From Brevundimonas diminuta (lineage in GTDB: Bacteria > Pseudomonadota > Alphaproteobacteria > Caulobacterales > Caulobacteraceae), in contig NZ_CP073063.1 of NCBI RefSeq assembly GCF_022654015.1, forward strand, positions 1,674,001 through 1,738,000: DNA of 64,000 bases, given 5' to 3'. Of this stretch, positions 1-64,000 are shown one piece after another. The position numbers were made by a program, and so were the translations under genes. How positions within the stretch are numbered: position 1 is the first letter of the stretch; each line of letters starts with the position of its first letter. The notes under the pieces were generated by a model. That model ran no database searches, had not been told where the DNA came from, and saw nothing but the letters and a program-made list of their open reading frames with translations.

Positions 1-659
1 GCGGCGGTGACGCGTTCCAGCTTCTTCAAGCGTTCCGGCGACGGGCGTTCGTCCAGCGGAACCAGATGGACAACGGCCGAGGCCACCTTGGGCGGCGGGG
101 TAAAGGCGGCGGCGGGCAGATGCATGACGATGCGGGCGGTACAGACGGCCTGGGCGATGACCGCCAGACGGCCGTACGCGTCCTCGCTCGGCCCTGCGGC
201 GACGCGCTCGGCGACCTCCTTCTGGAACATCAGGGTCAGGCTGTGGGGCAGCCACGGGCCGGTTAGCCATTTGATCAGCAGGGCGGTGCCGACATTATAG
301 GGCAGGTTGGACACCAGATGGGTCGGACCGGAGACCAGATCGGCCTCCTTCACCTTCAGCGCATCGGCTTGGACGATAGTCAGGCGGCCGGAGCCATCGT
401 CCAGTTCGGTCAGCAAGGGAATGAAGCGCGGATCCTTTTCCACCAGGACCACGGCGCCGGCGTCGGATTCCAGCAGGGCGCGCGTCAGGCCGCCTGGGCC
501 GGGGCCGACCTCGATCACCGCGCGGCCCTCGAACGGACCGGCCAGACGCACGATCTTGCGAGTGACGTTCAGGTCCAGCAGGAAATGCTGTCCGAAGCTC
601 TTCTTGGCCGAAAGGCCGTGGGCGTCGAGGGTTTCGCGGAGGGAGGGAAGGTCGGTCAC
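1..659 (-). CDS. rsmA: 16S rRNA dimethyladenosine transferase RsmA/KsgA (partial, 3' end outside window)
   Basis: Translating the minus strand from GTG at 659 gives an uninterrupted frame to the window edge. It starts MTDLPSLRETLDAHGLSAKK, continues with KSFGQHFLLD, then the SAM-binding motif I (VIEVGPGPGGLTRALLE) and the adenine-methylation motif SNLPYNVGT. These are hallmarks of the RsmA/KsgA/Dim1 family, which dimethylates two adjacent adenines near the 3' end of 16S rRNA. About 219 residues are visible of a usual 260-280, so only the C-terminal helical region is missing. It lies 8 bp downstream of pdxA, the usual order in the lptD-surA-pdxA-rsmA operon. The GTG start follows from where the homology begins; no in-frame ATG lies just upstream. 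Confidence 0.93.
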   Translation of the reverse strand, partial: MTDLPSLRETLDAHGLSAKKSFGQHFLLDLNVTRKIVRLAGPFEGRAVIEVGPGPGGLTRALLESDAGAVVLVEKDPRFIPLLTELDDGSGRLTIVQADALKVKEADLVSGPTHLVSNLPYNVGTALLIKWLTGPWLPHSLTLMFQKEVAERVAAGPSEDAYGRLAVIAQAVCTARIVMHLPAAAFTPPPKVASAVVHLVPLDERPSPERLKKLERVTA

Positions 660-667
660 ACGCCCTG

Positions 668-1672
668 TTAGCGCGCGGCGCGGGCCGCCGCCATCTCCGA
701 TGCGAGGCGAATGGCGGCGATCAGGCTGTCTGCGCGCGCGACGCCCTTGCCGGCGATGTCGAAGCCGGTGCCGTGATCGGGCGAGGTGCGGATGATCGGC
801 AGGCCCAGCGAGACGTTGACCCCGCCCCAGAAGTCCAGGGTCTTGACCGGGATCAGAGCCTGGTCGTGATACATGCAGATGGCCGCATCATAGGTCGCGC
901 GCGCCTCGTCATGGAACAGGGTGTCGGCGGGTCGGGGGTCGGTGATGTCGATCCCCTCGGCGCGAAGCTGTTCGGCGACGGGAATCAGGATGTCGCGTTC
1001 CTGCAGACCCAAGGCGCCGCCTTCGCCTGCGTGGGGGTTCAGGGCCGCCATGGCCAGGCGCGGCCGGGCGATGGCGAAGTCGCGTTTCAGGCTTTCGTGG
1101 ACGACGCGGGCAGTGCGGGCGACGCGCTCGGCCGTGACCAGTTCCGGCACTTGGTCCAGGGCGACGTGAATGGTGACGAGGCAGGCGCGCAGGTCTTGGG
1201 CCGTCAGCATCATCACCGGACCGCGCGTGCCGGCATAGGGTGCATCGGCGGTCAGTTCGGCGATGAACTCGGTATGGCCGGGAAAGCGGAAGCCTGAGGC
1301 GTACATCGGCGCCTTGGCGATCGGGGCGGTGACGACGCCGGACGCCTCGCCGGACAGGGCGAAGCTTACCGCCTCCTCGATCCCGTCCGCGACGGCCGAG
1401 GCATTGGCCGGATCGGGCGATCCGACCAGGACCGGCGCGGGCAGGGGGCGATGAAGGACGGGAAGGGCGGAGCCGGACAGATCGCGAGCGTCACCGGGAG
1501 TCCCGACTTCGGCCACGGGGACGCCTTGTGCGCGCAGCAGCGCGGCGTCGCCGATGACGACGAAGGCCGTCTGGTCGGCGCGCAACGCTTTCCAGGCGGC
1601 GGCCACGATCTCCGGCCCGACGCCGGCGGGTTCGCCCAGCGTCAGAACCAAAGGCGCGACCGCTGGGGTCAT
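668..1672 (-). CDS. pdxA: 4-hydroxythreonine-4-phosphate dehydrogenase PdxA
   Basis: This 334-residue protein has the family length. It oxidises 4-phosphohydroxy-L-threonine in the DXP-dependent vitamin B6 pathway, giving the amino-ketone that PdxJ condenses into pyridoxine 5'-phosphate. Visible signatures are N-terminal GEPAGVGPE, the substrate and metal region GHTEFIAEL, NPHAGEGG, the metal-histidine stretch MYHDQALIPVKTLDF, and the C-terminal RTSPDHGTGFDIAGKG. The start overlaps the surA stop by 4 bp (ATGA), so translation is probably coupled. The protein is cytosolic. Its place between surA and rsmA is the classical proteobacterial arrangement. Confidence 0.96.
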   Translation of the reverse strand: MTPAVAPLVLTLGEPAGVGPEIVAAAWKALRADQTAFVVIGDAALLRAQGVPVAEVGTPGDARDLSGSALPVLHRPLPAPVLVGSPDPANASAVADGIEEAVSFALSGEASGVVTAPIAKAPMYASGFRFPGHTEFIAELTADAPYAGTRGPVMMLTAQDLRACLVTIHVALDQVPELVTAERVARTARVVHESLKRDFAIARPRLAMAALNPHAGEGGALGLQERDILIPVAEQLRAEGIDITDPRPADTLFHDEARATYDAAICMYHDQALIPVKTLDFWGGVNVSLGLPIIRTSPDHGTGFDIAGKGVARADSLIAAIRLASEMAAARAAR

Positions 1673-3036
1673 TTGAACTCGATCAGGGCGTCGCTGCGCA
1701 GATCGCGCAGATACCGGCGCTCCAGCACGGCCAGGTTCTGGGCGCGCAGACGGTTTTCGACCTGCTGACGGTTCGGCGCTTCCGGCCCGCCGACGCGACG
1801 ACCGCAGACGGCGACCAGGTGCAGACCTAGCGGGGTGCGGATCGGCGTCGAGACCGAACCGATTTCACCGGTGCGGGCGAACTGCTGGAACTGGGGCGCC
1901 AGGTTGGCGACGTCGGATTCGCCGAGGTCGGCGCCCAGGACACCCTGGGTCGCGCGCGCCTGGGAGATGATGTTGTCGCAGGTCAAGCCGTTACGCAGAC
2001 CTTCCAGCTTGGCGGTCGCGGCGGCCACGTCAGCTTCCGACGCGGTTTCAGGCAGTTCGACCATGACCTGCTTCAGCGAAACCAGGCTGGTGGAGGCGCC
2101 GTCACGCTTGTCGCGGAGGTAGAGAATATAGACGCCGCCATCGACGACGATGGGATTCGACAGCTGCCCCGGTTGGAGCTGTTCCAGGACCGATTGCACC
2201 GCTGGTTGGAGCGAATCCTTGACCACCCAGCCCGCATCGCCCGGCACGCGGGCGCTGGCCGAGGGGGCGGCTGAGAACTGCTGGGCGACGGCCTGGAACG
2301 GCGCGCCCTGGATGATCTGCTGCACCAACTGACGGGCGCCGTTCAGGGCCGCCTGCGCGCCGCCGACGCGAGCGGCGTCGATGTAGATTTCGCCGAGCAG
2401 GAACTGGGGCTTGGAGGCCGCCTCGTTCAGACGGCGGACTTCCTGATCGACCTGAAGGGTGCTGGCGCGGGCGCGGCTGTTGAAGCGACCCGGGATCAGC
2501 TGGCTCCAGCCGATCTGGGTGCGCAGGTTGTCGCGGAAGGCGGCGGGCTGGATGCCGCCCTGTTGCAGGAACTGCATATAGGCCTGCGGCGTCGTGCCGG
2601 CGGCACGGGCCATTTCGGCGATCTCGCCGTCGACTTCCTCGTCCGTGACTTTCAGGCTCTCGAACTTGGCCATCTCCTGATCCTTGAGGCGATCCTCGAT
2701 CAGGGCGTTCAGGGCGGCTTGCTGAATGGCGGGCAGGTTCTGCTCGGTCGGCTGGACCTGGGACGAGGCGATCAGCATCAGCATGCGCTGACGCAGATCA
2801 AAGCCGGTGATGATCTTGTCGTTGACCGTGGCGACGATGCCGTCGGCCATTTCAAACTGAGGCTCGGCGCGCGCCGTCGTCGGCGCCTCTTCAGCCGCAG
2901 GATTCGGGGCGCCGGCCGCAGGGCCCTGCGCGGGCGTGGGGGTCTGTACCGGAGCGGGCGCCGTCTGGGCATAGGCCGAACCGGCGAGGAGGACTGCCGC
3001 GAGCGCAGCCCCCGTCGAATAACGCATCAAACCCAT
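1669..3036 (-). CDS. surA: SurA-like periplasmic chaperone / peptidyl-prolyl isomerase
   Basis: This 455-residue protein has an N-terminal signal peptide ending near AGSAYA-Q and a low-complexity Ala/Pro linker (about residues 24-60). The SurA N-terminal chaperone domain follows (VATVNDKIITGFDLRQRM, then ALNALIEDRLKDQEM). A parvulin-type rotamase domain lies at about residues 210-315 (FLLGEIYIDA...GDAGWVVKDSL...VYILYLRDKR). SurA escorts unfolded outer-membrane beta-barrels, LptD among them, through the periplasm. The gene sits 72 bp downstream of lptD and overlaps pdxA by 4 bp. One parvulin domain is clear. A second, degenerate one may lie at about residues 320-420, around the KQVMVELPETASEADVAA segment. 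Confidence 0.93.
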   Translation of the reverse strand: MGLMRYSTGAALAAVLLAGSAYAQTAPAPVQTPTPAQGPAAGAPNPAAEEAPTTARAEPQFEMADGIVATVNDKIITGFDLRQRMLMLIASSQVQPTEQNLPAIQQAALNALIEDRLKDQEMAKFESLKVTDEEVDGEIAEMARAAGTTPQAYMQFLQQGGIQPAAFRDNLRTQIGWSQLIPGRFNSRARASTLQVDQEVRRLNEAASKPQFLLGEIYIDAARVGGAQAALNGARQLVQQIIQGAPFQAVAQQFSAAPSASARVPGDAGWVVKDSLQPAVQSVLEQLQPGQLSNPIVVDGGVYILYLRDKRDGASTSLVSLKQVMVELPETASEADVAAATAKLEGLRNGLTCDNIISQARATQGVLGADLGESDVANLAPQFQQFARTGEIGSVSTPIRTPLGLHLVAVCGRRVGGPEAPNRQQVENRLRAQNLAVLERRYLRDLRSDALIEFK

Positions 3037-3108
3037 TGGTCGTCCTGATTCCTCACAGCGGTCCGCCAGCCAGGCCGGCAGGCGGTCGCGCCCCGTAAAG
3101 CGTCATGC

Positions 3109-5547
3109 TCAACGCATATCGCCCTGTCCATAACCTGAACCTCCGAAAGTGGCGAGGTTTAGGCGCACATAGATGCCTTCCGACGGGCCGCCGGGCCGTG
3201 CGCGGGTGTTGTCGCGCCGATAACCCAGCTCGAACCGCAGGCAGTCGTCGTCGAACAGCACGCCGACTTCGGATCGCGTGATCTCGTTCTGGTCCAGATC
3301 GGCGATGCCGGCGACGGTAAAGCCCCAGTTCTGGAAAACGAACTGCTGACCCGCCAGCTGGACAAATTCGTAGTTGCGGTTCAGCGGCCCGTCGACGGGG
3401 TTCGACTGATCCAGAATGTAGCTGACGGTGGCCAGGTTACGGCGACCCCAGCGGCCGTCCAGCGCCGCTTCGGCGCGGCGCACCTCGCCCGAACCGTCCA
3501 CGGTGGCGTGGAACCAACTGCGGATGCGATCCGACGGCGAGAAGTCGCCCAGGACCACCCAATCCGAGGTCTCGGAGGCCAGGCCCGTGGGGTCATAGAG
3601 CCGCGCGGGGTCATCGGGAATCGACGTTTTGAAGTCGTCCTGCTGGTCGAAACGATAGCTGCGTCCCACGAACAGGCTGGCCTTGCGACCTTCAGCCCAG
3701 CGGATCGTGGCGCGACCGCCCGCCGTCACGCGCGCGCCGCCTTCCAGCAGATCGTAGCCGGAGAAGCGATCCATGCGGAACAGCGACGACTCGTCCAGTT
3801 CCAGAACCTGGGAGTCCTCGATGGGGATGCGGCGGTCCAGGCTGACCTTGTTGGAAACCGAGACCTGACCCATCGGCTCCAGGATGATGTCGGCGTCGGC
3901 GATGCGTTTGATCAGCGGATAGGCGACATCCACGCCCGCGCTGAACCTGGACCGACTGATCGTCTCGTCGCTGTCGACGCCCATCATCGGCGGCAGGTCG
4001 GACATGGAATAGAGATCGACCCGCGTGTCGACGAACGGCTCCACGCGCATGCCGACCGGCAGGATGATCGCCCGTCGCCATTCCACCTGACCCGTGATGC
4101 GGCGGCTGTCGACGCCGGCCAGACCTGTGGTGACGGGGGGGACGATCTCCGGGTTCAGGATCGGCGCGCCGACGAAAGCGTCGCGGTAGAGCGAAACGGC
4201 CGAACCCTTCAGGCGCAGCCGCCCGCCGAAGACCAGTTCTCGTGGCTCCCAGCGGACGTCAATCAGCGGAGCGACCAAGGGCAGGGTGTCGTCGTCCTCG
4301 AACACCTTGAAGCCGTTGGCGTCGCGGAAGTCCGTCGCGGCGAAGGCCGGGTTCAAGCGCAGGCTCTGGATCGAGAAGGCTGCGACCGAAACATAGGACC
4401 GATCGGTCTGATGTTCGGCGTAGATCTGGCTGATCAGACGACGGCGGTCGCCGTAGTAGAGGCCGTTGTCCTGATACGGAGAGCGCACGTCATAGCGGTC
4501 GAACAGCGTCTTGTCCGAGGTGCGCTCGGCCGTGAAGCCGAACCGCCATGGGCCATCCGGATCGAACTCGCCGTGCGACAACAGATAGCTGCGGTGTTCG
4601 CGATCGCCGAACTTGACGTTGTTGTCGAAGTCGCCGTCGCCGTTCAGATCGAAGTCGCCGAACTCGCGCTCGTAAGTATAGCCGCCGCGCGCCACGATCA
4701 TGCCGTTGGCGAACCGTCGGCGCCATTGCAGGTTCAGCAGCGGGGCGACCCTGGTGTTGATCTGCGGGCTGATCAGCCAGTCCTCGGACGGCGATAGGAC
4801 ATGCAGATAGGGAACCTCGACGGAGACGCCGCGACCCTCGTCATAGTTGACGATCGGCACCAGGAAGCCCGAGGCCCGCTCGACCGAGGGATCGGGGTGG
4901 GCGAAGAAGGGCGTGTAGAAGACGGGCACCGGACCGATGTAGAAGACGGCGTTGCGATACAGGATCGCGCGCAACTGCTCGTCCTGCGTCACCTTCTCCG
5001 CCTGGATGGAGATGGTCGGCGTCTTTGGACCGCCATCGTCGCAGATCGGGCAGGGGGTGAAGCGGGCGTAGTTCAGTTCGCTGACGTTCTCGCTGCGGCG
5101 CACAGCCGTTGCGGCCATCAGACTGGCGCCGTTGGCCAGACGCGTGGCGAAATCCACGGCGACGCCGGTCTCCAGGTTTTCATCCAGCTCGAGACGGCTG
5201 GCGTAGACCACCGTGCCGTCGGGCGCGATGGCCTCGACGCGGCCTTCGGCCGTCGCCGAGCCGGCGTTCAAATCATAGGACAGGTTCTCGCCGCGCAGCA
5301 CATGGCCGCGCGTGCGGACATTGGCGCGGTTCTCGGGCGTGCCGCTGACGATGATGTTGTCGCCTTCGCGACGCGCATTGTCGGCGTCGACATAGACCGC
5401 TTCGGGCGGCAGGCCGTCGGAAGGCGCGGCTGCGGCTGGGGGGGTGGTTTGCGCCCATGCGGGCGTCGCCAAGGGCGCGCAGGCGACCAGGGCCGCACCG
5501 GCGAGAAGCCTTGCTTTGAAAGCGTCGAAGCGCCGATCACCCTGCAT
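3109..5547 (-). CDS. lptD: LPS-assembly outer-membrane protein LptD
   Basis: This 812-residue protein has a signal peptide (hydrophobic run then PAWAQ), a short Pro/Ala linker, an OstA-like N-terminal domain (about residues 45-165, DNARREGDNIIVSGTPENR) and a long C-terminal region rich in alternating beta strands, the LptD barrel. LptD receives lipopolysaccharide from the periplasmic Lpt bridge and, with LptE, inserts it in the outer leaflet. A CPIC pair in the motif ARFTPCPICDDGG and a late Cys (DDDCLRFELGYRRD) fit the cysteines that form interdomain disulfides in this family. It is preceded by lptF and lptG and followed by surA, so the whole export and chaperone unit is one probable transcript. 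Confidence 0.95.
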   Translation of the reverse strand: MQGDRRFDAFKARLLAGAALVACAPLATPAWAQTTPPAAAAPSDGLPPEAVYVDADNARREGDNIIVSGTPENRANVRTRGHVLRGENLSYDLNAGSATAEGRVEAIAPDGTVVYASRLELDENLETGVAVDFATRLANGASLMAATAVRRSENVSELNYARFTPCPICDDGGPKTPTISIQAEKVTQDEQLRAILYRNAVFYIGPVPVFYTPFFAHPDPSVERASGFLVPIVNYDEGRGVSVEVPYLHVLSPSEDWLISPQINTRVAPLLNLQWRRRFANGMIVARGGYTYEREFGDFDLNGDGDFDNNVKFGDREHRSYLLSHGEFDPDGPWRFGFTAERTSDKTLFDRYDVRSPYQDNGLYYGDRRRLISQIYAEHQTDRSYVSVAAFSIQSLRLNPAFAATDFRDANGFKVFEDDDTLPLVAPLIDVRWEPRELVFGGRLRLKGSAVSLYRDAFVGAPILNPEIVPPVTTGLAGVDSRRITGQVEWRRAIILPVGMRVEPFVDTRVDLYSMSDLPPMMGVDSDETISRSRFSAGVDVAYPLIKRIADADIILEPMGQVSVSNKVSLDRRIPIEDSQVLELDESSLFRMDRFSGYDLLEGGARVTAGGRATIRWAEGRKASLFVGRSYRFDQQDDFKTSIPDDPARLYDPTGLASETSDWVVLGDFSPSDRIRSWFHATVDGSGEVRRAEAALDGRWGRRNLATVSYILDQSNPVDGPLNRNYEFVQLAGQQFVFQNWGFTVAGIADLDQNEITRSEVGVLFDDDCLRFELGYRRDNTRARPGGPSEGIYVRLNLATFGGSGYGQGDMR

Positions 5548-5580
5548 AGGCCATCCGTAGTCTGAGAAGCGAGCGCCCGA

Positions 5581-6720
5581 TTAGCCGTCTTCGGTATAGA
5601 ACAGCAAGGTCAAGGCTGCGAGCGCCGTAAGAACAGGCGGCAGCCAGGCGGAGACGAAGGGCGCCACGACCTCGGCCGATCCCATCGCCGACGAAAACTG
5701 GTTCAGGAAGAAGAAGGCGAAGCCCAGCACCACGGCCGCCACGCTCATGCGCGCCAGGTCGCCCAAACGCATCAGCCGCAGCGAGAAGGCGGCGGCCAGG
5801 ATGGACATGGCGGCGAACACGAGCGGCGTGGCCAAAAGTTGCTGGAAGCGCAGGCGATAGGCGGTCGAGGTGAAGCCGGCGTTCTCGATTCGGCTGATCT
5901 GGTTCGGCAGCGACCAGAAGGGCGTGGCCTGCGGTCGGGCGAAACGATCGAAGGCCTCGTCGTCCGCCAGGCTGGAGACAAGTGTCAGGCTGGAATAGGT
6001 GACCGCGCGCTGGCCGATCTGGGCGCCGACCGCATCGGTCAGGCGCCAGCTGCCGGCGTTCAGAGAGGCCGACTTGGCGTCGATCCGCTCGGAGAAGGTG
6101 CGACCACCGCCGGGGGCGGTCGTGTAGATGAAGAAGCTGACGTTCAGCAGTCGGGCGTTGGCGCGGTCCTGCTGGCCGGCGCGGATGATCATCTGGCGCT
6201 GATCGTCGCCCTCGCGCAGCCAGATCGCCTCCTTGGGGTCGCCGCCGGGCGCCGTGCCGGAAATCCGCGCGCGCTCGCGTTGCCACAGACCGTCGCCGGC
6301 CGAGGCCATCGGACCCAAGACCGTGACGGTCAGAACGCCCAGCACGAAGGCCATGCCGGCCGCCGGCAGGACGAAACGCCAGGCGGAGACGCCCGCCGCG
6401 CGCATGGCGATCAGTTCGCTGCGGCGGTTCAGGCTGATGAAGGCCGACAGGGTGCCGAACAGGAAAACGAACGGCATCAACTGCACGATGACCGACGGCG
6501 ACTTCAGCAGCACCAGGCCGAAGATGCGGACAGCCGACAGATCTTGGGCCGAGCCAACGCCCCGCGAGACCTCGACAAAGTCGATCAGCATGACGAGGGC
6601 CGAGATTACGGCCAGGGCCACGCCCAGCGACTTCAGCTGCTGGACCAGCACATAGCGTTCGATCCCACCCAGACGGGGGATATGCGGCGAACGACGGGCG
6701 GAGGCGGCGACGGCGGTCAT
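5581..6720 (-). CDS. lptG: LPS export ABC transporter permease LptG
   Basis: This 379-residue protein belongs to the YjgP/YjgQ permease family. It has an N-terminal transmembrane pair (VQQLKSLGVALAVISALVMLIDFVEV), a second membrane hairpin with the coupling-helix region LNRRSELIAMRAAGVSAWR, a periplasmic beta-jellyroll (about residues 130-270), and a final membrane bundle ending in FYTEDG. LptG pairs with LptF and the ATPase LptB to extract lipopolysaccharide from the inner membrane. It overlaps lptF by 4 bp and lies 33 bp before lptD. Order relative to lptF and the SELIAMRAAG motif support LptG over LptF. Confidence 0.93.
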   Translation of the reverse strand: MTAVAASARRSPHIPRLGGIERYVLVQQLKSLGVALAVISALVMLIDFVEVSRGVGSAQDLSAVRIFGLVLLKSPSVIVQLMPFVFLFGTLSAFISLNRRSELIAMRAAGVSAWRFVLPAAGMAFVLGVLTVTVLGPMASAGDGLWQRERARISGTAPGGDPKEAIWLREGDDQRQMIIRAGQQDRANARLLNVSFFIYTTAPGGGRTFSERIDAKSASLNAGSWRLTDAVGAQIGQRAVTYSSLTLVSSLADDEAFDRFARPQATPFWSLPNQISRIENAGFTSTAYRLRFQQLLATPLVFAAMSILAAAFSLRLMRLGDLARMSVAAVVLGFAFFFLNQFSSAMGSAEVVAPFVSAWLPPVLTALAALTLLFYTEDG

Positions 6721-7853
6721 GCGAACTTGGCCTTCAGATCGCGCAGGGCGGCGGTGGTCCGGCTGCGACGCGGCTTCAGCGCGCGGAACAGAACACGCAG
6801 GGCGACGACGATAGCCACGATCGGCACGACGTACTGGAGCACGTTCATCCAGCCGTTCCAGGCGCTGGCGGCCACAAGGCCGTAGCCGATGACGCGCAGG
6901 ACCAGGAACAGGCCCGCCGCCTTGGCGATGCGCAAGGTATAGCCGGTGCGGCTGAAGGCGCCGCCCAGGATGGCCGAAAGCGCCAGGGCCATGGCGACCA
7001 TGGCGTAGAGGGGCGAGGCCAGCCGCGAATGCGCCTCGGCCAGCAGCTCGCCACGCGAGCCTGCGACCTCAAGCACCTTGGCCGTCGGGTTCAGCAGCTG
7101 GCGCAGATAGAGGTCGGTCGGCTTGTAGCGAATGGTGTCGGTCACCCCGACGAAGGGCGCGAGAGAGAAATCGTACCGCCCGAACGACAGCGTCTCGAGC
7201 ACGCCGTCCGACGAATAGCGTTGGGCCGAGCCGTCGATCATGGTCAGGATCGGAATGCCGCCGGCGTCGCGGCTGAAGCGCGCCTCGGACGCGTTCCAGG
7301 TCGTAACCTTGTCCTTGTCGTCCAGATAGACGAACAGGTTCTTCAGCAGTCCGTTCTGCTCAATCTGCTGCACATAGACGGTCAGGCCATCAGGCCCCTG
7401 AACGAACTGGCCTTCCTCGACCAGCAGGGCGGCGAGGTCGGTACGGATGTCGAACGCCTGACGCCGCGCCTCCTGCTGCGCCCAAGGCAGAATGAAAACA
7501 TTGACCAGCAGCGTGACCAGGGCGACCAGCACGGCGATACGTGCGGCCGGCGATATGACCTGCCACCGGGTCATGCCGCCCGCGAAGGCCGCCGTCAGCT
7601 CCTGCTCGCGTTGCAGACGCGTCAGGGCGATCAGGGCGCCGACGAAAAGGCCAATCGGCAGAATCACCGAAAGCAGTTGCGGCAGGGCGAGCAGGGTCAG
7701 CTTGACCATGATCCACACGCTCTGGCCCCGCTCCACGATGACCTGGAGTTGGTCGAGGCTCTGGCTCAGAATCCCGATTCCCGCCAGCGCTGCGCACGCG
7801 GCGATCACAGGGAACAGGATCTGGCGAAAAAGGTATCTTTGAATCAGGGTCAT
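6717..7853 (-). CDS. lptF: LPS export ABC transporter permease LptF
   Basis: This is a 378-residue permease starting MTLIQRYLFRQILFPVI at ATG 7853. The open frame extends 78 bp further upstream, but the extra residues look non-coding and the family begins with this hydrophobic helix. It has the YjgP/YjgQ architecture: two N-terminal helices, a coupling-helix segment (TRLQREQELTAAFAGGMTRW), a periplasmic jellyroll, and C-terminal helices. It forms the LptB2FG transporter with lptG, whose start overlaps its stop by 4 bp. It is divergent from pepA, an arrangement shared with many gammaproteobacteria. The 143-bp gap to pepA must hold both promoters. Confidence 0.92.
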   Translation of the reverse strand: MTLIQRYLFRQILFPVIAACAALAGIGILSQSLDQLQVIVERGQSVWIMVKLTLLALPQLLSVILPIGLFVGALIALTRLQREQELTAAFAGGMTRWQVISPAARIAVLVALVTLLVNVFILPWAQQEARRQAFDIRTDLAALLVEEGQFVQGPDGLTVYVQQIEQNGLLKNLFVYLDDKDKVTTWNASEARFSRDAGGIPILTMIDGSAQRYSSDGVLETLSFGRYDFSLAPFVGVTDTIRYKPTDLYLRQLLNPTAKVLEVAGSRGELLAEAHSRLASPLYAMVAMALALSAILGGAFSRTGYTLRIAKAAGLFLVLRVIGYGLVAASAWNGWMNVLQYVVPIVAIVVALRVLFRALKPRRSRTTAALRDLKAKFA

Positions 7854-7996
7854 GGGCGGATGGACTTCGCCCGGTTGCAGGCGGCGACATTGAGGCGCAT
7901 CTAGTAGCACATCAGGGCGCGTCCGCGACAAGCAGACGCGCCGTTGTCATTTTGCTGTTTGCAGACGCCGGGTGGGGCCTGGCTGGAGTTGATTGA

Positions 7997-9472
7997 ATGA
8001 AGATCGAATTCGTCGCCGCCGTGGACGCCGCCGAAATCCTGGCCGTTCCGGTTTTTGAAGATCGCACCTTCACCCCCGCCGGGACCGTGCTGGACGGTAA
8101 GGCCAACGGCGCCCTGACCAAGGCGGCGGGCAAGGGTCGTTTCACCGGCAAGGCCGGGCAGAGCCTGAGCATCGCCGCGCCGTCGGGTGTCGAGGCGGAC
8201 GCCGTGCTGCTGGTCGGCGCGGGCGCCAAGGACAAGCTGGACGATCTGGCGGTCGAGGCCTTCGGCGGCAACGCCTATGCGGCGGTCAAGCTGTCGGGCG
8301 CCGAGGTGCTGACGATCGACGCATCGGACCTGTCGCCCGAGCAGGCCGCCCGCGTCGGTTTTGCCGCGCGTCTGGCCGCCTATCGCTTCGACAAGTATCG
8401 CACGACGCAAAAGGCCGACAAGATTCCGTCCATCACCACCATCCGCGTGGTCACGACCGACCTGCGGGGCGCCGAAGCCGCGCTGGAGCCGCTGTCGGCC
8501 GTCGCCGACGGCGTGATCTTCGCGCGCGATCTGGTGTCCGAGCCTGCCAACGTCCTGTATCCGGCCGAGTTCGCCAAGCGGGTGAAGGCGCTGGAGAGCC
8601 TGGGCCTTGAAGTCGAAATCCTCGGCGAGGCCGAGATGGAGAAGCTGGGCATGCGCACCCTGTTGGGCGTGGGCCAGGGCAGCCGTCGCGAAAGCCAGCT
8701 GGCGATCATGAAGTGGAACGGCGGCGAAGCCGGCGCTCAGCCCCTGGCCTTCGTCGGCAAGGGCGTCTGCTTCGACACCGGCGGCATCTCGATCAAGCCG
8801 GCGGACGGCATGGAAGACATGAAGTGGGACATGGGCGGCGCGGCCGCCGTGACCGGAACCATGATCGCCCTGGCCAGCCGCAAGGCCAAGGCCAATGTCA
8901 TCGGGGTGCTGGGCCTGGTCGAGAACATGCCGGACGGCAACGCCCAGCGTCCGGGCGATGTGGTCGTGTCCATGTCGGGTCAGACGGTTGAGGTCATCAA
9001 CACCGACGCCGAAGGTCGCCTCGTTCTGGCCGACGCCCTCTGGTATACGCAGGAGCGCTTCAAGCCGAAGTTCATGATCGACCTGGCCACCCTGACGGGC
9101 GCCATGATCGTGGCCCTTGGCCTGGATTACGCGGGCGTCTTCTCGAACTCCGACGATGTCGCCGATCCGATCCTGGCGGCGGCCAAGAAGGTCGGCGAGA
9201 ACTTCTGGCGCATGCCGATCCCGGCCATTTACGAGCAGCACATCGATTCCAAGATCGCCGATGTGAAGAACACCGGCAACGGCCGCGCCGGCGGCTCGAT
9301 CACCGCCGCCCTGTTCCTGCAACGCTTCACCAACGGCGTGCCGTGGGCGCACCTGGACATCGCCCCGACGGCCTGGGCCAACAAGAGCCCCAGCCCCACC
9401 GTGCCGGAAGGCGGCGTCGGCTTCGCCGTGCGCACGCTGGACCGGATGGTCGCGGATTCCTACGAAGGCTGA
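7997..9472 (+). CDS. pepA: Leucyl aminopeptidase (M17) PepA
   Basis: This 491-residue M17 metallo-aminopeptidase releases N-terminal residues from peptides in the cytosol. The catalytic domain contains GKGVCFDTGGISIKP (metal-binding Lys and Asp), MKWDMGGAAAV, and the diagnostic NTDAEGRLVLADAL signature with the second set of metal ligands and the catalytic Arg. The N-terminal 160-170 residues form the less conserved macro-like domain. The gene is divergent from lptF and followed 21 bp later by holC, the common pepA-holC order. Some PepA proteins also bind DNA in site-specific recombination; nothing here shows that role. Confidence 0.96.
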   Translation: MKIEFVAAVDAAEILAVPVFEDRTFTPAGTVLDGKANGALTKAAGKGRFTGKAGQSLSIAAPSGVEADAVLLVGAGAKDKLDDLAVEAFGGNAYAAVKLSGAEVLTIDASDLSPEQAARVGFAARLAAYRFDKYRTTQKADKIPSITTIRVVTTDLRGAEAALEPLSAVADGVIFARDLVSEPANVLYPAEFAKRVKALESLGLEVEILGEAEMEKLGMRTLLGVGQGSRRESQLAIMKWNGGEAGAQPLAFVGKGVCFDTGGISIKPADGMEDMKWDMGGAAAVTGTMIALASRKAKANVIGVLGLVENMPDGNAQRPGDVVVSMSGQTVEVINTDAEGRLVLADALWYTQERFKPKFMIDLATLTGAMIVALGLDYAGVFSNSDDVADPILAAAKKVGENFWRMPIPAIYEQHIDSKIADVKNTGNGRAGGSITAALFLQRFTNGVPWAHLDIAPTAWANKSPSPTVPEGGVGFAVRTLDRMVADSYEG

Positions 9473-9493
9473 TCGGTTGGGAGGTAGAGCCGG

Positions 9494-9952
9494 GTGAGCG
9501 ACAAGCCCGAAATCTGGTTCTATCACCTGGAGCGTTCATCGCTGGATCAGGTGCTGCCAACTCTGCTCGAAAAGACGATCGAGCGGGGTTGGCGGGCCAT
9601 TATCAAATCGTCGCATTCGCATCGTCTGGACGAGGTCGACGAGACGCTGTGGACGTTTCGCGATGACAGTTTTTTGCCGCACGGCCGGGCCGACCAGCCC
9701 CATGCCGAGCGCCAGCCTGTGCTGTTGAGCGAGACGGGCGAGAACCTGAACGGCGCTCAGGCGCTGTTCATAGTCGACGACGCAGAACTGGGCGGGACGG
9801 AAGGGTTCGAACGATGCTTCATTATTTTCGACGGTCGCGACGAGCCGGCTTTGCAACACGCGCGGGGACGTTGGAAGGCGCTGAAGGGGCAAGGCGCGAA
9901 CCTGGCCTATTGGCGTCAAACGGACGAAGGGCGCTGGGAAAAGGCGGCCTGA
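9494..9952 (+). CDS. holC: DNA polymerase III chi subunit HolC
   Basis: This 152-residue protein starts MSDKPEIWFYHLERSSLDQVLPTLLEKTIERGWR, typical of HolC. It also carries the LDEVDETLWTFRDDSFLPHG motif and a C-terminal region of the chi fold (RCFIIFDGRDEPALQHARGRWK). Chi links the clamp-loader psi subunit to single-strand binding protein at the fork. It begins 21 bp after pepA, so co-transcription is likely. The GTG start at 9494 is taken because the family homology begins at its first residues. Its 3' end overlaps the following lipoprotein gene in another frame. Confidence 0.92.
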   Translation: MSDKPEIWFYHLERSSLDQVLPTLLEKTIERGWRAIIKSSHSHRLDEVDETLWTFRDDSFLPHGRADQPHAERQPVLLSETGENLNGAQALFIVDDAELGGTEGFERCFIIFDGRDEPALQHARGRWKALKGQGANLAYWRQTDEGRWEKAA

Positions 9953-10266
9953 TCGGACTGGTTCTGCTGGCCGGTTGTTCGACGCCGGTTTCCGAGGCGC
10001 CTGCGCCGCGTGCGGTCGAGCAGGCTCAGCTCAACCCGCCCGTCGGCAGCCGAATGCCGACCGCCCAGACCGAGGACGTCTGCAAGGCCGGCGAGATGCA
10101 GTATCTGGTCGGCAAGTCCCGCACCGAAATCCCGGTGCCGGTGGACGTCGTCAATCGGCGCGTGACCTGCACCACCTGTCCGGTGACGCAGGACTTCTCC
10201 GCCTATCGTCTGAACATCTTCTACAACGAACAGACCGGCATCATCGAACAGGTCCGCTGCGGCTGA
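9910..10266 (+). CDS. Putative lipoprotein with peptidase-inhibitor-I78-like domain
   Basis: An open frame runs from ATG 9814, but the part inside holC does not look like protein. From TTG at 9910 the frame reads as a textbook lipoprotein signal: basic n-region (ASNGRRALGKGG), hydrophobic core, and lipobox LLAGC. The mature part ends in a domain matching the I78 pattern: CKAGEMQYLVGKSRTEI, then RVTCTTCPVTQDF, RLNIFYNEQTG and a terminal VRCG. I78 proteins are small proteinase inhibitors; this one would be membrane-anchored in the periplasm. The usual Arg-Pro-Gly segment is replaced by CTTC. It is paralogous to the next gene. The start is uncertain and family assignment is by motif only. Confidence 0.72.
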   Translation: MASNGRRALGKGGLIGLVLLAGCSTPVSEAPAPRAVEQAQLNPPVGSRMPTAQTEDVCKAGEMQYLVGKSRTEIPVPVDVVNRRVTCTTCPVTQDFSAYRLNIFYNEQTGIIEQVRCG

Positions 10267-10287
10267 GCCCGACGCAAGGAGAAGACC

Positions 10288-10584
10288 ATGAAGATCATCG
10301 TGAGCACCCTGATGGCCGCCGGCGCCTTGGCCGTGTCGGCCTGTGCGCCGGTCCAGACCGCCGAGCCTGCGTCGGGATCGGACACCGCCTTCAAGGCGTG
10401 CAAGGTTTCGGATTATCAGAGCTATGTGGGGCGCAACCGTTCGGCCATCCCGACCGCGCCTGCCGGCCAGACGTTCCGCGTGCTGTGCACCACCTGCGCC
10501 GCGACCATGGATTATCGCGAGAACCGGGTGAACTTCGTCTATGACGAGGCGACGAACATCGTGCGCGAAGTGAAGTGCGGCTGA
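10288..10584 (+). CDS. Small I78-like (peptidase inhibitor family) protein, paralogue of the preceding gene
   Basis: This 98-residue protein has a signal sequence containing SACAP, which could be a lipobox-like cleavage site (Ala-Val-Ser-Ala-Cys). The I78-like domain follows: CKVSDYQSYVGRNRSAIP, FRVLCTTCAATMDYRENRVNFVYDEATN and a C-terminal VKCG. A good ribosome-binding site (AAGGAGAAG) precedes ATG 10288. It starts 21 bp after the upstream paralogue, so the pair arose by tandem duplication and is probably one transcript. Both copies carry CTTC where typical I78 proteins have the Arg-Pro-Gly reactive segment. A periplasmic role is inferred from the signal peptide; the target is unknown. Confidence 0.78.
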   Translation: MKIIVSTLMAAGALAVSACAPVQTAEPASGSDTAFKACKVSDYQSYVGRNRSAIPTAPAGQTFRVLCTTCAATMDYRENRVNFVYDEATNIVREVKCG

Positions 10585-10587
10585 GTT

Positions 10588-11514
10588 TTACCGCCCCACC
10601 GTATCGCCCGGCCACAGCGGTCCGCTGAATTTCGCCGCCAGATAGTCCATGAAAGCCGTGACCCTGGCCGGACGCGGTCCGCCGCTGGGCGCCACCAGAT
10701 GCAGGGCGATGGGCGGCAGCCGCCAGTCGGTCATCACCGTCTCGAGATGGCCGTCGGCGACGTCCTTCCAGTAGATGAAGTCCGGCTGGGGAAAGAGCCC
10801 CAGACCCGCGCACAACGACGCCGTCAGGGCGTCGGAGTTGTTGGCCCGCAGCGGCCCGCGCGGATGCACGACCACTTCTTCGCCCGCCGCATTGCTGAAC
10901 CGCCAGGTGTCCGGGCTGGGCATGTAGGCGTAGCCGAGACAGGCATGACGGGCCAGATCGTCGGGATGGGTGGGGCGACCCCGCTGATCCAGATAGGACG
11001 GCGAGGCCACCAGGGCGCGGGCCACAGGCCGCAGCTTGCGCGCCGTCAGCGAGGAATCGGCCAGGGCGGCGATCCTCAGCGCGCAATCGAAGCCGCCGCC
11101 GACCAGATCGATGACCTCGTCCGACAGGTGCAGATCGACCGACACGTCCGGGTGAGTGGCGAGGAACTCGGGCAGGGCCGGGGCCACATAGGCCATGCCG
11201 AACGACATGGGCGCCGCCAGTCGCACCAAGCCGCGCGGCGTGACGGACATATCCAGAGCCTCCGACACAGCACCCTCGGCCTCGGCCAGCATGTGGGCGG
11301 CGCGGGCGGCCAGGGTTCGGCCTGCATCGGTCAGGGCGAAGCGCCGTGAGGTGCGGTGGAGCAATGTGGTCTTCAGCTGCTGTTCCAGCCGCGTGACCGC
11401 CTTGGACACGGTCGCCTTGGACAGGCCCAGCGTCTCGGCGGCACCGGAGAAGGACTGGCTGTCGGCGACCTTGGCGAAGATGGCCAGTGCTTCCAGATCG
11501 GGCAGGCGGGACAT
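10588..11514 (-). CDS. LysR-family transcriptional regulator
   Basis: This 308-residue protein has a winged helix-turn-helix at residues 1-65 (LEALAIFAKVADSQSFSGAAETLGLSKATVSKAVTRLEQQL). A LysR effector-binding domain follows (RLAAPMSFGMAYVAPALPEFLATHPDVSVDLHLSD). It belongs to the large CrgA-like branch with the N-terminal motif SFSGAAE. It is divergent from the pirin gene with 120 bp between the two starts, the classical layout for a LysR regulator controlling its neighbour. The ligand cannot be told from sequence. Its stop lies 4 bp from the stop of the convergent I78-like gene. Confidence 0.9.
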   Translation of the reverse strand: MSRLPDLEALAIFAKVADSQSFSGAAETLGLSKATVSKAVTRLEQQLKTTLLHRTSRRFALTDAGRTLAARAAHMLAEAEGAVSEALDMSVTPRGLVRLAAPMSFGMAYVAPALPEFLATHPDVSVDLHLSDEVIDLVGGGFDCALRIAALADSSLTARKLRPVARALVASPSYLDQRGRPTHPDDLARHACLGYAYMPSPDTWRFSNAAGEEVVVHPRGPLRANNSDALTASLCAGLGLFPQPDFIYWKDVADGHLETVMTDWRLPPIALHLVAPSGGPRPARVTAFMDYLAAKFSGPLWPGDTVGR

Positions 11515-11531
11515 GGGCGGCCTTGCGTCCT

Positions 11532-11546
11532 GAAACGATGAGTTTC
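11532..11546. promoter_or_regulatory. Candidate LysR operator (inverted repeat GAAAC-N5-GTTTC)
   Basis: A perfect 5-bp inverted repeat, GAAAC-gatga-GTTTC, lies in the 120-bp gap between the LysR gene and the divergent pirin gene. Its span of 15 bases fits the interrupted dyads bound by LysR regulators. Only position and symmetry support it. Confidence 0.4.
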
Positions 11547-11634
11547 GGTTGTTTCTATTTCTGATCGGTCGCCGATCTCTATCTTGGCGTCAAGCAAAGG
11601 CGTCGGACGGTTCCGACGCGAAAGGACGAGTGCG

Positions 11635-12348
11635 ATGATCGAGCGCAGACCATTTGAATCCCTCGGCGGCGCCAACCATGGCTGGCTGAACGCCAAACAC
11701 CATTTCTCCTTCGCCAACTACTATGATCCCAAGCGGATGAGCTGGGGCAATCTGCGGGTCTGGAACGACGACGAGATCGCCGCCGGCACGGGCTTCCCGC
11801 CGCATCCCCACGCCGACATGGAAATCATCACCTATGTCCGCGACGGGGCCATCACCCACGAGGACAGTCTGGGCAACAAGGGCCGAACGGTCGCGGGCGA
11901 TGTGCAGGTGATGAGCGCTGGAACCGGCATACGGCACGCCGAATACAACGCCGAGCCGGACCTGACACGGATCTTCCAGATCTGGATCGAGCCGACCCGT
12001 CGCGGCGACGCGCCGAGTTGGGGCACCAAGCCCTTCCCCAAGGGCGAGCGGTCAGGTCAGTTCGTGGTCCTGGCGTCGGGCTTTGAGGGCGATACGCTTG
12101 AAAGCGGTGGGGACGCCCTGCCGATCCGCACCGATGCGCGGATCGTGGCGGCGACGCTGAAGGCGGGCGACAGCGCCGACTATCCGCTGGGCGGCGCGCG
12201 GCGGGCCTATCTGGTCCCGGCGAAGGGCGAGGTCGAGGTCAATGGCGTCCGACTGAACGCCCGTGACGGCGCGGCCATCGCCCAGGAGGATGTCGTGACG
12301 GTCAAGGCGCTGTCCGACGCCGAGGTCGTGCTGGTGGACGCCGCCTGA
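11635..12348 (+). CDS. Pirin family protein (bicupin)
   Basis: This is a 237-residue protein from ATG 11635, preceded by GAAAGGACGAG. The open frame extends 51 bp upstream, but homology starts at MIERRPFESLGGANHGWL. The N-terminal cupin holds the conserved metal ligands FPPHPHADMEIITYV and GTGIRHAEYN (three His and one Glu). The C-terminal cupin is shorter and less conserved. Bacterial pirins bind iron or other divalent metals; some have quercetinase activity or act as redox-sensing partners. It is divergent from a LysR regulator and upstream of a DoxX gene, a combination suggesting a LysR-controlled oxidative or electrophile response unit. Confidence 0.9.
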   Translation: MIERRPFESLGGANHGWLNAKHHFSFANYYDPKRMSWGNLRVWNDDEIAAGTGFPPHPHADMEIITYVRDGAITHEDSLGNKGRTVAGDVQVMSAGTGIRHAEYNAEPDLTRIFQIWIEPTRRGDAPSWGTKPFPKGERSGQFVVLASGFEGDTLESGGDALPIRTDARIVAATLKAGDSADYPLGGARRAYLVPAKGEVEVNGVRLNARDGAAIAQEDVVTVKALSDAEVVLVDAA

Positions 12349-12420
12349 TTTTCGGAACAAGCTTCACGGTCGGACCCGATCCGACCGTGAACAACCGCAT
12401 CAAAAAGGCGAGGAAAGAGA

Positions 12421-12819
12421 ATGTTCAATCAAGCGAATGGCTGGTCTTCCCGCGCCCTGGCGGCGCTCAGGATCGTCGCCGGTCTGTTGTTCCTGGCGCA
12501 TGGCGTCATCAAGGTCTTCGGCTTTCCGGCCGGGGCCGAACCCGGTCAGCAGGAGCTGCTGTCGTTGTTCGGCATCGGCGGCGTGATCGAACTGATCACG
12601 GGCCTGTTGCTGATCCTTGGCCTGTTCACGCGTCCGGCCGCCTTCATCGCCTCGGGCCAGATGGCGGTCGCCTACTGGATGTTCCACTTCCCCAGCAGCC
12701 CTTATCCGGCCGTGAACGGCGGCGACGCGGCCATCCTGTATTGCTTCATTTTTCTGTACATCTTCACCGCCGGTCCGGGCGCGTGGAGCATCGACAATCG
12801 AACCGCAAAACGGTTCTGA
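12421..12819 (+). CDS. DoxX family inner-membrane protein
   Basis: This 132-residue protein has about four transmembrane helices. It starts at ATG 12421 behind GAGGAAAGAG. Family features include the N-terminal RIVAGLLFLAHGVIKVFGFP, GIGGVIELITGLLLILGLFTRPAAFIASGQMAVAYW and a terminal helix containing AILYCFIFLYIFTAGPGAWS. DoxX-like proteins are small membrane proteins linked to redox or thiosulfate metabolism in some bacteria; the function here is not defined. It follows pirin by 72 bp and is closed by a strong intrinsic terminator, so pirin-doxX is a likely two-gene operon. Confidence 0.88.
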   Translation: MFNQANGWSSRALAALRIVAGLLFLAHGVIKVFGFPAGAEPGQQELLSLFGIGGVIELITGLLLILGLFTRPAAFIASGQMAVAYWMFHFPSSPYPAVNGGDAAILYCFIFLYIFTAGPGAWSIDNRTAKRF

Positions 12820-12836
12820 TTTGTGGAAATGGAAAG

Positions 12837-12867
12837 GCCGCCGCGCTATCCTGCGCGGCGGCTTTTT
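12837..12867 (+). terminator. Rho-independent terminator of the pirin-doxX unit
   Basis: GCCGCCGCGC and GCGCGGCGGC form a perfect 10-bp stem around a 6-base loop (TATCCT), directly followed by five T residues. It lies 17 bp after the doxX stop and abuts the convergent pip stop. Confidence 0.9.
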
Positions 12868-13847
12868 CATGCCTTAAGGCTTGCGGCCCAATCGGCGGCG
12901 CGGACCAGGCTGTCGACGATGCCGGGTTCCGACGATGCGTGGCCGGCGTCGCCGACGATGTCCAGATGGGCCTCGGGCCAGGCGCGGTGCAGCGCCCAGG
13001 CGCCAGAAATCGGCGTCACCACGTCGAACCGGCCCTGCGCGATCCAGCACGGGATATGCCGCATCCGGTTCACATTCTTCAGCAGCCAGCCGTCCTCCTC
13101 GAAGAAGCCGGCGTTGGTGAAGAACCAGTTCTCGATCCGGGCGAAGGCGACGGCGAAGTCGGGCTCGGCGAACTTGTCCGGCCGGGCGTTGGGGCCCTCG
13201 ACGCTGACGGTTTCGCCCTCCCAGCTGGACCAGGCGACGGCGCAGCGTTCGCGCTCGGCCACGTCATCGCCGATCAGCCGCTTGTAATAGGCTGCCATCA
13301 GGTCGCCGCGCTCGGCCTCGGGGATGGGGGCGACGAAGCGCTCCCAGGCGTCCGGGAAGATCATCGAGGCGCCGTCCTGATAGAACCAGTGCAACTCCTT
13401 CTTCGTCAGCAGGAAGATGCCGCGTAGCAAGAGCGCGATGACTTTTTCAGGATGGGTGATGGCGTAGGCCATCGACAGGGTCGAACCCCAGGAGCCGCCG
13501 AACACTACCCATTGGTCGACGCCGCACAGGGCGCGCAGCCGCTCGATGTCGTCGATCAGGGTCCAGGTCGTGTTGTCTTCCAGCGAGGCGTGGGGCCGCG
13601 ACTGACCGCAGCCGCGCTGGTCGAACATGATGATGCGATAGACGGCGGGATCGAAGAAGCGGCGCATGCCCGGATTGACCGCGCCGCCAGGCCCGCCGTG
13701 CAGAACCAGGACCGGCAAGCCGTGCGGATTGCCGGATTCCTCGTAATAGATTTCATGCACGCCTTCGGTCGGCATCCAACCCGAGGCATAGGCCTCGATC
13801 TCGGGGTGGAGCACACGACGCGGCTCGGCGGGCGTGGGGAAGGCCAT
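12867..13847 (-). CDS. pip: Prolyl aminopeptidase (proline iminopeptidase, S33)
   Basis: This 326-residue alpha/beta hydrolase removes N-terminal proline from peptides in the cytosol. It has the oxyanion motif VLHGGPGGAVNPGMRRFFDP, the sequence MFDQRGCGQSRPHA typical of prolyl aminopeptidases, the nucleophile elbow GGSWGSTLSMAYA, the acid in AQGRFDVVTP and the catalytic His in GDAGHASSEPG. Length and motif order match the family. Its stop meets the terminator of the convergent doxX gene. The next upstream gene on this strand (DUF423) ends 25 bp before its start, so they may share a transcript. Confidence 0.93.
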   Translation of the reverse strand: MAFPTPAEPRRVLHPEIEAYASGWMPTEGVHEIYYEESGNPHGLPVLVLHGGPGGAVNPGMRRFFDPAVYRIIMFDQRGCGQSRPHASLEDNTTWTLIDDIERLRALCGVDQWVVFGGSWGSTLSMAYAITHPEKVIALLLRGIFLLTKKELHWFYQDGASMIFPDAWERFVAPIPEAERGDLMAAYYKRLIGDDVAERERCAVAWSSWEGETVSVEGPNARPDKFAEPDFAVAFARIENWFFTNAGFFEEDGWLLKNVNRMRHIPCWIAQGRFDVVTPISGAWALHRAWPEAHLDIVGDAGHASSEPGIVDSLVRAADWAASLKA

Positions 13848-13872
13848 GGATGCTTGGTCTTTCTAAAGGGAA

Positions 13873-14235
13873 TCAGGGGCGAGAACGCAAGGCCGCAAAG
13901 GCCAGGCAGAGCCAGCCGGCGATCATCAACAGGCCGCCGATCGGGGCCACGGCGCCGAACGCCGGCACGCCAAGAAAGGCGATCGCCGCCAGGGCGAGGC
14001 AGAAGATCAGGCCGCCGATCGATCCGAGCCAGCCCGCAAGCCGCGCCATCCCACCGCCCCCTGTCCATTGGGCGCAGGCGAAGGCGAAGACGGCGTGGAC
14101 GATCTGATACTGTGCGCCGGTGGTCAGCAGGGTCTTGATCTGCGGCCCGGCGCCATGCGCGGCGAAGGCGCCCAGCGCCACGGCCAGGGCTCCATTCAGG
14201 GCGGCGAAAACGATCAGGTTGCGACTCACTGTCAT
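13873..14235 (-). CDS. DUF423 family small membrane protein
   Basis: This 120-residue protein has four predicted transmembrane helices. The DUF423 signature is clear: N-terminal AALNGALAVALGAFAAHG, then LTTGAQYQIVHAVFAFA, and a glycine-rich last helix (APIGGLLMIAGWLCLAFAAL). The family is widespread in the inner membrane of proteobacteria and has no established biochemical role. It ends 25 bp upstream of pip on the same strand. Confidence 0.88.
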   Translation of the reverse strand: MTVSRNLIVFAALNGALAVALGAFAAHGAGPQIKTLLTTGAQYQIVHAVFAFACAQWTGGGGMARLAGWLGSIGGLIFCLALAAIAFLGVPAFGAVAPIGGLLMIAGWLCLAFAALRSRP

Positions 14236-14283
14236 TTCGAAACCCTAGACCGCCAGTGCGCCGATGTCTGCGACGCAGGAAGG

Positions 14284-14901
14284 TTATCCGACACGCGGCA
14301 GCGGCGTCAGGTGGCTGGCCATGGCCGAGGCGGCGGCCTTGACGCCCTTGCGCACCGCCGCCTCATTGGCGGGGGCGGGCGCCCTCAGCAGGCCGATCGA
14401 CGGCGTCAGAGGGCCATCCGGCAGGTCCGAGAGCACGCGGTAGAGAATATAGGAGCCGGCGTCTTCCTCGATGTCGGACGAGGCGTCGGCCTGCAGCCCG
14501 GCGGCGGTCAGGGCGCGAACCATGTCGGCGACGGGCGCCGTGGTGCGGGCCACGCCCGGCCCGGTGCTGGACAGGCGGTGCTTGTAGTCGAGAGTGCGGT
14601 TTTCAGCGCGCATCTGGACCCGGAAGCCTGCGCCCTTTTGCGTGCGTCCGACCAGGAGGACAGCCCGGCATTCCCCGCTCCCGAGACGGGCGGCCAGGGT
14701 GGAGGCGAGTTCGTCGGGATCGGCGGCGGCGATGGGCACGGCGCGGGCCCCGCTGGGGCTCCAGATTTCGCCCGACAGATCCTCGACCAGATCCCACCCG
14801 TCATCGTCGCCGTCATAGGCGCATATGATGATGCCAGGGCGGCGATCGCCGCTCGTCCGACTGTCGATTTCGTTCATCGTGCCAGTCATAGCCCCATCCA
14901 T
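14284..14901 (-). CDS. Hypothetical protein, possibly distant from pyroglutamyl-peptidase fold
   Basis: A protein of up to 205 residues, with a possible later start at MNEIDSRTSGDRRPG (ATG 14877). No signal peptide or membrane segment is seen. An N-terminal strand (GIIICAYDGDDDGWDLVEDL), a mid-region CRAVLLVGRTQKGAGFRVQMRAENRTLDYK and a segment DAGSYILYRVLSDL recall the order of motifs in pyroglutamyl peptidase I. However, the residue matching the catalytic Cys would be Ile, so any resemblance implies a non-catalytic relative. Codon use looks like the surrounding core genes. I do not recognise a function. Confidence 0.6.
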   Translation of the reverse strand: MDGAMTGTMNEIDSRTSGDRRPGIIICAYDGDDDGWDLVEDLSGEIWSPSGARAVPIAAADPDELASTLAARLGSGECRAVLLVGRTQKGAGFRVQMRAENRTLDYKHRLSSTGPGVARTTAPVADMVRALTAAGLQADASSDIEEDAGSYILYRVLSDLPDGPLTPSIGLLRAPAPANEAAVRKGVKAAASAMASHLTPLPRVG

Positions 14902-14961
14902 GACAGTTCGGTGACGTGCAAGTGGCTGTAACTTCCCGACGCCGTCAAGTGCGCAAAAGTC

Positions 14962-17544
14962 TTAGCCCAGGTCGCCGACCGCCGCATCCAGCAACATGAA
15001 GGCGCGACCGCTGTCGGACGCCAGGCTGGACTGCACCGCCGCGCTGTCTCCGGCGCGAGCCGAAGCGTTCAGCATGACCGCGAAGTTGCGGACATAGCGT
15101 TCGGCGTCAGCGCGCAGTTCGGCGTCGCTGAGGACGCGGCGAGACACGCTGCGGACGGCGGCCGGGGCGACGCGACGCACGATCTGACGCGCGGCGTCGG
15201 GGTCGCCGTTGCTGAAGGCGCGCGCGGCCTCTTCGACGCGCGAGCGGGGCAGGAGGGCGTTGGGATCGACTCCCATGCGCCGGATGGCGGCGGCGACCCT
15301 GTCGGACAGGGCTTCGGCCTCGGCAGGCGAAGGGGAGGGCGTGTCCAGCTCCAGCGGGGCCTCGCTGTCGTCGTCGCCGTCGATCAGATCGCTCCAGTCC
15401 AGGCCCTTGTCGGTGGACGGCGGCGGCGTCTCTGCGGGCTCGAGGCGCAGGCGGCTGCGCAGGCCGAACCGGCGCTCTTCGGCGGGCGGCGAGGCGGGAG
15501 GCGTGGGGCGATCGATCCGGCGCTCCGTACGAGGTTCGGGCCGGGCTTCGATCTCTGCGGCCGGCTCGCGACGACGCGCCGGCGTCGTATCGCCCGACAC
15601 CACGCCCATCAGACGCACGGCCTCGGTCAGCATGTCGTAGTTTCGGCGCACGCGATCCTGGAACCCGACATCCAGGGCCTCGGTGTCTTCCGCCGCCTTG
15701 CGCGAAGCGGCGGAAAGGGAGGCCAGGCCTTCCTCGACCGTGGCGCGCACGGCGTCAGCCCGTGAGCGGGCTTCTTGAGGCAGGCGCGCGGCGCGTTCGT
15801 CGATGTCGGCGACGGCGGTGTCGATTTCCGACAAGGCGCTGTTGAGACGTGCAACCAGGGTTTCCAGGCGGCTGACCATCCGTTCGCCGGTTTCTTCGAC
15901 CAAGCCGGACGTTTCGGTGACGATGCGGCGGGCGTCGGCGATGCGAGCGTCGGCGGCCGTGTCGGCCTTCTGGGCGGCTTCAAACAGGGATTCACCCAGT
16001 CGGTCGGTGCGGAGACGGGCCTGTTCGGCGGCGTCGGCGGCGGCGGCGCGGGAATCCTCGGCCGTGGCGCGCATCTGCTCCAGGGCGCGGCGCGTCTCTT
16101 CCATCAGAGCGTCGCGCGCCTCGGCCGCCAAGGCTTCGAAGCGATCCAAGGCGACCTTGGTGGCGGAATCGAAGCCGTCGGCCTCGCGTTGCGACATGTC
16201 GACGAGAGCGCGGAACTGGTCGGTGGCGGCCTCGACCAGATCGCGCATGGACTCGACCGAGGTCTGGGTGGTGCGATCCAGATCGCCCGCGGCGCTGCGC
16301 GTGGCGGACAGATGTTCGATCAATTGGGCGCGCTGGCTTTCGACCTGGGCGGAGAAGTCCTCCTGATCGGTGCGCAGGGCGTAGGCGGCGGTGACCAGGG
16401 CGGCGCGTTGCTGGCTGAGGCCTTCCTCGACGGATTGGATCTGCTCGGCGACGCCCGAACCGGCGTTCTCAAGTCGAATGGTCTGGCGCGCCAGATCGTC
16501 GGAGGCCACGCGTGCGGCGTCTTGGGCTTCACCAGCGGCGGCGGCGAGGTCGGCGGCGCGCGCGGCGAGGGCGGCCTCGGCCTCACGCAGTTGCGCCTGA
16601 GCCAGATCGGAGGCGTCCGCGACCATGCGCGACTGCCGCTCGACCGCGTCGATGACGCCCGACGCCTGCGTATCCAGGTGGATGCCCAGGGTCTGCATCT
16701 GGTCGCGCTCGCGGCCGAGGTTTTCGGTGAGACGTCGTGCGGTGCGGCCGGCGTTCTCGGCCGCCTCGTTCAGGCGCGTTGTCTCTTGGGCCAACGCCAC
16801 TCGGAGCAGGGCCATGTCGTTGCGGGCGCGTTCCGCCGCCAGGGTGGCGTGATCGATGTCGGAACGCAGCGACTGAAGCACCTCGCCGGTTTGCTGGGCG
16901 GCCAGGGCGGTCGGAGCCACGAGGGCCTCGGCCAGCTGCCGGGCGCGGCGCGTCTCTGCGGCCAGACCGGCACCCTGTCGGACGGCATGGGCCAACATGA
17001 TGGCCAAACCCGCAGGGGCCAGGGCGATCAGGGCGTAGATGGCGATCCGCAGCGGGTCCAGTTCTGCCCCGCCGGCGCCGAACTCGTAAGCGGCCCAGGA
17101 GGCGACACCGCCGATCCACAGGGCGGAGGCAACGCCTGCGATCACATAGGCGTGGCGCCCGGACGGCTCGCCCTGGGGCTTGGCTTGAACGGTTTTCACA
17201 GCCGGCGGTTTGGACAGTTCGAACGGCGCGGGCGGCTGACCGGCGGTGACCGCCATATCGACAGGAGCCTCTGGCGTCGCTTCCCCATTGACAGGGGCGA
17301 CGCCGCTTTCGGCGGCAAGGGCGCGTTCTTCGGCCTGCCGCTGCTCTTCCAGCAGGCGACGGCGGCGGCGCTCGGACATTGGCGGCTCGAACGTCGGCTG
17401 CACGATCTCGAAATCAGGCTCGGGAATCGGGTCGAGCGACGGTGTCGCCTCCTGGACCGGCATTTCATCGGAGGCCGAAAGATCGACCGGCGCAACGGCC
17501 TCGTCGTCGGTCAGCTTCAGCGGCGGCCGTTTGGGAGACTTCAT
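14962..17544 (-). CDS. tipN: TipN-like polarity protein (membrane-anchored coiled coil)
   Basis: This 860-residue protein has an acidic, proline-rich cytosolic N-terminus (1-125), two transmembrane helices at about 131-153 and 166-188, and a long alanine-rich coiled coil (about 190-640) full of heptad-like stretches such as ERARNDMALLRVALAQETTRL. A Pro/Arg-rich linker and a small globular C-terminal domain follow. Size, the two N-terminal helices and the long coiled coil match TipN of Caulobacter, which marks the new pole and directs polarity, flagellum placement and division-plane orientation. It appears monocistronic. Assignment rests on architecture, so another coiled-coil membrane protein cannot be fully excluded. 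Confidence 0.72.
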   Translation of the reverse strand: MKSPKRPPLKLTDDEAVAPVDLSASDEMPVQEATPSLDPIPEPDFEIVQPTFEPPMSERRRRRLLEEQRQAEERALAAESGVAPVNGEATPEAPVDMAVTAGQPPAPFELSKPPAVKTVQAKPQGEPSGRHAYVIAGVASALWIGGVASWAAYEFGAGGAELDPLRIAIYALIALAPAGLAIMLAHAVRQGAGLAAETRRARQLAEALVAPTALAAQQTGEVLQSLRSDIDHATLAAERARNDMALLRVALAQETTRLNEAAENAGRTARRLTENLGRERDQMQTLGIHLDTQASGVIDAVERQSRMVADASDLAQAQLREAEAALAARAADLAAAAGEAQDAARVASDDLARQTIRLENAGSGVAEQIQSVEEGLSQQRAALVTAAYALRTDQEDFSAQVESQRAQLIEHLSATRSAAGDLDRTTQTSVESMRDLVEAATDQFRALVDMSQREADGFDSATKVALDRFEALAAEARDALMEETRRALEQMRATAEDSRAAAADAAEQARLRTDRLGESLFEAAQKADTAADARIADARRIVTETSGLVEETGERMVSRLETLVARLNSALSEIDTAVADIDERAARLPQEARSRADAVRATVEEGLASLSAASRKAAEDTEALDVGFQDRVRRNYDMLTEAVRLMGVVSGDTTPARRREPAAEIEARPEPRTERRIDRPTPPASPPAEERRFGLRSRLRLEPAETPPPSTDKGLDWSDLIDGDDDSEAPLELDTPSPSPAEAEALSDRVAAAIRRMGVDPNALLPRSRVEEAARAFSNGDPDAARQIVRRVAPAAVRSVSRRVLSDAELRADAERYVRNFAVMLNASARAGDSAAVQSSLASDSGRAFMLLDAAVGDLG

Positions 17545-17683
17545 AAGCTCAAAAACTCGATCTCTACGCGGGCGTCCGACAGCGCCGAGGAAACCCTAGA
17601 GCATGATCGATGCGGACGAAACCGACTCAAGCCCGCAACCTGTCGATGAACCGCGTCATGCAGCGCGCAAAGCGCCGCAGCGT

Positions 17684-17866
17684 TCAGCAGTCGCGCTTGG
17701 ATTCGGAAAGCAGCGTGGCGTTGGAGCCGGTGTCACGGCACTCCACCACACGGCGCACTTCGCGGTCGCCGTGGTTGGGGTTGTGGGTGTCGACGCCGAA
17801 CTGCGTCAGGACGGCGGCGGCCAGCAGGGCGATGAAGCCAGCGATCAGTTCGACAAGCGCCTGCAT
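17684..17866 (-). CDS. Small hypothetical membrane-associated protein (60 aa)
   Basis: The frame starts at ATG 17866 behind a strong GAGGGAGGG ribosome-binding site 4-5 bases upstream. The first 22 residues form one hydrophobic helix (ALVELIAGFIALLAAAVLTQFGV). A polar tail with two Cys follows (VVECRDTGSNATLL...KRDC). The strong Shine-Dalgarno sequence and the helix make a real small protein more likely than chance. No family is recognised. It sits alone between tipN and the divergent phospholipase D-family gene. Confidence 0.55.
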   Translation of the reverse strand: MQALVELIAGFIALLAAAVLTQFGVDTHNPNHGDREVRRVVECRDTGSNATLLSESKRDC

Positions 17867-17963
17867 TCTACCCTCCCTCGCAGCCTGTATGGCTACGCTC
17901 CTTATGCGCCAAATCGGCGAACGTCACAATCCCGCCCTGAAAGATTGACCGAGAGACACGCGC

Positions 17964-19502
17964 GTGAAACGGAGGATGCAGGCGCTTCGACACCATGTCA
18001 CGCGAATCAAACAGATAGGTCGCATGACTCTAGCCGGCGACAGTTACGAAGGCAGTCTGCTGGAGCCGGGGCCAGCCCTGTGGACGTCCGCCGTCGCGCA
18101 CCGCTTTTCGGTGCTGATGGAAAACGAGGCCTATTTCGACGCCCTGTCTTCGGCGATCCACAAGGCTCAACGCTCCATCGTGCTGCTGGGATGGCAGTTC
18201 GATCCACGCACCCATCTGGATCCGGAAACGCGGCCCGGCGACAAGTCGGCGGAAATCGGTCGCCAGCTGCGGATGCTGGTCAAGAAAAAGCCGGACCTGG
18301 ATGTGCGACTGCTCATCTGGAAATCGCCGCTGCTGATCGCCGCGTCGCAGGGCTTCTATCCGCACAAGGCGCAGCGCTGGTTCCGTAAGCGGATGGTGGA
18401 GTTTCGGCTCGATTCCCCCGGTCCTATCGGCGCCTGCCATCACCAGAAGGTGGTGGTTATCGACGACAAGGTGGCCTTCTGCGGCGGCGGCGACATCTCG
18501 ACCGATCGCTGGGATTCCGACGAACATCTGGACGGCGACCCGCGCCGCGCCCTACCGAGCGGCCTGATCTGCAAGGCGCGTCACGAGGTGATGAGCGTGA
18601 TGGACGGTCCTGCGGCGCGGGCGCTGGGCGATCTGGCGCGCGAACGCTGGTTCAAGGCGACGTGGGAGCGCACCATACCTGATGAGGTCGAGGACGATCC
18701 TTGGCCCGACGGGGTGCCGGTGCAGATGACCGACGTGCCCGTCGGCATCGCCCGCACAGAGCCGAAATGGTCTGGGCGTCAGGAGGTACGCGAGAGCGAA
18801 GCCTTGCATCTGGAATCAATTCGGCGCGCCAAGCGGCTGATCTATATTGAGAACCAGTATTTCACCTCGCCGGTCATCGCCGCCGCATTGGCCGAACGTC
18901 TGGCCGAGGTGGATGGGCCGCAGGTCATCGTCATCTCGACCGCCAAGAGCCCGAGTTGGTTCGACAGCATGACCATGGACACGGCCCGGGCCGAGGTGCT
19001 GCACCGGCTGGAGCAGGCGGACAAATACAACCGCTTCTTCGCCTTCGCCCCACTGACCGCCGACGGCGACCGGATTATCGTCCATGCCAAGGTGACCATC
19101 ATCGATGATCGGCTGCTGCGGATTGGGTCCACCAATCTGAATAACCGGTCGATGGGCCTGGATACCGAATGCGACATCGCCGCCGAGCCTGTCGATGCGG
19201 CGGGTCGGGCCTTCATTACGGCGCATCGTCACCGGACGATCGCCCATTGGCTGGGCGTTGCGACGGAGGACTATTCGGCGGTCGAGGGCGTATTCGGCTC
19301 GGTGGGGCAGGCGATCTGCAACTTCGAAACCGATCGGCTTAAGCCGCTGGGTTCAGAGCCCCCAACGCGCATCCAGCGGATGTTTGCGGAATGGCAGTTG
19401 GGCGACCCGACGTCGTCCAGCGATGCCTGGCGGCCGTGGAAGCGGCTGAACCGTTCGCAGCGCACCCGCCCCGCGTCCGAGGGCGGTCACGCGCCGGGCT
19501 GA
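17964..19502 (+). CDS. Phospholipase D / cardiolipin synthase-like protein
   Basis: This 512-residue protein carries two HKD motifs: HHQKVVVIDDKVAFCGGGD (around residue 157) and VHAKVTIIDDRLLRIGSTN (around residue 374). These are the paired active-site halves of the PLD superfamily. It has no clear signal peptide. Start choices are GTG 17964 (used), ATG 17976 or ATG 18024 (MTLAGDSYEG); the last is closest to where homology to PLD-like proteins should begin. The enzyme would cleave or exchange phosphodiester head groups of membrane phospholipids. Its 3' end overlaps the convergent endonuclease/exonuclease/phosphatase gene by 16 bp, a pairing often seen between these two families. Confidence 0.88.
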   Translation: MKRRMQALRHHVTRIKQIGRMTLAGDSYEGSLLEPGPALWTSAVAHRFSVLMENEAYFDALSSAIHKAQRSIVLLGWQFDPRTHLDPETRPGDKSAEIGRQLRMLVKKKPDLDVRLLIWKSPLLIAASQGFYPHKAQRWFRKRMVEFRLDSPGPIGACHHQKVVVIDDKVAFCGGGDISTDRWDSDEHLDGDPRRALPSGLICKARHEVMSVMDGPAARALGDLARERWFKATWERTIPDEVEDDPWPDGVPVQMTDVPVGIARTEPKWSGRQEVRESEALHLESIRRAKRLIYIENQYFTSPVIAAALAERLAEVDGPQVIVISTAKSPSWFDSMTMDTARAEVLHRLEQADKYNRFFAFAPLTADGDRIIVHAKVTIIDDRLLRIGSTNLNNRSMGLDTECDIAAEPVDAAGRAFITAHRHRTIAHWLGVATEDYSAVEGVFGSVGQAICNFETDRLKPLGSEPPTRIQRMFAEWQLGDPTSSSDAWRPWKRLNRSQRTRPASEGGHAPG

Positions 19503-20224
19503 ATGACCTCGAAATCGACGATCAGCGGCAGGTGGTCCGAGGCCACGCGCGCTAGGGGCGAGAAGGCGGATTGCACCGCGCGGATGCGGATATGTGGGCT
19601 GACGAAACAGTGGTCGATGCGAATGGCGGGGAAAGCCGACGGGAAGGTCTTCACGCTGGGCTTCTGGCCCAACTGACGCTGGCAGTCCTGTAGGCTGCGG
19701 CACAGGGTCTGATAGGGGCGGGTGATCGAAGTGGCGTTGAAATCGCCGGCCAACAGGATCGGTCCCTCGCATGCGCCGACCCAGCCGGACCCGGCCAGAG
19801 CGGCGGCCTGAAGCCGCTGCTCGCGTGGGACCAGGCCCAGGTGGGTGTTCATGACGTTCACGCCCGTGCCGTCGATCTCGATTTCCGACCAGATCGCCCC
19901 GCGCGGTTCCAGGCCCGGAATGCCGCTCACGGTCGGCAGGGCGCCGGCGCGGATCAGCCGTTCGGGATGCGGGGTCAGGATGGCGTCGCCGTACTGTTCG
20001 GCCTCGACCCGCATCGCCGGGTGAAAGCGTGAGGTCATGGCCAGACCGTCGGCGATCGCCTCGGCCTGATCGACCCCGCCTGTGCGCGCGCGGCCCACGT
20101 CCAGTTCCTGCAGGCAGACGATGTCCGGCTCGAACTCGGCGATGACGGCGACGATCCGGCCGACATCCAGGCGACGATCCGTGCCGACGCAGCGGTGGAC
20201 GTTGTAGGTGAGAAGGCGAGGCAT
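19487..20224 (-). CDS. Endonuclease/exonuclease/phosphatase family protein
   Basis: This 245-residue protein has the EEP fold motifs in order: LLTYNVHRCVG, VCLQELDVGRAR (metal-binding Glu), MNTHLGLVPREQR, GDFNATSITRP, RIDHCFVS and the catalytic SDHLPLIVDFEV. The family includes Mg-dependent DNases and phosphodiesterases acting on lipids or nucleotides. Because its stop overlaps the stop of the convergent PLD-family gene by 16 bp and such pairs recur in proteobacteria, a role with phosphodiester-containing lipids is plausible but inferred. No signal peptide is seen. Confidence 0.88.
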   Translation of the reverse strand: MPRLLTYNVHRCVGTDRRLDVGRIVAVIAEFEPDIVCLQELDVGRARTGGVDQAEAIADGLAMTSRFHPAMRVEAEQYGDAILTPHPERLIRAGALPTVSGIPGLEPRGAIWSEIEIDGTGVNVMNTHLGLVPREQRLQAAALAGSGWVGACEGPILLAGDFNATSITRPYQTLCRSLQDCQRQLGQKPSVKTFPSAFPAIRIDHCFVSPHIRIRAVQSAFSPLARVASDHLPLIVDFEVIQPGA

Positions 20225-20296
20225 GAACTGGCGACTGGTTGAACGTTGACCGTGGGCTAGGCCTTCTGGCGCGCGAATGCGACCCCGATGCGACGA

Positions 20297-20980
20297 TCAG
20301 AGCAGGATCAGATGATCGGGCAACTCGTTGCGATTGTCGGCGCGCGGCGGAAAGTGGCGGGCCAGAACCTCGCCGCACAAACCGATGGCGGCGGCAAAGC
20401 CATCGACGGGGCGGTCGGCGCGCAGCTCGCGGGTCAGTACGGCGACGGCCTGAGCCCAGGCGTCCTCATCGACCTTGGCGTAGATGCCTTCATCGGCGAT
20501 CAGTTCGACCTGATGTTCGTCCAGGGCCGCGAAGATCAGAACGCCCGTGCGCTCCTGCGTGACATGGACGCCTTGAGCCAGAAATTGCTGCAAGGCCGCC
20601 TCCCTGACGCGGCCGCGCCTGACGCCGGCGGGCGTCACGAGACGGCGCACGGCCGGGATACGGGTCATCAGAAAGACGCCGACGAAAACGACGGCCTGCG
20701 ACAGCGCGTAAAGGCCCAGAGCCTGCGCCGTCGTGGCGTCCTGCGCGGCCTGGTGCGCTGCCTCCCAGCCATCGCTGGGCCAGCGAAGATCCAGCACGAA
20801 CGGAACGAAGACGATCGGGGCCAAAAGCGCCATCGCCGCCGCCCAGGCCAGGCTGACGTCCACATAGGTCGAGACCCGACGCGAGACGACGCAGAAGATT
20901 TCACCCGATGTCTGACGCTCGGACGCCGCTATGGCTTCGGCGATGCGGGTGCGGTCGTTGTCCGTGATCTGCATCACCAT
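20297..20980 (-). CDS. TPM domain membrane protein
   Basis: From ATG 20980 (or ATG 20974, better spaced from GGGGGG) the protein has about 228 residues. The N-terminus matches a TPM-domain start (TDNDRTRIAEAIAASERQTSGEIFCVVSRRVSTY). Two hydrophobic segments follow (WAAAMALLAPIVFVPFVLDL and ALGLYALSQAVVFVGVFLM). The C-terminal half has the conserved AALQQFLAQGVHVTQERTGVLIFAALDEHQVELIADEGI. It is the last gene of a lemA-ygcG-TPM set and overlaps its upstream neighbour. These sets are widespread; the biochemical role is unsettled. Confidence 0.82.
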   Translation of the reverse strand: MVMQITDNDRTRIAEAIAASERQTSGEIFCVVSRRVSTYVDVSLAWAAAMALLAPIVFVPFVLDLRWPSDGWEAAHQAAQDATTAQALGLYALSQAVVFVGVFLMTRIPAVRRLVTPAGVRRGRVREAALQQFLAQGVHVTQERTGVLIFAALDEHQVELIADEGIYAKVDEDAWAQAVAVLTRELRADRPVDGFAAAIGLCGEVLARHFPPRADNRNELPDHLILL

Positions 20981-21798
20981 CCCCCCGAGGCGCCGCCGCC
21001 ACCGAAACTGCCGCCTCCGCCGCCGAACCCGCCACCGCCGAAGCCGCCGCCGCCGCCCCAACCGCCGCCGCCTCTGCCGGAGTTCCGCAGCGCCTCTGAC
21101 GCCGCCCACAGCAGAACCGAGCTGACATTGCTGCGTCGTCCGCGCCCGGACCGCATGGCGATCAGGAAGATGAACAGGAAGAGCGCGGCGATTATGACCA
21201 GCGGAATGATGGAGTCGCCCTTGGTGTCGGCTTGCTCGGCTGCGGCGGCCTGGGCGCGCGCCTGCGCCTCCGCCGGGTCGAGCGAAAGCTGGGCGATCAG
21301 GGCGTCTACGCCCTTGATCACGCCGGCCTGGTAATCGCCGTCTCGAAACGACGGGAGGATGTCGTTGCGGATGACCTGGGACGAGAAGGCGTCGGTCAGA
21401 ATGGGCTCCAACCCATAGCCGACCTCGACGCGGACCTTGCGTTCATTCGGCGCGACGATCAGCAGGGCGCCGTTGTCGTTTTCCTTCTGGCCGATGCCCC
21501 AGGCGCGACCCAACTGATAGCCGTAGTCCTCGATCTCCTGATCCTGAAGGCTGTTGACCGTCACGACGACCAACTGGTCGGTCGAACTGGCTTCAAGCGC
21601 CGCGAGCTTCTCGGTCAGGGCCTGTTCCGTCGCCGGGTCGAGCAGATTGGCCTGATCGACCACGCGGCCGGTCAGGGGCGGGAAGTCGATCTTTCTCTGA
21701 GCCGCCGCCGGCAGGACCAGCAGCAAGGCGATGACAAGGCTGAAAAGGAGGGCAGCGACGCCCGGCGAACGCCGCGCCGCCGCTTGAAGGTTTGTCAC
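20974..21798 (-). CDS. YgcG family (TPM domain) protein with glycine-rich C-terminus
   Basis: This 274-residue protein has a signal peptide (LFSLVIALLLVLPAAAQ). A periplasmic TPM domain begins FPPLTGRVVDQANLLD and contains VVVTVNSLQDQEIEDYGYQLGRAWGIGQ and KVRVEVGYGLEPILTD. A transmembrane helix follows near residue 205, then a cytosolic tail ending in glycine- and tryptophan-rich repeats (GGGGFGGGGFGGGGG). This layout is typical of the YgcG family. It overlaps LemA upstream by 4 bp and the second TPM gene downstream, so three membrane proteins are translated as a coupled unit. Confidence 0.87.
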   Translation of the reverse strand: MTNLQAAARRSPGVAALLFSLVIALLLVLPAAAQRKIDFPPLTGRVVDQANLLDPATEQALTEKLAALEASSTDQLVVVTVNSLQDQEIEDYGYQLGRAWGIGQKENDNGALLIVAPNERKVRVEVGYGLEPILTDAFSSQVIRNDILPSFRDGDYQAGVIKGVDALIAQLSLDPAEAQARAQAAAAEQADTKGDSIIPLVIIAALFLFIFLIAMRSGRGRRSNVSSVLLWAASEALRNSGRGGGGWGGGGGFGGGGFGGGGGSFGGGGASGGW

Positions 21799-22478
21799 TG
21801 GGCGGGCGGGGTCGCGCCCGGCGCCACGGCCGGTGCGCCGCCGCCGGGCGCCGAAGCGTTGGCGGGCGGGGCGTTCAGATTGAAGTTGACCTGGGGCGCC
21901 GACTGGGCGGCGGCGGTGGCGGTGAACAACTGCATCGGCTGCGACCCGCCATGCAGGGTCTTGGCCCAGATCACCTGCGGGAACGTGCGAAGCGTCGTGT
22001 TGTAGTCGCGAACGGCCTCATTGTAGTCGCGGCGCGCGATCTGGATGCGGTTTTCGGTGCCTTCCAGTTGGGACTGCAGGGTCAGGAAGTTCTGATTGGC
22101 CTGAAGTTGCGGATAGGCCTCGACCGTGACCAGCAGGCGTGACAGGGCGCCGGACAGCTGGCTCTGGGCCTCCTGATACTGCTGGAAGGCCTGCGGATTA
22201 TCGAGGTCGTCGGCCGAGACGTTGACCGAAGTGGCGCGGGCGCGGGCGTTGATGACGTCCGTCAGGGTGGTGCGTTCCTGGATCGCGGCGCCTTGAACCG
22301 TCGCGACCAGATTGGGGATCAGGTCGGCGCGGCGCTGATACTGGCTCTGCACATCGGCCCAGGCCGCCTCGGCGCGTTCCTGCTTGGTTGGAATGGTGTT
22401 GTAACCGCAGCCCGCCACGGCGGGGACGATCATCAGAGCACCGGTCAGAGCGACGGCGCGAGCGTTAAAGCGGACCAT
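21795..22478 (-). CDS. LemA family lipoprotein
   Basis: This is a 227-residue protein from ATG 22478 (the frame continues 45 bp upstream without homology). The signal peptide ends in a lipobox (VAGCGYN). The LemA coiled-coil domain follows: NTIPTKQERAEAAWADVQSQYQRRADLIPNLV, LQANQNFLTLQSQLEGTENRI and ARRDYNEAVRDYNTTLRTFP. A Pro/Ala-rich tail ends the protein. LemA proteins are membrane-anchored helical bundles of unknown biochemical role, nearly always next to TPM-domain genes, as here. It is first in the three-gene unit. Confidence 0.9.
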   Translation of the reverse strand: MVRFNARAVALTGALMIVPAVAGCGYNTIPTKQERAEAAWADVQSQYQRRADLIPNLVATVQGAAIQERTTLTDVINARARATSVNVSADDLDNPQAFQQYQEAQSQLSGALSRLLVTVEAYPQLQANQNFLTLQSQLEGTENRIQIARRDYNEAVRDYNTTLRTFPQVIWAKTLHGGSQPMQLFTATAAAQSAPQVNFNLNAPPANASAPGGGAPAVAPGATPPAQ

Positions 22479-22539
22479 GACATCTCCCGTTCGGCGATAG
22501 CGCCGTTGAACGGGACTATTCACCGGCCCAATAAATGCA

Positions 22540-23463
22540 TCAAGCGTCCAATGGCTCCGGTTGGAGATTGTTGAGGCGGCAGGCGGCAGAATAGGTGTTG
22601 GCCAACAAACAGGCGATGGTCATCGGGCCGACGCCCCCCGGCACCGGGGTGATGCGGCCCGCGGCCTCGACCGCCTCTTTGAAAGCGACATCGCCGACGA
22701 CGCGGGTCTTGCCCTCGGCGGCCTTGACGGGATCGGCCGAGGGGACGCGGTTGATGCCCACGTCGATGACGGTCGCGCCTGGTTTGATCCAGTCGCCCTT
22801 GATGATCTCGGGCCGACCGACGGCGGCGACCAGAATGTCGGCGCGACGGCAGACGTCGGGCAGGTCGCGCGTGCGCGAATGGGCGACGGTGACCGTGCAG
22901 TTTTCGCCCAGCAGCAGTTGAGCCATCGGTTTGCCGACGATGTTGGAGCGGCCGACGATGACAGCGTTCAGGCCCGACAGATCGCCGAGCTGATCCTTCA
23001 AAAGCATCAGACAGCCCAAGGGGGTGCAGGGGACCAGACCCGGCAGGCCGACGGCCAGACGACCGGCGTTCACGACGTGAAAGCCGTCCACATCCTTGTC
23101 CGGTGAAATGGCGTCCAGAACCACCGTCGCGTCGATGTGGGCGGGCAGGGGCAGTTGCACCAGGATGCCGTGAATGCCGGCATCCGCATTCAACTTGGCG
23201 ATCAGGGCCAGCAGTTCGTCCTGGCGGGTCGATTCGGCCAGGCGGTGGGTGTCGGAGCGCATGCCGGCGCGCAGCGTCGTCTCGCCCTTGTTGCGGACGT
23301 AGATCTGGCTGGCCGGGTCCTCGCCGACGATGACGACGGCCAGACCGGGTTTGACGCCGTGCGCGGCTTCCAGCCGGGCGACGGCCGCCCCGACGCGTTC
23401 CACCAGTGCGGCCGAGAAGGCCTTGCCGTCGATCAGGGTCGCAGGCGTGGATTGGGCCGACAT
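22540..23463 (-). CDS. folD: Bifunctional methylenetetrahydrofolate dehydrogenase/cyclohydrolase FolD
   Basis: This is a 307-residue protein from ATG 23463 ([17 protein letters not shown]); upstream in-frame sequence shows no homology. Signatures are [14 protein letters not shown] with the catalytic Lys, [21 protein letters not shown] and the NADP-binding [34 protein letters not shown] ends the core. It converts methylene-THF to formyl-THF in one-carbon metabolism in the cytosol. It is on the same strand as LemA but separated by 61 bp, and divergent from the PPC-repeat protein. Confidence 0.95.
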
Positions 23464-23555
23464 GGCAGCTCCGTCTGGCGGGAAATCAGGATGGCGGCGA
23501 TTTACAGCCGTCACGGTTCGGCGTCTATGATCCGCAGCCTATGCTGGAGGAATTC

Positions 23556-25454
23556 ATGAACCGTCCGTCGCTCGCCGCCGCTGTCAGCACCCTGGCCCTT
23601 TTGTGGACGGTCGCGCCGGCCGTGGCCCAGGACGCGCAGCCGTTGCGTATCGGGGCCGATGTGAACGGCGCCCTGACGGACGGCGACGCCAAGGCGGCGG
23701 ATGATGAATATCGCTATGACGACTATCGGTTCGAGGCGCGAGCGGGGCAGCGGCTGGAAGCCACGCTGAGGTCGGACGCTTTCGACGCCTATCTGGAAAT
23801 CTATGCCGACGGCGCGGCGGGCGAGCCGCTGACGTCCGACGACGACGGATTGGGCGACGGCACCAATGCGCGGCTGCGCTTCACGCCGGAACAGGCGGGG
23901 ACCTATGTTCTCAGAGCCCGGACGCTGAGCGGACTGGACGGCGGCGACTATCGTCTGTCGTTGCAGGAACGCCCGGCCGCACCGCGTGCGCCGCGACCCG
24001 GCGGTGTCCGCGTCGGGTCGACACAGAGCGGCGAACTGACGGCTCGCGATCCTGAGCAGGAAGACGGCGGCCGCTATGACGCCTACGCCTTCCGCGCCAA
24101 CGCCGGCGATCGGTTCGTGGTGACGCTGGATTCCGAGGCTTTCGATCCCCTGGTGCGGGTGGGGCGGATGAACGGTCCCGATTTCGTGGAGATCAGTTCG
24201 AACGACGACGCGCCCGGCGGCGGGCTGAATTCGCGGCTGACCTTCTCGGCGCCGACGGACGGCGAATATGTGATCCGGGCCACGTCGCTGGAAGACGGGC
24301 TGGGTCGTTACGAACTGGGCCTAGCCGAGGCGCCGCCCGCGCCGCCGTCAAAGCCCGTCGCGATCGGTGACGAGATCAAGGGTGAGCTGGGCTCGGACAG
24401 CGCTACGAACGACGGCGGCCAGCGCGCGGAGACCTATCGCTTCACCGGAACGAACGGTCAGCGCGTCGCGATCGAAATGAAGTCGAGCGACTTCGACGCC
24501 TATCTGACGCTTCGCCGCGCATCGGACGATACCGTTCTGGCCGAGGACGACGACGGCGCCGGCTCGGGCACCGACGCCCGCATTGCGCGCACCTTGGACG
24601 CCGACGGCGACTACATCATCGAGGCGCGCGGGTTCAGCGACGAGGCCGAGGGCGACTATACGCTGAAGCTGACCGAAACCGCACCGCCGCCGCCGCCGAC
24701 CACGGCGACCCTGGGTCAAACCGTGCAAGGCGAGATCACCGACGAGGATCCCCAGGGCGACGACGGCAAACGCTACGACGCCTATGCCTTTGCCGGAACG
24801 GAAGGTCAGCGTGTCCAGGCGATCCTGCGGTCCGGCGACTTCGACGCCTATCTGGAGATCGGCAAGGCCGAGGGTGAGTTCGAGGCCCTGGCCAGCGATG
24901 ACGACGGCCTGGCCGAGGGCACGGACTCAAGGCTGAACTTCACCCTGCCGTCGGACGGGAATTATGTGGTTCGCGCCATGCCGCTGGATGCGGAGGGCAA
25001 GGGCCTCTATTCGCTGGAGCTGCTGGATCGCGGGCCAGAGCCCAAGCCCGGCAGCCTGCTGATCGGGTCGACCGTGCGCGGGACCCTGTCGAACAGCGCC
25101 GCGCTCAGCGACGAAGGCGCCTTCTTCAACGCCTACCGCTTCCAGGCCAAGGAGGACGAGAAGCTGCGTCTGACGATGGTGTCGAACGCCTTCGACTCCT
25201 TCATCGACCTGGGCAAGGAAGACGAAGACGGCGATTTCACCAGCCTGGCCACCGATGACGACAGCCTGTCCGACGCCCACGCCAAGCTGGATTGGACCAC
25301 GCCGGACGACGGCTGGTACGTCGTGCGCGCCCGCGCCTATGGACCCAATCAGATCGGCGCCTATGCCCTGACGGTCGAGCGCCAACCGGCCGGCGCATCG
25401 ACCTCGGCGCGCGATGATGCGCCCGTCGTCGTGGCGCCCAAATCGGGCGGCTGA
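23556..25454 (+). CDS. Secreted protein with five tandem PPC (pre-peptidase C-terminal) domains
   Basis: ATG 23556 follows a GGAGG site. The 632-residue protein has a signal peptide ending VAPAVAQ-D. It is then built of five repeats of about 115-125 residues, each with a G-x-x-x-x-G-L/E-L opening, a Tyr-Asp-x-Tyr-x-Phe strand (YDDYRFEA, YDAYAFRA, AETYRFTG, YDAYAFAG, FNAYRFQA), a DFDAYL-like strand and a DDDG turn. These are hallmarks of the bacterial PPC beta-sandwich, usually an appendage of secreted peptidases. Here no catalytic domain accompanies them. A periplasmic or surface binding role is inferred. The acidic turns may bind calcium. Confidence 0.85.
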   Translation: MNRPSLAAAVSTLALLWTVAPAVAQDAQPLRIGADVNGALTDGDAKAADDEYRYDDYRFEARAGQRLEATLRSDAFDAYLEIYADGAAGEPLTSDDDGLGDGTNARLRFTPEQAGTYVLRARTLSGLDGGDYRLSLQERPAAPRAPRPGGVRVGSTQSGELTARDPEQEDGGRYDAYAFRANAGDRFVVTLDSEAFDPLVRVGRMNGPDFVEISSNDDAPGGGLNSRLTFSAPTDGEYVIRATSLEDGLGRYELGLAEAPPAPPSKPVAIGDEIKGELGSDSATNDGGQRAETYRFTGTNGQRVAIEMKSSDFDAYLTLRRASDDTVLAEDDDGAGSGTDARIARTLDADGDYIIEARGFSDEAEGDYTLKLTETAPPPPPTTATLGQTVQGEITDEDPQGDDGKRYDAYAFAGTEGQRVQAILRSGDFDAYLEIGKAEGEFEALASDDDGLAEGTDSRLNFTLPSDGNYVVRAMPLDAEGKGLYSLELLDRGPEPKPGSLLIGSTVRGTLSNSAALSDEGAFFNAYRFQAKEDEKLRLTMVSNAFDSFIDLGKEDEDGDFTSLATDDDSLSDAHAKLDWTTPDDGWYVVRARAYGPNQIGAYALTVERQPAGASTSARDDAPVVVAPKSGG

Positions 25455-25504
25455 TCGACCTGTGAGGTTGCCAAGCGCGGGAACCGGCGTGTAGAGAGCC
25501 GCCT

Positions 25505-25610
25505 CCTGTTGGGGAGTAGCTTCCGGCGTTCGTCGTCGGGATCGCGTCAACATACTCGCGCTTGGGCGCGTGGCGCGATCAGCGGAACCACCGCCTAGCG
25601 AGACCAGCGT
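25505..25610 (+). ncRNA. yybP-ykoY manganese riboswitch upstream of mntP
   Basis: All three conserved blocks of the yybP-ykoY family are present in order in the mntP leader: GGGGAGTAGC at 25511-25520, GTCAACATACTCG at 25546-25558, and CCGCCTAGCGAGACC at 25591-25605. Variable GC-rich helices lie between. The ligand of this class is Mn2+. The element ends about 65 bp before the mntP start. Control may be translational, since no T-run follows. Exact borders are approximate. Confidence 0.88.
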
Positions 25611-25672
25611 GTCCTGACGCCGCGACCGGCCGGTGCAGGACCGCTGTCACGCGTCCGGTCGAGTGTTGTTTC

Positions 25673-26245
25673 ATGACCCCAGGCGCCATTGCCATTCTCT
25701 CGCTCAGCATGTCCACGGACGCCTTTGCGGCCGCCGTCGGACGCGGGGCGTCGCATCGACCTGTCATCAAGGACGCGGTAAAGGCCGGCCTAGTCTTCGG
25801 CGTCATCGAGGCGATTACGCCCCTGATCGGCTGGGGATTGGGCATCATCGCCGCCGGCCTGGTCGAAAAGGTGGATCACTGGATCGCCTTCACCCTGCTG
25901 CTGATCGTCGGCGGTAAGATGATCTGGGAAGGCGTCCAGCTGCGGGGCGCGGACGAGGATGAGGGGCCGCGCCGGTCCGGCCCTTGGGCGCTGGTTGCGA
26001 CGGCGGTCGGAACCAGCATCGACGCCGCGGCCGTGGGCGTGGGGCTGGCCTTCATCGGGGCCAATATCTGGGTGATCGCCGCCTCGATCGGTTTCACCAC
26101 CTTTATCCTGACTACGATCGGCATGCTGATCGGCAAGGCCGTGGGCACGCGCTTCGGCAAGACGGCCGAGATCATCGGCGGCATCGCCCTGATCGGTCTG
26201 GGCTCGGCCATCCTGATGGAACACCTGGGCGTTCTTGGCGGCTGA
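25673..26245 (+). CDS. mntP: Manganese efflux pump MntP
   Basis: This is a 190-residue inner-membrane protein from ATG 25673; the longer open frame overlaps the riboswitch and is not coding. It has about six hydrophobic helices in two repeats, each with an Asp-containing motif: LSLSMSTDAFAAAVGRGA and VATAVGTSIDAAAVGVGLA. Also present is MLIGKAVGTRFGKTAEIIGGIALIGLGS. These match MntP, which exports Mn2+ under excess. The manganese riboswitch in its leader gives direct support for both substrate and regulation. It is convergent with hutH, 6 bp apart. Confidence 0.93.
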   Translation: MTPGAIAILSLSMSTDAFAAAVGRGASHRPVIKDAVKAGLVFGVIEAITPLIGWGLGIIAAGLVEKVDHWIAFTLLLIVGGKMIWEGVQLRGADEDEGPRRSGPWALVATAVGTSIDAAAVGVGLAFIGANIWVIAASIGFTTFILTTIGMLIGKAVGTRFGKTAEIIGGIALIGLGSAILMEHLGVLGG

Positions 26246-26251
26246 GCCGGA

Positions 26252-27781
<1,530 letters not shown>

Positions 27782-27784
27782 GGT

Positions 27785-29449
27785 TCAGGCCTTCAGGCTC
27801 GGAAGGTTCAGTTCGTGCTCGCGCGCGGCCGCACGGGCGATCTCATAGCCGGCGTCGGCGTGACGCATGACGCCGGTGGCGGGGTCATTCCACAGCACCC
27901 GCTCAAGCCGTTGGGCGGCCTCCGGGGTCCCGTCCGCGACGATGACAACGCCCGAGTGCTGTGAATAGCCCATACCGACACCGCCGCCGTGGTGCAGCGA
28001 CACCCAGCTGGCGCCCGAGGCCGTGTTCAGAAGGGCGTTCAGCAGAGGCCAGTCGGAGATGGCGTCCGATCCGTCCATCATGGCCTCGGTCTCTCGGTTC
28101 GGGCTGGCGACCGACCCGCTGTCCAGGTGATCGCGGCCGATGACGATGGGGCCGGACAGTTCGCCCGACGCCACCATGTCGTTGAACATCAGACCGGCGC
28201 GGTGGCGGTCACCCAATCCGATCCAGCAGATGCGGGCAGGAAGTCCTTGAAAGGCAATGCGTTCACCCGCCATGTCGAGCCAGCGATGCAGACCCGCGTT
28301 GTCGGGGAACAGCCGCTTCATCGCCGCGTCTGTCTTTCTGATATCTTCCGGATCGCCGGTCAGGGCCGCCCAGCGGAACGGGCCGATGCCTCGACAGAAC
28401 AGCGGGCGGATGTAGGCGGGCACGAAGCCGGGGAAGTCGAACGCGTTCGTCACCCCCGCGTCGAAGGCGACCTGACGAATGTTGTTGCCGTAGTCGGTGG
28501 TCGGCACGCCCATCGCCTGGAAGTCCAGCATGGCCTTCACATGGGCGACGATGGAGATGCGCGCGGCGGCGGCGACGCTGTTCGGATCACTGACGCGCTT
28601 GTCTTCCCACTCCGCGACGGTCCAGCCGGAGGGGAGATAGCCGTTGATCAGATCGTGCGCGCTGGTCTGGTCGGTGACCAGATCTGGCCGGATGCTGCGT
28701 CGGACCATTTCAGGCAACAGATTGGCTGCGTTGCCCAACAGGCCGATCGACAAGGGTTTCTTGTCGCGGAACGATTGCTCCAGCAGCGCCAAGGCCTCGT
28801 CCAGGGTTTCGGCCATGACATCGACGTAGCGCGTGCGCAGACGGAACTCGATGCGGCTGCGTTGGCATTCGATCGTGATGCAGGATGCGCCGGCCATGGT
28901 CGCGGCCAGAGGCTGGGCCCCGCCCATGCCGCCGAGGCCTGCGGTCAGGATCCACTTGCCCGACCAGTCGCCGCCGTAGTGCTGGCGGCCGGCCTCCATG
29001 AAGGTCTCGTAGGTGCCTTGGACGATACCCTGGGTGCCGATGTAAATCCACGACCCGGCGGTCATCTGGCCGTACATGGCCAGGCCCTTGCGATCCAGTT
29101 CGTTGAAATGCTCCCAGGTCGCCCATTTCGGCACCAGGTTGGAATTGGCGATCAGCACGCGCGGGGCTTCGGCATGGGTGCGGAAGACTCCGACCGGCTT
29201 GCCGGATTGAACCAGCAGGGTTTCGTCGGCCTCCAGCGCTTGCAGGGTTTCCACGATCCTGTCGAACGCCGCCCAATCCCGCGCCGCCTTGCCAATGCCG
29301 CCATAGACGACGAGGTCCTGGGGCCGCTCGGCCACCTCGGGATCCAGGTTGTTCATCAGCATCCGCATGGCCGCCTCCGCGGCCCAGGTCTTGGCGGTCT
29401 TTTCGGGTCCACGCGGGCTGCGGACGATCCGGGCGTTGGACGTGTTCAT
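27785..29449 (-). CDS. hutU: Urocanate hydratase HutU
   Basis: This 554-residue protein adds water to urocanate to give imidazolonepropionate, using tightly bound NAD+. Recognisable segments include N-terminal [49 protein letters not shown], the NAD-binding [34 protein letters not shown] and [20 protein letters not shown]. It overlaps hutG by 4 bp and precedes hutH by 3 bp, so the three are translationally and transcriptionally linked. It acts in the cytosol. Confidence 0.97.
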
Positions 29450-30264
29450 CGTTGGCTCTCGGCGAAGGCGATGCAGGCGGTCAGGACGCGGCGCAGATGG
29501 GCGCGCATCGGCTCGGCGCGGTCCGGCTGGTAGGGGCTGGGCCAGTTGTCGGGCGACACCGGGCCGGTGGGATCAAGGATGTAGCCACGGTCCGCCAGCT
29601 CCATCTGGATGGCGTGAACGTCTGCGTCGGATTGGCCGTAATGGCGCGTGGTCCAGCCGCCCTTGAATCGGCCGTTGACGACGACGCTGTCGCCGCTGAT
29701 CGCACAGGCTTTTTCGACAGCCTGGGTCAGGTCGCCGGCGCAGGTGGCGCCGTCGTTGTCGCCGATATTGAACTGAGGCAGTTCGCCCTCGAACAGGCGC
29801 GGCACGACGGACCGGATCGAATGGGCGTCGTAGAGGACGACCGGACCTCGGTTGCGCAGTCGCTCCAGTTGGGCTTGCAGGGCGGCGTGATAGGGATCGA
29901 ACCAGATCGCGCGTCGCTCGGCGATCTCGGCCGCGTCGGGTTCCTGACCTGCCTGATACAGCGGCTCGCCGTCGAAGGTCTCGGTCGGGCACAGGCCGGT
30001 CGTGGTCATGCCGGGGTAGAGAGAGACGCCCGACGGATCGCGATTCACGTCGATGACACTGCGCGACACGCCCGTTCGCACCAAGGTGGCGCCCATATCG
30101 ATCGCGAAGTCGTACAGCCGATCCACCCACCAGTCCGCGTCCTTGCGGGCCAGCCAGGATGAAGTCATCCGCGCCTCGATGGCGGCCGGAATGTCGGTGC
30201 CTGTGTGCGGCAGGCCGATCACCATCGGCGCCGAACCTTCGTGGATGGTCAGCCAGTCCTGCAT
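29446..30264 (-). CDS. hutG: N-formylglutamate deformylase HutG
   Basis: This is a 272-residue protein from ATG 30264 ([17 protein letters not shown]). The longer frame to 30330 would run over the palindromic operator, so it is rejected. Motifs of the N-formylglutamate amidohydrolase family are [52 protein letters not shown] and [12 protein letters not shown], with the metal ligands expected of this zinc enzyme. It hydrolyses N-formyl-L-glutamate to glutamate and formate, the last step of the HutF/HutG branch. It is the first gene of the leftward hut transcript. Confidence 0.94.
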
Positions 30265-30300
30265 CCGTTCGGCCTCCCTCGCCAAATCGATCCATCGTGG

Positions 30301-30314
30301 TATGTCTAGACATA
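30301..30314. promoter_or_regulatory. Palindromic HutC-type operator in the hutG-hutF divergent promoter
   Basis: A perfect 14-bp palindrome, TATGTCTAGACATA, lies in the 77-bp gap between hutG and hutF. HutC and related GntR/UTRA regulators bind short symmetric TGT-N-ACA sites; the core here is TGTCTAGACA. With hutC itself in the rightward arm, one site could repress both transcripts until urocanate binds HutC. Confidence 0.78.
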
Positions 30315-30341
30315 TTGATCGGAACGACACGGACCTGTCCA

Positions 30342-31718
30342 GTGACCCTTCAGCCGCAGCCTGTGGATCGCACCCTCTGGTTCGAAGCGGCCCTATTGCC
30401 GGACGGCTGGGCGCGCGACGTCCGCATCGGCATCGCGGGCGGGCGGATTGTCAGTCTGGAAACCGCCGTGGCGCGTAGCCCGGCGGACGAAGGGGGCGGT
30501 GTCGCCCTGCCCGGCGTAGCCAACGTGCACAGCCACGCCTTTCAGCGCGCCATGGCGGGTCTGACCGAGGCGCGCGGGCCTTCGGACGACGACTTCTGGA
30601 CGTGGCGCGAGCTGATGTACCGCTTCCTGGATCGGGGCGGGCCGGAAGAGATCGAGGCCATCACCGCCCTGGCCTTCATGGAAATGCTGGAGGGCGGCTT
30701 CACCCGCGTCGCCGAGTTCCATTATCTGCACAACGACCCGTCGGGAGTGGTCTATTCGGACCGGGCCGAGATCGCAGCGCGGATCATGACGGCGGCGCAG
30801 GCGACGGGCATCGCCCTGACCCTGCTGCCGGTCTTCTACGCCCATGCCGGGTTTGGGGGACAGCCGTCGGCGCATGGACAGCGGCGCTTCATGAACGACC
30901 TGGACGGTTTCGCCGATCTGGTCACGCGATGCCGGGCCCTGGCCGCCGATCTGCCCGACGCCGTGGTCGGGGTCGCGCCGCACAGCCTGCGCGCCGTCAG
31001 CCCTGATGAACTGACGGCCATACCTGCGCTGGCGGGCGACGGTCCGATCCATATCCATGTCGCCGAACAGACCAAGGAGGTCGCGGACTGCCTGGCCTGG
31101 TCTGGCGCGCGGCCGGTAGAATGGCTCCTGGCCAATGCGCCGGTCGATTCTCGCTGGTGCCTGATCCACTCCACCCATGTGACTGAAGCCGAGTGGCGCG
31201 GCGTCGTGGCGCGCGGCGCCGTCGTCGGCCTGTGCCCGATCACGGAGGCTAATCTGGGCGACGGCGTCTTCCCGGCGGTCGATTTCACGCGCGCCGGCGG
31301 GCGGTTCGGCATCGGAACCGATTCCAACGTGCAGATCGGCGTCGCAGAGGAACTGCAAATGCTGGAATACAGTCAGCGGCTGGCGCTTCGCGGTCGCGCG
31401 GTGATGGCGGACCCTGAACGCTCGACGGGCCGCGCCTTGTTTGATCGCGCGCTGGCGGGCGGCGTCCAGGCGACGGGCGCGGCATCGGGGCTGAGCGTCG
31501 GGGCGTCGGCGGACATCGTATCGCTGGATACAAGCGGCGTCGCGTTTGCGGGACGGTCGGGCGATGCGGTGCTCGACAGCTGGATCTTCGGCGCGCCGAC
31601 GGGCTCAATCCGTTCGGTTTGGTGCGCAGGGCGGGAGGTCGTGAAAAACGGCCGCCATATCGCCCGAGACAACATTGAGGCGCGCTATCGCAAGGCCTTG
31701 TCGGCGGTGTTGGGGTGA
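30342..31718 (+). CDS. hutF: Formimidoylglutamate deiminase HutF
   Basis: This is a 458-residue protein from GTG 30342. An upstream ATG at 30159 would run antisense through hutG and over the operator. It belongs to the amidohydrolase superfamily: LPGVANVHSHAFQRAMAGLTE (metal His pair), VGVAPHSLRAVSPDEL, IHIHVAEQTKEVADC, LIHSTHVTEAEW and GIGTDSNVQI. HutF removes ammonia from N-formimino-L-glutamate to give N-formylglutamate, the substrate of HutG. It is the first gene of hutF-hutC-hutI and overlaps hutC by 4 bp. Together with hutG it defines the five-step pathway without HutE-type formiminoglutamase. Confidence 0.95.
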   Translation: MTLQPQPVDRTLWFEAALLPDGWARDVRIGIAGGRIVSLETAVARSPADEGGGVALPGVANVHSHAFQRAMAGLTEARGPSDDDFWTWRELMYRFLDRGGPEEIEAITALAFMEMLEGGFTRVAEFHYLHNDPSGVVYSDRAEIAARIMTAAQATGIALTLLPVFYAHAGFGGQPSAHGQRRFMNDLDGFADLVTRCRALAADLPDAVVGVAPHSLRAVSPDELTAIPALAGDGPIHIHVAEQTKEVADCLAWSGARPVEWLLANAPVDSRWCLIHSTHVTEAEWRGVVARGAVVGLCPITEANLGDGVFPAVDFTRAGGRFGIGTDSNVQIGVAEELQMLEYSQRLALRGRAVMADPERSTGRALFDRALAGGVQATGAASGLSVGASADIVSLDTSGVAFAGRSGDAVLDSWIFGAPTGSIRSVWCAGREVVKNGRHIARDNIEARYRKALSAVLG

Positions 31719-32440
31719 GCCTGCATCGCCGCATCTACGCCGATCTGGAGGGGCTTATCCTGTCCGGCGAGCTATCGCCCGGCGATCGCATTCCGTTCGA
31801 GCATGAGCTAACCGAACGCTACGGCTGTTCACGCATGACGGTGTCCAAAGCCATTTCGGAACTGGCGGGGCGGGGGCTGTTGATGCGCCGACGTCGCGCC
31901 GGCACCTTCGTCGCCCAGCCCAAGGCCCACGCCGCCGTCCTGGCTATTCCCGACCTGCGGGCAGAGGTGATCGAGCGCGGGCAGGCTTACGGCTACGTCC
32001 TCCTTGAGCGGATAGAACGTGAGCCGGACGGTGAGGACGAAATCGAACTGGCGTCGGGTGGTCTTCTGCTCGATCTGACCTGTCTGCACAGCGCCGACGG
32101 CGCGCCCCTGGCCTTGGAACATCGGCTCATCGCGCTCGGCGCGGCGCCTCAAGCCATAGACGTGGACTTTCATGTGATTCCACCGGGAAGCTGGCTGCTG
32201 GACTCGGCGCCATGGACTGAGGCTGAGAACCGCATTTCAGCGATCGCGGCGGACGCCCGCGCTGCCCGCCTACTGGAACTCAAGCCGGGCGCCGCCTGTC
32301 TATGCGTCGAGCGGCGGACATGGCGGGACGGACAGGGGGTGACGCGGGTGTGGCAGACCTTCCCCGGCGACCGCTACGATCTGGTGGCGCGCTTCTCGTC
32401 AGCCCATTCACCCGTTCTGGCCAAGGAGCCTCGCCGATGA
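31715..32440 (+). CDS. hutC: Histidine-utilisation repressor HutC (GntR/UTRA)
   Basis: This 241-residue protein has a GntR winged helix-turn-helix at residues 1-70 ([56 protein letters not shown]). A UTRA ligand domain follows (about 90-235), ending [25 protein letters not shown]. HutC represses hut operons and is released by urocanate. The 4-bp overlaps with hutF and hutI mean the regulator is made with the enzymes it controls, giving autoregulation through the shared operator at 30301. Confidence 0.93.
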
Positions 32441-33645
32441 AGGCCGACCGTCTGCTGATCGACTGTCATGTCGCCACCATGGTCGAGGGACCGGTTCCTT
32501 ATGGCGCCATCCAGGACGCCGCCGTGGTCGTCGCCGATGGCCGCATCGCCTGGGTGGGACCGCGCGCTGACCTGCCGGCTGTAGAGGCGGTTGAAACCCA
32601 GCGTCTGGAGGGGGGATGGGTCACGCCTGGCCTGATCGACTGCCACACCCATTTGGTGTTCGGCGGCGACCGTTCGGCCGAGTTCGAACAGCGGCTGGGC
32701 GGCGCGACCTATGAGGAGATCGCGCGGGCCGGCGGAGGCATCGTCTCGTCCGTGAAGGCCACGCGCGCCGCGTCGGAGGATGACCTGTTCGCCTCCGCCA
32801 TGACACGTCTGGCGGGGCTGAAGGCCACCGGGGTCACCACCGTCGAGATCAAGTCCGGCTATGGTCTGGACCTTGAGACCGAGTTGAAGATGCTGCGTGT
32901 TGCGCGTCGGATAGGGCGCGAGGGCGGGGTGCGTGTCCGCACTAGCTACCTGGGCCTGCATGCCGTGCCGCCTGAATATCGCGACGACCGGGCGGCCTAT
33001 GTTGATTTGGCCATCGAAGACATCCTGCCCGCCGCCCATGCCGAAGGTCTGATCGATGCGGTCGACGCCTATTGCGAGCCCATCGCCTTCTCGACCGCAG
33101 AAGTGTCGCGCCTGTTCGACAAGGCGCGCGCGCTGGGGCTACCGGTCAAACTGCACGCCGACCAGTTATCGAACGGCGGTGGTGCTGCCCTTGCGGCGCG
33201 CTATCAGGCCCTGTCGGCCGATCACATCGAACATGCGACCGAGGAGGGCGTCGCCGCCATGGCCGCCGCGGGTGTGGTCGCCGTCCTTTTGCCCGGCGCC
33301 TATCTGATGCTGCGCGAGACCCAGCCGCCGCCCATCGATCTCCTGCGCCGCCACGGCGTGCGCATGGCCGTCGCCACCGACTGCAATCCCGGAACATCGC
33401 CATTGGCCTCCATGACCGCCGCGCTCAATCTGGCGTGCGTCCAGTTTCGCCTGACACCGGAAGAGGCCTTGGCCGGCGCAACGCGGGAGGCGGCGAGGGC
33501 GCTGGGTCTGCTTGACGAAATCGGCACTTTGGAACTGGGCAAGGCTGCCGACCTCGCCGTCTGGGACATCTCGCGGCCGGCCGAGCTTTGCTACTGGATA
33601 GGCAAGTCCATGCTTTACTTCAGCACTAGGGCGAGTTTTTTTTAG
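32437..33645 (+). CDS. hutI: Imidazolonepropionase HutI
   Basis: This is a 402-residue protein from ATG 32437, overlapping the hutC stop as ATGA. Amidohydrolase motifs are [75 protein letters not shown] and [14 protein letters not shown]. It opens the imidazolone ring to N-formiminoglutamate. The last 15-20 residues ([15 protein letters not shown]) are unlike the usual C-terminus and the stop sits just after a T-tract at 33636-33643. A small frameshift or natural divergence at the very end is possible. The T-tract overlaps the convergent response-regulator stop. Confidence 0.93.
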
Positions 33646-34019
33646 ATCTCGGCGACGCCCATGGCCTTCATCAGGGCGTCGCGGATGGCGGCTTCGGTGA
33701 AAGGCTTCTGGATCGTGGGTTGGCCGCGCCATTCGTCGGGCAAACCGCCTTCGCCGTAGCCGGTTGAAAAGACGAACGGCACGCCGCGTTCCTTCAGCGC
33801 CTCCGCTACGGGAAAGACCTGACGACCGGCGACGTTCACGTCCAGCAGGGCGGCGTCGAGATTGTCCGTCTCTCGAGCCAGTTTTTGGCCGTCGTCAACA
33901 TTGGAGGCGGGACCGATCGGCACGCATTCCATGTCTTCCAGAATGGTTTCCAGAAGCATGGCCACTAGGGATTCGTCCTCGACCACGAGGACACGGCGAC
34001 CGGTCAGAGGTTGAGTCAT
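33642..34019 (-). CDS. Single-domain response regulator (receiver only)
   Basis: This 125-residue receiver domain has the acidic pair [13 protein letters not shown], the phospho-acceptor Asp in [19 protein letters not shown], the switch Thr/Ser in [10 protein letters not shown] and the Lys in [16 protein letters not shown]. No output domain is present. It overlaps the upstream sensor kinase by 4 bp, so the two form a cognate pair. Receiver-only proteins next to HWE kinases are common in alphaproteobacteria, where they relay phosphate or act as phosphate sinks, some in general stress signalling. It ends inside the convergent hutI stop. Confidence 0.9.
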
Positions 34020-35524
34020 TGTGCGGCCGTCCTGTCCAGTGGAACCGTCAGTTCCGCGATCAATCCATCGGTGGCGTAGACCAGATCGATCTCGCCCGCC
34101 AGATCATGTCGAATGTTTCGTTCAATCAAGCGGCTACCGAAGCCTCTTCTTTCCGGAGCCGTAACCTTCGGGCCGCCGATCTCTCGCCAGCTCAGCTTCA
34201 GTTTCCGGTCGCGCTGATCCGCTAGGCCCCAGTCGATGAGGATGCGACCGTCCGGGGTATGAAGCGCGCCATATTTGGCGGCATTCGTCGCGAGCTCATG
34301 GAAGATCATGCCCAAAGACAGGACGACGGCCGGCTCCAGCGACACCGGCGGTCCATTCAGGCTTATGCGGGTCGGCCCGTAAGCTTCAGTTTCATGTTCC
34401 AGGATGGCGCGCAGGTCGGCGCCCTCCCAATGGCTTTGCGTCAGCAGATTGTGGGTGTGCGACAGCGCCATGATCCGGGACTGGAAGGTCTCGGCGAAGC
34501 TGGCGGGGTCGGTGTTGGAACGGGCCGTCTGGATCGCGATGGATTGGACCGTGGCCAGGGTGTTCTTCACGCGGTGGTTCAGTTCGTCGATCATCAACTT
34601 CTGACGCTGGGCGGCCAAGACGTTTTCGGTGATGTCGTGGCCCTGAACGAAGATACCCACGACCGCGCCCGCATCGTCTCGGATCGGTTGATAGATGAAG
34701 TTGAGATAGACGGTTTCGAGCAGCCCGTCCGGCTTGCGCTGCAGTTGGGCCGCGCTTTCGCGGCCTTCATAGGGTTCGCCTGTGGCGAAGACGCTATCGA
34801 GAAACTCGTAGAAGCCTTGGCCTTCCAGTTCCGGCAGGGCCTGCCTGACGGGCTTTCCGGCAATATCCCTGTGACCGATGAGTTGGCTGTAGGCGTCGTT
34901 ATGCATCTGAAACCGGTGATCCGGCCCGGACAGGATGGCGACGAAGCCAGGGGCCTGCATGAACATTTCGACGAGGCGATTGCGCTCGGTCTCCAGGCGA
35001 CGATTGTCCTCCTGGACGGATTGAGCCCGGCGCAGGACCGAGCCGCCGACGATGGCGTCCAGCGCGGTGGTCGGCTCATCCGGGCGGATCACGGGCGCCA
35101 GGTCCGTCACATCCGTGGTGTGTTGAAGCAGCATGACCACTTCGCCGTCGCCGTTCAGGATGGGCGTATGGGTGGCGCTCCACAGACGTTCCTCAAAACC
35201 CTCGGTGCCGTCAGCCAGCACTCGAGGCATCGAAAAGCGCACCACGGCGAGATGATCGCGTTGTCGTGTGTCTCGCGCCTTTTCAAGCGAGGCGCGGACC
35301 TGTCGAACATTCTCAGGGGCATCGGATCCGGGGCCGGAGTCAAAGGCGGCAAAGAGCGGCTGACCCAGCACATCGCTGCGCTTGGCTCCGGTCACATCCA
35401 TATAGGCCTGGTTGACTTCTGCGATGCGCAGGTCAGGCGTGAGCAGCACATACGGATTGGGCGAAGCCTCAAAGGCCGCGCCCAGATCGACGGTCAGGTC
35501 GCTTGATTTCACTGTTTCGTTCAA
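34016..35524 (-). CDS. HWE-family sensor histidine kinase with two PAS domains
   Basis: This 502-residue cytosolic protein has PAS 1 at about residues 15-130 (FEASPNPYVLLTPDLRIAEVNQAYMDVTG). PAS 2 follows at about 185-305 (MFMQAPGFVAILSGPDHRFQMHNDAYSQLIG), ending in a PAC-like FIYQPIRDDAGAVVGIFVQGHDIT. The kinase core has the phospho-His motif DELNHRVKNTLATVQSIA and HWE-type ATP-binding segments (LSLGMIFHELATNAAKYGAL, RRGFGSRLIERNIRHDL). No transmembrane segment is seen, so the signal is probably intracellular, possibly light or redox by analogy with PAS relatives. It is coupled to the receiver protein downstream. Confidence 0.9.
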   Translation of the reverse strand: MNETVKSSDLTVDLGAAFEASPNPYVLLTPDLRIAEVNQAYMDVTGAKRSDVLGQPLFAAFDSGPGSDAPENVRQVRASLEKARDTRQRDHLAVVRFSMPRVLADGTEGFEERLWSATHTPILNGDGEVVMLLQHTTDVTDLAPVIRPDEPTTALDAIVGGSVLRRAQSVQEDNRRLETERNRLVEMFMQAPGFVAILSGPDHRFQMHNDAYSQLIGHRDIAGKPVRQALPELEGQGFYEFLDSVFATGEPYEGRESAAQLQRKPDGLLETVYLNFIYQPIRDDAGAVVGIFVQGHDITENVLAAQRQKLMIDELNHRVKNTLATVQSIAIQTARSNTDPASFAETFQSRIMALSHTHNLLTQSHWEGADLRAILEHETEAYGPTRISLNGPPVSLEPAVVLSLGMIFHELATNAAKYGALHTPDGRILIDWGLADQRDRKLKLSWREIGGPKVTAPERRGFGSRLIERNIRHDLAGEIDLVYATDGLIAELTVPLDRTAAQ

Positions 35525-35643
35525 CGCCTACCCCGCACAGCTTGGCGATAACGCGCCACATCGAAATCGGTTCTCTGGTCGCGTGTCGTGAACTGTGATC
35601 GCAAGTTTATTGGCGGGCCGCCGGAATTTGCTAATCAGCGCGC

Positions 35644-37164
35644 ATGACAATCGCCGGCGTTTTCGCCACCCTCTCGCTCATGATGGCGCCCGCAGCCGAC
35701 CAGCCCACCGTCCGCATTTCGCAGGGCGTCCTGAACGGACGCGCGGATGCCGATGTGGCGGCGTTCAAGAACATTCCCTATGCCGCGCCGCCGACGGCCG
35801 AGCGACGTTGGCGACCACCCGGTCCCGCGCCGACCTGGCAGGGCCAGCGGGACGCCTCGGCCTATGGCCCGCTGTGCATGCAGGCGCCCCCGAACGGCGA
35901 CCCTGGCGTCGGTCCCTTGCCGATGAGCGAGGATTGCCTGAACCTGAACGTCTGGCGGCCCATCAGCGCGGCTCAGCCCGCGCCGGTCATGGTCTGGATC
36001 CACGGCGGCGGGCTGGTGAACGGGTCGGGAACCGCGCCGCTGTATGACGGAACGAACCTGGCCAAGCGCGGCATGGTCGTGGTGACGCTGAACTATCGAC
36101 TGGGGCGGCTGGGCTTCTTCGATCATCCGGCGCTGGCGGCCGAGCGGCCGGCGGGCGAGGCGGCGGGCAACTACGGTCTGATGGACGTGACGGCGGCGCT
36201 GAAATGGGTGCGGGCCAATATCGCGGCCTTTGGCGGCGACCCCAAGAACGTGACCATCCTCGGTGAATCGGCGGGCGGGGCGATCGTCACGCGGCTGATG
36301 ATCTCGCCGCCGGCGCGCGGTCTGTTCGACCGGGCGATCGTTCAATCCGGCCTGGGCCGGGAGTTGCAGACGCCACTGGACCGCAAAGGCGCCTATGGCG
36401 CGCCTTCAGCGCGGGAGCGCGGCGAGGTCTGGGCCTATGGCGCGGGATTGCGAACGGCGGCGGATTTGCGTGCGGCGCCAGCCGATCTGTTCCTGACGCC
36501 GCCGCCGGTCTTCGCCAACGGCGACCTGACGCTGATCGACGGGCGGGTCGTGCCGTCCACGGTTGAGGCGGCGTTCAAGGCGGGGCGGCAGGCCCCGGTG
36601 CCCTTCATCATCGGCAGCAACAGCGCCGAGTTCTGGTGGATGCGGCCGACGGATCGCAACGGCTATGGTCAGATCGACGACGACATGACCTGGCTCGAGC
36701 GCGCCGACGCCGTTCAGGCCTATGGCGGGCTGGAAGCGTTCGACAAGCTGGCGATCACGGATCTGGTGTTTTCCGAGCCGGCCCGGATGCTGGCGCGGCT
36801 GCATGCCAAGGCGGGCCATCCGGCCTGGCTCTATCGGTTCGATATCTCGTCGCCGCAGAATCCGGAGCCGCATGGCGGCGCGACTCATGCAATCGAACGG
36901 CCCTATGTGTTCGGCACCTTAAACACCCTGCCGTATCCGGTCGAAGATCGGGACCGGAAGGCGTCGGAGGCCATGATGGGCTACTGGACCGCCTTCGCGC
37001 GATCGGGCGATCCGAATGGCGTCGGGCGGCCCCGCTGGCCCACGACGACGCTGAGAGACACCCGGCTGATGAACTTCGTCAATCCGGGACCGACCGTGAC
37101 GCCCGTGCCGTTCAGCGCCCGGCTGGACCTGCTCGAGCGGTTCCGCGAGCGGCCCAGGCCCTGA
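35644..37164 (+). CDS. Type B carboxylesterase family protein, secreted
   Basis: This 506-residue alpha/beta hydrolase has an N-terminal signal-like segment (AGVFATLSLMMAPAADQ). Family signatures are FKNIPYAAPPTAERRW, SEDCLNLNVWRP, VWIHGGGLVNGSG (oxyanion hole), the nucleophile elbow in VTILGESAGGAIVTRLM, SNSAEFWW and the catalytic His in HGGATHAIERPYVF. The substrate, probably esters of short acids, cannot be deduced. It is monocistronic, 10 bp from the convergent gor stop, with 119 bp upstream for its promoter opposite the kinase gene. Confidence 0.9.
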   Translation: MTIAGVFATLSLMMAPAADQPTVRISQGVLNGRADADVAAFKNIPYAAPPTAERRWRPPGPAPTWQGQRDASAYGPLCMQAPPNGDPGVGPLPMSEDCLNLNVWRPISAAQPAPVMVWIHGGGLVNGSGTAPLYDGTNLAKRGMVVVTLNYRLGRLGFFDHPALAAERPAGEAAGNYGLMDVTAALKWVRANIAAFGGDPKNVTILGESAGGAIVTRLMISPPARGLFDRAIVQSGLGRELQTPLDRKGAYGAPSARERGEVWAYGAGLRTAADLRAAPADLFLTPPPVFANGDLTLIDGRVVPSTVEAAFKAGRQAPVPFIIGSNSAEFWWMRPTDRNGYGQIDDDMTWLERADAVQAYGGLEAFDKLAITDLVFSEPARMLARLHAKAGHPAWLYRFDISSPQNPEPHGGATHAIERPYVFGTLNTLPYPVEDRDRKASEAMMGYWTAFARSGDPNGVGRPRWPTTTLRDTRLMNFVNPGPTVTPVPFSARLDLLERFRERPRP

Positions 37165-37173
37165 GAGCAAGCG

Positions 37174-38556
37174 TCAGCCGGCGGAGGTCGCGCCCGACTG
37201 CTTCTCCTTCAGCGTGACCAGCTCTTCGGCCATGGTTGGGTGAACGGCGCAGGTGGCGTCCCACTGCGCCTTGGTCAGGCCAGCCTTCACCGCGATGGCG
37301 GCCAACTGGATCATCTCCGGGCTGTCGGGTCCGACGATATGGACGCCGACCACGCGCTGGCTGTCTGCATCGACCACCAGCTTCATCAGCACCCGCTCGT
37401 CCGAGCCGGTGAAGGCGTATTTCATCGGCCGGAACCGGGTGACGTAGACATCGACGCCGTTCGAGCAGGAGCGGCGGGCCTCCGCCTCGCTGAGGCCCAC
37501 GACCCCGACCGGCGGCTGGCTGAAGACGGCGGTGGCCACGGCCTCGTAGTCGAAGTGCTGGGGATTGTCGCGATAGACGGTCTGGTGGAAGGCGACGGCC
37601 TCGCGGATGGCGACGGGCGTCAGGTTCATCCGGTCGGTGACGTCGCCGATGGCCCAGATGTTGTCCGCCGTCGTCCTTGAATAGGGATCGACCTTGATGG
37701 CGCCCGCTTCATTCAGCTCGACGCCTGCGTGCTCCAGCCCCAGATCCTTGACGTAAGGGATGCGGCCGGTGGCGAACATGACCACGTCCGTCTCCAGCTT
37801 CATGCCGTTTTCGAGGTGGTTGATGAGGCCGGTCTCGGTCTTTTCGATCTTCTCGTGCTGGCAGCCCAGAATGACCTTTATGCCGCGCTTTTCGATCTCT
37901 CCGGCCAGGTGCGCGCGGACATCGTCGTCGAAGCCGCGCAGGATGTTGGGGCCGCGATAGATCAGGGTCGTCTCCACGCCCAGGCCCGCGAAGATGCCGG
38001 CGAACTCCACCGCGATATAGCCGCCGCCCGCGATCAGGATGCGCTTGGGCAGTTCCGTAAGGTGGAAGGCTTCTTCGGACGTGATGGCGTGCTCGATCCC
38101 CGGCAGTTCGTCCGGCTTCCAGGGGCGGCCGCCCGTGGCGATCAGGATCTTCTCGGCGGTGATGGTGCGATCCTTGCCGACAATCTCGACCGTGTGGGCG
38201 TCTTTCAGGACCGCCCGCCCGTGGACCAGTTCGACCCCGGCCTTGCCCAGGTTGGCGGCGTAGATGCCGGACAGGCGCGCGATCTCGACGTCCTTGGCTT
38301 CGAGGAAGGTGGGCCAGTCGAACCTGGCGTTGTCGAACGACCAGCCGTAGCCCTCGGCGATCTCGAGCGCGTGGCTGACCTCGGAGGCCATGACCATGAA
38401 CTTCTTGGGCACGCAGCCACGGATGACGCAAGTGCCGCCGACCCGATATTCCTCGGCGACCGCGACCTTCTTGCCATCCAGCGCCGTCAGCCGCGCCGCC
38501 CGCACCCCGCCCGAACCGGCGCCGATGACGAAAAGGTCGTAGTCGTAGTCGGCCAT
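37174..38556 (-). CDS. gor: Glutathione-disulfide reductase Gor
   Basis: This 460-residue flavoprotein disulfide reductase has the FAD-binding GAGSGGVRAARLTA and the redox-active GGTCVIRGCVPKKFM. The NADPH-binding GGGYIAVEFAGIFAGLG is followed by YRGPNILRGFDDDVR, where the Arg pattern fits NADPH use. WAIGDVTDRMNLTPVAIREA and the C-terminal VHPTMAEELVTL carry the catalytic His-Glu. It regenerates reduced glutathione in the cytosol. It is the last clear core gene before the tRNA-Lys fragment that marks the start of the acquired region. Confidence 0.95.
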   Translation of the reverse strand: MADYDYDLFVIGAGSGGVRAARLTALDGKKVAVAEEYRVGGTCVIRGCVPKKFMVMASEVSHALEIAEGYGWSFDNARFDWPTFLEAKDVEIARLSGIYAANLGKAGVELVHGRAVLKDAHTVEIVGKDRTITAEKILIATGGRPWKPDELPGIEHAITSEEAFHLTELPKRILIAGGGYIAVEFAGIFAGLGVETTLIYRGPNILRGFDDDVRAHLAGEIEKRGIKVILGCQHEKIEKTETGLINHLENGMKLETDVVMFATGRIPYVKDLGLEHAGVELNEAGAIKVDPYSRTTADNIWAIGDVTDRMNLTPVAIREAVAFHQTVYRDNPQHFDYEAVATAVFSQPPVGVVGLSEAEARRSCSNGVDVYVTRFRPMKYAFTGSDERVLMKLVVDADSQRVVGVHIVGPDSPEMIQLAAIAVKAGLTKAQWDATCAVHPTMAEELVTLKEKQSGATSAG

Positions 38557-38648
38557 AGGTCGGATTCCGTTCAGCGGCAGGCATCGGCATTTAAGCCGCG
38601 CCGCGCGAAATCCAAGAGGCTCAAGCTGTCTATAAAAGGAGGCGACGA

Positions 38649-38693
38649 TGGTGGGTGATCACAGGTTCGAACTGTGGACCCGCTGATTAAGAG
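38649..38693 (-). repeat. tRNA-Lys(CTT) 3' fragment: predicted integration (att) site of a genomic island
   Basis: Read on the minus strand, this 45-base stretch has the 3' half of a tRNA: anticodon loop CTCTTAA (anticodon CTT), 3' anticodon stem TCAGC, variable loop GGGTC, T-arm CACAG-TTCGAAC-CTGTG, acceptor 3' strand ATCACCC, then A and CCA. Identity stops at the anticodon loop and no D-arm or 5' acceptor strand follows. A lone tRNA 3' end is the usual footprint of site-specific integration. Orientation places the inserted DNA to the right, with the intact tRNA-Lys expected beyond 64,000. Confidence 0.82.
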
Positions 38694-38844
38694 ACGCTGT
38701 AAGTACATTGAAATGAAAGACGAAAGCCTCCAAACAGGATCAAGCTGATACGAGCAAATTCAATGGGTTACAGCGGGTTTTCCAAATGGAATCCGCGTTG
38801 CTGCCGGTTTGATAACTCATTGAAACCACTCAGTTTGGGCATGC

Positions 38845-39156
38845 TCATTCGTAGCCGACGCCGTCACCATCTCGATCTAAGTGCCGTCCATAACCGGGAT
38901 CGCCCCTACGCACGGGAGCCGCACCTGCCGCACGGGCCGCAGTGCAGTTCGCAAACGCGCCGCTAGACGGGGGCGACGACCTCAAGCCCCGTGGACGAGA
39001 GGGCGACGAAGAGCCTCCGCCCGCACGATGGCAGTGGTAACCGCCTCGCTTGCGATCGTTGTGGCACCCCTCTGCGTTCAGTCCGCCGGAATGCGCAGCT
39101 ACAGCTATCGGTACCGCCGAGGCCGCAATGACGACGAACGCAATAATGAACTTCAT
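38845..39156 (-). CDS. Secreted Excalibur-domain calcium-binding protein
   Basis: This 103-residue protein has a clear signal peptide (FIIAFVVIAASAVPIAVAAHSG). A YHYH-like segment follows (HSGGLNAEGCHNDRKRGGYH), then a Ser/Pro linker and a C-terminal Excalibur domain, FANCTAARAAGAAPVRRGDP then HLDRDGDGVGYE. The DxDxDG-type loop binds calcium in this family. The usual second Cys before the last Glu is replaced by Tyr, so the disulfide with FANC would be missing. It is the first gene inside the predicted island and is extracytoplasmic; its role is unknown. Confidence 0.85.
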   Translation of the reverse strand: MKFIIAFVVIAASAVPIAVAAHSGGLNAEGCHNDRKRGGYHCHRAGGGSSSPSRPRGLRSSPPSSGAFANCTAARAAGAAPVRRGDPGYGRHLDRDGDGVGYE

Positions 39157-39222
39157 GTCGGTGCCCCGTGCCAGGGCTTCATAGCTCGCAACTTTTGCGC
39201 GCGTCCAGCTCGCGTGGTTTGG

Positions 39223-39531
39223 TCACCGGCTAGGAAAGGCTTCGTCGAGACTATCGATTGCCATTTGAAGCGAAGCTTTAAGGCGCATCAGCGCCACGGC
39301 AGGTAGGAGCTGATCTCGTCGCGAAGCTCGTAGCACCGCTGATAATACGGCGTCTGAGTGCTGGATCAGGCGCACCAGATTTTCGCCGCTGGGCCCGTTA
39401 CGGCCATCAAACCAGTTTCGCACAGCACGTTCATTTGCATTGGTGATGAGGCCGACCGCCTTGCGCGCAGAGGGACTCTCGCCCCATTCCTCGCGAAGTG
39501 CTCCAGCAATCAACTGCGGGAAGGCCTGCAT
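39223..39531 (-). CDS. Small predicted DNA-binding regulator, divergent from the recombinase operon
   Basis: This 102-residue protein has no signal peptide. The N-terminal half looks like a helix-turn-helix of phage/XRE type: LIAGALREEWGESPSARKAV, then ITNANERAVRNWFDGRNGPSG, in which AVRNWFDGRNGPS would be the recognition helix and turn, and ENLVRLIQHSD. The C-terminal half is helical. It is divergent from the serine recombinase with 134 bp between them, which contains two direct repeats, so control of the recombinase promoter is the obvious hypothesis. The assignment as regulator is inferred; no exact family is named. Confidence 0.7.
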   Translation of the reverse strand: MQAFPQLIAGALREEWGESPSARKAVGLITNANERAVRNWFDGRNGPSGENLVRLIQHSDAVLSAVLRASRRDQLLPAVALMRLKASLQMAIDSLDEAFPSR

Positions 39532-39549
39532 CGACGCCTCCTGATGGAG

Positions 39550-39578
39550 AAGTTTTCCGATTTTGGGCTGAAGTTTTC
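39550..39578. repeat. Two direct repeats AAGTTTTC, 21 bp apart, in the recombinase promoter region
   Basis: AAGTTTTC occurs at 39550-39557 and again at 39571-39578. The 21-bp spacing is two helical turns, so both copies face the same side of the DNA. They lie between the small regulator and the recombinase, as operator sites for the regulator would. Confidence 0.4.
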
Positions 39579-39665
39579 AGACCATCTTTTGAAACGACAT
39601 CCGGTCGGACTGCCGTTACGGCTCGATTCTCACCGCCATTCGGACGGGTGTAACTGGCGTGCATT

Positions 39666-41228
39666 ATGGACCCAATGGCCGTTCAGCACGAGATGGGGGC
39701 CGCGACATCAGTGCGGGCGGCTCAGTACGTCCGTATGTCGACGGAGCACCAAAAATACTCAACCGAAAACCAGTCTGAGGCGATCGCGGCCTACGCGGCT
39801 CGACGTGGGTTTGATGTCGTTCGGACCTACACAGACGCGGGAAAGAGCGGACTGAGGCTTGATGGGCGAGCGGCTTTACAGGAGCTGATCGCCGACGTTC
39901 GCAACGGCGCTCCGGGATTTGAGGCTATCCTCGTTTATGATGTCAGCCGTTGGGGGCGTTTCCAGGATGCTGACGAGAGCGCTTATTACGAGTTCATCTG
40001 CCGTGAGGCTGGGCTGTCGGTGCATTACTGTGCTGAGCAGTTTGAGAACGACGGGAGCCTAAGCGCGACGATCATCAAGAGCATGAAGCGCGCGATGGCG
40101 GGGGAGTATAGTCGCGAACTCTCGGCCAAGGTCTTTGCTGGTCAGTGTCGCCTCATCACGCTGGGTTTTCGGCAAGGTGGTGCGGCTGGATATGGTCTGC
40201 GTCGGCAACTGGTTGATGAGCATTTGTCGCCGAAAGGTCTGCTTGAGCGAGGCGAGCAAAAGAGCATTCAAACCGATCGTGTGGTGCTCACCCCCGGGCC
40301 GCCCGAGGAAGTCGAAGTCGTTCGACGTCTCTATCGGATGTTCGTCGTTCAGCGTCGCTCAGAAAGCGAAATTGCTACGGTGCTGAACGGGGAGGGCCGG
40401 CTTACGGATTTGGGACGTCCCTGGACCCGCGGCACGGTCCACCAGGTTCTTACGAACGAAAAGTACATCGGCAACAATGTGTACAATCGCTCTTCCTTCA
40501 AGTTGAAGGCAAAGCGCGTTGTGAACGATCCAGACAACTGGGTACGTCGCGACGGTGCGTTCGAAGGGATCGTTGAGCCGGACTTTTTCGAGGCTGCACA
40601 GCGCATCATCCAGGCCAGGTGCGTGCGATACAGTGACGAAGAGCTGCTGGCTCGGTTGTCTGACCTGCTGGCGAAAAAGGGATGGCTATCGGGACTCGTG
40701 ATCGACGAAGTCGATGACATGCCGTCAAGCTCGGCATTTCGCCACCGGTTCGGGAGCCTCGTTCGTGCTTACCAACTGATCGGATATTCGCCAGCTCGCG
40801 ACTATCGCTACATCGAAATCAATCAGGCGCTTAGAGCGATCCATCCGGATGTCATTGCGCAGGTTGTTGCTGGGATCGCACGGGGCGGGGCTGTTGTGGC
40901 AGAAGATCCGTCACATGGACTGCTGACCATCAATGATGAGTTCACCGCATCGGTGGTCATCGTCCGCTGCCTCGAAACGCCGGCGGGCGGACTGCGGTGG
41001 AAAATCCGTTTGGATCAGGGGCTACGCCCCGACATAACCATTGCAGTGCGAATGGAGGTCGGGAACGCTGAAATCCGCGACTACTACCTGCTCCCCTGGT
41101 TCGAGTGTGGCGCGGATCCAAGCATGAGGTTGGCACCCGACAATGGCGTGCTGCTGGACTCGTTTCGCTTCGACACACTCGACGCGTTCTTCGATCTCAC
41201 GCAGCGGGTGGAGGTTCATGCAGCATGA
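39666..41228 (+). CDS. Large serine recombinase (resolvase/invertase family)
   Basis: This 520-residue protein has an N-terminal resolvase domain (about 15-160) with the catalytic Ser in AAQYVRMSTEHQKYSTENQ and family segments YTDAGKSGLRLDGR, LVYDVSRWGRFQDADESAYY and ATIIKSMKRAMAGEYSREL. A recombinase DNA-binding domain follows (GGAAGYGLRR, PWTRGTVHQVLTNEKYIGN). The C-terminal 200 residues have no CxxC zinc-ribbon pair, unlike classical phage-type large serine recombinases, and are not recognised. It cuts and rejoins DNA through a phosphoserine link. It overlaps the ParB-like gene by 4 bp, so recombinase and ParB-like proteins are made together. Confidence 0.9.
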   Translation: MDPMAVQHEMGAATSVRAAQYVRMSTEHQKYSTENQSEAIAAYAARRGFDVVRTYTDAGKSGLRLDGRAALQELIADVRNGAPGFEAILVYDVSRWGRFQDADESAYYEFICREAGLSVHYCAEQFENDGSLSATIIKSMKRAMAGEYSRELSAKVFAGQCRLITLGFRQGGAAGYGLRRQLVDEHLSPKGLLERGEQKSIQTDRVVLTPGPPEEVEVVRRLYRMFVVQRRSESEIATVLNGEGRLTDLGRPWTRGTVHQVLTNEKYIGNNVYNRSSFKLKAKRVVNDPDNWVRRDGAFEGIVEPDFFEAAQRIIQARCVRYSDEELLARLSDLLAKKGWLSGLVIDEVDDMPSSSAFRHRFGSLVRAYQLIGYSPARDYRYIEINQALRAIHPDVIAQVVAGIARGGAVVAEDPSHGLLTINDEFTASVVIVRCLETPAGGLRWKIRLDQGLRPDITIAVRMEVGNAEIRDYYLLPWFECGADPSMRLAPDNGVLLDSFRFDTLDAFFDLTQRVEVHAA

Positions 41229-42103
41229 CCGACGTCGCTGAAATTCGTCTCATCCCGGTCAATGACATCACGGTGCTGAACCCTCGCGCTCGAAACAAGA
41301 GAGTGTTTCAAGAGCTGGTGACCAGCATCGAGCATCTCGGGCTGAAAAAGCCGATCACCGTCAGTCAGCGGCCCGGTCGATCGCGATACGATCTGGTCTG
41401 CGGTCAAGGGCGGCTAGAGGCGTTCATCGCGCTTGGGCAAGAGCAGATCCCGGCGGTGTTGATCGATGCCGCCGAGGAAGACTGTTTTGTGATGAGCTTG
41501 GTCGAAAACCTCGCTCGTCGACAGCACACACCGCTCGAGCTGGTCCGAGCCATCGGATCGCTTCGAGAGCGTGGGTACAGCCATAGCGAAATCGCTGCGA
41601 AGGTTGACTACAGTACGGAATATGTTGGGGCGATCTGCCATCTTTTGGAGAACGGCGAAGAAAAACTGATCTCAGCGGTCGAGCGCGGCGTGATCCCTCA
41701 CACTGTCGCTATGGAGATCGCGCATTCCAAGGAAGGGGAGGTGCAGCGTGCTCTGGCTCAGGCCTTCGAAGAAAAGGCCATTCCGGGCAATCAGGTTTTG
41801 GCCATTCGCCACATTATCGAGCGACGCAGCACAAGCGGCAAAGGGATCCACAATCGCAATCGTGGCGTCCGCAATCAAAAACCGATCACGGCCGACACGC
41901 TTGTTCGGTCGCTACAACGCGAGACGGAACGTCGCGAGACCTTTGTCAGACGGGCCTCTCTGACGCGCACGCGTCTCGTTTTTGTCGTCAACGCACTGAA
42001 GCATCTGCTTGCCGATGATCATTTCGCTGCGCTTATGCGCGCTGAAGGGATCACCAATCTTCCGTCCGCGCTCGCGGCGCGCGTCGGTTTGGAGCATCCG
42101 TGA
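41225..42103 (+). CDS. ParB-like nuclease-domain protein (first of a pair)
   Basis: This is a 292-residue protein from ATG 41225; the longer frame overlaps the recombinase and is rejected. The ParB N-terminal domain spans about 1-100 (IRLIPVNDITVLNPRARNKRVFQELVTSIEHLGL, VCGQGRLEAFIALGQEQIP, MSLVENLARRQHTPLE). A helix-turn-helix follows (GYSHSEIAAKVDYSTEYVGAICHLLENGEEKL). The C-terminal part resembles the RepB partition family. It is translationally coupled on both sides by 4-bp ATGA overlaps. No ParA ATPase accompanies it, so ordinary plasmid partition is unlikely; a role with the recombinase is inferred. Confidence 0.85.
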   Translation: MTDVAEIRLIPVNDITVLNPRARNKRVFQELVTSIEHLGLKKPITVSQRPGRSRYDLVCGQGRLEAFIALGQEQIPAVLIDAAEEDCFVMSLVENLARRQHTPLELVRAIGSLRERGYSHSEIAAKVDYSTEYVGAICHLLENGEEKLISAVERGVIPHTVAMEIAHSKEGEVQRALAQAFEEKAIPGNQVLAIRHIIERRSTSGKGIHNRNRGVRNQKPITADTLVRSLQRETERRETFVRRASLTRTRLVFVVNALKHLLADDHFAALMRAEGITNLPSALAARVGLEHP

Positions 42104-42993
42104 TGGCCTCCGTCAAAATCGCCTTCCAGCAACGCGTTCGATCTATCTCTTTCGACCGCATTCTGCCCTCCAAGATGCTGTCGGCGGCGGTCACCGAAAG
42201 CGCAAAGTACAAGCGCATCGCCGCATCGATCTTAGAAGTGGGTTTGGTCGAGCCGCTGATCCTCGCCCAAGCCCGGTCAGGCGATGCCTTCACTCTTCTC
42301 GACGGCCACGTGCGATTGGCCGTGTTGAAGGAGCAGGGCGCAGTGGAAGCGCGATGCATCGTCGCTAAGGACGATGAGGCCTTTACCTACAACAAGCGCG
42401 TCAATCGGCTTCAACCGATTCAAGAGCACTACATGATTGTTCGCGCCATTGAGCGAGGGGTATCCGAAGCCAAACTCGCGCGGGCGCTCAATGTCGATGT
42501 CGGCTCAATTCGAGCCAGACGTCACATGCTCAACGGGATTCATGACGACGTCGCTGAGCTGCTCAAGGACAAGCCCGTGGGCATCAATGCCTTTCAGAAG
42601 CTGCGCAAGATGAAAGCTATGCGTCAGCTCGAAGTTGCGGAGCTGATGATCTCGGCAAACAACTACAGCGCCACATATGCGAGGGCGCTTCTGGTCACGA
42701 CCAAACCCGCCGATCTCGTGAAGCCCGAAGCGAAGGCGATACGCGGCGTCAGCCCGGAACAGATCGAGCGGCTTGAGCGGGAGCTCGCTGCGGTGTCTGA
42801 AGACTTTCACGAGTTGGAGACAGCGTTTGGCGACGACACGCTGCTGCTGGTCATCGCGGCAGGCTTTTTGGAGCGGTTGCTCACCAAACGGTCGATCGAA
42901 ACCTTTCTCGCAAACTCGCATCGCGAGATGCTGGAGACCTTCCGATCCGTTGTCGCAGCAACCTCGTTAGACCCTCCCGCCCAAGCGGCTTGA
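42100..42993 (+). CDS. RepB/ParB-like protein (second of a pair)
   Basis: This 297-residue protein has a ParB-like N-terminus (ISFDRILPSKMLSAAVTESAKYKRIAASILEVGLVEPLIL, TLLDGHVRLAVLKEQGA). A helix-turn-helix region follows (MIVRAIERGVSEAKLARALNVDVGSIRARR). The long helical C-terminus (YARALLVTTKPADLV, EQIERLERELAAVSEDFHEL, FLERLLTKRSIETFL) fits the plasmid-partition RepB C-terminal family. The usual GExR-type motif is altered to DGHVR. It is the third and last gene of the coupled recombinase operon. Paralogy with the preceding protein is distant. Confidence 0.84.
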   Translation: MMASVKIAFQQRVRSISFDRILPSKMLSAAVTESAKYKRIAASILEVGLVEPLILAQARSGDAFTLLDGHVRLAVLKEQGAVEARCIVAKDDEAFTYNKRVNRLQPIQEHYMIVRAIERGVSEAKLARALNVDVGSIRARRHMLNGIHDDVAELLKDKPVGINAFQKLRKMKAMRQLEVAELMISANNYSATYARALLVTTKPADLVKPEAKAIRGVSPEQIERLERELAAVSEDFHELETAFGDDTLLLVIAAGFLERLLTKRSIETFLANSHREMLETFRSVVAATSLDPPAQAA

Positions 42994-43287
42994 GCACGCC
43001 TAAGGGGACCGGGACCCTTCAAGCGCCGGGACCACCGGAGAAGCCGTCGGCGGAGGCGGATCAAGGGTGGTGGCGGGGATGACGGCGATCCCGTTCGGAG
43101 CCCGCTAGGATGGGCGTCATCTGCCCATCTAGGGTCGGTCCGGCGGGCCGACCCGCCGTCGCGAAATGGTGCCAAACTCGAAGACAGTCACGCTCGACTG
43201 AGATCGATTTGGCGTCTCAGCGTACATTCAAAAAACCGCACTGATCGCGGAAACCAATATGATGAGTCTGGATCGAGGGGGACCAGG
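42994..43287. other. Non-coding stretch after the recombinase/ParB operon with two adjacent hairpins
   Basis: No convincing gene is seen. Two small dyads lie next to each other: TGGGC/GCCCA at 43111-43127 and GGGTCGG/CCGACCC at 43132-43154. Neither has a T-run, so they are not obvious terminators. Binding sites for the ParB-like proteins or a recombination site could lie here; the canonical chromosomal parS palindrome is not present. Confidence 0.4.
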
Positions 43288-43741
43288 ATGACGCAACTCG
43301 CTGGCGGATGGACGCTCGAAAAGCTCGAGGCCAAGACACCTGAAGAGCGCTTCTATGTGTGGTCGAACGCGCGGGCCAAGGGTACACTCGAGGCGGACGA
43401 GCTCGCGCAGTTTATCGAAAGGTCTGGGTTGAACTATGCGCCGACCGGCGGCATCAGCATGTCTGATCTTCGCGTGCTCGAGATGCGCCGTCATCGAGTC
43501 ACCTGAGGGACAGGCAGCCTGTCTGAAGGCCACAGCCGACGGGTTGCCGGCACTCGCTGGGATCGAGCCGATGATCGTTGAGCGGATGGGCAGCAGATAC
43601 GGTCAGATCAGCATGACGACAGTCACAGCAGGCTCGATCGTCGGCGAGCTCATGCTGAGCAAGGGCTTTAAAATCGGAAGTCAGAAGAAGATGCCCGAAG
43701 TGTCGGTGGCGCAGACTGCGGCGTTCTGGGTGGCGCGGTAA
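43288..43741 (+). pseudogene. Frameshifted conserved hypothetical gene
   Basis: ATG 43288, behind GAGGGGGACCAGG, opens a 72-residue frame (MTQLAGGWTLEKLEAKTPEE...RVLEMRRHRVT). The +1 frame then carries an equally protein-like sequence from AVIESPEGQAACLKATADGL to AQTAAFWVAR at 43741. Joining them after RVLEM gives one continuous protein of about 150 residues, so a single-base change near 43484-43487 has split the gene. No domain is recognised. It could also be a sequencing error, in which case the gene is intact. Confidence 0.65.
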
Positions 43742-43865
43742 GTTCGCAGCGCAGAGGGCTCAACAGAGCTGAGTTTAGATCGCGACAAACGCAGGGGGGC
43801 TGAAGCCGCGTTCTCGTCGCTTAGGGACGATAGCACAAAGACACTGACGCGTGTCGCGCTCGGAC

Positions 43866-44555
43866 CTACGCCAACCCGCTCAATCGCTTTCCTGCAGCCA
43901 AACAAGCTTCGACCTCCGAGCGGTCCGCCGTGGTCATCAGTTTGAAACGGCTAAGGTGAGGCAGGGCAAGCACCACGCGACCATCGGGCGCTTGATAGAG
44001 TTCGGCGAACTGCCGATTCCAGCCGACGTTCAAACGTCGCGGCGTGCCGGCTTCCAAGATCGCGGCGAGCTCTCGACCTGCCTGCTTACCGAGCGAGATC
44101 CAAAGCCTGATCGTCGGCGACTTCTTCGCGACCTCTTGCCACAACGGTCTCACCGCTGCGAGGGCGACGCCAGGGGTTGGCAGCTTGGACCAGCTCCGGC
44201 TCCTAAATGGAACAAGCTGAGCGGCGAATACGTCCCTGCTGTCGACCTCAAGCGTTTCGAGCATTCGAACGATCTGCTGCTGAAGCGGATTGTGTGAGTC
44301 CGCGGGCCCCCACTTTTGGTCGGTGTAGGCCATGCCGCCCTTAGGCCAGTCCCAATCGGCTTGCTGCGTTTGCGTGTCGCTATCTTCGCGATCCGCACCC
44401 GGGTTGAGACCGATGATGCCGACTTTGGCAGTGCTCAAGCGGTCCTCTCGGCAGTACATAAATGTCCAGCCCATCGCGGTCTCAGGCGCGTCTTTAAAGT
44501 GGTTGGCGTAAAGCTCAGCGATGGCGGCTTTCGAGAAGGGCGTGTTGGAGCTCAT
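43866..44555 (-). CDS. Uracil-DNA glycosylase-like superfamily protein
   Basis: This 229-residue protein shows the two short motifs of the UDG fold: an N-terminal IIGLNPGADRED, corresponding to GxNPG-type motif A, and a late VLALPHLSRFKLMTT, in the place of the HPS-type motif B. Between them lie YTDQKWGPADSHNPLQQQIVRML and IRLWISLGKQAGREL, with the hydrophobic strand expected before an active-site helix. The canonical water-activating Asp or Asn is not certain. It starts 4 bp after the stop of the upstream gene, so the two are co-expressed. It may be a base-excision enzyme or a non-canonical nucleic-acid-binding relative. Confidence 0.6.
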   Translation of the reverse strand: MSSNTPFSKAAIAELYANHFKDAPETAMGWTFMYCREDRLSTAKVGIIGLNPGADREDSDTQTQQADWDWPKGGMAYTDQKWGPADSHNPLQQQIVRMLETLEVDSRDVFAAQLVPFRSRSWSKLPTPGVALAAVRPLWQEVAKKSPTIRLWISLGKQAGRELAAILEAGTPRRLNVGWNRQFAELYQAPDGRVVLALPHLSRFKLMTTADRSEVEACLAAGKRLSGLA

Positions 44556-44559
44556 GAAC

Positions 44560-45501
44560 CTAATTCGCGATCTGGTCAGAGAGGACCGGAGAGATATGGG
44601 CCGGTAGATTGGTTAGCGCGGATTGCAAAAGCACGAGCGCGTCGGGCGCAAGCGTTGCATTGCGTCGACCGGCGGCCTCGGTGATCTCCCAACCGAGATT
44701 GGAGACACGCTCCATCTCAACCACGCCAACCTCGCCGAGTTGGTAATAGTAGGAGAACCCCATCCTGACTTGGCTGACGCGACTCCCGAGACAGTTTCGG
44801 AACAGGCGTCCAGCGACCTCCATTTTCGCCTCCGTATCGAGCGGCGTGAGGTGTTCGTTGCCGGGCCAAGGCGGCGGCGGCAATGGCAGGCCAGCGTACG
44901 TGTCGCCGTCGGCTTCAGAAATGACCGACGCGACGAAGTCACGCTCGAAAACAGCAGCTGCAGCGGTGTCTAACTGACCTAAGCGATCCAAGCGCCATTG
45001 CTGTCTGCGCAGCAAGATCGCGGTGACGCGCCGATTGCTTTTGAGGCGTTGCACGTTCTTGGGCGAGCAGGCGTGGTCAGGTATTGCGGCGAGCAAATCG
45101 ATCACGCGCTCGTCGATCGCGTCGAGATGTCGAAGGACCTTCGCTGGTCCGCGACCAGCCTCCAACACGTCCGCGAGCTTGAGGTATGAGCTCGTGCACT
45201 TCAGAGCCTTCCAGCCCAGTCGCTTCAGAGCGCGCTCGAAACCTGCCGCCTGCTTGAATCCCGACAGCGCGATCAGCGATCTTAACGAGGATGCTCTGAA
45301 CCGTTCGCGCCAAAGATCGACGTCGGTCGGACAATCCACGCGCTCAGCACGCGCAGACATTTGGGCCCAGATTGCGCACCAAAGTTGTCGTCGCTCAGCT
45401 GAGATCAACGCGAGCTCAGCTTCGGCACGACCACCGAAGAATGCGACCGCCCAACCCTCGCAGGGACCTGCGATCGCCGACAACAGACTGCGCTCCATCA
45501 T
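44560..45501 (-). CDS. Hypothetical protein (313 aa) co-transcribed with the UDG-like gene
   Basis: An intact 313-residue frame from ATG 45501. It is rich in basic and helical segments (FERALKRLGWKALK, RLKSNRRVTAILLRRQQWRLDRLG). It has a proline motif (LPLPPPPWPG) and a C-terminal part with RLFRNCLGSRVSQVRMGF and YYQLGEVGVVEMERVSNLG. That last segment loosely recalls the NC(V/L)GS block of PcfJ-like mobile-element proteins, but this is not firm. No signal peptide or membrane helix is seen. It lies 4 bp upstream of the UDG-like gene. I do not recognise a function. Confidence 0.6.
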   Translation of the reverse strand: MMERSLLSAIAGPCEGWAVAFFGGRAEAELALISAERRQLWCAIWAQMSARAERVDCPTDVDLWRERFRASSLRSLIALSGFKQAAGFERALKRLGWKALKCTSSYLKLADVLEAGRGPAKVLRHLDAIDERVIDLLAAIPDHACSPKNVQRLKSNRRVTAILLRRQQWRLDRLGQLDTAAAAVFERDFVASVISEADGDTYAGLPLPPPPWPGNEHLTPLDTEAKMEVAGRLFRNCLGSRVSQVRMGFSYYYQLGEVGVVEMERVSNLGWEITEAAGRRNATLAPDALVLLQSALTNLPAHISPVLSDQIAN

Positions 45502-45828
45502 GTCGGGATACTGCGCGCGAGGTACGTCACAATCGGTCGTAGGTCACACCACCTGGTTGATCATCAGAAACTTCTCGCTTGCTCAAGTGAATCAATACGG
45601 TTGAATGAGCTGGGGGAGTAGCGATGGATCACAACGAAAACGAGCATCTGGCGGACTTCGTTGAGGACGCTGCCAGGCGGCACGATCCAAACGACCACTA
45701 TGTGATGCAACAGGTAGCGAGCGGTCAGGTTGCGATCAACGACGACGACGAGCATTTTAGGTCAGCCAAGCACTTCGTCGGCCGGTTCTGGCTCGTCGAG
45801 CCGAGGAATGGCAATCCTGAGCTTGCTA

Positions 45829-46656
45829 GGCTCAGGACTCATAGCCAGAACAGCACGGTAGCGGCGAGGGCTATGGCGGACAGGAAGACGGTCGGACAGC
45901 GATCGTAGCGGGTGGCGACCCGGCGCCAGTCTCTCAGGCGTCCAAACATGATTTCGATCCGGTTTCGCCGCTTGTAGCGTCGCTTGTCGTAGCGGATGGG
46001 TTCGGTGCGGGTTTTGCGGCCTGGGATGCACGGCGTGATCCCCTTGGCCTGCAAGGCGTCCCGGAACCAGTCGGCGTCGTAGCCTCGGTCTCCCAGAAGC
46101 CACTGGGCGCGGGGCAGGCTGTCCAGGAGAGCGGCAGCGCCGATGTAGTCGCTGACCTGACCCGCTGTCATGAAGAGGCTGATGGGCCTTCCGTTCGCAT
46201 CGGTCACGGCGTGAAGCTTGGTGTTCATGCCGCCTTTCGTGCGTCCGATCAGTCGCCCGAGACCCCCTTTTTTACCCGCAGGCTCGAAGCCGTGCGGTGC
46301 GCCTTCAGATAGGTCGCGTCGATCATGACCGTGCGGCGTTCGGTCTGAGCCCCGGACAGGCCTTCCATCATCCGGATGAAGACGCCAGCCTCACTCCATC
46401 GCTTCCAGCGGTTGTAGAGGGTCTTGTGCGGCCCGTAGGCCGCCGGCGCATCTCGCCAGCGCAGGCCGTTGCGGTTGACGAAGATGATCCCGCTCAGCAC
46501 CCGGCGGTCATCCGCCCGCGGCTTGCCGTGGCTCTTGGGGAAGAAGGGCTCCAGCCGAGCCATCTGCTCGCCCGTCAGCCAATACAGATCGCTCATATCC
46601 AGACTCCTCAGGAGCCTGAATCAGATCGTTCGCCTCACATCAATGGGTCCTGAGCC
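45829..46656 (-). mobile_element. IS5-family (IS427-like) insertion sequence, complete, 828 bp
   Basis: The terminal inverted repeats are GGCTCAGGACTCAT at the left and GGCTCAGGACCCAT at the right (reverse complement), with one mismatch in 14. TA is present on both outer sides (45827-45828 and 46657-46658), consistent with a 2-bp target duplication. The element encodes a two-frame DDE transposase reading leftwards. Structure is complete, so it may still move. It sits inside a small coding gene. Confidence 0.92.
45839..46596 (-). CDS. IS5-family transposase made by -1 programmed frameshift (orfA/orfB)
   Basis: OrfA (46249-46596) starts MSDLYWLTGEQMARLEPFFP and includes GLRWRDAPAAYGPHKTLYNRW and the first catalytic Asp in TVMIDATYLKAHRTA. 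OrfB continues in the -1 frame with TKLHAVTDANGRP, the second Asp in WLLGDRGYDADWF and the Glu in RRNRIEIMFGRLRDWRRVAT, ending at 45839. A slippery A6G run on the coding strand (46267-46273) lies where the frames meet; a -1 slip gives VKKGGLGRLIGRTKGGMNTK. The joined product is about 252 residues, normal for this IS group. Confidence 0.9.
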
Positions 46657-46911
46657 TAAACCTGTGTGGTCGCAGGCGACCCATACATGGGGTCTCACAA
46701 TGGCTGGTGATGTGGCGATCCTTGAAGACAAGGATGGTCGTAAGCGCGCTTTTATTCCGGGAGATCATTTTCATGTCGTCGCCGGGAAGATTGTGAAGAT
46801 TGCGAGATAAATAGGTTTGTCGAGGGTTTCTCCCCAAGACGTGTCAGAAGGCTGACCGGTGTTCCCAAATGCACCGGTCGGCCGATCTTAGCCGCAAGAA
46901 ATAAGAAATAA

Positions 46912-46944
46912 GGGAGAGGCGCGGACGGCCTCTCCCTCTTTTTT
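46912..46944 (+). terminator. Rho-independent terminator after the disrupted gene
   Basis: GGGAGAGGC and GCCTCTCCC form a perfect 9-bp stem around a 7-base loop, followed by TCTTTTTT. It lies about 100 bp after the end of the disrupted gene and just before the convergent signal-peptide protein. Confidence 0.88.
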
Positions 46945-46957
46945 ACAGACGGTGCGA

Positions 46958-47452
46958 TCAACGGCTACGCGTGTCTTGGAGAATGCTATGAGTCATTTCG
47001 GTGAAATCATTTACAGTCGTTATAGGCGCGATGTCGCCCGGAATGTTGTTGTTACAAGCGGCGTCGGAGATATTATAGGCGTGACTATCAGGTAATGAGT
47101 CCTCGAAAATCTCACCTGCACCGCTTACGCTATTGACCGGCCGATCATTACCTATTTGGTAGTAGGCCAGAGTTCCAATGGCTGTTGCCATTCGATTACA
47201 ATCAATTGAATATCTTACTACGGAATAATCGAACTGGTATGGCCCGACCGTTGTGCGGTCGCGGTAAACAAAAACGGCCCAAACAGATTTCCGGGACCGC
47301 GTAAGGATTGGGTCCGGTCGAATGCTTGCGCGATCCACTCCTACAATCAAATCACTACCGGCACTGACAACGAACCATTCGCCCGCTTCAGCAGAGCCAG
47401 CCGCCAGCGTCAGCGCCACCGCCGCGCTGGCTATGAACTTCACGATCTTCAC
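46958..47452 (-). CDS. Secreted protein, possibly of the surface-adhesin E type
   Basis: From GTG 47452 (or GTG 47458) the frame opens with a signal peptide (KIVKFIASAAVALTLAAGSAEAGEW). The open frame extends to 47563, but the extra part overlaps the divergent HNH gene and has no signal. The mature part, WFVVSAGSDLIVGVDRASIR, SVWAVFVYRDRTT and VVRYSIDCNRMA, has the order of short strands seen in surface-adhesin-E-like domains: a VD segment, a W in the middle and a late D/SCN. It is about 164 residues. The exact role is unknown, and the family match is tentative. Confidence 0.6.
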   Translation of the reverse strand: MKIVKFIASAAVALTLAAGSAEAGEWFVVSAGSDLIVGVDRASIRPDPILTRSRKSVWAVFVYRDRTTVGPYQFDYSVVRYSIDCNRMATAIGTLAYYQIGNDRPVNSVSGAGEIFEDSLPDSHAYNISDAACNNNIPGDIAPITTVNDFTEMTHSILQDTRSR

Positions 47453-47526
47453 TCGCACACCCCTCCGTTGCGCGGCCTGTGTAAGCCAAGCTGAGCCGCC
47501 AGTCACGCCGGGCGTGTAAATAATGG

Positions 47527-47850
47527 GTGCGATCACGGGTCTATAAACATCTCTATTCATCAACGCGCTGGCGTCGGAACCGCAACGCCTTCCTGATCGA
47601 GCACCCGCTTTGCGCGATGTGCGGACGGCTTGCTGAAGTCGTAGACCATATCCAGCCGCACAAAGGCGACACTGATCTATTTCACGATCCAGACAACTGG
47701 CAGGCCTTATGCAAGCAGTGTCACGACAGTCTGAAGAAACAGATCGAAAGCCGTGGCTATCACAACTGCGGTGACGCCAGCGGCTTCCCCTCAGACCCCA
47801 ACCATCCGTTCAATCGGCGTGGCAAATCCAGCCTATTAGCAGCGCGATGA
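47527..47850 (+). CDS. Phage-type HNH endonuclease
   Basis: This 107-residue protein starts at GTG 47527. It has the zinc and HNH pattern of phage-packaging-associated nucleases: RWRRNRNAFLIEHPLCAMCGR, VVDHIQPHKGDTDLFHDPDNWQALCKQCHD with the catalytic His, Asn and His, and a C-terminal SGFPSDPNHPFNRRGKSS. In tailed phages such genes sit next to the terminase genes, and terminase remnants follow here about 1 kb away. It is probably intact while its phage context has decayed. The start overlaps the unused upstream part of the divergent secreted protein gene. Confidence 0.85.
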   Translation: MRSRVYKHLYSSTRWRRNRNAFLIEHPLCAMCGRLAEVVDHIQPHKGDTDLFHDPDNWQALCKQCHDSLKKQIESRGYHNCGDASGFPSDPNHPFNRRGKSSLLAAR

Positions 47851-48264
47851 TCGAGAGCAGGCGTCGTCATACTTTCTCATCTGCTCATCAACGTAGGCTT
47901 GCCCATCGGAGTTGAGCGAGTCGTAACGCCTCCGGCTGTCCGCATCCATGCCTTCAAGAGTGCGGTCCCGGTCAGACCCACCCGCAACGTAGCTGTCTGA
48001 TGACGAGGCTGAATCGTCTACGCGCGAACCTGTGTATTGTCTCACACCGATAGCGGCGACCAGCGATAGCGCCATGATCGCGAAGCCCGATATTTTCATC
48101 AGATCGGATTTTGCCGACAGGGATTTGAAGATGAAAACAAACCCGATCACCAACCCTATCGCGAAGACGACAAAGCCTTCTGTGCCCAACATATTCGTTC
48201 CGAAGCCCACGAAGATGATGGCGATGATTGCGAACACGATCAAAGCGGTGAAGTCATTTTTCAT
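47836..48264 (-). CDS. Hypothetical membrane protein with three transmembrane helices
   Basis: A 142-residue protein from ATG 48264 (MKNDFTALIVFAIIAIIFVGFG). Three hydrophobic segments lie within the first 80 residues: ALIVFAIIAIIFVGFG, FVVFAIGLVIGFVFIF and ISGFAIMALSLVAAIGV. A hydrophilic, serine- and aspartate-rich C-terminal tail follows, with two Cys near the end (DACSRSSRC). No family is recognised. It overlaps the HNH stop by 15 bp on the opposite strand. It interrupts what was probably a phage HNH-terminase arrangement, as phage-borne accessory genes often do. Confidence 0.6.
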   Translation of the reverse strand: MKNDFTALIVFAIIAIIFVGFGTNMLGTEGFVVFAIGLVIGFVFIFKSLSAKSDLMKISGFAIMALSLVAAIGVRQYTGSRVDDSASSSDSYVAGGSDRDRTLEGMDADSRRRYDSLNSDGQAYVDEQMRKYDDACSRSSRC

Positions 48265-48315
48265 TGTTGCGCCCGCCCTGCTGCATCTCGATCCGACGTA
48301 GGCTCTGACACACAA

Positions 48316-48651
48316 TCACTGATCGGCTTCCATCTGGTAGCGCTGACGCAGCGTCGTCTCGTGCACGTAGTCAAGGATCAGCGCGGTCCCTCGTAACACC
48401 ATCCCGATCAGGACCAATCCAATCCCGGCGTTGAAGATCATCAGCTTGGTGACTGCCTTACCGAAGTTGACCACCTCATCGACTGCGAGCCCGTAGCCCG
48501 CCGTGTCCACGGTTGGGCTGTAGAACAATCCCAACATCGTCACGAACAATCCGATCCAGATCAAAGCCGTGCCGGTCCCTGCCTTCAGCACGTTGTTCTC
48601 CACCATCTCGAACTTGGGGCGCTCGGCCGGTGCGATAGTCTCTTCAGTCAT
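48316..48651 (-). CDS. Hypothetical membrane protein with two transmembrane helices
   Basis: A 111-residue protein from ATG 48651 (MTEETIAPAERPKFEMVENN), behind GAGAGGGAAAACA. The open frame continues upstream to 48897 but without protein-like character. Two hydrophobic helices are seen: GTGTALIWIGLFVTMLGLFY and LMIFNAGIGLVLIGMVL. A short C-terminal amphipathic tail follows (DYVHETTLRQRYQMEADQ). It lies 51 bp upstream of the other small membrane gene on the same strand. No family is recognised. Confidence 0.6.
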   Translation of the reverse strand: MTEETIAPAERPKFEMVENNVLKAGTGTALIWIGLFVTMLGLFYSPTVDTAGYGLAVDEVVNFGKAVTKLMIFNAGIGLVLIGMVLRGTALILDYVHETTLRQRYQMEADQ

Positions 48652-48855
48652 TGTTTTCCCTCTCCATGAACCGAGAGCGGTGAAGGAGAGCCGCCCACAC
48701 GTCAAGCGAACGATGATTGACAACGCGCAGTCGTGTCGAGCCGTGAGGGGGGTAGGTCGAAGACGAAAACGGCCTTTCCCGCCACACCACATGACCCCCT
48801 CCGTGCAGAAAGTATCGTCGGCGAAAGTTTTTTTTGCCCGTCTCCTAAATAATGG

Positions 48856-49232
48856 ATGACGATCAACAACGCCGGGTATCTGAAGGCGCCCGCACAACTA
48901 TCCAAACAAGCGAAGAAGGTTTGGTCCGAGCAAGTTAAGGCTCAACCGGAAGGCTACTTCACCCCCGCTGACGGCCCTTCTCTGGAAGCGCTGGTCACGG
49001 CGATCTGTAGTCTTCGCGACGCCAACCGAACCCTTGAAGAAACGGCTCGATGTATTCGGTCGGCTCGCAAGGCCAACTGATCATTCATCCGGCCGCTCGC
49101 ATTCAGAATGATGCGATCCGCCTGATCAACCAGACCAGCCAACGGCTGGCTATCGATCCGACCAGCCGCAAGGCTCAGAGCGGCCAACCGGCTGACGATG
49201 ACGCGGGTGAGATCGGCGGACTGCTGGCATGA
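48856..49232 (+). pseudogene. Phage terminase small subunit (P27-like), frameshifted
   Basis: The first frame (48856-49080) reads MTINNAGYLKAPAQLSKQAKKVWSEQV, EALVTAICSLRDANRTLEETARCI and stops. A second frame from ATG 49050 continues naturally with MYSVGSQGQLIIHPAARIQND and SQRLAIDPTSRKAQSG to 49232. Joined after LEETAR they match the layout of P27-family small terminases (an N-terminal KAP.hLs region, then hNP-like A..I.ND....h..h...L.hdP.SR). A single-base change near 49046 explains the break. Phage DNA packaging would be the original role. It overlaps the next gene by 4 bp. Confidence 0.75.
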
Positions 49233-49708
49233 CACCCGGCCGCGATCCCGCGCTTGCAGACAAGATCATCGCCTTCCTGAACTGCCTCCCCATCGTGGAT
49301 GGCCCGGCTGCTGGTCAACGCTTCCACGTCGATCCGTGGATGGAGCGGTTCATCCGCGACGTTTACGAACCGGTGAACCGCGCCGCTCGGACTGATCTTA
49401 CCCCGTCACCGACCCTGGTCTCAGAGGCTGGCGGCACATGGCAGGGCTATACTTGCTCCTGGGCACACGTGATTGAACTGACCCCGGATAAGCCCGTCGT
49501 GCGGATCGATCAGATTCCAACCTCCTACAACGACGGCGGCGCGCGCGAAGAGGGGGAGACCAAGAGCATGGAGGGGGTCTTGATCCCCGGCCAGAAGGGT
49601 AAGTCGATACGGGTTCGCTACACGGGCGACGTGGATGCGACGGTCGTCTACGCCAAGGTCGGCGAGAGCTATGACCCCGTCAATCTGCCCGAGCTGCTGA
49701 CCTGCTGA
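49229..49708 (+). pseudogene. Terminase large-subunit N-terminal fragment fused to unrelated phage-like sequence
   Basis: The first 55 residues (MTPGRDPALADKIIAFLNCL, VDPWMERFIRDVYEP) match the extreme N-terminus of a phage terminase large subunit. The ATPase and nuclease parts that should follow, about 450 residues, are absent. From about residue 57 the frame continues as a different protein: GGTWQGYTCSWAHVIEL, SYNDGGAREEGETKS and TGDVDATVVYAKVGES, ending LPELLTC. A deletion joining two phage genes near 49395-49400 explains this. The fused frame may be expressed but cannot package DNA. Confidence 0.65.
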
Positions 49709-49725
49709 ACTGCCAAAATGCTGTC

Positions 49726-49756
49726 TCAGGGTAGATGTGGAGAAATGCACTGAGCG
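49726..49756. repeat. 31-bp direct repeat, copy A (upstream of the DUF5678/retropepsin pair)
   Basis: This stretch, from TCAGGGTAGATG to GCACTGAGCG, matches 50654-50684 at 27 of 31 positions in the same orientation. It starts 17 bp after the end of the terminase-fusion frame. The origin is unknown; it may be the footprint of an integrated cassette or a relic of an IS end. Confidence 0.7.
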
Positions 49757-49906
49757 CCTTTGGCGGGAGCGGTCTGTGGTGGGACAACGGCTCCTTCCGC
49801 TCCCCATTGGTCTCCGTTAACCTATCCACTGCCGACTCGTGCGACCTTCACATCGGCCTTTGGGCATCTGTTGCGTTGTGATCAACTCATCGGAATAGGG
49901 AATTAC

Positions 49907-50170
49907 ATGATGGCTGTGCTGAGAGACGACATTGCCGCGTTCGATCGAATGCGAGATGAGCTCGAGGCGAAGCACCATAATCAATGGGTAGTTTTCCACG
50001 CGGGCGTCTTTGTTGATGCGTTCGCCGACTTCGAAACCGCCGCAGCTGCTGCAGTCGATAAGTTCGAAGCCGGCCCCTATCTCATTCGTCAGGTAAACGC
50101 GCCCTCCGTCCAACTGCCGGGTGGTATGATCTTCACGCCAGCGCATTTCCTTGCCTCAAGCCGGGTTTAA
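49907..50170 (+). CDS. DUF5678-like small protein
   Basis: An 87-residue protein from ATG 49907 (ATG 49910 is the alternative). The central motif NQWVVFHAGVFVDAFADFETAAAAAVDKFEAGPYLIRQV is characteristic of DUF5678-type proteins, which have a short sandwich with W-hydrophobic-hydrophobic and a DFExA helix, ending PYLIRQV. It overlaps the retropepsin-like gene by 20 bp in a different frame, so the two are translated together. Such pairs recur in bacterial genomes, but no function is established. It lies between the two 31-bp repeats. Confidence 0.72.
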   Translation: MMAVLRDDIAAFDRMRDELEAKHHNQWVVFHAGVFVDAFADFETAAAAAVDKFEAGPYLIRQVNAPSVQLPGGMIFTPAHFLASSRV

Positions 50171-50603
50171 GAAGGGCACGGGGGACGAAACCCCCGCTGA
50201 TCTTCTCGTCAGGCTTGGTCCAACCCTAAAAGTGGATATTGGACTGAAGGGTCGACAAACGGCTGACGGTCGGCCCGATTTGCCGATGAAAGGCGTTCGT
50301 GCGCTCATCGATACAGGGGCAGGGGGCGATTGTATCGATGACGATCTCGCGCAGTCTCTTGGGCTTCCTGTGACTGATGAAGGCGAGATTAGCGGGGTCG
50401 GCGGTCGTCACCACGCATACATCTACACCGCGCGAATTTGGGTGCCTCATCTCGACCGTCTGCTCTTCCAACCCTTCACAGGGGTCAAGCTGAGACAGGG
50501 CGAGCAGTGGCATCAAGTCATTCTCGGGCGAGGTTTTCTACGCCCCTATCGCTTGGTCTATGACGGGGTAAGTGGGCAAGTAGAGCTCGTTGATAGCAAG
50601 TAG
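50151..50603 (+). CDS. Retropepsin-like aspartic protease
   Basis: This 150-residue protein carries the active-site motif ALIDTGAGGDCIDDDLAQSL (Asp-Thr-Gly), the flap-like SGVGGRHHAYIYTARIWV and the second structural motif VILGRGFLRPYRLVYDG (hydrophobic-hydrophobic-Gly-Arg). These are the three landmarks of single-domain retroviral-type proteases that act as homodimers. There is no signal peptide, so it is cytosolic. The overlap with the DUF5678-like gene suggests a functional pair, with the small protein perhaps a substrate or regulator. Bounded by 31-bp direct repeats. Confidence 0.78.
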   Translation: MPQAGFKKGTGDETPADLLVRLGPTLKVDIGLKGRQTADGRPDLPMKGVRALIDTGAGGDCIDDDLAQSLGLPVTDEGEISGVGGRHHAYIYTARIWVPHLDRLLFQPFTGVKLRQGEQWHQVILGRGFLRPYRLVYDGVSGQVELVDSK

Positions 50604-50653
50604 GACAGGTCCTCACCACCAGTTCGTCAACAGGTTGCAGTGCTGACGACATG

Positions 50654-50684
50654 TCAGGGTAGATCGGGAAAAACGCACTGAGCG
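50654..50684. repeat. 31-bp direct repeat, copy B (downstream of the retropepsin-like gene)
   Basis: Same orientation as 49726-49756, 27 of 31 bases identical. The two copies are 928 bp apart start to start and bracket the DUF5678-like/retropepsin pair exactly. Confidence 0.7.
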
Positions 50685-51060
50685 AGCGGGTATTTTTGCG
50701 TAGCTAGCCGATCGCTATGAGTGGGTGGTGAGCAAGGAGGTCTTTTGACTCTAAGCGGACCCTGATTGAGTCCGCTCTCTTATCTTGGTCTGGCCCATGT
50801 GCCGCATGCTCGGGCTTCGCTCATCCCATGCGTCAGCACGAAGACTGGCAGACGCGGTAGGGGAAACTAGGTTGCTGGGCCGCATGCGCATTACCTCAAG
50901 ACACCCCTTCATGCGACGTGATTTAACGGTCAAATGTTCAGCGCTGCGTGAAGAGTTGACCGAACATGCGCGGAAGCGCACTATCGGTCCCGTAATGTGG
51001 AAATGCGCCGTACACACGCGGAATACGCTTCACGCAGGACGTTTCGTCGGAGGCGTCTAG

Positions 51061-51098
51061 CCCCAAACTCGTATTGAGCGAACGCTCAGGGTTTGGGG
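51061..51098. repeat. Strong nested inverted repeat upstream of rnk
   Basis: Outer arms CCCCAAAC and GTTTGGGG enclose inner arms TGAGCG and CGCTCA, separated by AA. The whole 38-base unit can form a two-tier hairpin with an asymmetric internal loop. No T-run follows on the plus strand. It may be an attenuator, a protein-binding dyad or a mobile-element relic. Confidence 0.65.
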
Positions 51099-51258
51099 AT
51101 TACTTTCTCGCGCAGGCTTTATAGTAAACGCCGGCTTGTTGACGCTGGCGGCGTGGTGTCGCGCCTGCGAATTCTTTCTCACATTCAGTCAGCCCATGCG
51201 CCGCTCGGTGCGGCCGTGCCGTGCCGTGTTCCGGCCGTACGCGACAAGGACGTTCGCC

Positions 51259-51678
51259 ATGACAAAGATTCGGTCAAAAGCGATCAGAAAGCCCCGGCTC
51301 CTGATCACCACCCAAGACCACGCAATCCTCGCTGCGATGATCGGCAGCGCGCCGACCTCGGCCGCGGCGATGCTACTCGAGGATGAGCTCGACCGGGCTG
51401 TGATGGTCGACGAGACGTCGGACACGCGACCCTTCTGCCGGATCGGCAGCTGGGTCACATACGAGGATCACAGCAGCGGTCAAATCCGTGAAATTCGGCT
51501 GGTCCTGCCGGCGGAGGCCGATATCGACAAGCGCTGGGTTTCGATCCTCAGCTTGGTCGGCGCTTCCCTGCTCGGCCTAGCTGTCGGGGCCGAGTTCGGC
51601 TGGATCGACGACAAGGGCCGACCGCACCGGTTGAAGGTTCTGGACGTGGTGAATTCTCATGACGCGCATGCGTGCTAG
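51259..51678 (+). CDS. rnk: Regulator of nucleoside diphosphate kinase (Rnk), GreA-like
   Basis: A 139-residue protein from ATG 51259; the longer frame has no homology. The N-terminal helical part (RLLITTQDHAILAAMIG, SAAAMLLEDELDRAVMV) and C-terminal GreA/GreB-like domain (IGSWVTYEDHSSGQIREIRLVLPAEADI, SILSLVGASLLGLAVG) are typical of Rnk. Rnk binds RNA polymerase near the secondary channel and affects nucleotide pools. Such genes often travel with respiratory and stress genes in alphaproteobacterial islands, as here. It overlaps the next gene by 20 bp, so the two are coupled. Confidence 0.85.
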   Translation: MTKIRSKAIRKPRLLITTQDHAILAAMIGSAPTSAAAMLLEDELDRAVMVDETSDTRPFCRIGSWVTYEDHSSGQIREIRLVLPAEADIDKRWVSILSLVGASLLGLAVGAEFGWIDDKGRPHRLKVLDVVNSHDAHAC

Positions 51679-52249
51679 TGACACGATGTTGCTGGAAGCC
51701 GCCGCGTCAGAAGCAATAAGCGCGGCGTGGTGGGAAAGGGTCGATCTGGAAGCCCGCCGCCCCGGCGAGATTCACGCAGACCTGATCTTGGGCAAGGCGG
51801 CCGAACTCGCGTTCTCTCCCATAGGCCGGGACCAGCTGATGTCCCTAGCGCTGGAGAAGGGTGTCCTAGATGCCGGCAGCGCCGAACCTCTGCTGGAGAC
51901 ATCCGCGCTGCCTGTGGAGCGGGCAGTGATTGCGAAGCGTGTTTTCCAGCATGCGCCGCACCGCACTTCGGAAACCGAGGCTCTGGTCGTTAGGATCGAG
52001 GAACGCATTGCGCGGCGGCTCGGCCGTGACACTCGCTACGACCTCCTCCCGCAACGAATGCGTCAGGAGGCCGCTCTGCAGGAGATCCTGTGGAATCATC
52101 CCGCCATTCCTGCTGGCGACGACATCCGCCTGGGGATGCTCTGCTCGGTCCCAAAACTGCTTGAACGCGTTGAGGCGCTCTCGGGCGATCGGCCTTGGCG
52201 GCTCTTGACCCGATGGGTCGCTCCCTTCGTCGGAAGAGGCGCATCATGA
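51659..52249 (+). CDS. Hypothetical protein (196 aa) following rnk
   Basis: An intact 196-residue frame starting inside the end of rnk (20-bp overlap) and ending in a 4-bp overlap with the next small gene. It is largely helical: TMLLEAAASEAISAAWWERV, AVIAKRVFQHAPHRTSETEALVVRIEERIARRLG. No signal peptide or membrane segment. A conserved-looking C-terminal block reads VPKLLERVEALSGDRPWRLLTRW. I do not recognise a family. The two overlaps place it firmly in the rnk transcript. Confidence 0.6.
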   Translation: MTRMRASDTMLLEAAASEAISAAWWERVDLEARRPGEIHADLILGKAAELAFSPIGRDQLMSLALEKGVLDAGSAEPLLETSALPVERAVIAKRVFQHAPHRTSETEALVVRIEERIARRLGRDTRYDLLPQRMRQEAALQEILWNHPAIPAGDDIRLGMLCSVPKLLERVEALSGDRPWRLLTRWVAPFVGRGAS

Positions 52250-52422
52250 GAGGACGACACAACATTGTCGGCACAGAGGTCGGCCGTCCAAGACCGCCAT
52301 TCTATGCAAGCAATCTTTCGAAGCTCCAGGTCACGAGGCCTCCGTCGACAAGGCGCTGGATCGTCATTTTATTGCTGGCTGCGGGCTTGCTCGGCCTGAT
52401 TGTCGCCACTCGACTGACCTGA
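52246..52422 (+). CDS. Small single-pass membrane protein (58 aa)
   Basis: ATG 52246 overlaps the previous stop (ATGA). The 58-residue product has a basic N-terminal half (MRGRHNIVGTEVGRPRPPFY, TRPPSTRRW) and one C-terminal transmembrane helix, IVILLLAAGLLGLIVATRLT. It is the third gene in the rnk unit. No family is recognised. The overlap and a clear helix argue that it is real. Confidence 0.58.
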   Translation: MRGRHNIVGTEVGRPRPPFYASNLSKLQVTRPPSTRRWIVILLLAAGLLGLIVATRLT

Positions 52423-52580
52423 GCCGACGCATCGAACCGCCGGCACTCAAGACCTGTCCGCTGGCTGGACGCGCGCCATGGCGGCGACGATCCCGAAAGA
52501 CCTGCCCGCTTCTCTAGCCCGTGTGGACGTCGTCTTGGCGAGGTCCACAGAACGTCTCTGCACCGAGTTCGGAGTTTATC

Positions 52581-54179
52581 GTGTCATTCATCCGCTTCGC
52601 CCCTCTCGCGGCAAGCCTGGCCTCTATGCTGCTGGCCATCCCGGCGCTGCCCGCCCGCTGGGCGTGGCCTGTACTCGCCCTGGCGGCGGTCCTGTCTGCG
52701 CTCGGACTATTAGACCTGGTCCAACCGGCGCATTCGGTCCGACGCAACTACCCAATCGTGGGCCGGCTTCGCTGGTTCTTTGAGGATATTCGTCCCGGCA
52801 TCAGGCAGTATCTCTTCGAAGACGAGCACGAGGAGACGCCGTTTTCCCGCAGCCAGCGCTCGCTGGTGTATGCGCGCGCCAAAAATGAGGTCAGCGACCG
52901 TCCGTTCGGAACTCTTCTGGACGTGTACGCGAACGGCTACGAATTCATCGCCCACTCCACCAGGCCTGTCCCCGCAGCGGATCCCGGCTCTTTCCGTGTT
53001 TCGATCGGGGGCGAAGCCTGTCAGCAGCCTTATTCCGCCTCAATCTTCAATATCTCCGCCATGAGCTTTGGCGCACTGAGCGCCAACGCCATTCGCGCGC
53101 TCAACAAGGGCGCCAAACTCGGGGGGTTCGCACATGACACGGGCGAAGGCTCCATCAGTCCCTATCACCGCGAGCACGGCGGCGACCTCATCTGGGAGAT
53201 CGGCAGCGGCTACTTCGGATGCCGCGACAACCAGGGACGGTTCGATCCCAACCGGTTCACCGAGCAGTCGGCCGATCCCCAGGTTCGGATGATTGAGTTG
53301 AAGATCAGCCAAGGCGCCAAGCCCGGCAAGGGCGGGATTCTGCCTGGCGAGAAGGTCACCCCCGAGATCGCGCTCACCCGCGGCATTCCCGTCGGCCGCG
53401 ATTGTATCTCTCCGCCAGGGCATTCGGCATTCAGCACGCCCCTGGAACTCGTTCGGTTCATCGCCCGCCTGCGCGAGTTGTCCGGCGGCAAGCCGGTGGG
53501 ATTCAAGCTTTGCGTAGGTCAGCCTTGGGAATTCATGGGCATTGTCAAGGCGATGCTTGAGACGGGCATTCTTCCTGACTACATCGTCGTCGACGGCGCC
53601 GAGGGAGGGACGGGGGCTGCGCCTCTCGAGTTTGCAGACCATCTGGGCATGCCGCTTCGCGAGAGTCTGCTCTTCGTCCACAACACCCTCGTGGGCGCGG
53701 GCTTGCGCGACCAGATCAAGATTGGCGCAGCGGGCAAGATCGTCAGCGCTTTCGATCTTGCGACGGTCATGGCGCTCGGCGCGGACTGGACCAATGCGGG
53801 GCGCGGCTTCATGTTCGCCATCGGCTGCATCCAGTCCCTCTCCTGCCACACGAATCAGTGCCCCACCGGCGTCGCCACTCAGGATCCGATGCGCCAGCGA
53901 GCGCTCGTGGTCAGCGACAAGGCCGAGCGCGTGCACAACTTCCATCGGAATACCTTGCTGGCCCTGTCCGAAATGATCGCCGCCGCCGGCCTGCACCATC
54001 CGAGCCGACTTGGGCCGCACCATCTCGTCCGTCGCGTCAGCCTGACCGAGATCAGACTATTCTCACAGCTGCACATTTTTCTTGAGAGGGGTGAGCTGTT
54101 GGCAGGCAACTCCCAGCGGGATTTCTATGGCGCGGCGTGGCGACTTGCACGGGCGGACAGTTTCGACATAGCGACCTGA
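52581..54179 (+). CDS. FMN-binding glutamate synthase family protein
   Basis: A 532-residue protein from GTG 52581 (MSFIRFAPLAASLASMLL). Two N-terminal hydrophobic helices (about 5-50) anchor it to the membrane, a known variant of the family. The central glutamate-synthase FMN/Fe-S domain contains SIFNISAMSFGALSANAIRALNKGA, DTGEGSISPYHREHGGDLIWEIGSGYFGCR, VVDGAEGGTGAAPLEFADHLG and the cluster-binding CIQSLSCHTNQCPTGVATQDP. There is no glutaminase domain, so ammonia-dependent or redox activity rather than classical GOGAT is likely. It sits 158 bp after the rnk unit. Confidence 0.88.
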   Translation: MSFIRFAPLAASLASMLLAIPALPARWAWPVLALAAVLSALGLLDLVQPAHSVRRNYPIVGRLRWFFEDIRPGIRQYLFEDEHEETPFSRSQRSLVYARAKNEVSDRPFGTLLDVYANGYEFIAHSTRPVPAADPGSFRVSIGGEACQQPYSASIFNISAMSFGALSANAIRALNKGAKLGGFAHDTGEGSISPYHREHGGDLIWEIGSGYFGCRDNQGRFDPNRFTEQSADPQVRMIELKISQGAKPGKGGILPGEKVTPEIALTRGIPVGRDCISPPGHSAFSTPLELVRFIARLRELSGGKPVGFKLCVGQPWEFMGIVKAMLETGILPDYIVVDGAEGGTGAAPLEFADHLGMPLRESLLFVHNTLVGAGLRDQIKIGAAGKIVSAFDLATVMALGADWTNAGRGFMFAIGCIQSLSCHTNQCPTGVATQDPMRQRALVVSDKAERVHNFHRNTLLALSEMIAAAGLHHPSRLGPHHLVRRVSLTEIRLFSQLHIFLERGELLAGNSQRDFYGAAWRLARADSFDIAT

Positions 54180-54740
54180 GCCAGTGATCGATCAATGCAT
54201 TTTTCGTTCTGACACGCGCGGCGGAGTCGGACCCCCGGCGGGTAAGCTGATGCCAGCGGCGAAAACGGTCCTTGTTGCCTTTCCAAACCTCCTCTCTTGG
54301 CCGACCGATCACGAGGCTATCCCCGTCTCGTCAGCCAGGGCACTCACGGCCACGCCGTCCTAAATGGACTGCCCGGGCCGGATCGAAGGCGCCGAACAGG
54401 GCGATATCCGCTCATGGCGCGTAGGCCGCGGCTTGTTCCGCGGCCTGATCCAGCGGCGGGTCACGCAGATCGAACGGGGGGGGGCGTCCCGGTGGACACT
54501 GATCTTCCAGAACGGTGGAAACTGGCGATACCCAGCGCACGCATATCGTGGGAGAGCGGCCGGTTTGCCCCGCTCTCCTGTGGGGAACAAGATCCTATCG
54601 TCCACTGATATTCTCTTGGGGCGGAAGCGGACGTTCCGCCGCCAAAGCCCCAATGACCGGATTGTCGGCGGGGGGAAGGCGCGGCCGACCGGTCGCGCGG
54701 GTCCACGACCCGTCCAGCGAGCGAATGACCGGTGATGGCG
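54180..54740. other. 561-bp region without a supported gene
   Basis: It lies between the convergent ends of the glutamate-synthase-like gene and the fixJ-like gene. Open frames exist on both strands (for example 54364-54735 plus) but none has a ribosome-binding site or recognisable protein. A 9-bp hairpin, AGGCCGCGG-N6-CCGCGGCCT, lies at 54423-54446 without a T-run. It may be a decayed gene or a transcription end. Confidence 0.4.
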
Positions 54741-55343
54741 CTAGCCGGCAGTCATGACAATCCTGACGAGTTCCGAAAGGCTGCCCGCCTGCATCTTGGT
54801 CATCGCGTTCGCGCGGTAGACCTCGACGGTGCGTGGGCTGATGCCGAGATCGAAGGCGATAACCTTGTTGGCGTGTCCCTTGACCAGGCCATCGACCACA
54901 TCGCGCTCGCGGGGCGACAGCGATTCCAGCCTGGCGACGAACTCGCGGCGATCGGCGTCCGCAGAGGTCGCCCTCTTAGCCTGCTCCAGCACGCGATGGA
55001 TTGAGCTGAGGAGAACCTCGTCATCAAAAGGCTTTTCGATGAAATCGACGACGCCGGCGCGCATCGCCTCGATTGCGAGGGGGACATCGGCGTGTCCGGT
55101 GATCACGATGACCGGTTCAACCGAACCGGTGTCGCGGAGCCTGCGGGCGAGTTCGAGTCCGGTCATGTCCGGCATGCGGACGTCGGTCACGATGCAACCG
55201 GCCGGACGATCGTTCTCCGCGAGCAAGGCGACAGCGGACTCATGGGTCCGCGCTGTCAGGTCGGCTGTCTCCAGCAGAAAGGCGATAGAATCGCGCACGG
55301 CCGCATCGTCGTCGACGATGTGAATAATGGTGTCAGTCGTCAT
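54741..55343 (-). CDS. fixJ: FixJ-like response regulator
   Basis: A 200-residue protein from ATG 55343 ([19 protein letters not shown]). Receiver domain residues are the acidic VDDD, phospho-acceptor Asp in [20 protein letters not shown], Thr in [17 protein letters not shown] and Lys in FIEKPFDDE. The LuxR-type HTH follows: [40 protein letters not shown]. This is the FixJ architecture, which activates hypoxia genes when phosphorylated by FixL. It overlaps the fixL-like stop by 11 bp. No fixK gene is in the window; the divergent alternative oxidase is a plausible target. Confidence 0.9.
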
Positions 55344-56811
55344 CGGCAGCCTCCTCCTCGATACGGGCGCGCTGAAGCGTGAAATGGAAGACCGTCCCGC
55401 CGCCCGGGTTCGGTTCGAACCAGATTCGTCCGCCATGGGTCTCGATGATGGTTCGGGAAATAGATAGTCCCACGCCCATCCCGCTCCGCTTGCTGGTCAC
55501 GAAGGGCTGGAACAATTGCTCCGCGAGGTCCTGGCTGACGCCCGCTCCCGTGTCCGCGACCGAGATCCGCAACAGTTCGGTGTCGACCGGACCCGCGGCG
55601 ATGAGGAGCTCCCGCGTCGGTGACTCCTCCATCGCGTCCATGCCGTTGCGGATCAGGTTGAGCAGAACCTGTTGGATCTGAACCTTGTCAGCCAGAACGC
55701 GATCGGCGGAGGATTCGATGTCGAACCGCACCCGCACGCCGTGTTCACGCGCGCCGACGAGCGCCAGCGCGCTGGCCTCCTCGACGAGCTTCGGCAAGTC
55801 CTCGATGCGTCGCTCCGTTTCGCCGCGGGACACGAATTCGCGCAGCCGCCGGATGATGACACCCGCCCGCAAGGCCTGATCGGCCGCCAGATCAAGAGCG
55901 CTGGCGATGCGATCCTCGCCGAGGTCCCTCGAATCCAGGAGTCTCCTTGAGCCCTTCAGATAGTTCGAGATGGCGGTAAGCGGCTGGTTCAGTTCGTGCG
56001 CCAGCGCCGAGGCCATCTCGCCGAGGGCGGTGAGCCGGGAGACCCGCACGAGGTCGCTCTGCAACTCCTGCATCCGGGCCTCGGCCTGCTGACGTTCGGT
56101 CAGGTCGCGGACGAAGCCGGTGAAGAAGCGGCCCTCGGCGGTGCGCATCTCGCCGACGGCGAGCTCCATGGGGAAGGTAGAGCCGTCCTTGCGTTGGCCG
56201 ACAACGATCCGTCCGAGACCGATGATGCGTCGCTCGCCCGTTCTGTAGTAGCGCTGCAGATACCCGTCATGCGCCTCACGGTGGGGCGCCGGCATCAGAA
56301 CACTGACATTCTGGCCGATCGCATCGCCGACGGACCAGCCGAACAGGCGCTCCGCTGTCGGGCTGAAGGCGCGGATGAGACCGGCGTCGTCGATCAGGAT
56401 CATGGCGTCGGGAATGGTGTTCAGGATCAGCCTGAGATGGGTCTCCCGGGCCGAGAGGTCACGATGGGCGCGCTGGAACCACTCACCTCCGAGAGTGACC
56501 GCCGCCGCCACTCCTAGGAACAAGGCAGCCTCTAACCCGAGGGCCGGGTTGAGGGGCGAAAGCAGTAGCCCGGCGCCGAGACCGATCAGGGCCGCTGCGG
56601 TTCCGGACATCCAACCGCCCAGGGCCGCACCGACCACGACCGCCGGGACGAAAACCAGAAACGCGCCGTGGTCACCGATGCGCTCGCCGAGGGCGGCGCG
56701 CAGCCCCGCGCCGGCAAGGGCGACGACCGCCGCCGCCGCGACCGCCACCCATGGCGAGGCCGGTCGGATGAGGGCCGAGGGCGCGGTCTCCGGGGACTGA
56801 AAGGCTCGCAT
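55333..56811 (-). CDS. fixL: FixL-like membrane sensor histidine kinase lacking the canonical haem-ligand His
   Basis: This 492-residue protein has four or more N-terminal transmembrane helices (about 20-105), then a PAS domain (about 125-240; [34 protein letters not shown]) with PAC. The HisKA core follows ([23 protein letters not shown]) and an HATPase ([38 protein letters not shown]). Order and sequence match FixL. In classical FixL the haem-binding His precedes IIG-IGR; here the equivalent residues read [14 protein letters not shown], with Arg at that place. Oxygen sensing by haem is therefore doubtful. It overlaps the fixJ-like gene by 11 bp and is divergent from the alternative oxidase. 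Confidence 0.88.
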
Positions 56812-56973
56812 CGATGCTCCTTGCCCCGTCCAGCGGGCGCCCGCGCCTCCGGGATTTCCCTTAGGGCGAAGACCCGAATACCGGCGTCGGGCGGTCGCTT
56901 CTACACCTGTCGCATCTTCAAGACGCCGCCGCAGCGGCCCGGAGCGCTCTCCGGATCACCAGGAGCCAAGGCC

Positions 56974-57663
56974 ATGACCGCCCCCCTCGTCGATCTTTCG
57001 ATCCATCATCAGCCCAAGGGACTGTCGGACCGGGTCGCCTTTGGCTTCACCAAACTGCTGCGCTTCTGCGCCGACACCTTCTTCGCCAAGCGCTACGGCC
57101 ACCGCGCCGTGGTGCTGGAGACCGTCGCGGCGGTGCCGGGCATGGTCGGCGCAACCATCAACCACCTCAGCTGCCTGCGCCGGATGTGCGACGACAAGGG
57201 CTGGATCAAAACCCTGATGGACGAGGCCGAAAACGAGCGCATGCACCTGATGACCTTCATCGAGATCTCGAAGCCGACCCTGTTCGAGCGCTTCGTCATC
57301 GTGTCGGTGCAGTGGGTATTCTATCTGTTCTTCTTCGGCCTCTACCTCGTTTCCTCGAAGACGGCCCACCGGGTGGTCGGCTATTTCGAGGAAGAGGCGG
57401 TGATCAGCTACACTCACTATCTGGCCGAGATCGATGAGGGCCGCAGCCCGAACGTGCCGGCCCCGGAGATCGCCAAGCGCTACTGGGGCTTGCCGGACGA
57501 CGCGACGCTGCGGGACGTAGTGCTGGTGGTCCGCGCCGACGAAGCGCATCACCGCGACGTCAACCACGGCTATGCCAACGAGCTCAGCGGACTGCCGATC
57601 CAAGCTGTAGCCCCATGCCCGCCGCATGCGGCGTTGGAGCCGACCTGGAAAGCAGCCGCCTGA
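56974..57663 (+). CDS. Alternative oxidase (cyanide-insensitive quinol oxidase)
   Basis: A 229-residue protein from ATG 56974 behind AGGAGCC; the longer frame overlaps the fixL-like gene and is rejected. The diiron ligands of the AOX family are present: [55 protein letters not shown] and [17 protein letters not shown]. The hydrophobic helix ([17 protein letters not shown]) matches the interfacial membrane anchor. It oxidises quinol with oxygen to water without proton pumping. The 162-bp gap to the fixL-like start holds both promoters, and the FixLJ-like pair may control it. Confidence 0.93.
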
Positions 57664-57681
57664 CCTAAGCCAACCGCGTCT

Positions 57682-57715
57682 AGCCCTCCCGTTCCGCTCT
57701 CACGGGAGGGCTTTT
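57682..57715 (+). terminator. Rho-independent terminator of the alternative oxidase gene
   Basis: AGCCCTCCCG and CGGGAGGGCT form a perfect 10-bp stem (57682-57691, 57703-57712) with an 11-base loop and a short T4 run. It lies 19 bp after the stop codon. Confidence 0.85.
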
Positions 57716-57937
57716 CGATGTGGACGGTGTTCCTTTTCGGCTGCGAACGACCGAACGCAAATATCCAGTTTCCGGCCATGACTGAATGTCCGCTTATGGC
57801 GCAAAGCTGCCGGTCCTCCTTAGTGCAGAGTACCAAAAGTGCACTGACGGCGCTGTCCGGCGATCGCCACGCGCCCGATTCTGACGCACCTTAAGTTCAC
57901 GCTGCAGCGCGCCGTGAGTGCGCAGATCGGGGAGTGC

Positions 57938-58819
57938 ATGGATCTAGAAGAGATGGCCACCACCCTTGAAGCGAGCGGCGAGTACCGAATTCTGCGCAAG
58001 CTGCGACCGCGACCGGCGATCGACCTAGCCAGCGCCGAAGGCCTTAGAACGGGCCTCTTCGTTGACGTTGAGACGACAGGCCTGAACGCGCGCGACGACG
58101 AGATAATTGAGCTCGCGATGACGCGCTTCTTCTACAGCGCCGACGGTCGGGTCCATGGCGTCGGCGAGAGCTTTCAAGCATTTCGCGAGCCCTCGAAACC
58201 TATCCCCGCCGAAGTGACCGCTATCACCGGTCTGACCGACGCGATGGTCGCTGGCCACGCCATTGATCCGGCGGAAGTGGCGGCCTTCGCATCAGGTGCG
58301 GCCTTCGTCGCTGCGCACAACGCGTCGTTTGATCGGCGCTTTCTCGAGCGGTTCTGCGACGTGTTCAGAACCAAGCCTTGGGCTTGCTCAATGTCGCAGG
58401 TCGATTGGGCAGGGGAGGGGTATGAGGGCGTCAAGCTTGCGTATTTGGCCAGCTCAGCGGGGTTCTTCTACGACAAGCATCGCGCGGTGAACGATTGCGC
58501 CGCAGCCATCGAGCTGCTGTCGCTGCCGTTGCCTAACAGCAAGACGCCAGCACTGTCGCTGCTGCTCGAGGCGGCGCGTCGCCCGACCTGGCGTGTCCGA
58601 GCCGAAGGCGCGCCGTTCGATCTCAAAGATGTTCTGAAGGCGAGGGGCTATCGTTGGGACGACGGTTCGACCGGCGCGCCGCGCGCCTGGTTCATCGACG
58701 TCAGCGATGCCGTCCGCGACGAAGAGCTGCGCTTTCTACAGACCGAGATCTATCAGCGCGAGGTCGACCTTCGGCCGATCAAGATCGACGCCTTCGATCG
58801 CTTTTCTGAACGGTGCTGA
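57938..58819 (+). CDS. DnaQ-like 3'-5' exonuclease
   Basis: A 293-residue protein from ATG 57938 (GTG 57914 is an alternative). DEDDh exonuclease motifs are Exo I in GLFVDVETTGLNARDDEIIELAM, Exo II in VAAHNASFDRRFLERF and Exo III in DKHRAVNDCAAAIELL (His and Asp). A C-terminal region (WRVRAEGAPFDLKDVLKARGYRW, EELRFLQTEIYQRE) is shared by a family of stand-alone exonucleases in alphaproteobacteria. It could degrade single-stranded DNA or act with the neighbouring McrBC-like system. A 322-bp gap separates it from that system, so co-transcription is not assured. Confidence 0.85.
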   Translation: MDLEEMATTLEASGEYRILRKLRPRPAIDLASAEGLRTGLFVDVETTGLNARDDEIIELAMTRFFYSADGRVHGVGESFQAFREPSKPIPAEVTAITGLTDAMVAGHAIDPAEVAAFASGAAFVAAHNASFDRRFLERFCDVFRTKPWACSMSQVDWAGEGYEGVKLAYLASSAGFFYDKHRAVNDCAAAIELLSLPLPNSKTPALSLLLEAARRPTWRVRAEGAPFDLKDVLKARGYRWDDGSTGAPRAWFIDVSDAVRDEELRFLQTEIYQREVDLRPIKIDAFDRFSERC

Positions 58820-59141
58820 TACTGGGCGAAGGGGATTGCGCATTCGCGCCGTGGCAGGCGGTCGCGGTGCTCTAAGGTCACGCTTGGCTCGCGATAGCAT
58901 GCCAACCTGGGAGGGAGGCAGAAAGGTCTGCACCTGCAACGTCGTGCAGCCTCGCTGGTCCGTGTGACGATGGCCGCTTCGCCGGTACTGCTCGACCAAA
59001 CTGTAGGCTAAGGTTGTGCTTTGTAATGAGTCTGGCGAGCGTTGATTTGATGTACCTTGACAATGGGCAGACTGGTCCGACTTCCGCATTCATACGGTGC
59101 CTTTCCGCGGTGTGTCGTCTTAGTCCGATCACCTAACTCCT
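58820..59141. other. 322-bp region without a supported gene, upstream of the McrBC-like module
   Basis: No convincing frame or RNA gene is seen. It is the likely site of the promoter of the McrB-like gene. Codon-like patterns in short frames here lack ribosome-binding sites. No clear hairpin terminator after the exonuclease was found. Confidence 0.4.
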
Positions 59142-61250
59142 ATGACCATCGAACCTTCTGCGGCTGCTGCCGAAGATGCGCACCTCGCTGACGACAGTGG
59201 ACGTCTTGGAGAGCTGCGCGCCGCCTGGGGAGTCGCTGCTGGGGCCCCGATCGTGGTCGTTGGCCGCTTGCTCAGGCGCGAAGCACATAACGCCTCGTTC
59301 TACCTCCTCGAAGACCTGGAGCATCCCGTTAGCGGCGTTGGCCTGGCCTATCCGACTCAAGAGTCTCCTGCGTCAGCGTATGTTGCTCCAACCACTGCAA
59401 AACGTGTTCTCGAGCAGACGGACCGACATGGCGAGACTGTGTGGGCCCTAGCCGAACTGGTGCTGTCGCCAGCAGAAGAGCGCAGGAAGCGTCGTAACCC
59501 TCATGGGTGCATGGTGCGGCCGGGCACGCTGCGCCTGCTCGAGGAGATCCCGCCGGACTGGGGAGCAAACGTCGGGAGCGGCGAGCCCATTCGACTGCTC
59601 GCGGCCTCCGCCCGAGAGGCGCTTGAACGACATGCACTCAGCCGGCTGGCAGAAGCCGATGAGGCGCTGGCTGCGGTCCGCGCTGCACGCGACAACCAGC
59701 AGAGATTACTTGAAGAGGGAACACGTGCGCTTGCGTCGCTGGCAGATACGATTTCCGAAAAAGATGAGCAACTTGACGACCTCCACGAAACAATCGCCCT
59801 AGAGACCCGCACAATGGAAGAACGTTTTGGGCGTCTGTCTGACCTTTTAAGTAGGAGGGGGGATCGGCTGGTGGCGCTCGGTCTGATCGACCAGGACGAT
59901 CTTGAGGCGTTACAGCCAGGGACAGTTCCGGCAGTCGTCAGCAGCGAATCTAGGTTTTCCGGCGACTATTCCGAGCTTGCTCCGCTGCTTCAGGCTAAGC
60001 TTCGAGACGACGGGATGCTGTTTGCCCAGGCTCAGCTCCGCGACTTTGTAGCCCTCCTCCGAACCCACGACCTGGTCGTACTGGCGGGTGACTCCGGCAC
60101 AGGCAAAACCAGCCTCGTACGAACGGTTGCTGCGGCCATCGGCGCTCGCTGCTCAATTATTCCGGTTAAACCTAATTGGTCGGGACCTGAGGACTTGCTG
60201 GGCTATTACAACCCTCTGCAGCGAAGCTACCACTCAACGCCCTTCTTGCAGGCACTGCAGCGGGCGGAGGCCGAACCGGACAGGCTGCATTTCATCTGCC
60301 TCGACGAGATGAACCTTGCGCGGGTGGAATACTATTTCGCAGACTTTTTGAGCCTGCTCGAGAAGCGTTCAGAGCTTCCGATCATCCCGATCCATACCGC
60401 AGATGAGGAAAGACATACCCTAGTCGACAACGGCCTTTTCCTGGTGCTTGAAGCGGAAGCGCGGCGTCGTGCGGGCCTGGCCGACAATGCGACGCTGGAA
60501 GACCTGCTCCGGGATGAGACTGCGAACCGCATACTGCACCAGCTGGGTGGATTCACGGATGCGGAATCGGTTCTTTCTCATCACGGGCGTCTGCGACGGG
60601 CACTGACCGCGAGCATCAGAACGCCGACGGAGTTGAAGTTCCCAGAAAACGTCAGGATTTTTGGTGCGATCAACGTGGATGAGACCACGCATTATCTATC
60701 GGCCAAAGTCCTAGACCGAGTGCACGTGATGCGGTTCACCAATCCGTCACTAACCGACTGGGACGCACTAGAAGCCGAAGCAGATGCCTACCCAGAGGCC
60801 GAGCGCTCTCCGTCGTTGCGCCTCGAGCCCGAACAGCTCGGAGTTCGCTCAGACTACCCAGCCTTCGACCGCAGGAAGCCGGAAACGGCGTTTCTGCTGA
60901 AACTTGTTCGCGACTATCTCGATCCTCTCGGTGTCGAGTTTGGCTTGCGTGCACTTCGCCAGTCGCTTGGCTATTTGGAGGCGGCCACGCTCGCGGGCAT
61001 CGACCCACAGACCGCTCGCAACAATGTCATGCTTCACAAGGTGCTCCCGAAGCTGACAATGGATACATCCCGCATCGGCGCGAACGGACTTTCTCGGCGA
61101 GAGATCCTAGTCAGCCTGAGAGACTACCTGGATACTGGTATTGACCGCGCAAAGCTCTCGCCTGGTGCTGATGACTGCGTGGCGATGTTGGATCGTCTGA
61201 TCGCCGCCGCGGAAGGCAATAATGGGATCGCCAGCTATTGGCTTCGTTGA
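59142..61250 (+). CDS. McrB-like AAA+ ATPase with a coiled-coil segment
   Basis: This 702-residue protein has an N-terminal domain (about 1-150) not recognised. A coiled coil spans about 155-240 (LERHALSRLAEADEALAAVR, ISEKDEQLDDLHETIALE). The AAA+ core has Walker A GDSGTGKT at about 316-323, Walker B LHFICLDEMNLARVEYYFAD at about 382-401 and a sensor segment RIFGAINVDETTHYLSAKV at about 505-523. LDEMN-AR-E-YF-D and N-x-DETT are marks of the McrB-like family of type IV restriction and related conflict systems. Its stop overlaps the next gene's TTG start (TTGA), so the nuclease partner is coupled. It probably moves DNA or RNA to the partner nuclease. Confidence 0.85.
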   Translation: MTIEPSAAAAEDAHLADDSGRLGELRAAWGVAAGAPIVVVGRLLRREAHNASFYLLEDLEHPVSGVGLAYPTQESPASAYVAPTTAKRVLEQTDRHGETVWALAELVLSPAEERRKRRNPHGCMVRPGTLRLLEEIPPDWGANVGSGEPIRLLAASAREALERHALSRLAEADEALAAVRAARDNQQRLLEEGTRALASLADTISEKDEQLDDLHETIALETRTMEERFGRLSDLLSRRGDRLVALGLIDQDDLEALQPGTVPAVVSSESRFSGDYSELAPLLQAKLRDDGMLFAQAQLRDFVALLRTHDLVVLAGDSGTGKTSLVRTVAAAIGARCSIIPVKPNWSGPEDLLGYYNPLQRSYHSTPFLQALQRAEAEPDRLHFICLDEMNLARVEYYFADFLSLLEKRSELPIIPIHTADEERHTLVDNGLFLVLEAEARRRAGLADNATLEDLLRDETANRILHQLGGFTDAESVLSHHGRLRRALTASIRTPTELKFPENVRIFGAINVDETTHYLSAKVLDRVHVMRFTNPSLTDWDALEAEADAYPEAERSPSLRLEPEQLGVRSDYPAFDRRKPETAFLLKLVRDYLDPLGVEFGLRALRQSLGYLEAATLAGIDPQTARNNVMLHKVLPKLTMDTSRIGANGLSRREILVSLRDYLDTGIDRAKLSPGADDCVAMLDRLIAAAEGNNGIASYWLR

Positions 61251-63910
61251 AGCGCAACGGCATTGCGGCCCGATACCTTCGCATTGAGTGGCAGGGGCCC
61301 GGCCGCGCGCGAACTGTCGAGTGTGCACCGGAACCAGTGGAGATCGACATCGGGTTGGACGATGGTCTGCGCCTGGAGGTTGACATATTCCCGCACGACC
61401 ACGTCTGGCTTGGTCTGCAGTTCAATGGCGGGTTGGAAGACGCCGCTCCGGTCTGGAAGACGATTGACGGAAAAGATGTTCCGCTGCTCTCCGTCTGTGA
61501 CGACGGCACACGCTGGTGGGTCGCAGCTACGGACTGGGATGTCGAGGCGAAGCGACACCATAATCTACTAAGTCGAAGTCTTGGATCGTTCCGAATAGAG
61601 GGCAGCGGTGTCGTGCTGGACGTCGTCGTTGTGCTTCATGAGCGCGGACGGGTTGTACTTGAAGATTATCTACGCGACTTTCAGGACGACCTCCTGTGGC
61701 TCGCGCTCGGCTTCGACGGTGCGGGTGCCGTCGACGCTCCGGACAAGCCACTTGTCGCCGCGCTTGATGCCTTCGCCGCTGCGGCGGCTGGCATAGCCAG
61801 ATCTCCAGCGACCGTAGTCCGGGAGCGCATAGCGGAGGCACGGGCCGGTCGCCTTCGCCCCAACGCCGCGACCTTTCGCCGGCACGCCCGTGATCCGGAG
61901 GCTTCTCGCCTGCCGGGCCGATTGGCGGAAGAGTGCGCCGACACACCAGATAATCGGTTCTTGAGATATATGGCGGGAGTCTGTCTCAGCCTCGCCCGTG
62001 GCCTCGGCGGGACCGCCGGACGCCAAGCCAATGTTCTTGAAAGGCGCGCTGTCACTGAATCCCTACGCGCGGCAGCCTTCAGCCGGCTTGAGCCAAGACG
62101 TGTCGACCCGGGCGTGTTCGACAATCAGTTAGCCGAACTGGAAACGGGTCTTGCAGATGTACGGCGCTCAGTGGGCGAAGTTCAGAGCGTGACCAATGCA
62201 CCGGAGGGACGGTTTCCGATCCGCATCGGAAACGGCTTCGGTAAAAAGCCCGGCCACTACTTCTACGACCGCCTAGGCGATCAGCCATCCGGTGGCGTGG
62301 ATTTTCGAGTCATGTGCATTCCTCCGGCGGTGGAAAGCGCAATTTTAGCCGTCAGGCACTTCTGTCGGGATTTCACTTTTTCCGGCTCCGCAGAATCGAG
62401 CGTCAAAAAGACTAGCAACGATCGGCCCTACCGCTTTCTCGACCTTAGTCGGATAGCCAAAGTCGAGCCGGATACAACGGCCGTTGATAACAAGCGTCTC
62501 AAGCGCGACGGGCTGGCGCGAAACGGATGGTTGGCGCCGCTCAGCTCAAGAGAACGACTTGAAGCTTTGGCAGCGTCGCGTACCGCCGAGCGTCGTGGTG
62601 CCGTGCTGAAAACCATGGCGGACCGGACAAATCGGCTCGCTGCGGCGCTGGATCGCTGCGCTTCTACACTTGTCCGAACCGAGGCCGAACTGGCCAGGCG
62701 CGGGGTTGGGCGTGATGCGCAGATGCCCACGGGCGTACGCTACAGCATGCACCCCGGCTATGCGTCCTGTCTGTCGGCCTTTCGAATGGTGGAAACGCTT
62801 GCGCGCGGCGACGGGTTGGGGACGAGCGCTCTGGATGCGGTCGATCGGGTCGGCACGCTGCACGCAAGTGCGCTTTACGAACGGTGGTGCCTTGTAAAAA
62901 TCCTCGCCGTCCTCGTGGACGACTATCGGTTCGAGGCTGAGCGCGACTGGAAGGAGCGGCTCATTTCCGCGGTGACGGGTGCGCCGGAACCGTTCGCGCT
63001 TAGGCTTTACCGACCCGATATCGAACTAGGCGCGGTCCTTGAAATCCAGCCGCTGTTGAAAAATGGGCGACGGCCGGACTTTCGTCTTCGGTTTGCACAC
63101 GTCGCACGCGACGCGCTGGGAGCGGATGATGGTGCTCGCGCTGAGTTCGACCTTTGCTTATTCGATGGGGTTACGGGGCTGGTTGCTGACGCCAAGTTTC
63201 GCACTCGGTGGCGCGCCGGGGAGCTTTCAGACATCGCCGCGGCGCTGGTCAGGGAGAAGCGCTACGACCAGGAAGGCGATCGCGTTTTCGTGCTTCATCC
63301 CGTGCCCACCGCAATGTCGCGGCCTACATCTCCGCTCGATTGGGGACCGCACTGCGACTATGGACATAATCGGGGAGAGAACCATCGCAGCGGCACGGTT
63401 CTCCTCGCGCCGGCCGCTGGTGAAGGCGATGCGCGCAAGCACCTTCGTCGATTGATCGGGTTAGAGCTTCAGGCGCGGTTTCCTAAACCAGAGCCAGTCG
63501 CTTGGGACGTCAGTCCAAGGCTGGAGTTCGAAATCGCGGCCACCGACCGCTCCGAGAGCTGTCCAAGAACCCGCGGCTCCGGTCGCGCCCAGGCGTCCGA
63601 AGACGCCTGCTCGTGCAGACAGACTGGATGGTCAAGCGCGAGCTTCTGCCTTGCATGCGGCGAGAAGCACGCGGTCGGTCGCATCACCGCGACATGCACC
63701 TCAGCAGGGCAGCGCTATTGGACCTTCAGCTGTGAGGCCTGTGGGTTTCAAACCAAGCGCACTCACTGTTACGGTTGTTCGGCCGTTCTATTTAAGAACT
63801 CTCTCGAATATACTTATCACCGAACAGCAGCGGATCAGATCACGAACGTGATTTGCCCAGACTGCGGCAAGTATTTTGATGAGGAGTGGGCTGCCGCTTC
63901 CCAGAGCTAG
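61247..63910 (+). CDS. McrC-like (DUF2357-type) nuclease with C-terminal zinc-ribbon region
   Basis: An 887-residue protein from TTG 61247; no ATG lies near, and TTG 61238 is the alternative. The N-terminal part (LRLEVDIFPHDHVWLGLQFNGGLED) and helical middle resemble the DUF2357 partners of McrB-like ATPases. At about 632-652 a PD-(D/E)xK-type site is visible: AEFDLCLFDGVTGLVADAKF, with Asp and D-x-K. The last 90 residues hold at least four Cys pairs (FCLACGEKH, FSCEACGF, HCYGCSAV, VICPDCGKYF), a probable zinc-ribbon region for target or partner recognition. With the ATPase it forms an active-transport nuclease system, probably anti-phage. Confidence 0.82.
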   Translation: MKRNGIAARYLRIEWQGPGRARTVECAPEPVEIDIGLDDGLRLEVDIFPHDHVWLGLQFNGGLEDAAPVWKTIDGKDVPLLSVCDDGTRWWVAATDWDVEAKRHHNLLSRSLGSFRIEGSGVVLDVVVVLHERGRVVLEDYLRDFQDDLLWLALGFDGAGAVDAPDKPLVAALDAFAAAAAGIARSPATVVRERIAEARAGRLRPNAATFRRHARDPEASRLPGRLAEECADTPDNRFLRYMAGVCLSLARGLGGTAGRQANVLERRAVTESLRAAAFSRLEPRRVDPGVFDNQLAELETGLADVRRSVGEVQSVTNAPEGRFPIRIGNGFGKKPGHYFYDRLGDQPSGGVDFRVMCIPPAVESAILAVRHFCRDFTFSGSAESSVKKTSNDRPYRFLDLSRIAKVEPDTTAVDNKRLKRDGLARNGWLAPLSSRERLEALAASRTAERRGAVLKTMADRTNRLAAALDRCASTLVRTEAELARRGVGRDAQMPTGVRYSMHPGYASCLSAFRMVETLARGDGLGTSALDAVDRVGTLHASALYERWCLVKILAVLVDDYRFEAERDWKERLISAVTGAPEPFALRLYRPDIELGAVLEIQPLLKNGRRPDFRLRFAHVARDALGADDGARAEFDLCLFDGVTGLVADAKFRTRWRAGELSDIAAALVREKRYDQEGDRVFVLHPVPTAMSRPTSPLDWGPHCDYGHNRGENHRSGTVLLAPAAGEGDARKHLRRLIGLELQARFPKPEPVAWDVSPRLEFEIAATDRSESCPRTRGSGRAQASEDACSCRQTGWSSASFCLACGEKHAVGRITATCTSAGQRYWTFSCEACGFQTKRTHCYGCSAVLFKNSLEYTYHRTAADQITNVICPDCGKYFDEEWAAASQS

Positions 63911-63919
63911 GATCAGATT

Positions 63920-64000
63920 ATGGATAGGAGATCCGCATCTGTCACTCACAGGTGGTTCCGAAGGTTCCCCTCGCTGATTTCCCCTGTGCAGGTCGCCGTG
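63920..64000 (+). CDS. Possible start of a third gene after the McrBC-like pair (partial)
   Basis: ATG 63920 opens a frame that stays open for 27 codons to the window edge (MDRRSASVTHRWFRRFPSLI...). It starts 10 bp after the McrC-like stop. No Shine-Dalgarno sequence is obvious and no family can be seen, so this is only a candidate member of the defence operon. Confidence 0.25.
   Translation, partial: MDRRSASVTHRWFRRFPSLISPVQVAV

Follow-up and report, generated by a model that had tools for sequence, protein, structure and literature searches.

A candidate Type I-A CoCoNuT gene pair, PADLOC's PDC-M26, in Brevundimonas diminuta

Two adjacent genes at positions 59142..63910 of a 64,000-nucleotide window of the Brevundimonas diminuta genome (the window being the whole stretch of DNA that was analysed) encode a McrB-like ATPase and a DUF2357-type nuclease, raising the question of whether they form a new kind of defence system, a classical restriction pair or a further example of a type already described. 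The preliminary description had placed them among the coiled-coil NTPase and nuclease tandems of the CoCoNuT kind and suggested that they might be a variant not yet classified. We analysed the reading frames, predicted structures, relatives and genomic surroundings of both genes.

The gene pair and its domains

Both reading frames are present where they had been placed, the ATPase gene followed by the nuclease gene, and the pair is real, intact, well conserved and of a published type. The first gene (59142..61250, + strand) encodes a CnuB-like AAA+ NTPase of 702 residues, recognised from its reading frame, the PADLOC model PDC-M26A and Pfam AAA_5. The frame of the second, a CnuC-like nuclease (PDC-M26B), can be read from TTG 61238 to 63910 (+) as 890 residues overlapping the ATPase gene, and residues are numbered below in this form. 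The TTG at 61247, which is residue 4 of the 890-residue form and leaves a four-base overlap with the ATPase stop, is the likelier start because the starts of most relatives align at residue 4 or 5; it gives a protein of 887 residues (61247..63910, +). The nuclease lies next to a relative of the ATPase, on the same strand, in 21 of the 22 foreign loci (L012-L033), while the remaining one, L029, ends inside the ATPase gene; L019, L020 and L030 run out inside the nuclease gene at contig ends. As a separate observation, the Aromatoleum anaerobium locus has a DDE transposase between cnuB and cnuC (L022:10103-11227).

The secondary structure of the AlphaFold2 model of the whole ATPase includes a five-strand N-terminal barrel (residues 37-125; 59250..59516, +). 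Its strand order (b-b-b-helix-b-b) by itself fits an OB fold and suggests that the domain may be OB-like, as in Type I CnuB. The domain had been thought unrecognised; a CSD-like OB fold at the N-terminus of CnuB is what the Type I passages of Bell et al. 2024 (PMC11090510) describe. After a gap of just 23 residues the barrel gives way to a single helix of 97 residues (149-245; 59586..59876, +) with heptad periodicity of z up to 4.2, so that the long coiled coil first noticed ahead of the AAA+ core is recovered both in the model and in the heptad pattern. The Pfam match on the ATPase is AAA_5, and no YTH or EVE family is among its Pfam matches.

The AAA+ nucleotide site (60087..60683, +) comprises Walker A (316-323), Walker B (384-391) and the NxD motif INVDE (510-514), which stands in place of the NxxD signature of classical McrBC, absent here. 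The ATPase search returned 1385 proteins at E <= 0.001, and some of the best 120 of the 1385 carry the name McrB family protein. In an alignment of 76 rows, built with 60 of those 120 proteins and with 15 of 19 loci, 13 of the 15 positions checked in the site do not vary, the other two being T or S at T323 and E or D at E514, and the NxD residues N511 and D513 are kept in every row. Between Walker B and NxD the model places a helical insert (helices 420-493; 60399..60620, +), the stated mark of Type I-A CnuB; the spacing of the two motifs is 124 residues in all 76 chosen relatives versus 55-90 in nine other McrB-like proteins.

Pfam gave no significant family for the nuclease, although a relative at 41% (P0008) carries PF09823 (DUF2357) and McrC tops the fold-match list of the nuclease model. 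The predicted structure of residues 5-135 (61250..61642, +) is suggestive of an Ig-like beta sandwich at the N-terminus. The DUF2357 / McrC N-terminal body follows (about residues 139-520; 61652..62797, +), with an inserted barrel (317-412) that in the model appears OB-like and, as the counterpart of the CnuC coiled coil, a long helix (437-487) whose heptad signal is slight (z 1.7). A PD-(D/E)xK nuclease domain (541-746; 62858..63475, +) was recognised by fold and conservation. Its residues E548, D614, D651 and K653 (the last two within D651-A-K653) are invariant in the 25 rows of the nuclease alignment, from which the query's own entry (P0001), L026 and the contig-end loci L019, L020 and L030 were left out, and to judge from the motif they are the likely catalytic residues. 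Four CxxC pairs, including a single CPxC, occupy residues 803-877 (63644..63868, +) in the tail, where the preliminary description had also seen them; all eight cysteines are invariant in the same 25 rows. They probably form two zinc ribbons, which would bind zinc. A longer stretch ahead of the ribbons, in a region of low model confidence, is common to the nearest relatives (P0002-P0007).

Assignment to PDC-M26 and Type I-A

The two adjacent proteins are matched over nearly their full lengths by the A and B models of PDC-M26, a candidate system in PADLOC-DB 2.0.0 (PDC-M26A with the ATPase, E 2e-224, residues 8-700; PDC-M26B with the nuclease, E 1.7e-264, residues 8-884). We saw no difference between PDC-M26 and the pair; the PADLOC output names the system without a mechanism. 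The architecture is equally that of a Type I-A CoCoNuT. In the passages of Bell et al. (PMC11090510) on this type, CnuB has an OB-like domain and a coiled coil without YTH, helices inserted between Walker B and NxD separate Type I-A from all other CoCoNuTs, and CnuC has an Ig-like N-terminus, a DUF2357 region with OB and coiled-coil insertions, a PD-(D/E)xK domain and a zinc ribbon; the two-gene layouts given there are Types I-A and I-C. The pair has in common with this description its two genes, NxD, CnuB coiled coil, lack of YTH and Walker B-NxD insert and, on the nuclease side, DUF2357 with insertions, the PD-(D/E)xK residues and the zinc ribbon, the Ig-like domain being predicted. It differs in the cysteine tail, the same passages counting CPxC motifs, three of them, reduced to two in Type II, whereas four CxxC pairs are present here; the longer stretch ahead of the ribbons is a further difference.

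On this basis we assign the pair, which PADLOC calls PDC-M26, as a two-gene Type I-A CoCoNuT (CnuB and CnuC), with a probability of roughly 0.8. The match is one of described features rather than to the reference sequences ROR86958.1 and APL73566.1, and it relies on the Walker B-NxD insert and the domain layout rather than on the tree by itself. The preliminary reading of a McrB-like NTPase that bears a coiled coil and is paired with a DUF2357-type nuclease, in the manner of the CoCoNuTs, is supported. The suggestion of a variant not yet classified is not, because both proteins are already PDC-M26A and PDC-M26B in PADLOC and both the N-terminal domain and the zinc tail have a place in the Type I/I-A architecture in the relevant passages of Bell et al. 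2024 (PMC11090510). The pair is a clean further example of a described type, not a novel kind of system, in a little-tested branch of the McrBC-like anti-virus systems. It also links two names, PDC-M26 and Type I-A CoCoNuT, the former of which was not found in the literature searched.

Occurrence, neighbours and proposed activity

The distribution of the pair is very sporadic and patchy. Among 61 genomes (its own, 36 others of the genus and 24 of the order), PDC-M26A is found in its own only, and among 14 control genomes it is found also in Deinobacterium chartae. A sample of the class yielded matches in 2 of 385 genomes, with a full-length match in the pair's own alone, and a sample of the phylum in 10 of 398, three of them full length. 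Plasmid records match in 327 of 72,556 cases, 215 from Klebsiella, and in three the match spans at least 80% of the query. E. coli, too, has a distantly related pair, on a plasmid and between insertion sequences (L031:6137-10917), with identities of about 36% and 23%; at least 80% of that distant pair is present in 25 of 5426 complete E. coli genomes. Among the plasmid matches listed, those from Klebsiella, Salmonella and Citrobacter resemble it.

Across 24 locus records (open reading frames of at least 100 residues, flanks of up to 8 kb and some shorter) no further gene family is present in more than four, and by this lack of a recurring neighbour family the system consists of cnuB and cnuC only. 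Two families recur in four loci, one a phage integrase (with a member in L026) and the other annotated as a strawberry notch family in L032. Ten large neighbours were picked for family reading; the defence families among them were Type I restriction (L028), DISARM DrmD (L016) and HerA (L029), with weaker NERD and mads matches in two more and none in five. On a Massilia plasmid, dndABCD adjoins the pair.

In its own genome the pair is followed, after about 7 kb and beyond the window, by a classical McrBC (L009:14732-18149, equivalent to C1:1744732-1748149) consisting of a McrB-like ATPase whose motif is NxxD (MNTADRS) and a McrC that carries PF10117 (E 2.4e-90). This McrC gene is private among 41 genus genomes, apart from short DNA matches in three of them (34-44 bases, E about 6e-4). 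Just upstream of the pair (57914-58819) is a DEDDh 3'-5' exonuclease of the NCBIfam PRK09182 family; no other of 41 same-genus genomes has a whole copy, and one has a stretch of 110 residues. With the pair, the downstream McrC gene and the exonuclease just upstream all confined to this genome in these samples, the region looks like an accessory island. The accessory cluster around this second McrBC (L009:8136-13673 and 18180-18998, outside the window) includes a UDG-like protein, a second DEDDh exonuclease (PDC-S48 match), a metallo-beta-lactamase with RMMBL, an OGG-like protein below cut-off and a protein with a PDC-S14 match and, below cut-off, DUF4357. TerC/DUF475 and TerD genes of tellurium-resistance type lie downstream of the island, also outside the window (L010:12950-14698).

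These occurrences bear on whether the pair acts in defence at all. It could instead be an NTP-driven nuclease of host repair or RNA surveillance, a reading left some room by the literature searched, where no phage test of the family was found, and one that we consider unlikely given the very sporadic occurrence, the defence neighbours and the carriage on plasmids (the 327 matching records, with three at or above 80% of the query). An NTP-driven nuclease defence is most likely. In the mechanism that we propose, which as a whole has in our judgement somewhat better than even odds, the NxD AAA+ cores of CnuB would form hexamers that dock onto the CnuC stalk (DUF2357), this docking would stimulate NTP hydrolysis, and the CnuB coiled coil would mediate further assembly. 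The OB-like domains of both subunits and the zinc ribbons would bind invader nucleic acid, and NTP turnover on the bound nucleic acid would allow the PD-(D/E)xK domain of CnuC to cut; the hexamer, activation and cutting are all modelled on McrBC. From Bell et al. (PMC11090510) we take it that the system may contact RNA or translation components. A bolder version, which we think rather doubtful, is that the pair descends from McrBC but no longer reads modified DNA: it would sense phage-altered RNA or translation complexes through its OB-like domains and two-ribbon tail and cut RNA (or the nucleic acid of host and phage without distinction) abortively, possibly as a fallback to the island's classical McrBC.

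The literature searched, including the CoCoNuT passages of PMC12735699, PMC12458937, PMC12447246, PMC13251782, PMC12554148 and PMC12707154, held no experiments on Type I-A CoCoNuTs that we could find. According to those passages, a Type II CoCoNuT expressed from a plasmid protects PAO1 from at least one phage (PMC12735699), but against this, CoCoNut_1-C correlated in a panel of Pseudomonas with susceptibility to phage, which its authors discuss in terms of abortive infection (PMC12447246). With its intact two-gene layout, the pair is among the simplest settings in which to test DNA versus RNA cutting by CoCoNuTs.

Relation to classical McrBC and other NxD groups

At the sequence level the ATPase matches McrB (E 8.1e-05), McrC is first in the fold list of the nuclease and the two-gene order is the same as in McrBC, all of which would suit a classical Type IV restriction pair with an unusual reader domain, its target being modified DNA that it cuts. 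This was the case that the preliminary description had set against its own reading. We regard it as quite improbable, as it is disfavoured by NxD in place of NxxD and by a tree in which two NxxD rows split from 25 NxD rows with support of 100/100, and as a separate NxxD McrBC is encoded about 7 kb on in the same genome. The tree has 27 rows, built with the Walker B-NxD insert left out and L056 omitted as too short; L013 and L055 are probably one genome, making one row a copy and 26 different. E. coli K-12 McrBC has in common with the pair the AAA+ McrB fold and the DUF2357-PD-(D/E)xK body of McrC but differs in its NxxD and its Walker B-sensor spacing of 55, and in the McrBC passages of PMC11090510 it is described without the coiled coil, Ig-like domain and zinc ribbons of the pair.

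Among the NxD proteins the pair's own family is a single group (support 90/80), Type II/III-like rows group at 86/79 and other NxD rows at 93/88, the three forming a fork with long branches and no resolved order. The AAA+ phylogeny, proposed earlier as a check, sets the pair apart from classical McrBC, yet on its own it is no proof of a CoCoNuT. Group labels outside the pair's family are our own: methyltransferase families lie near L051 and L054, MrcB_N is found in L057 and helicase families in L048 and L050, while for L049 and L052 the label comes from the layout. The fork could also accommodate the pair in another NxD McrBC branch, methyltransferase-linked or CoCoPALM and not CoCoNuT, which is likewise quite improbable: a methyltransferase is no fixed partner, since no gene family recurs beside more than four of the 24 locus records (families were read for 14 foreign flanking genes), the three rows labelled methyltransferase-linked (L051, L052 and L054, of which L052 by layout alone) lack the Walker B-NxD insert with a spacing of 56-60, and the CnuC layout agrees with Type I-A.

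Like the proposed Type I-A pair, the Type II CoCoNuTs in our set (L048 and L049, labels from layout) have an NxD CnuB with a long pre-core region, followed by a CnuC-like gene. Both differ in lacking the Walker B-NxD insert, with a spacing of 61, and in L048 the two genes are preceded by others for VWA, PP2C, kinase and SF1 helicase proteins. The order in L048 (92-11818) is VWA, PP2C, kinase, SF1 helicase, a 500-residue protein, CnuB-like and CnuC-like; L049 has genes of similar sizes, families having been read in L048 only. Elsewhere, an NxD ATPase with MrcB_N and a Walker B-NxD spacing of 90 adjoins a DUF2357-PDDEXK_7 protein (L057:4980-9353), an NxD McrBC whose N-terminal domain is of another kind. 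One genome (G792; L053, L054) combines a PDC-M26-like pair with another NxD McrB-like ATPase that lies some 8 kb past it and has a methyltransferase-like gene nearby (L054).
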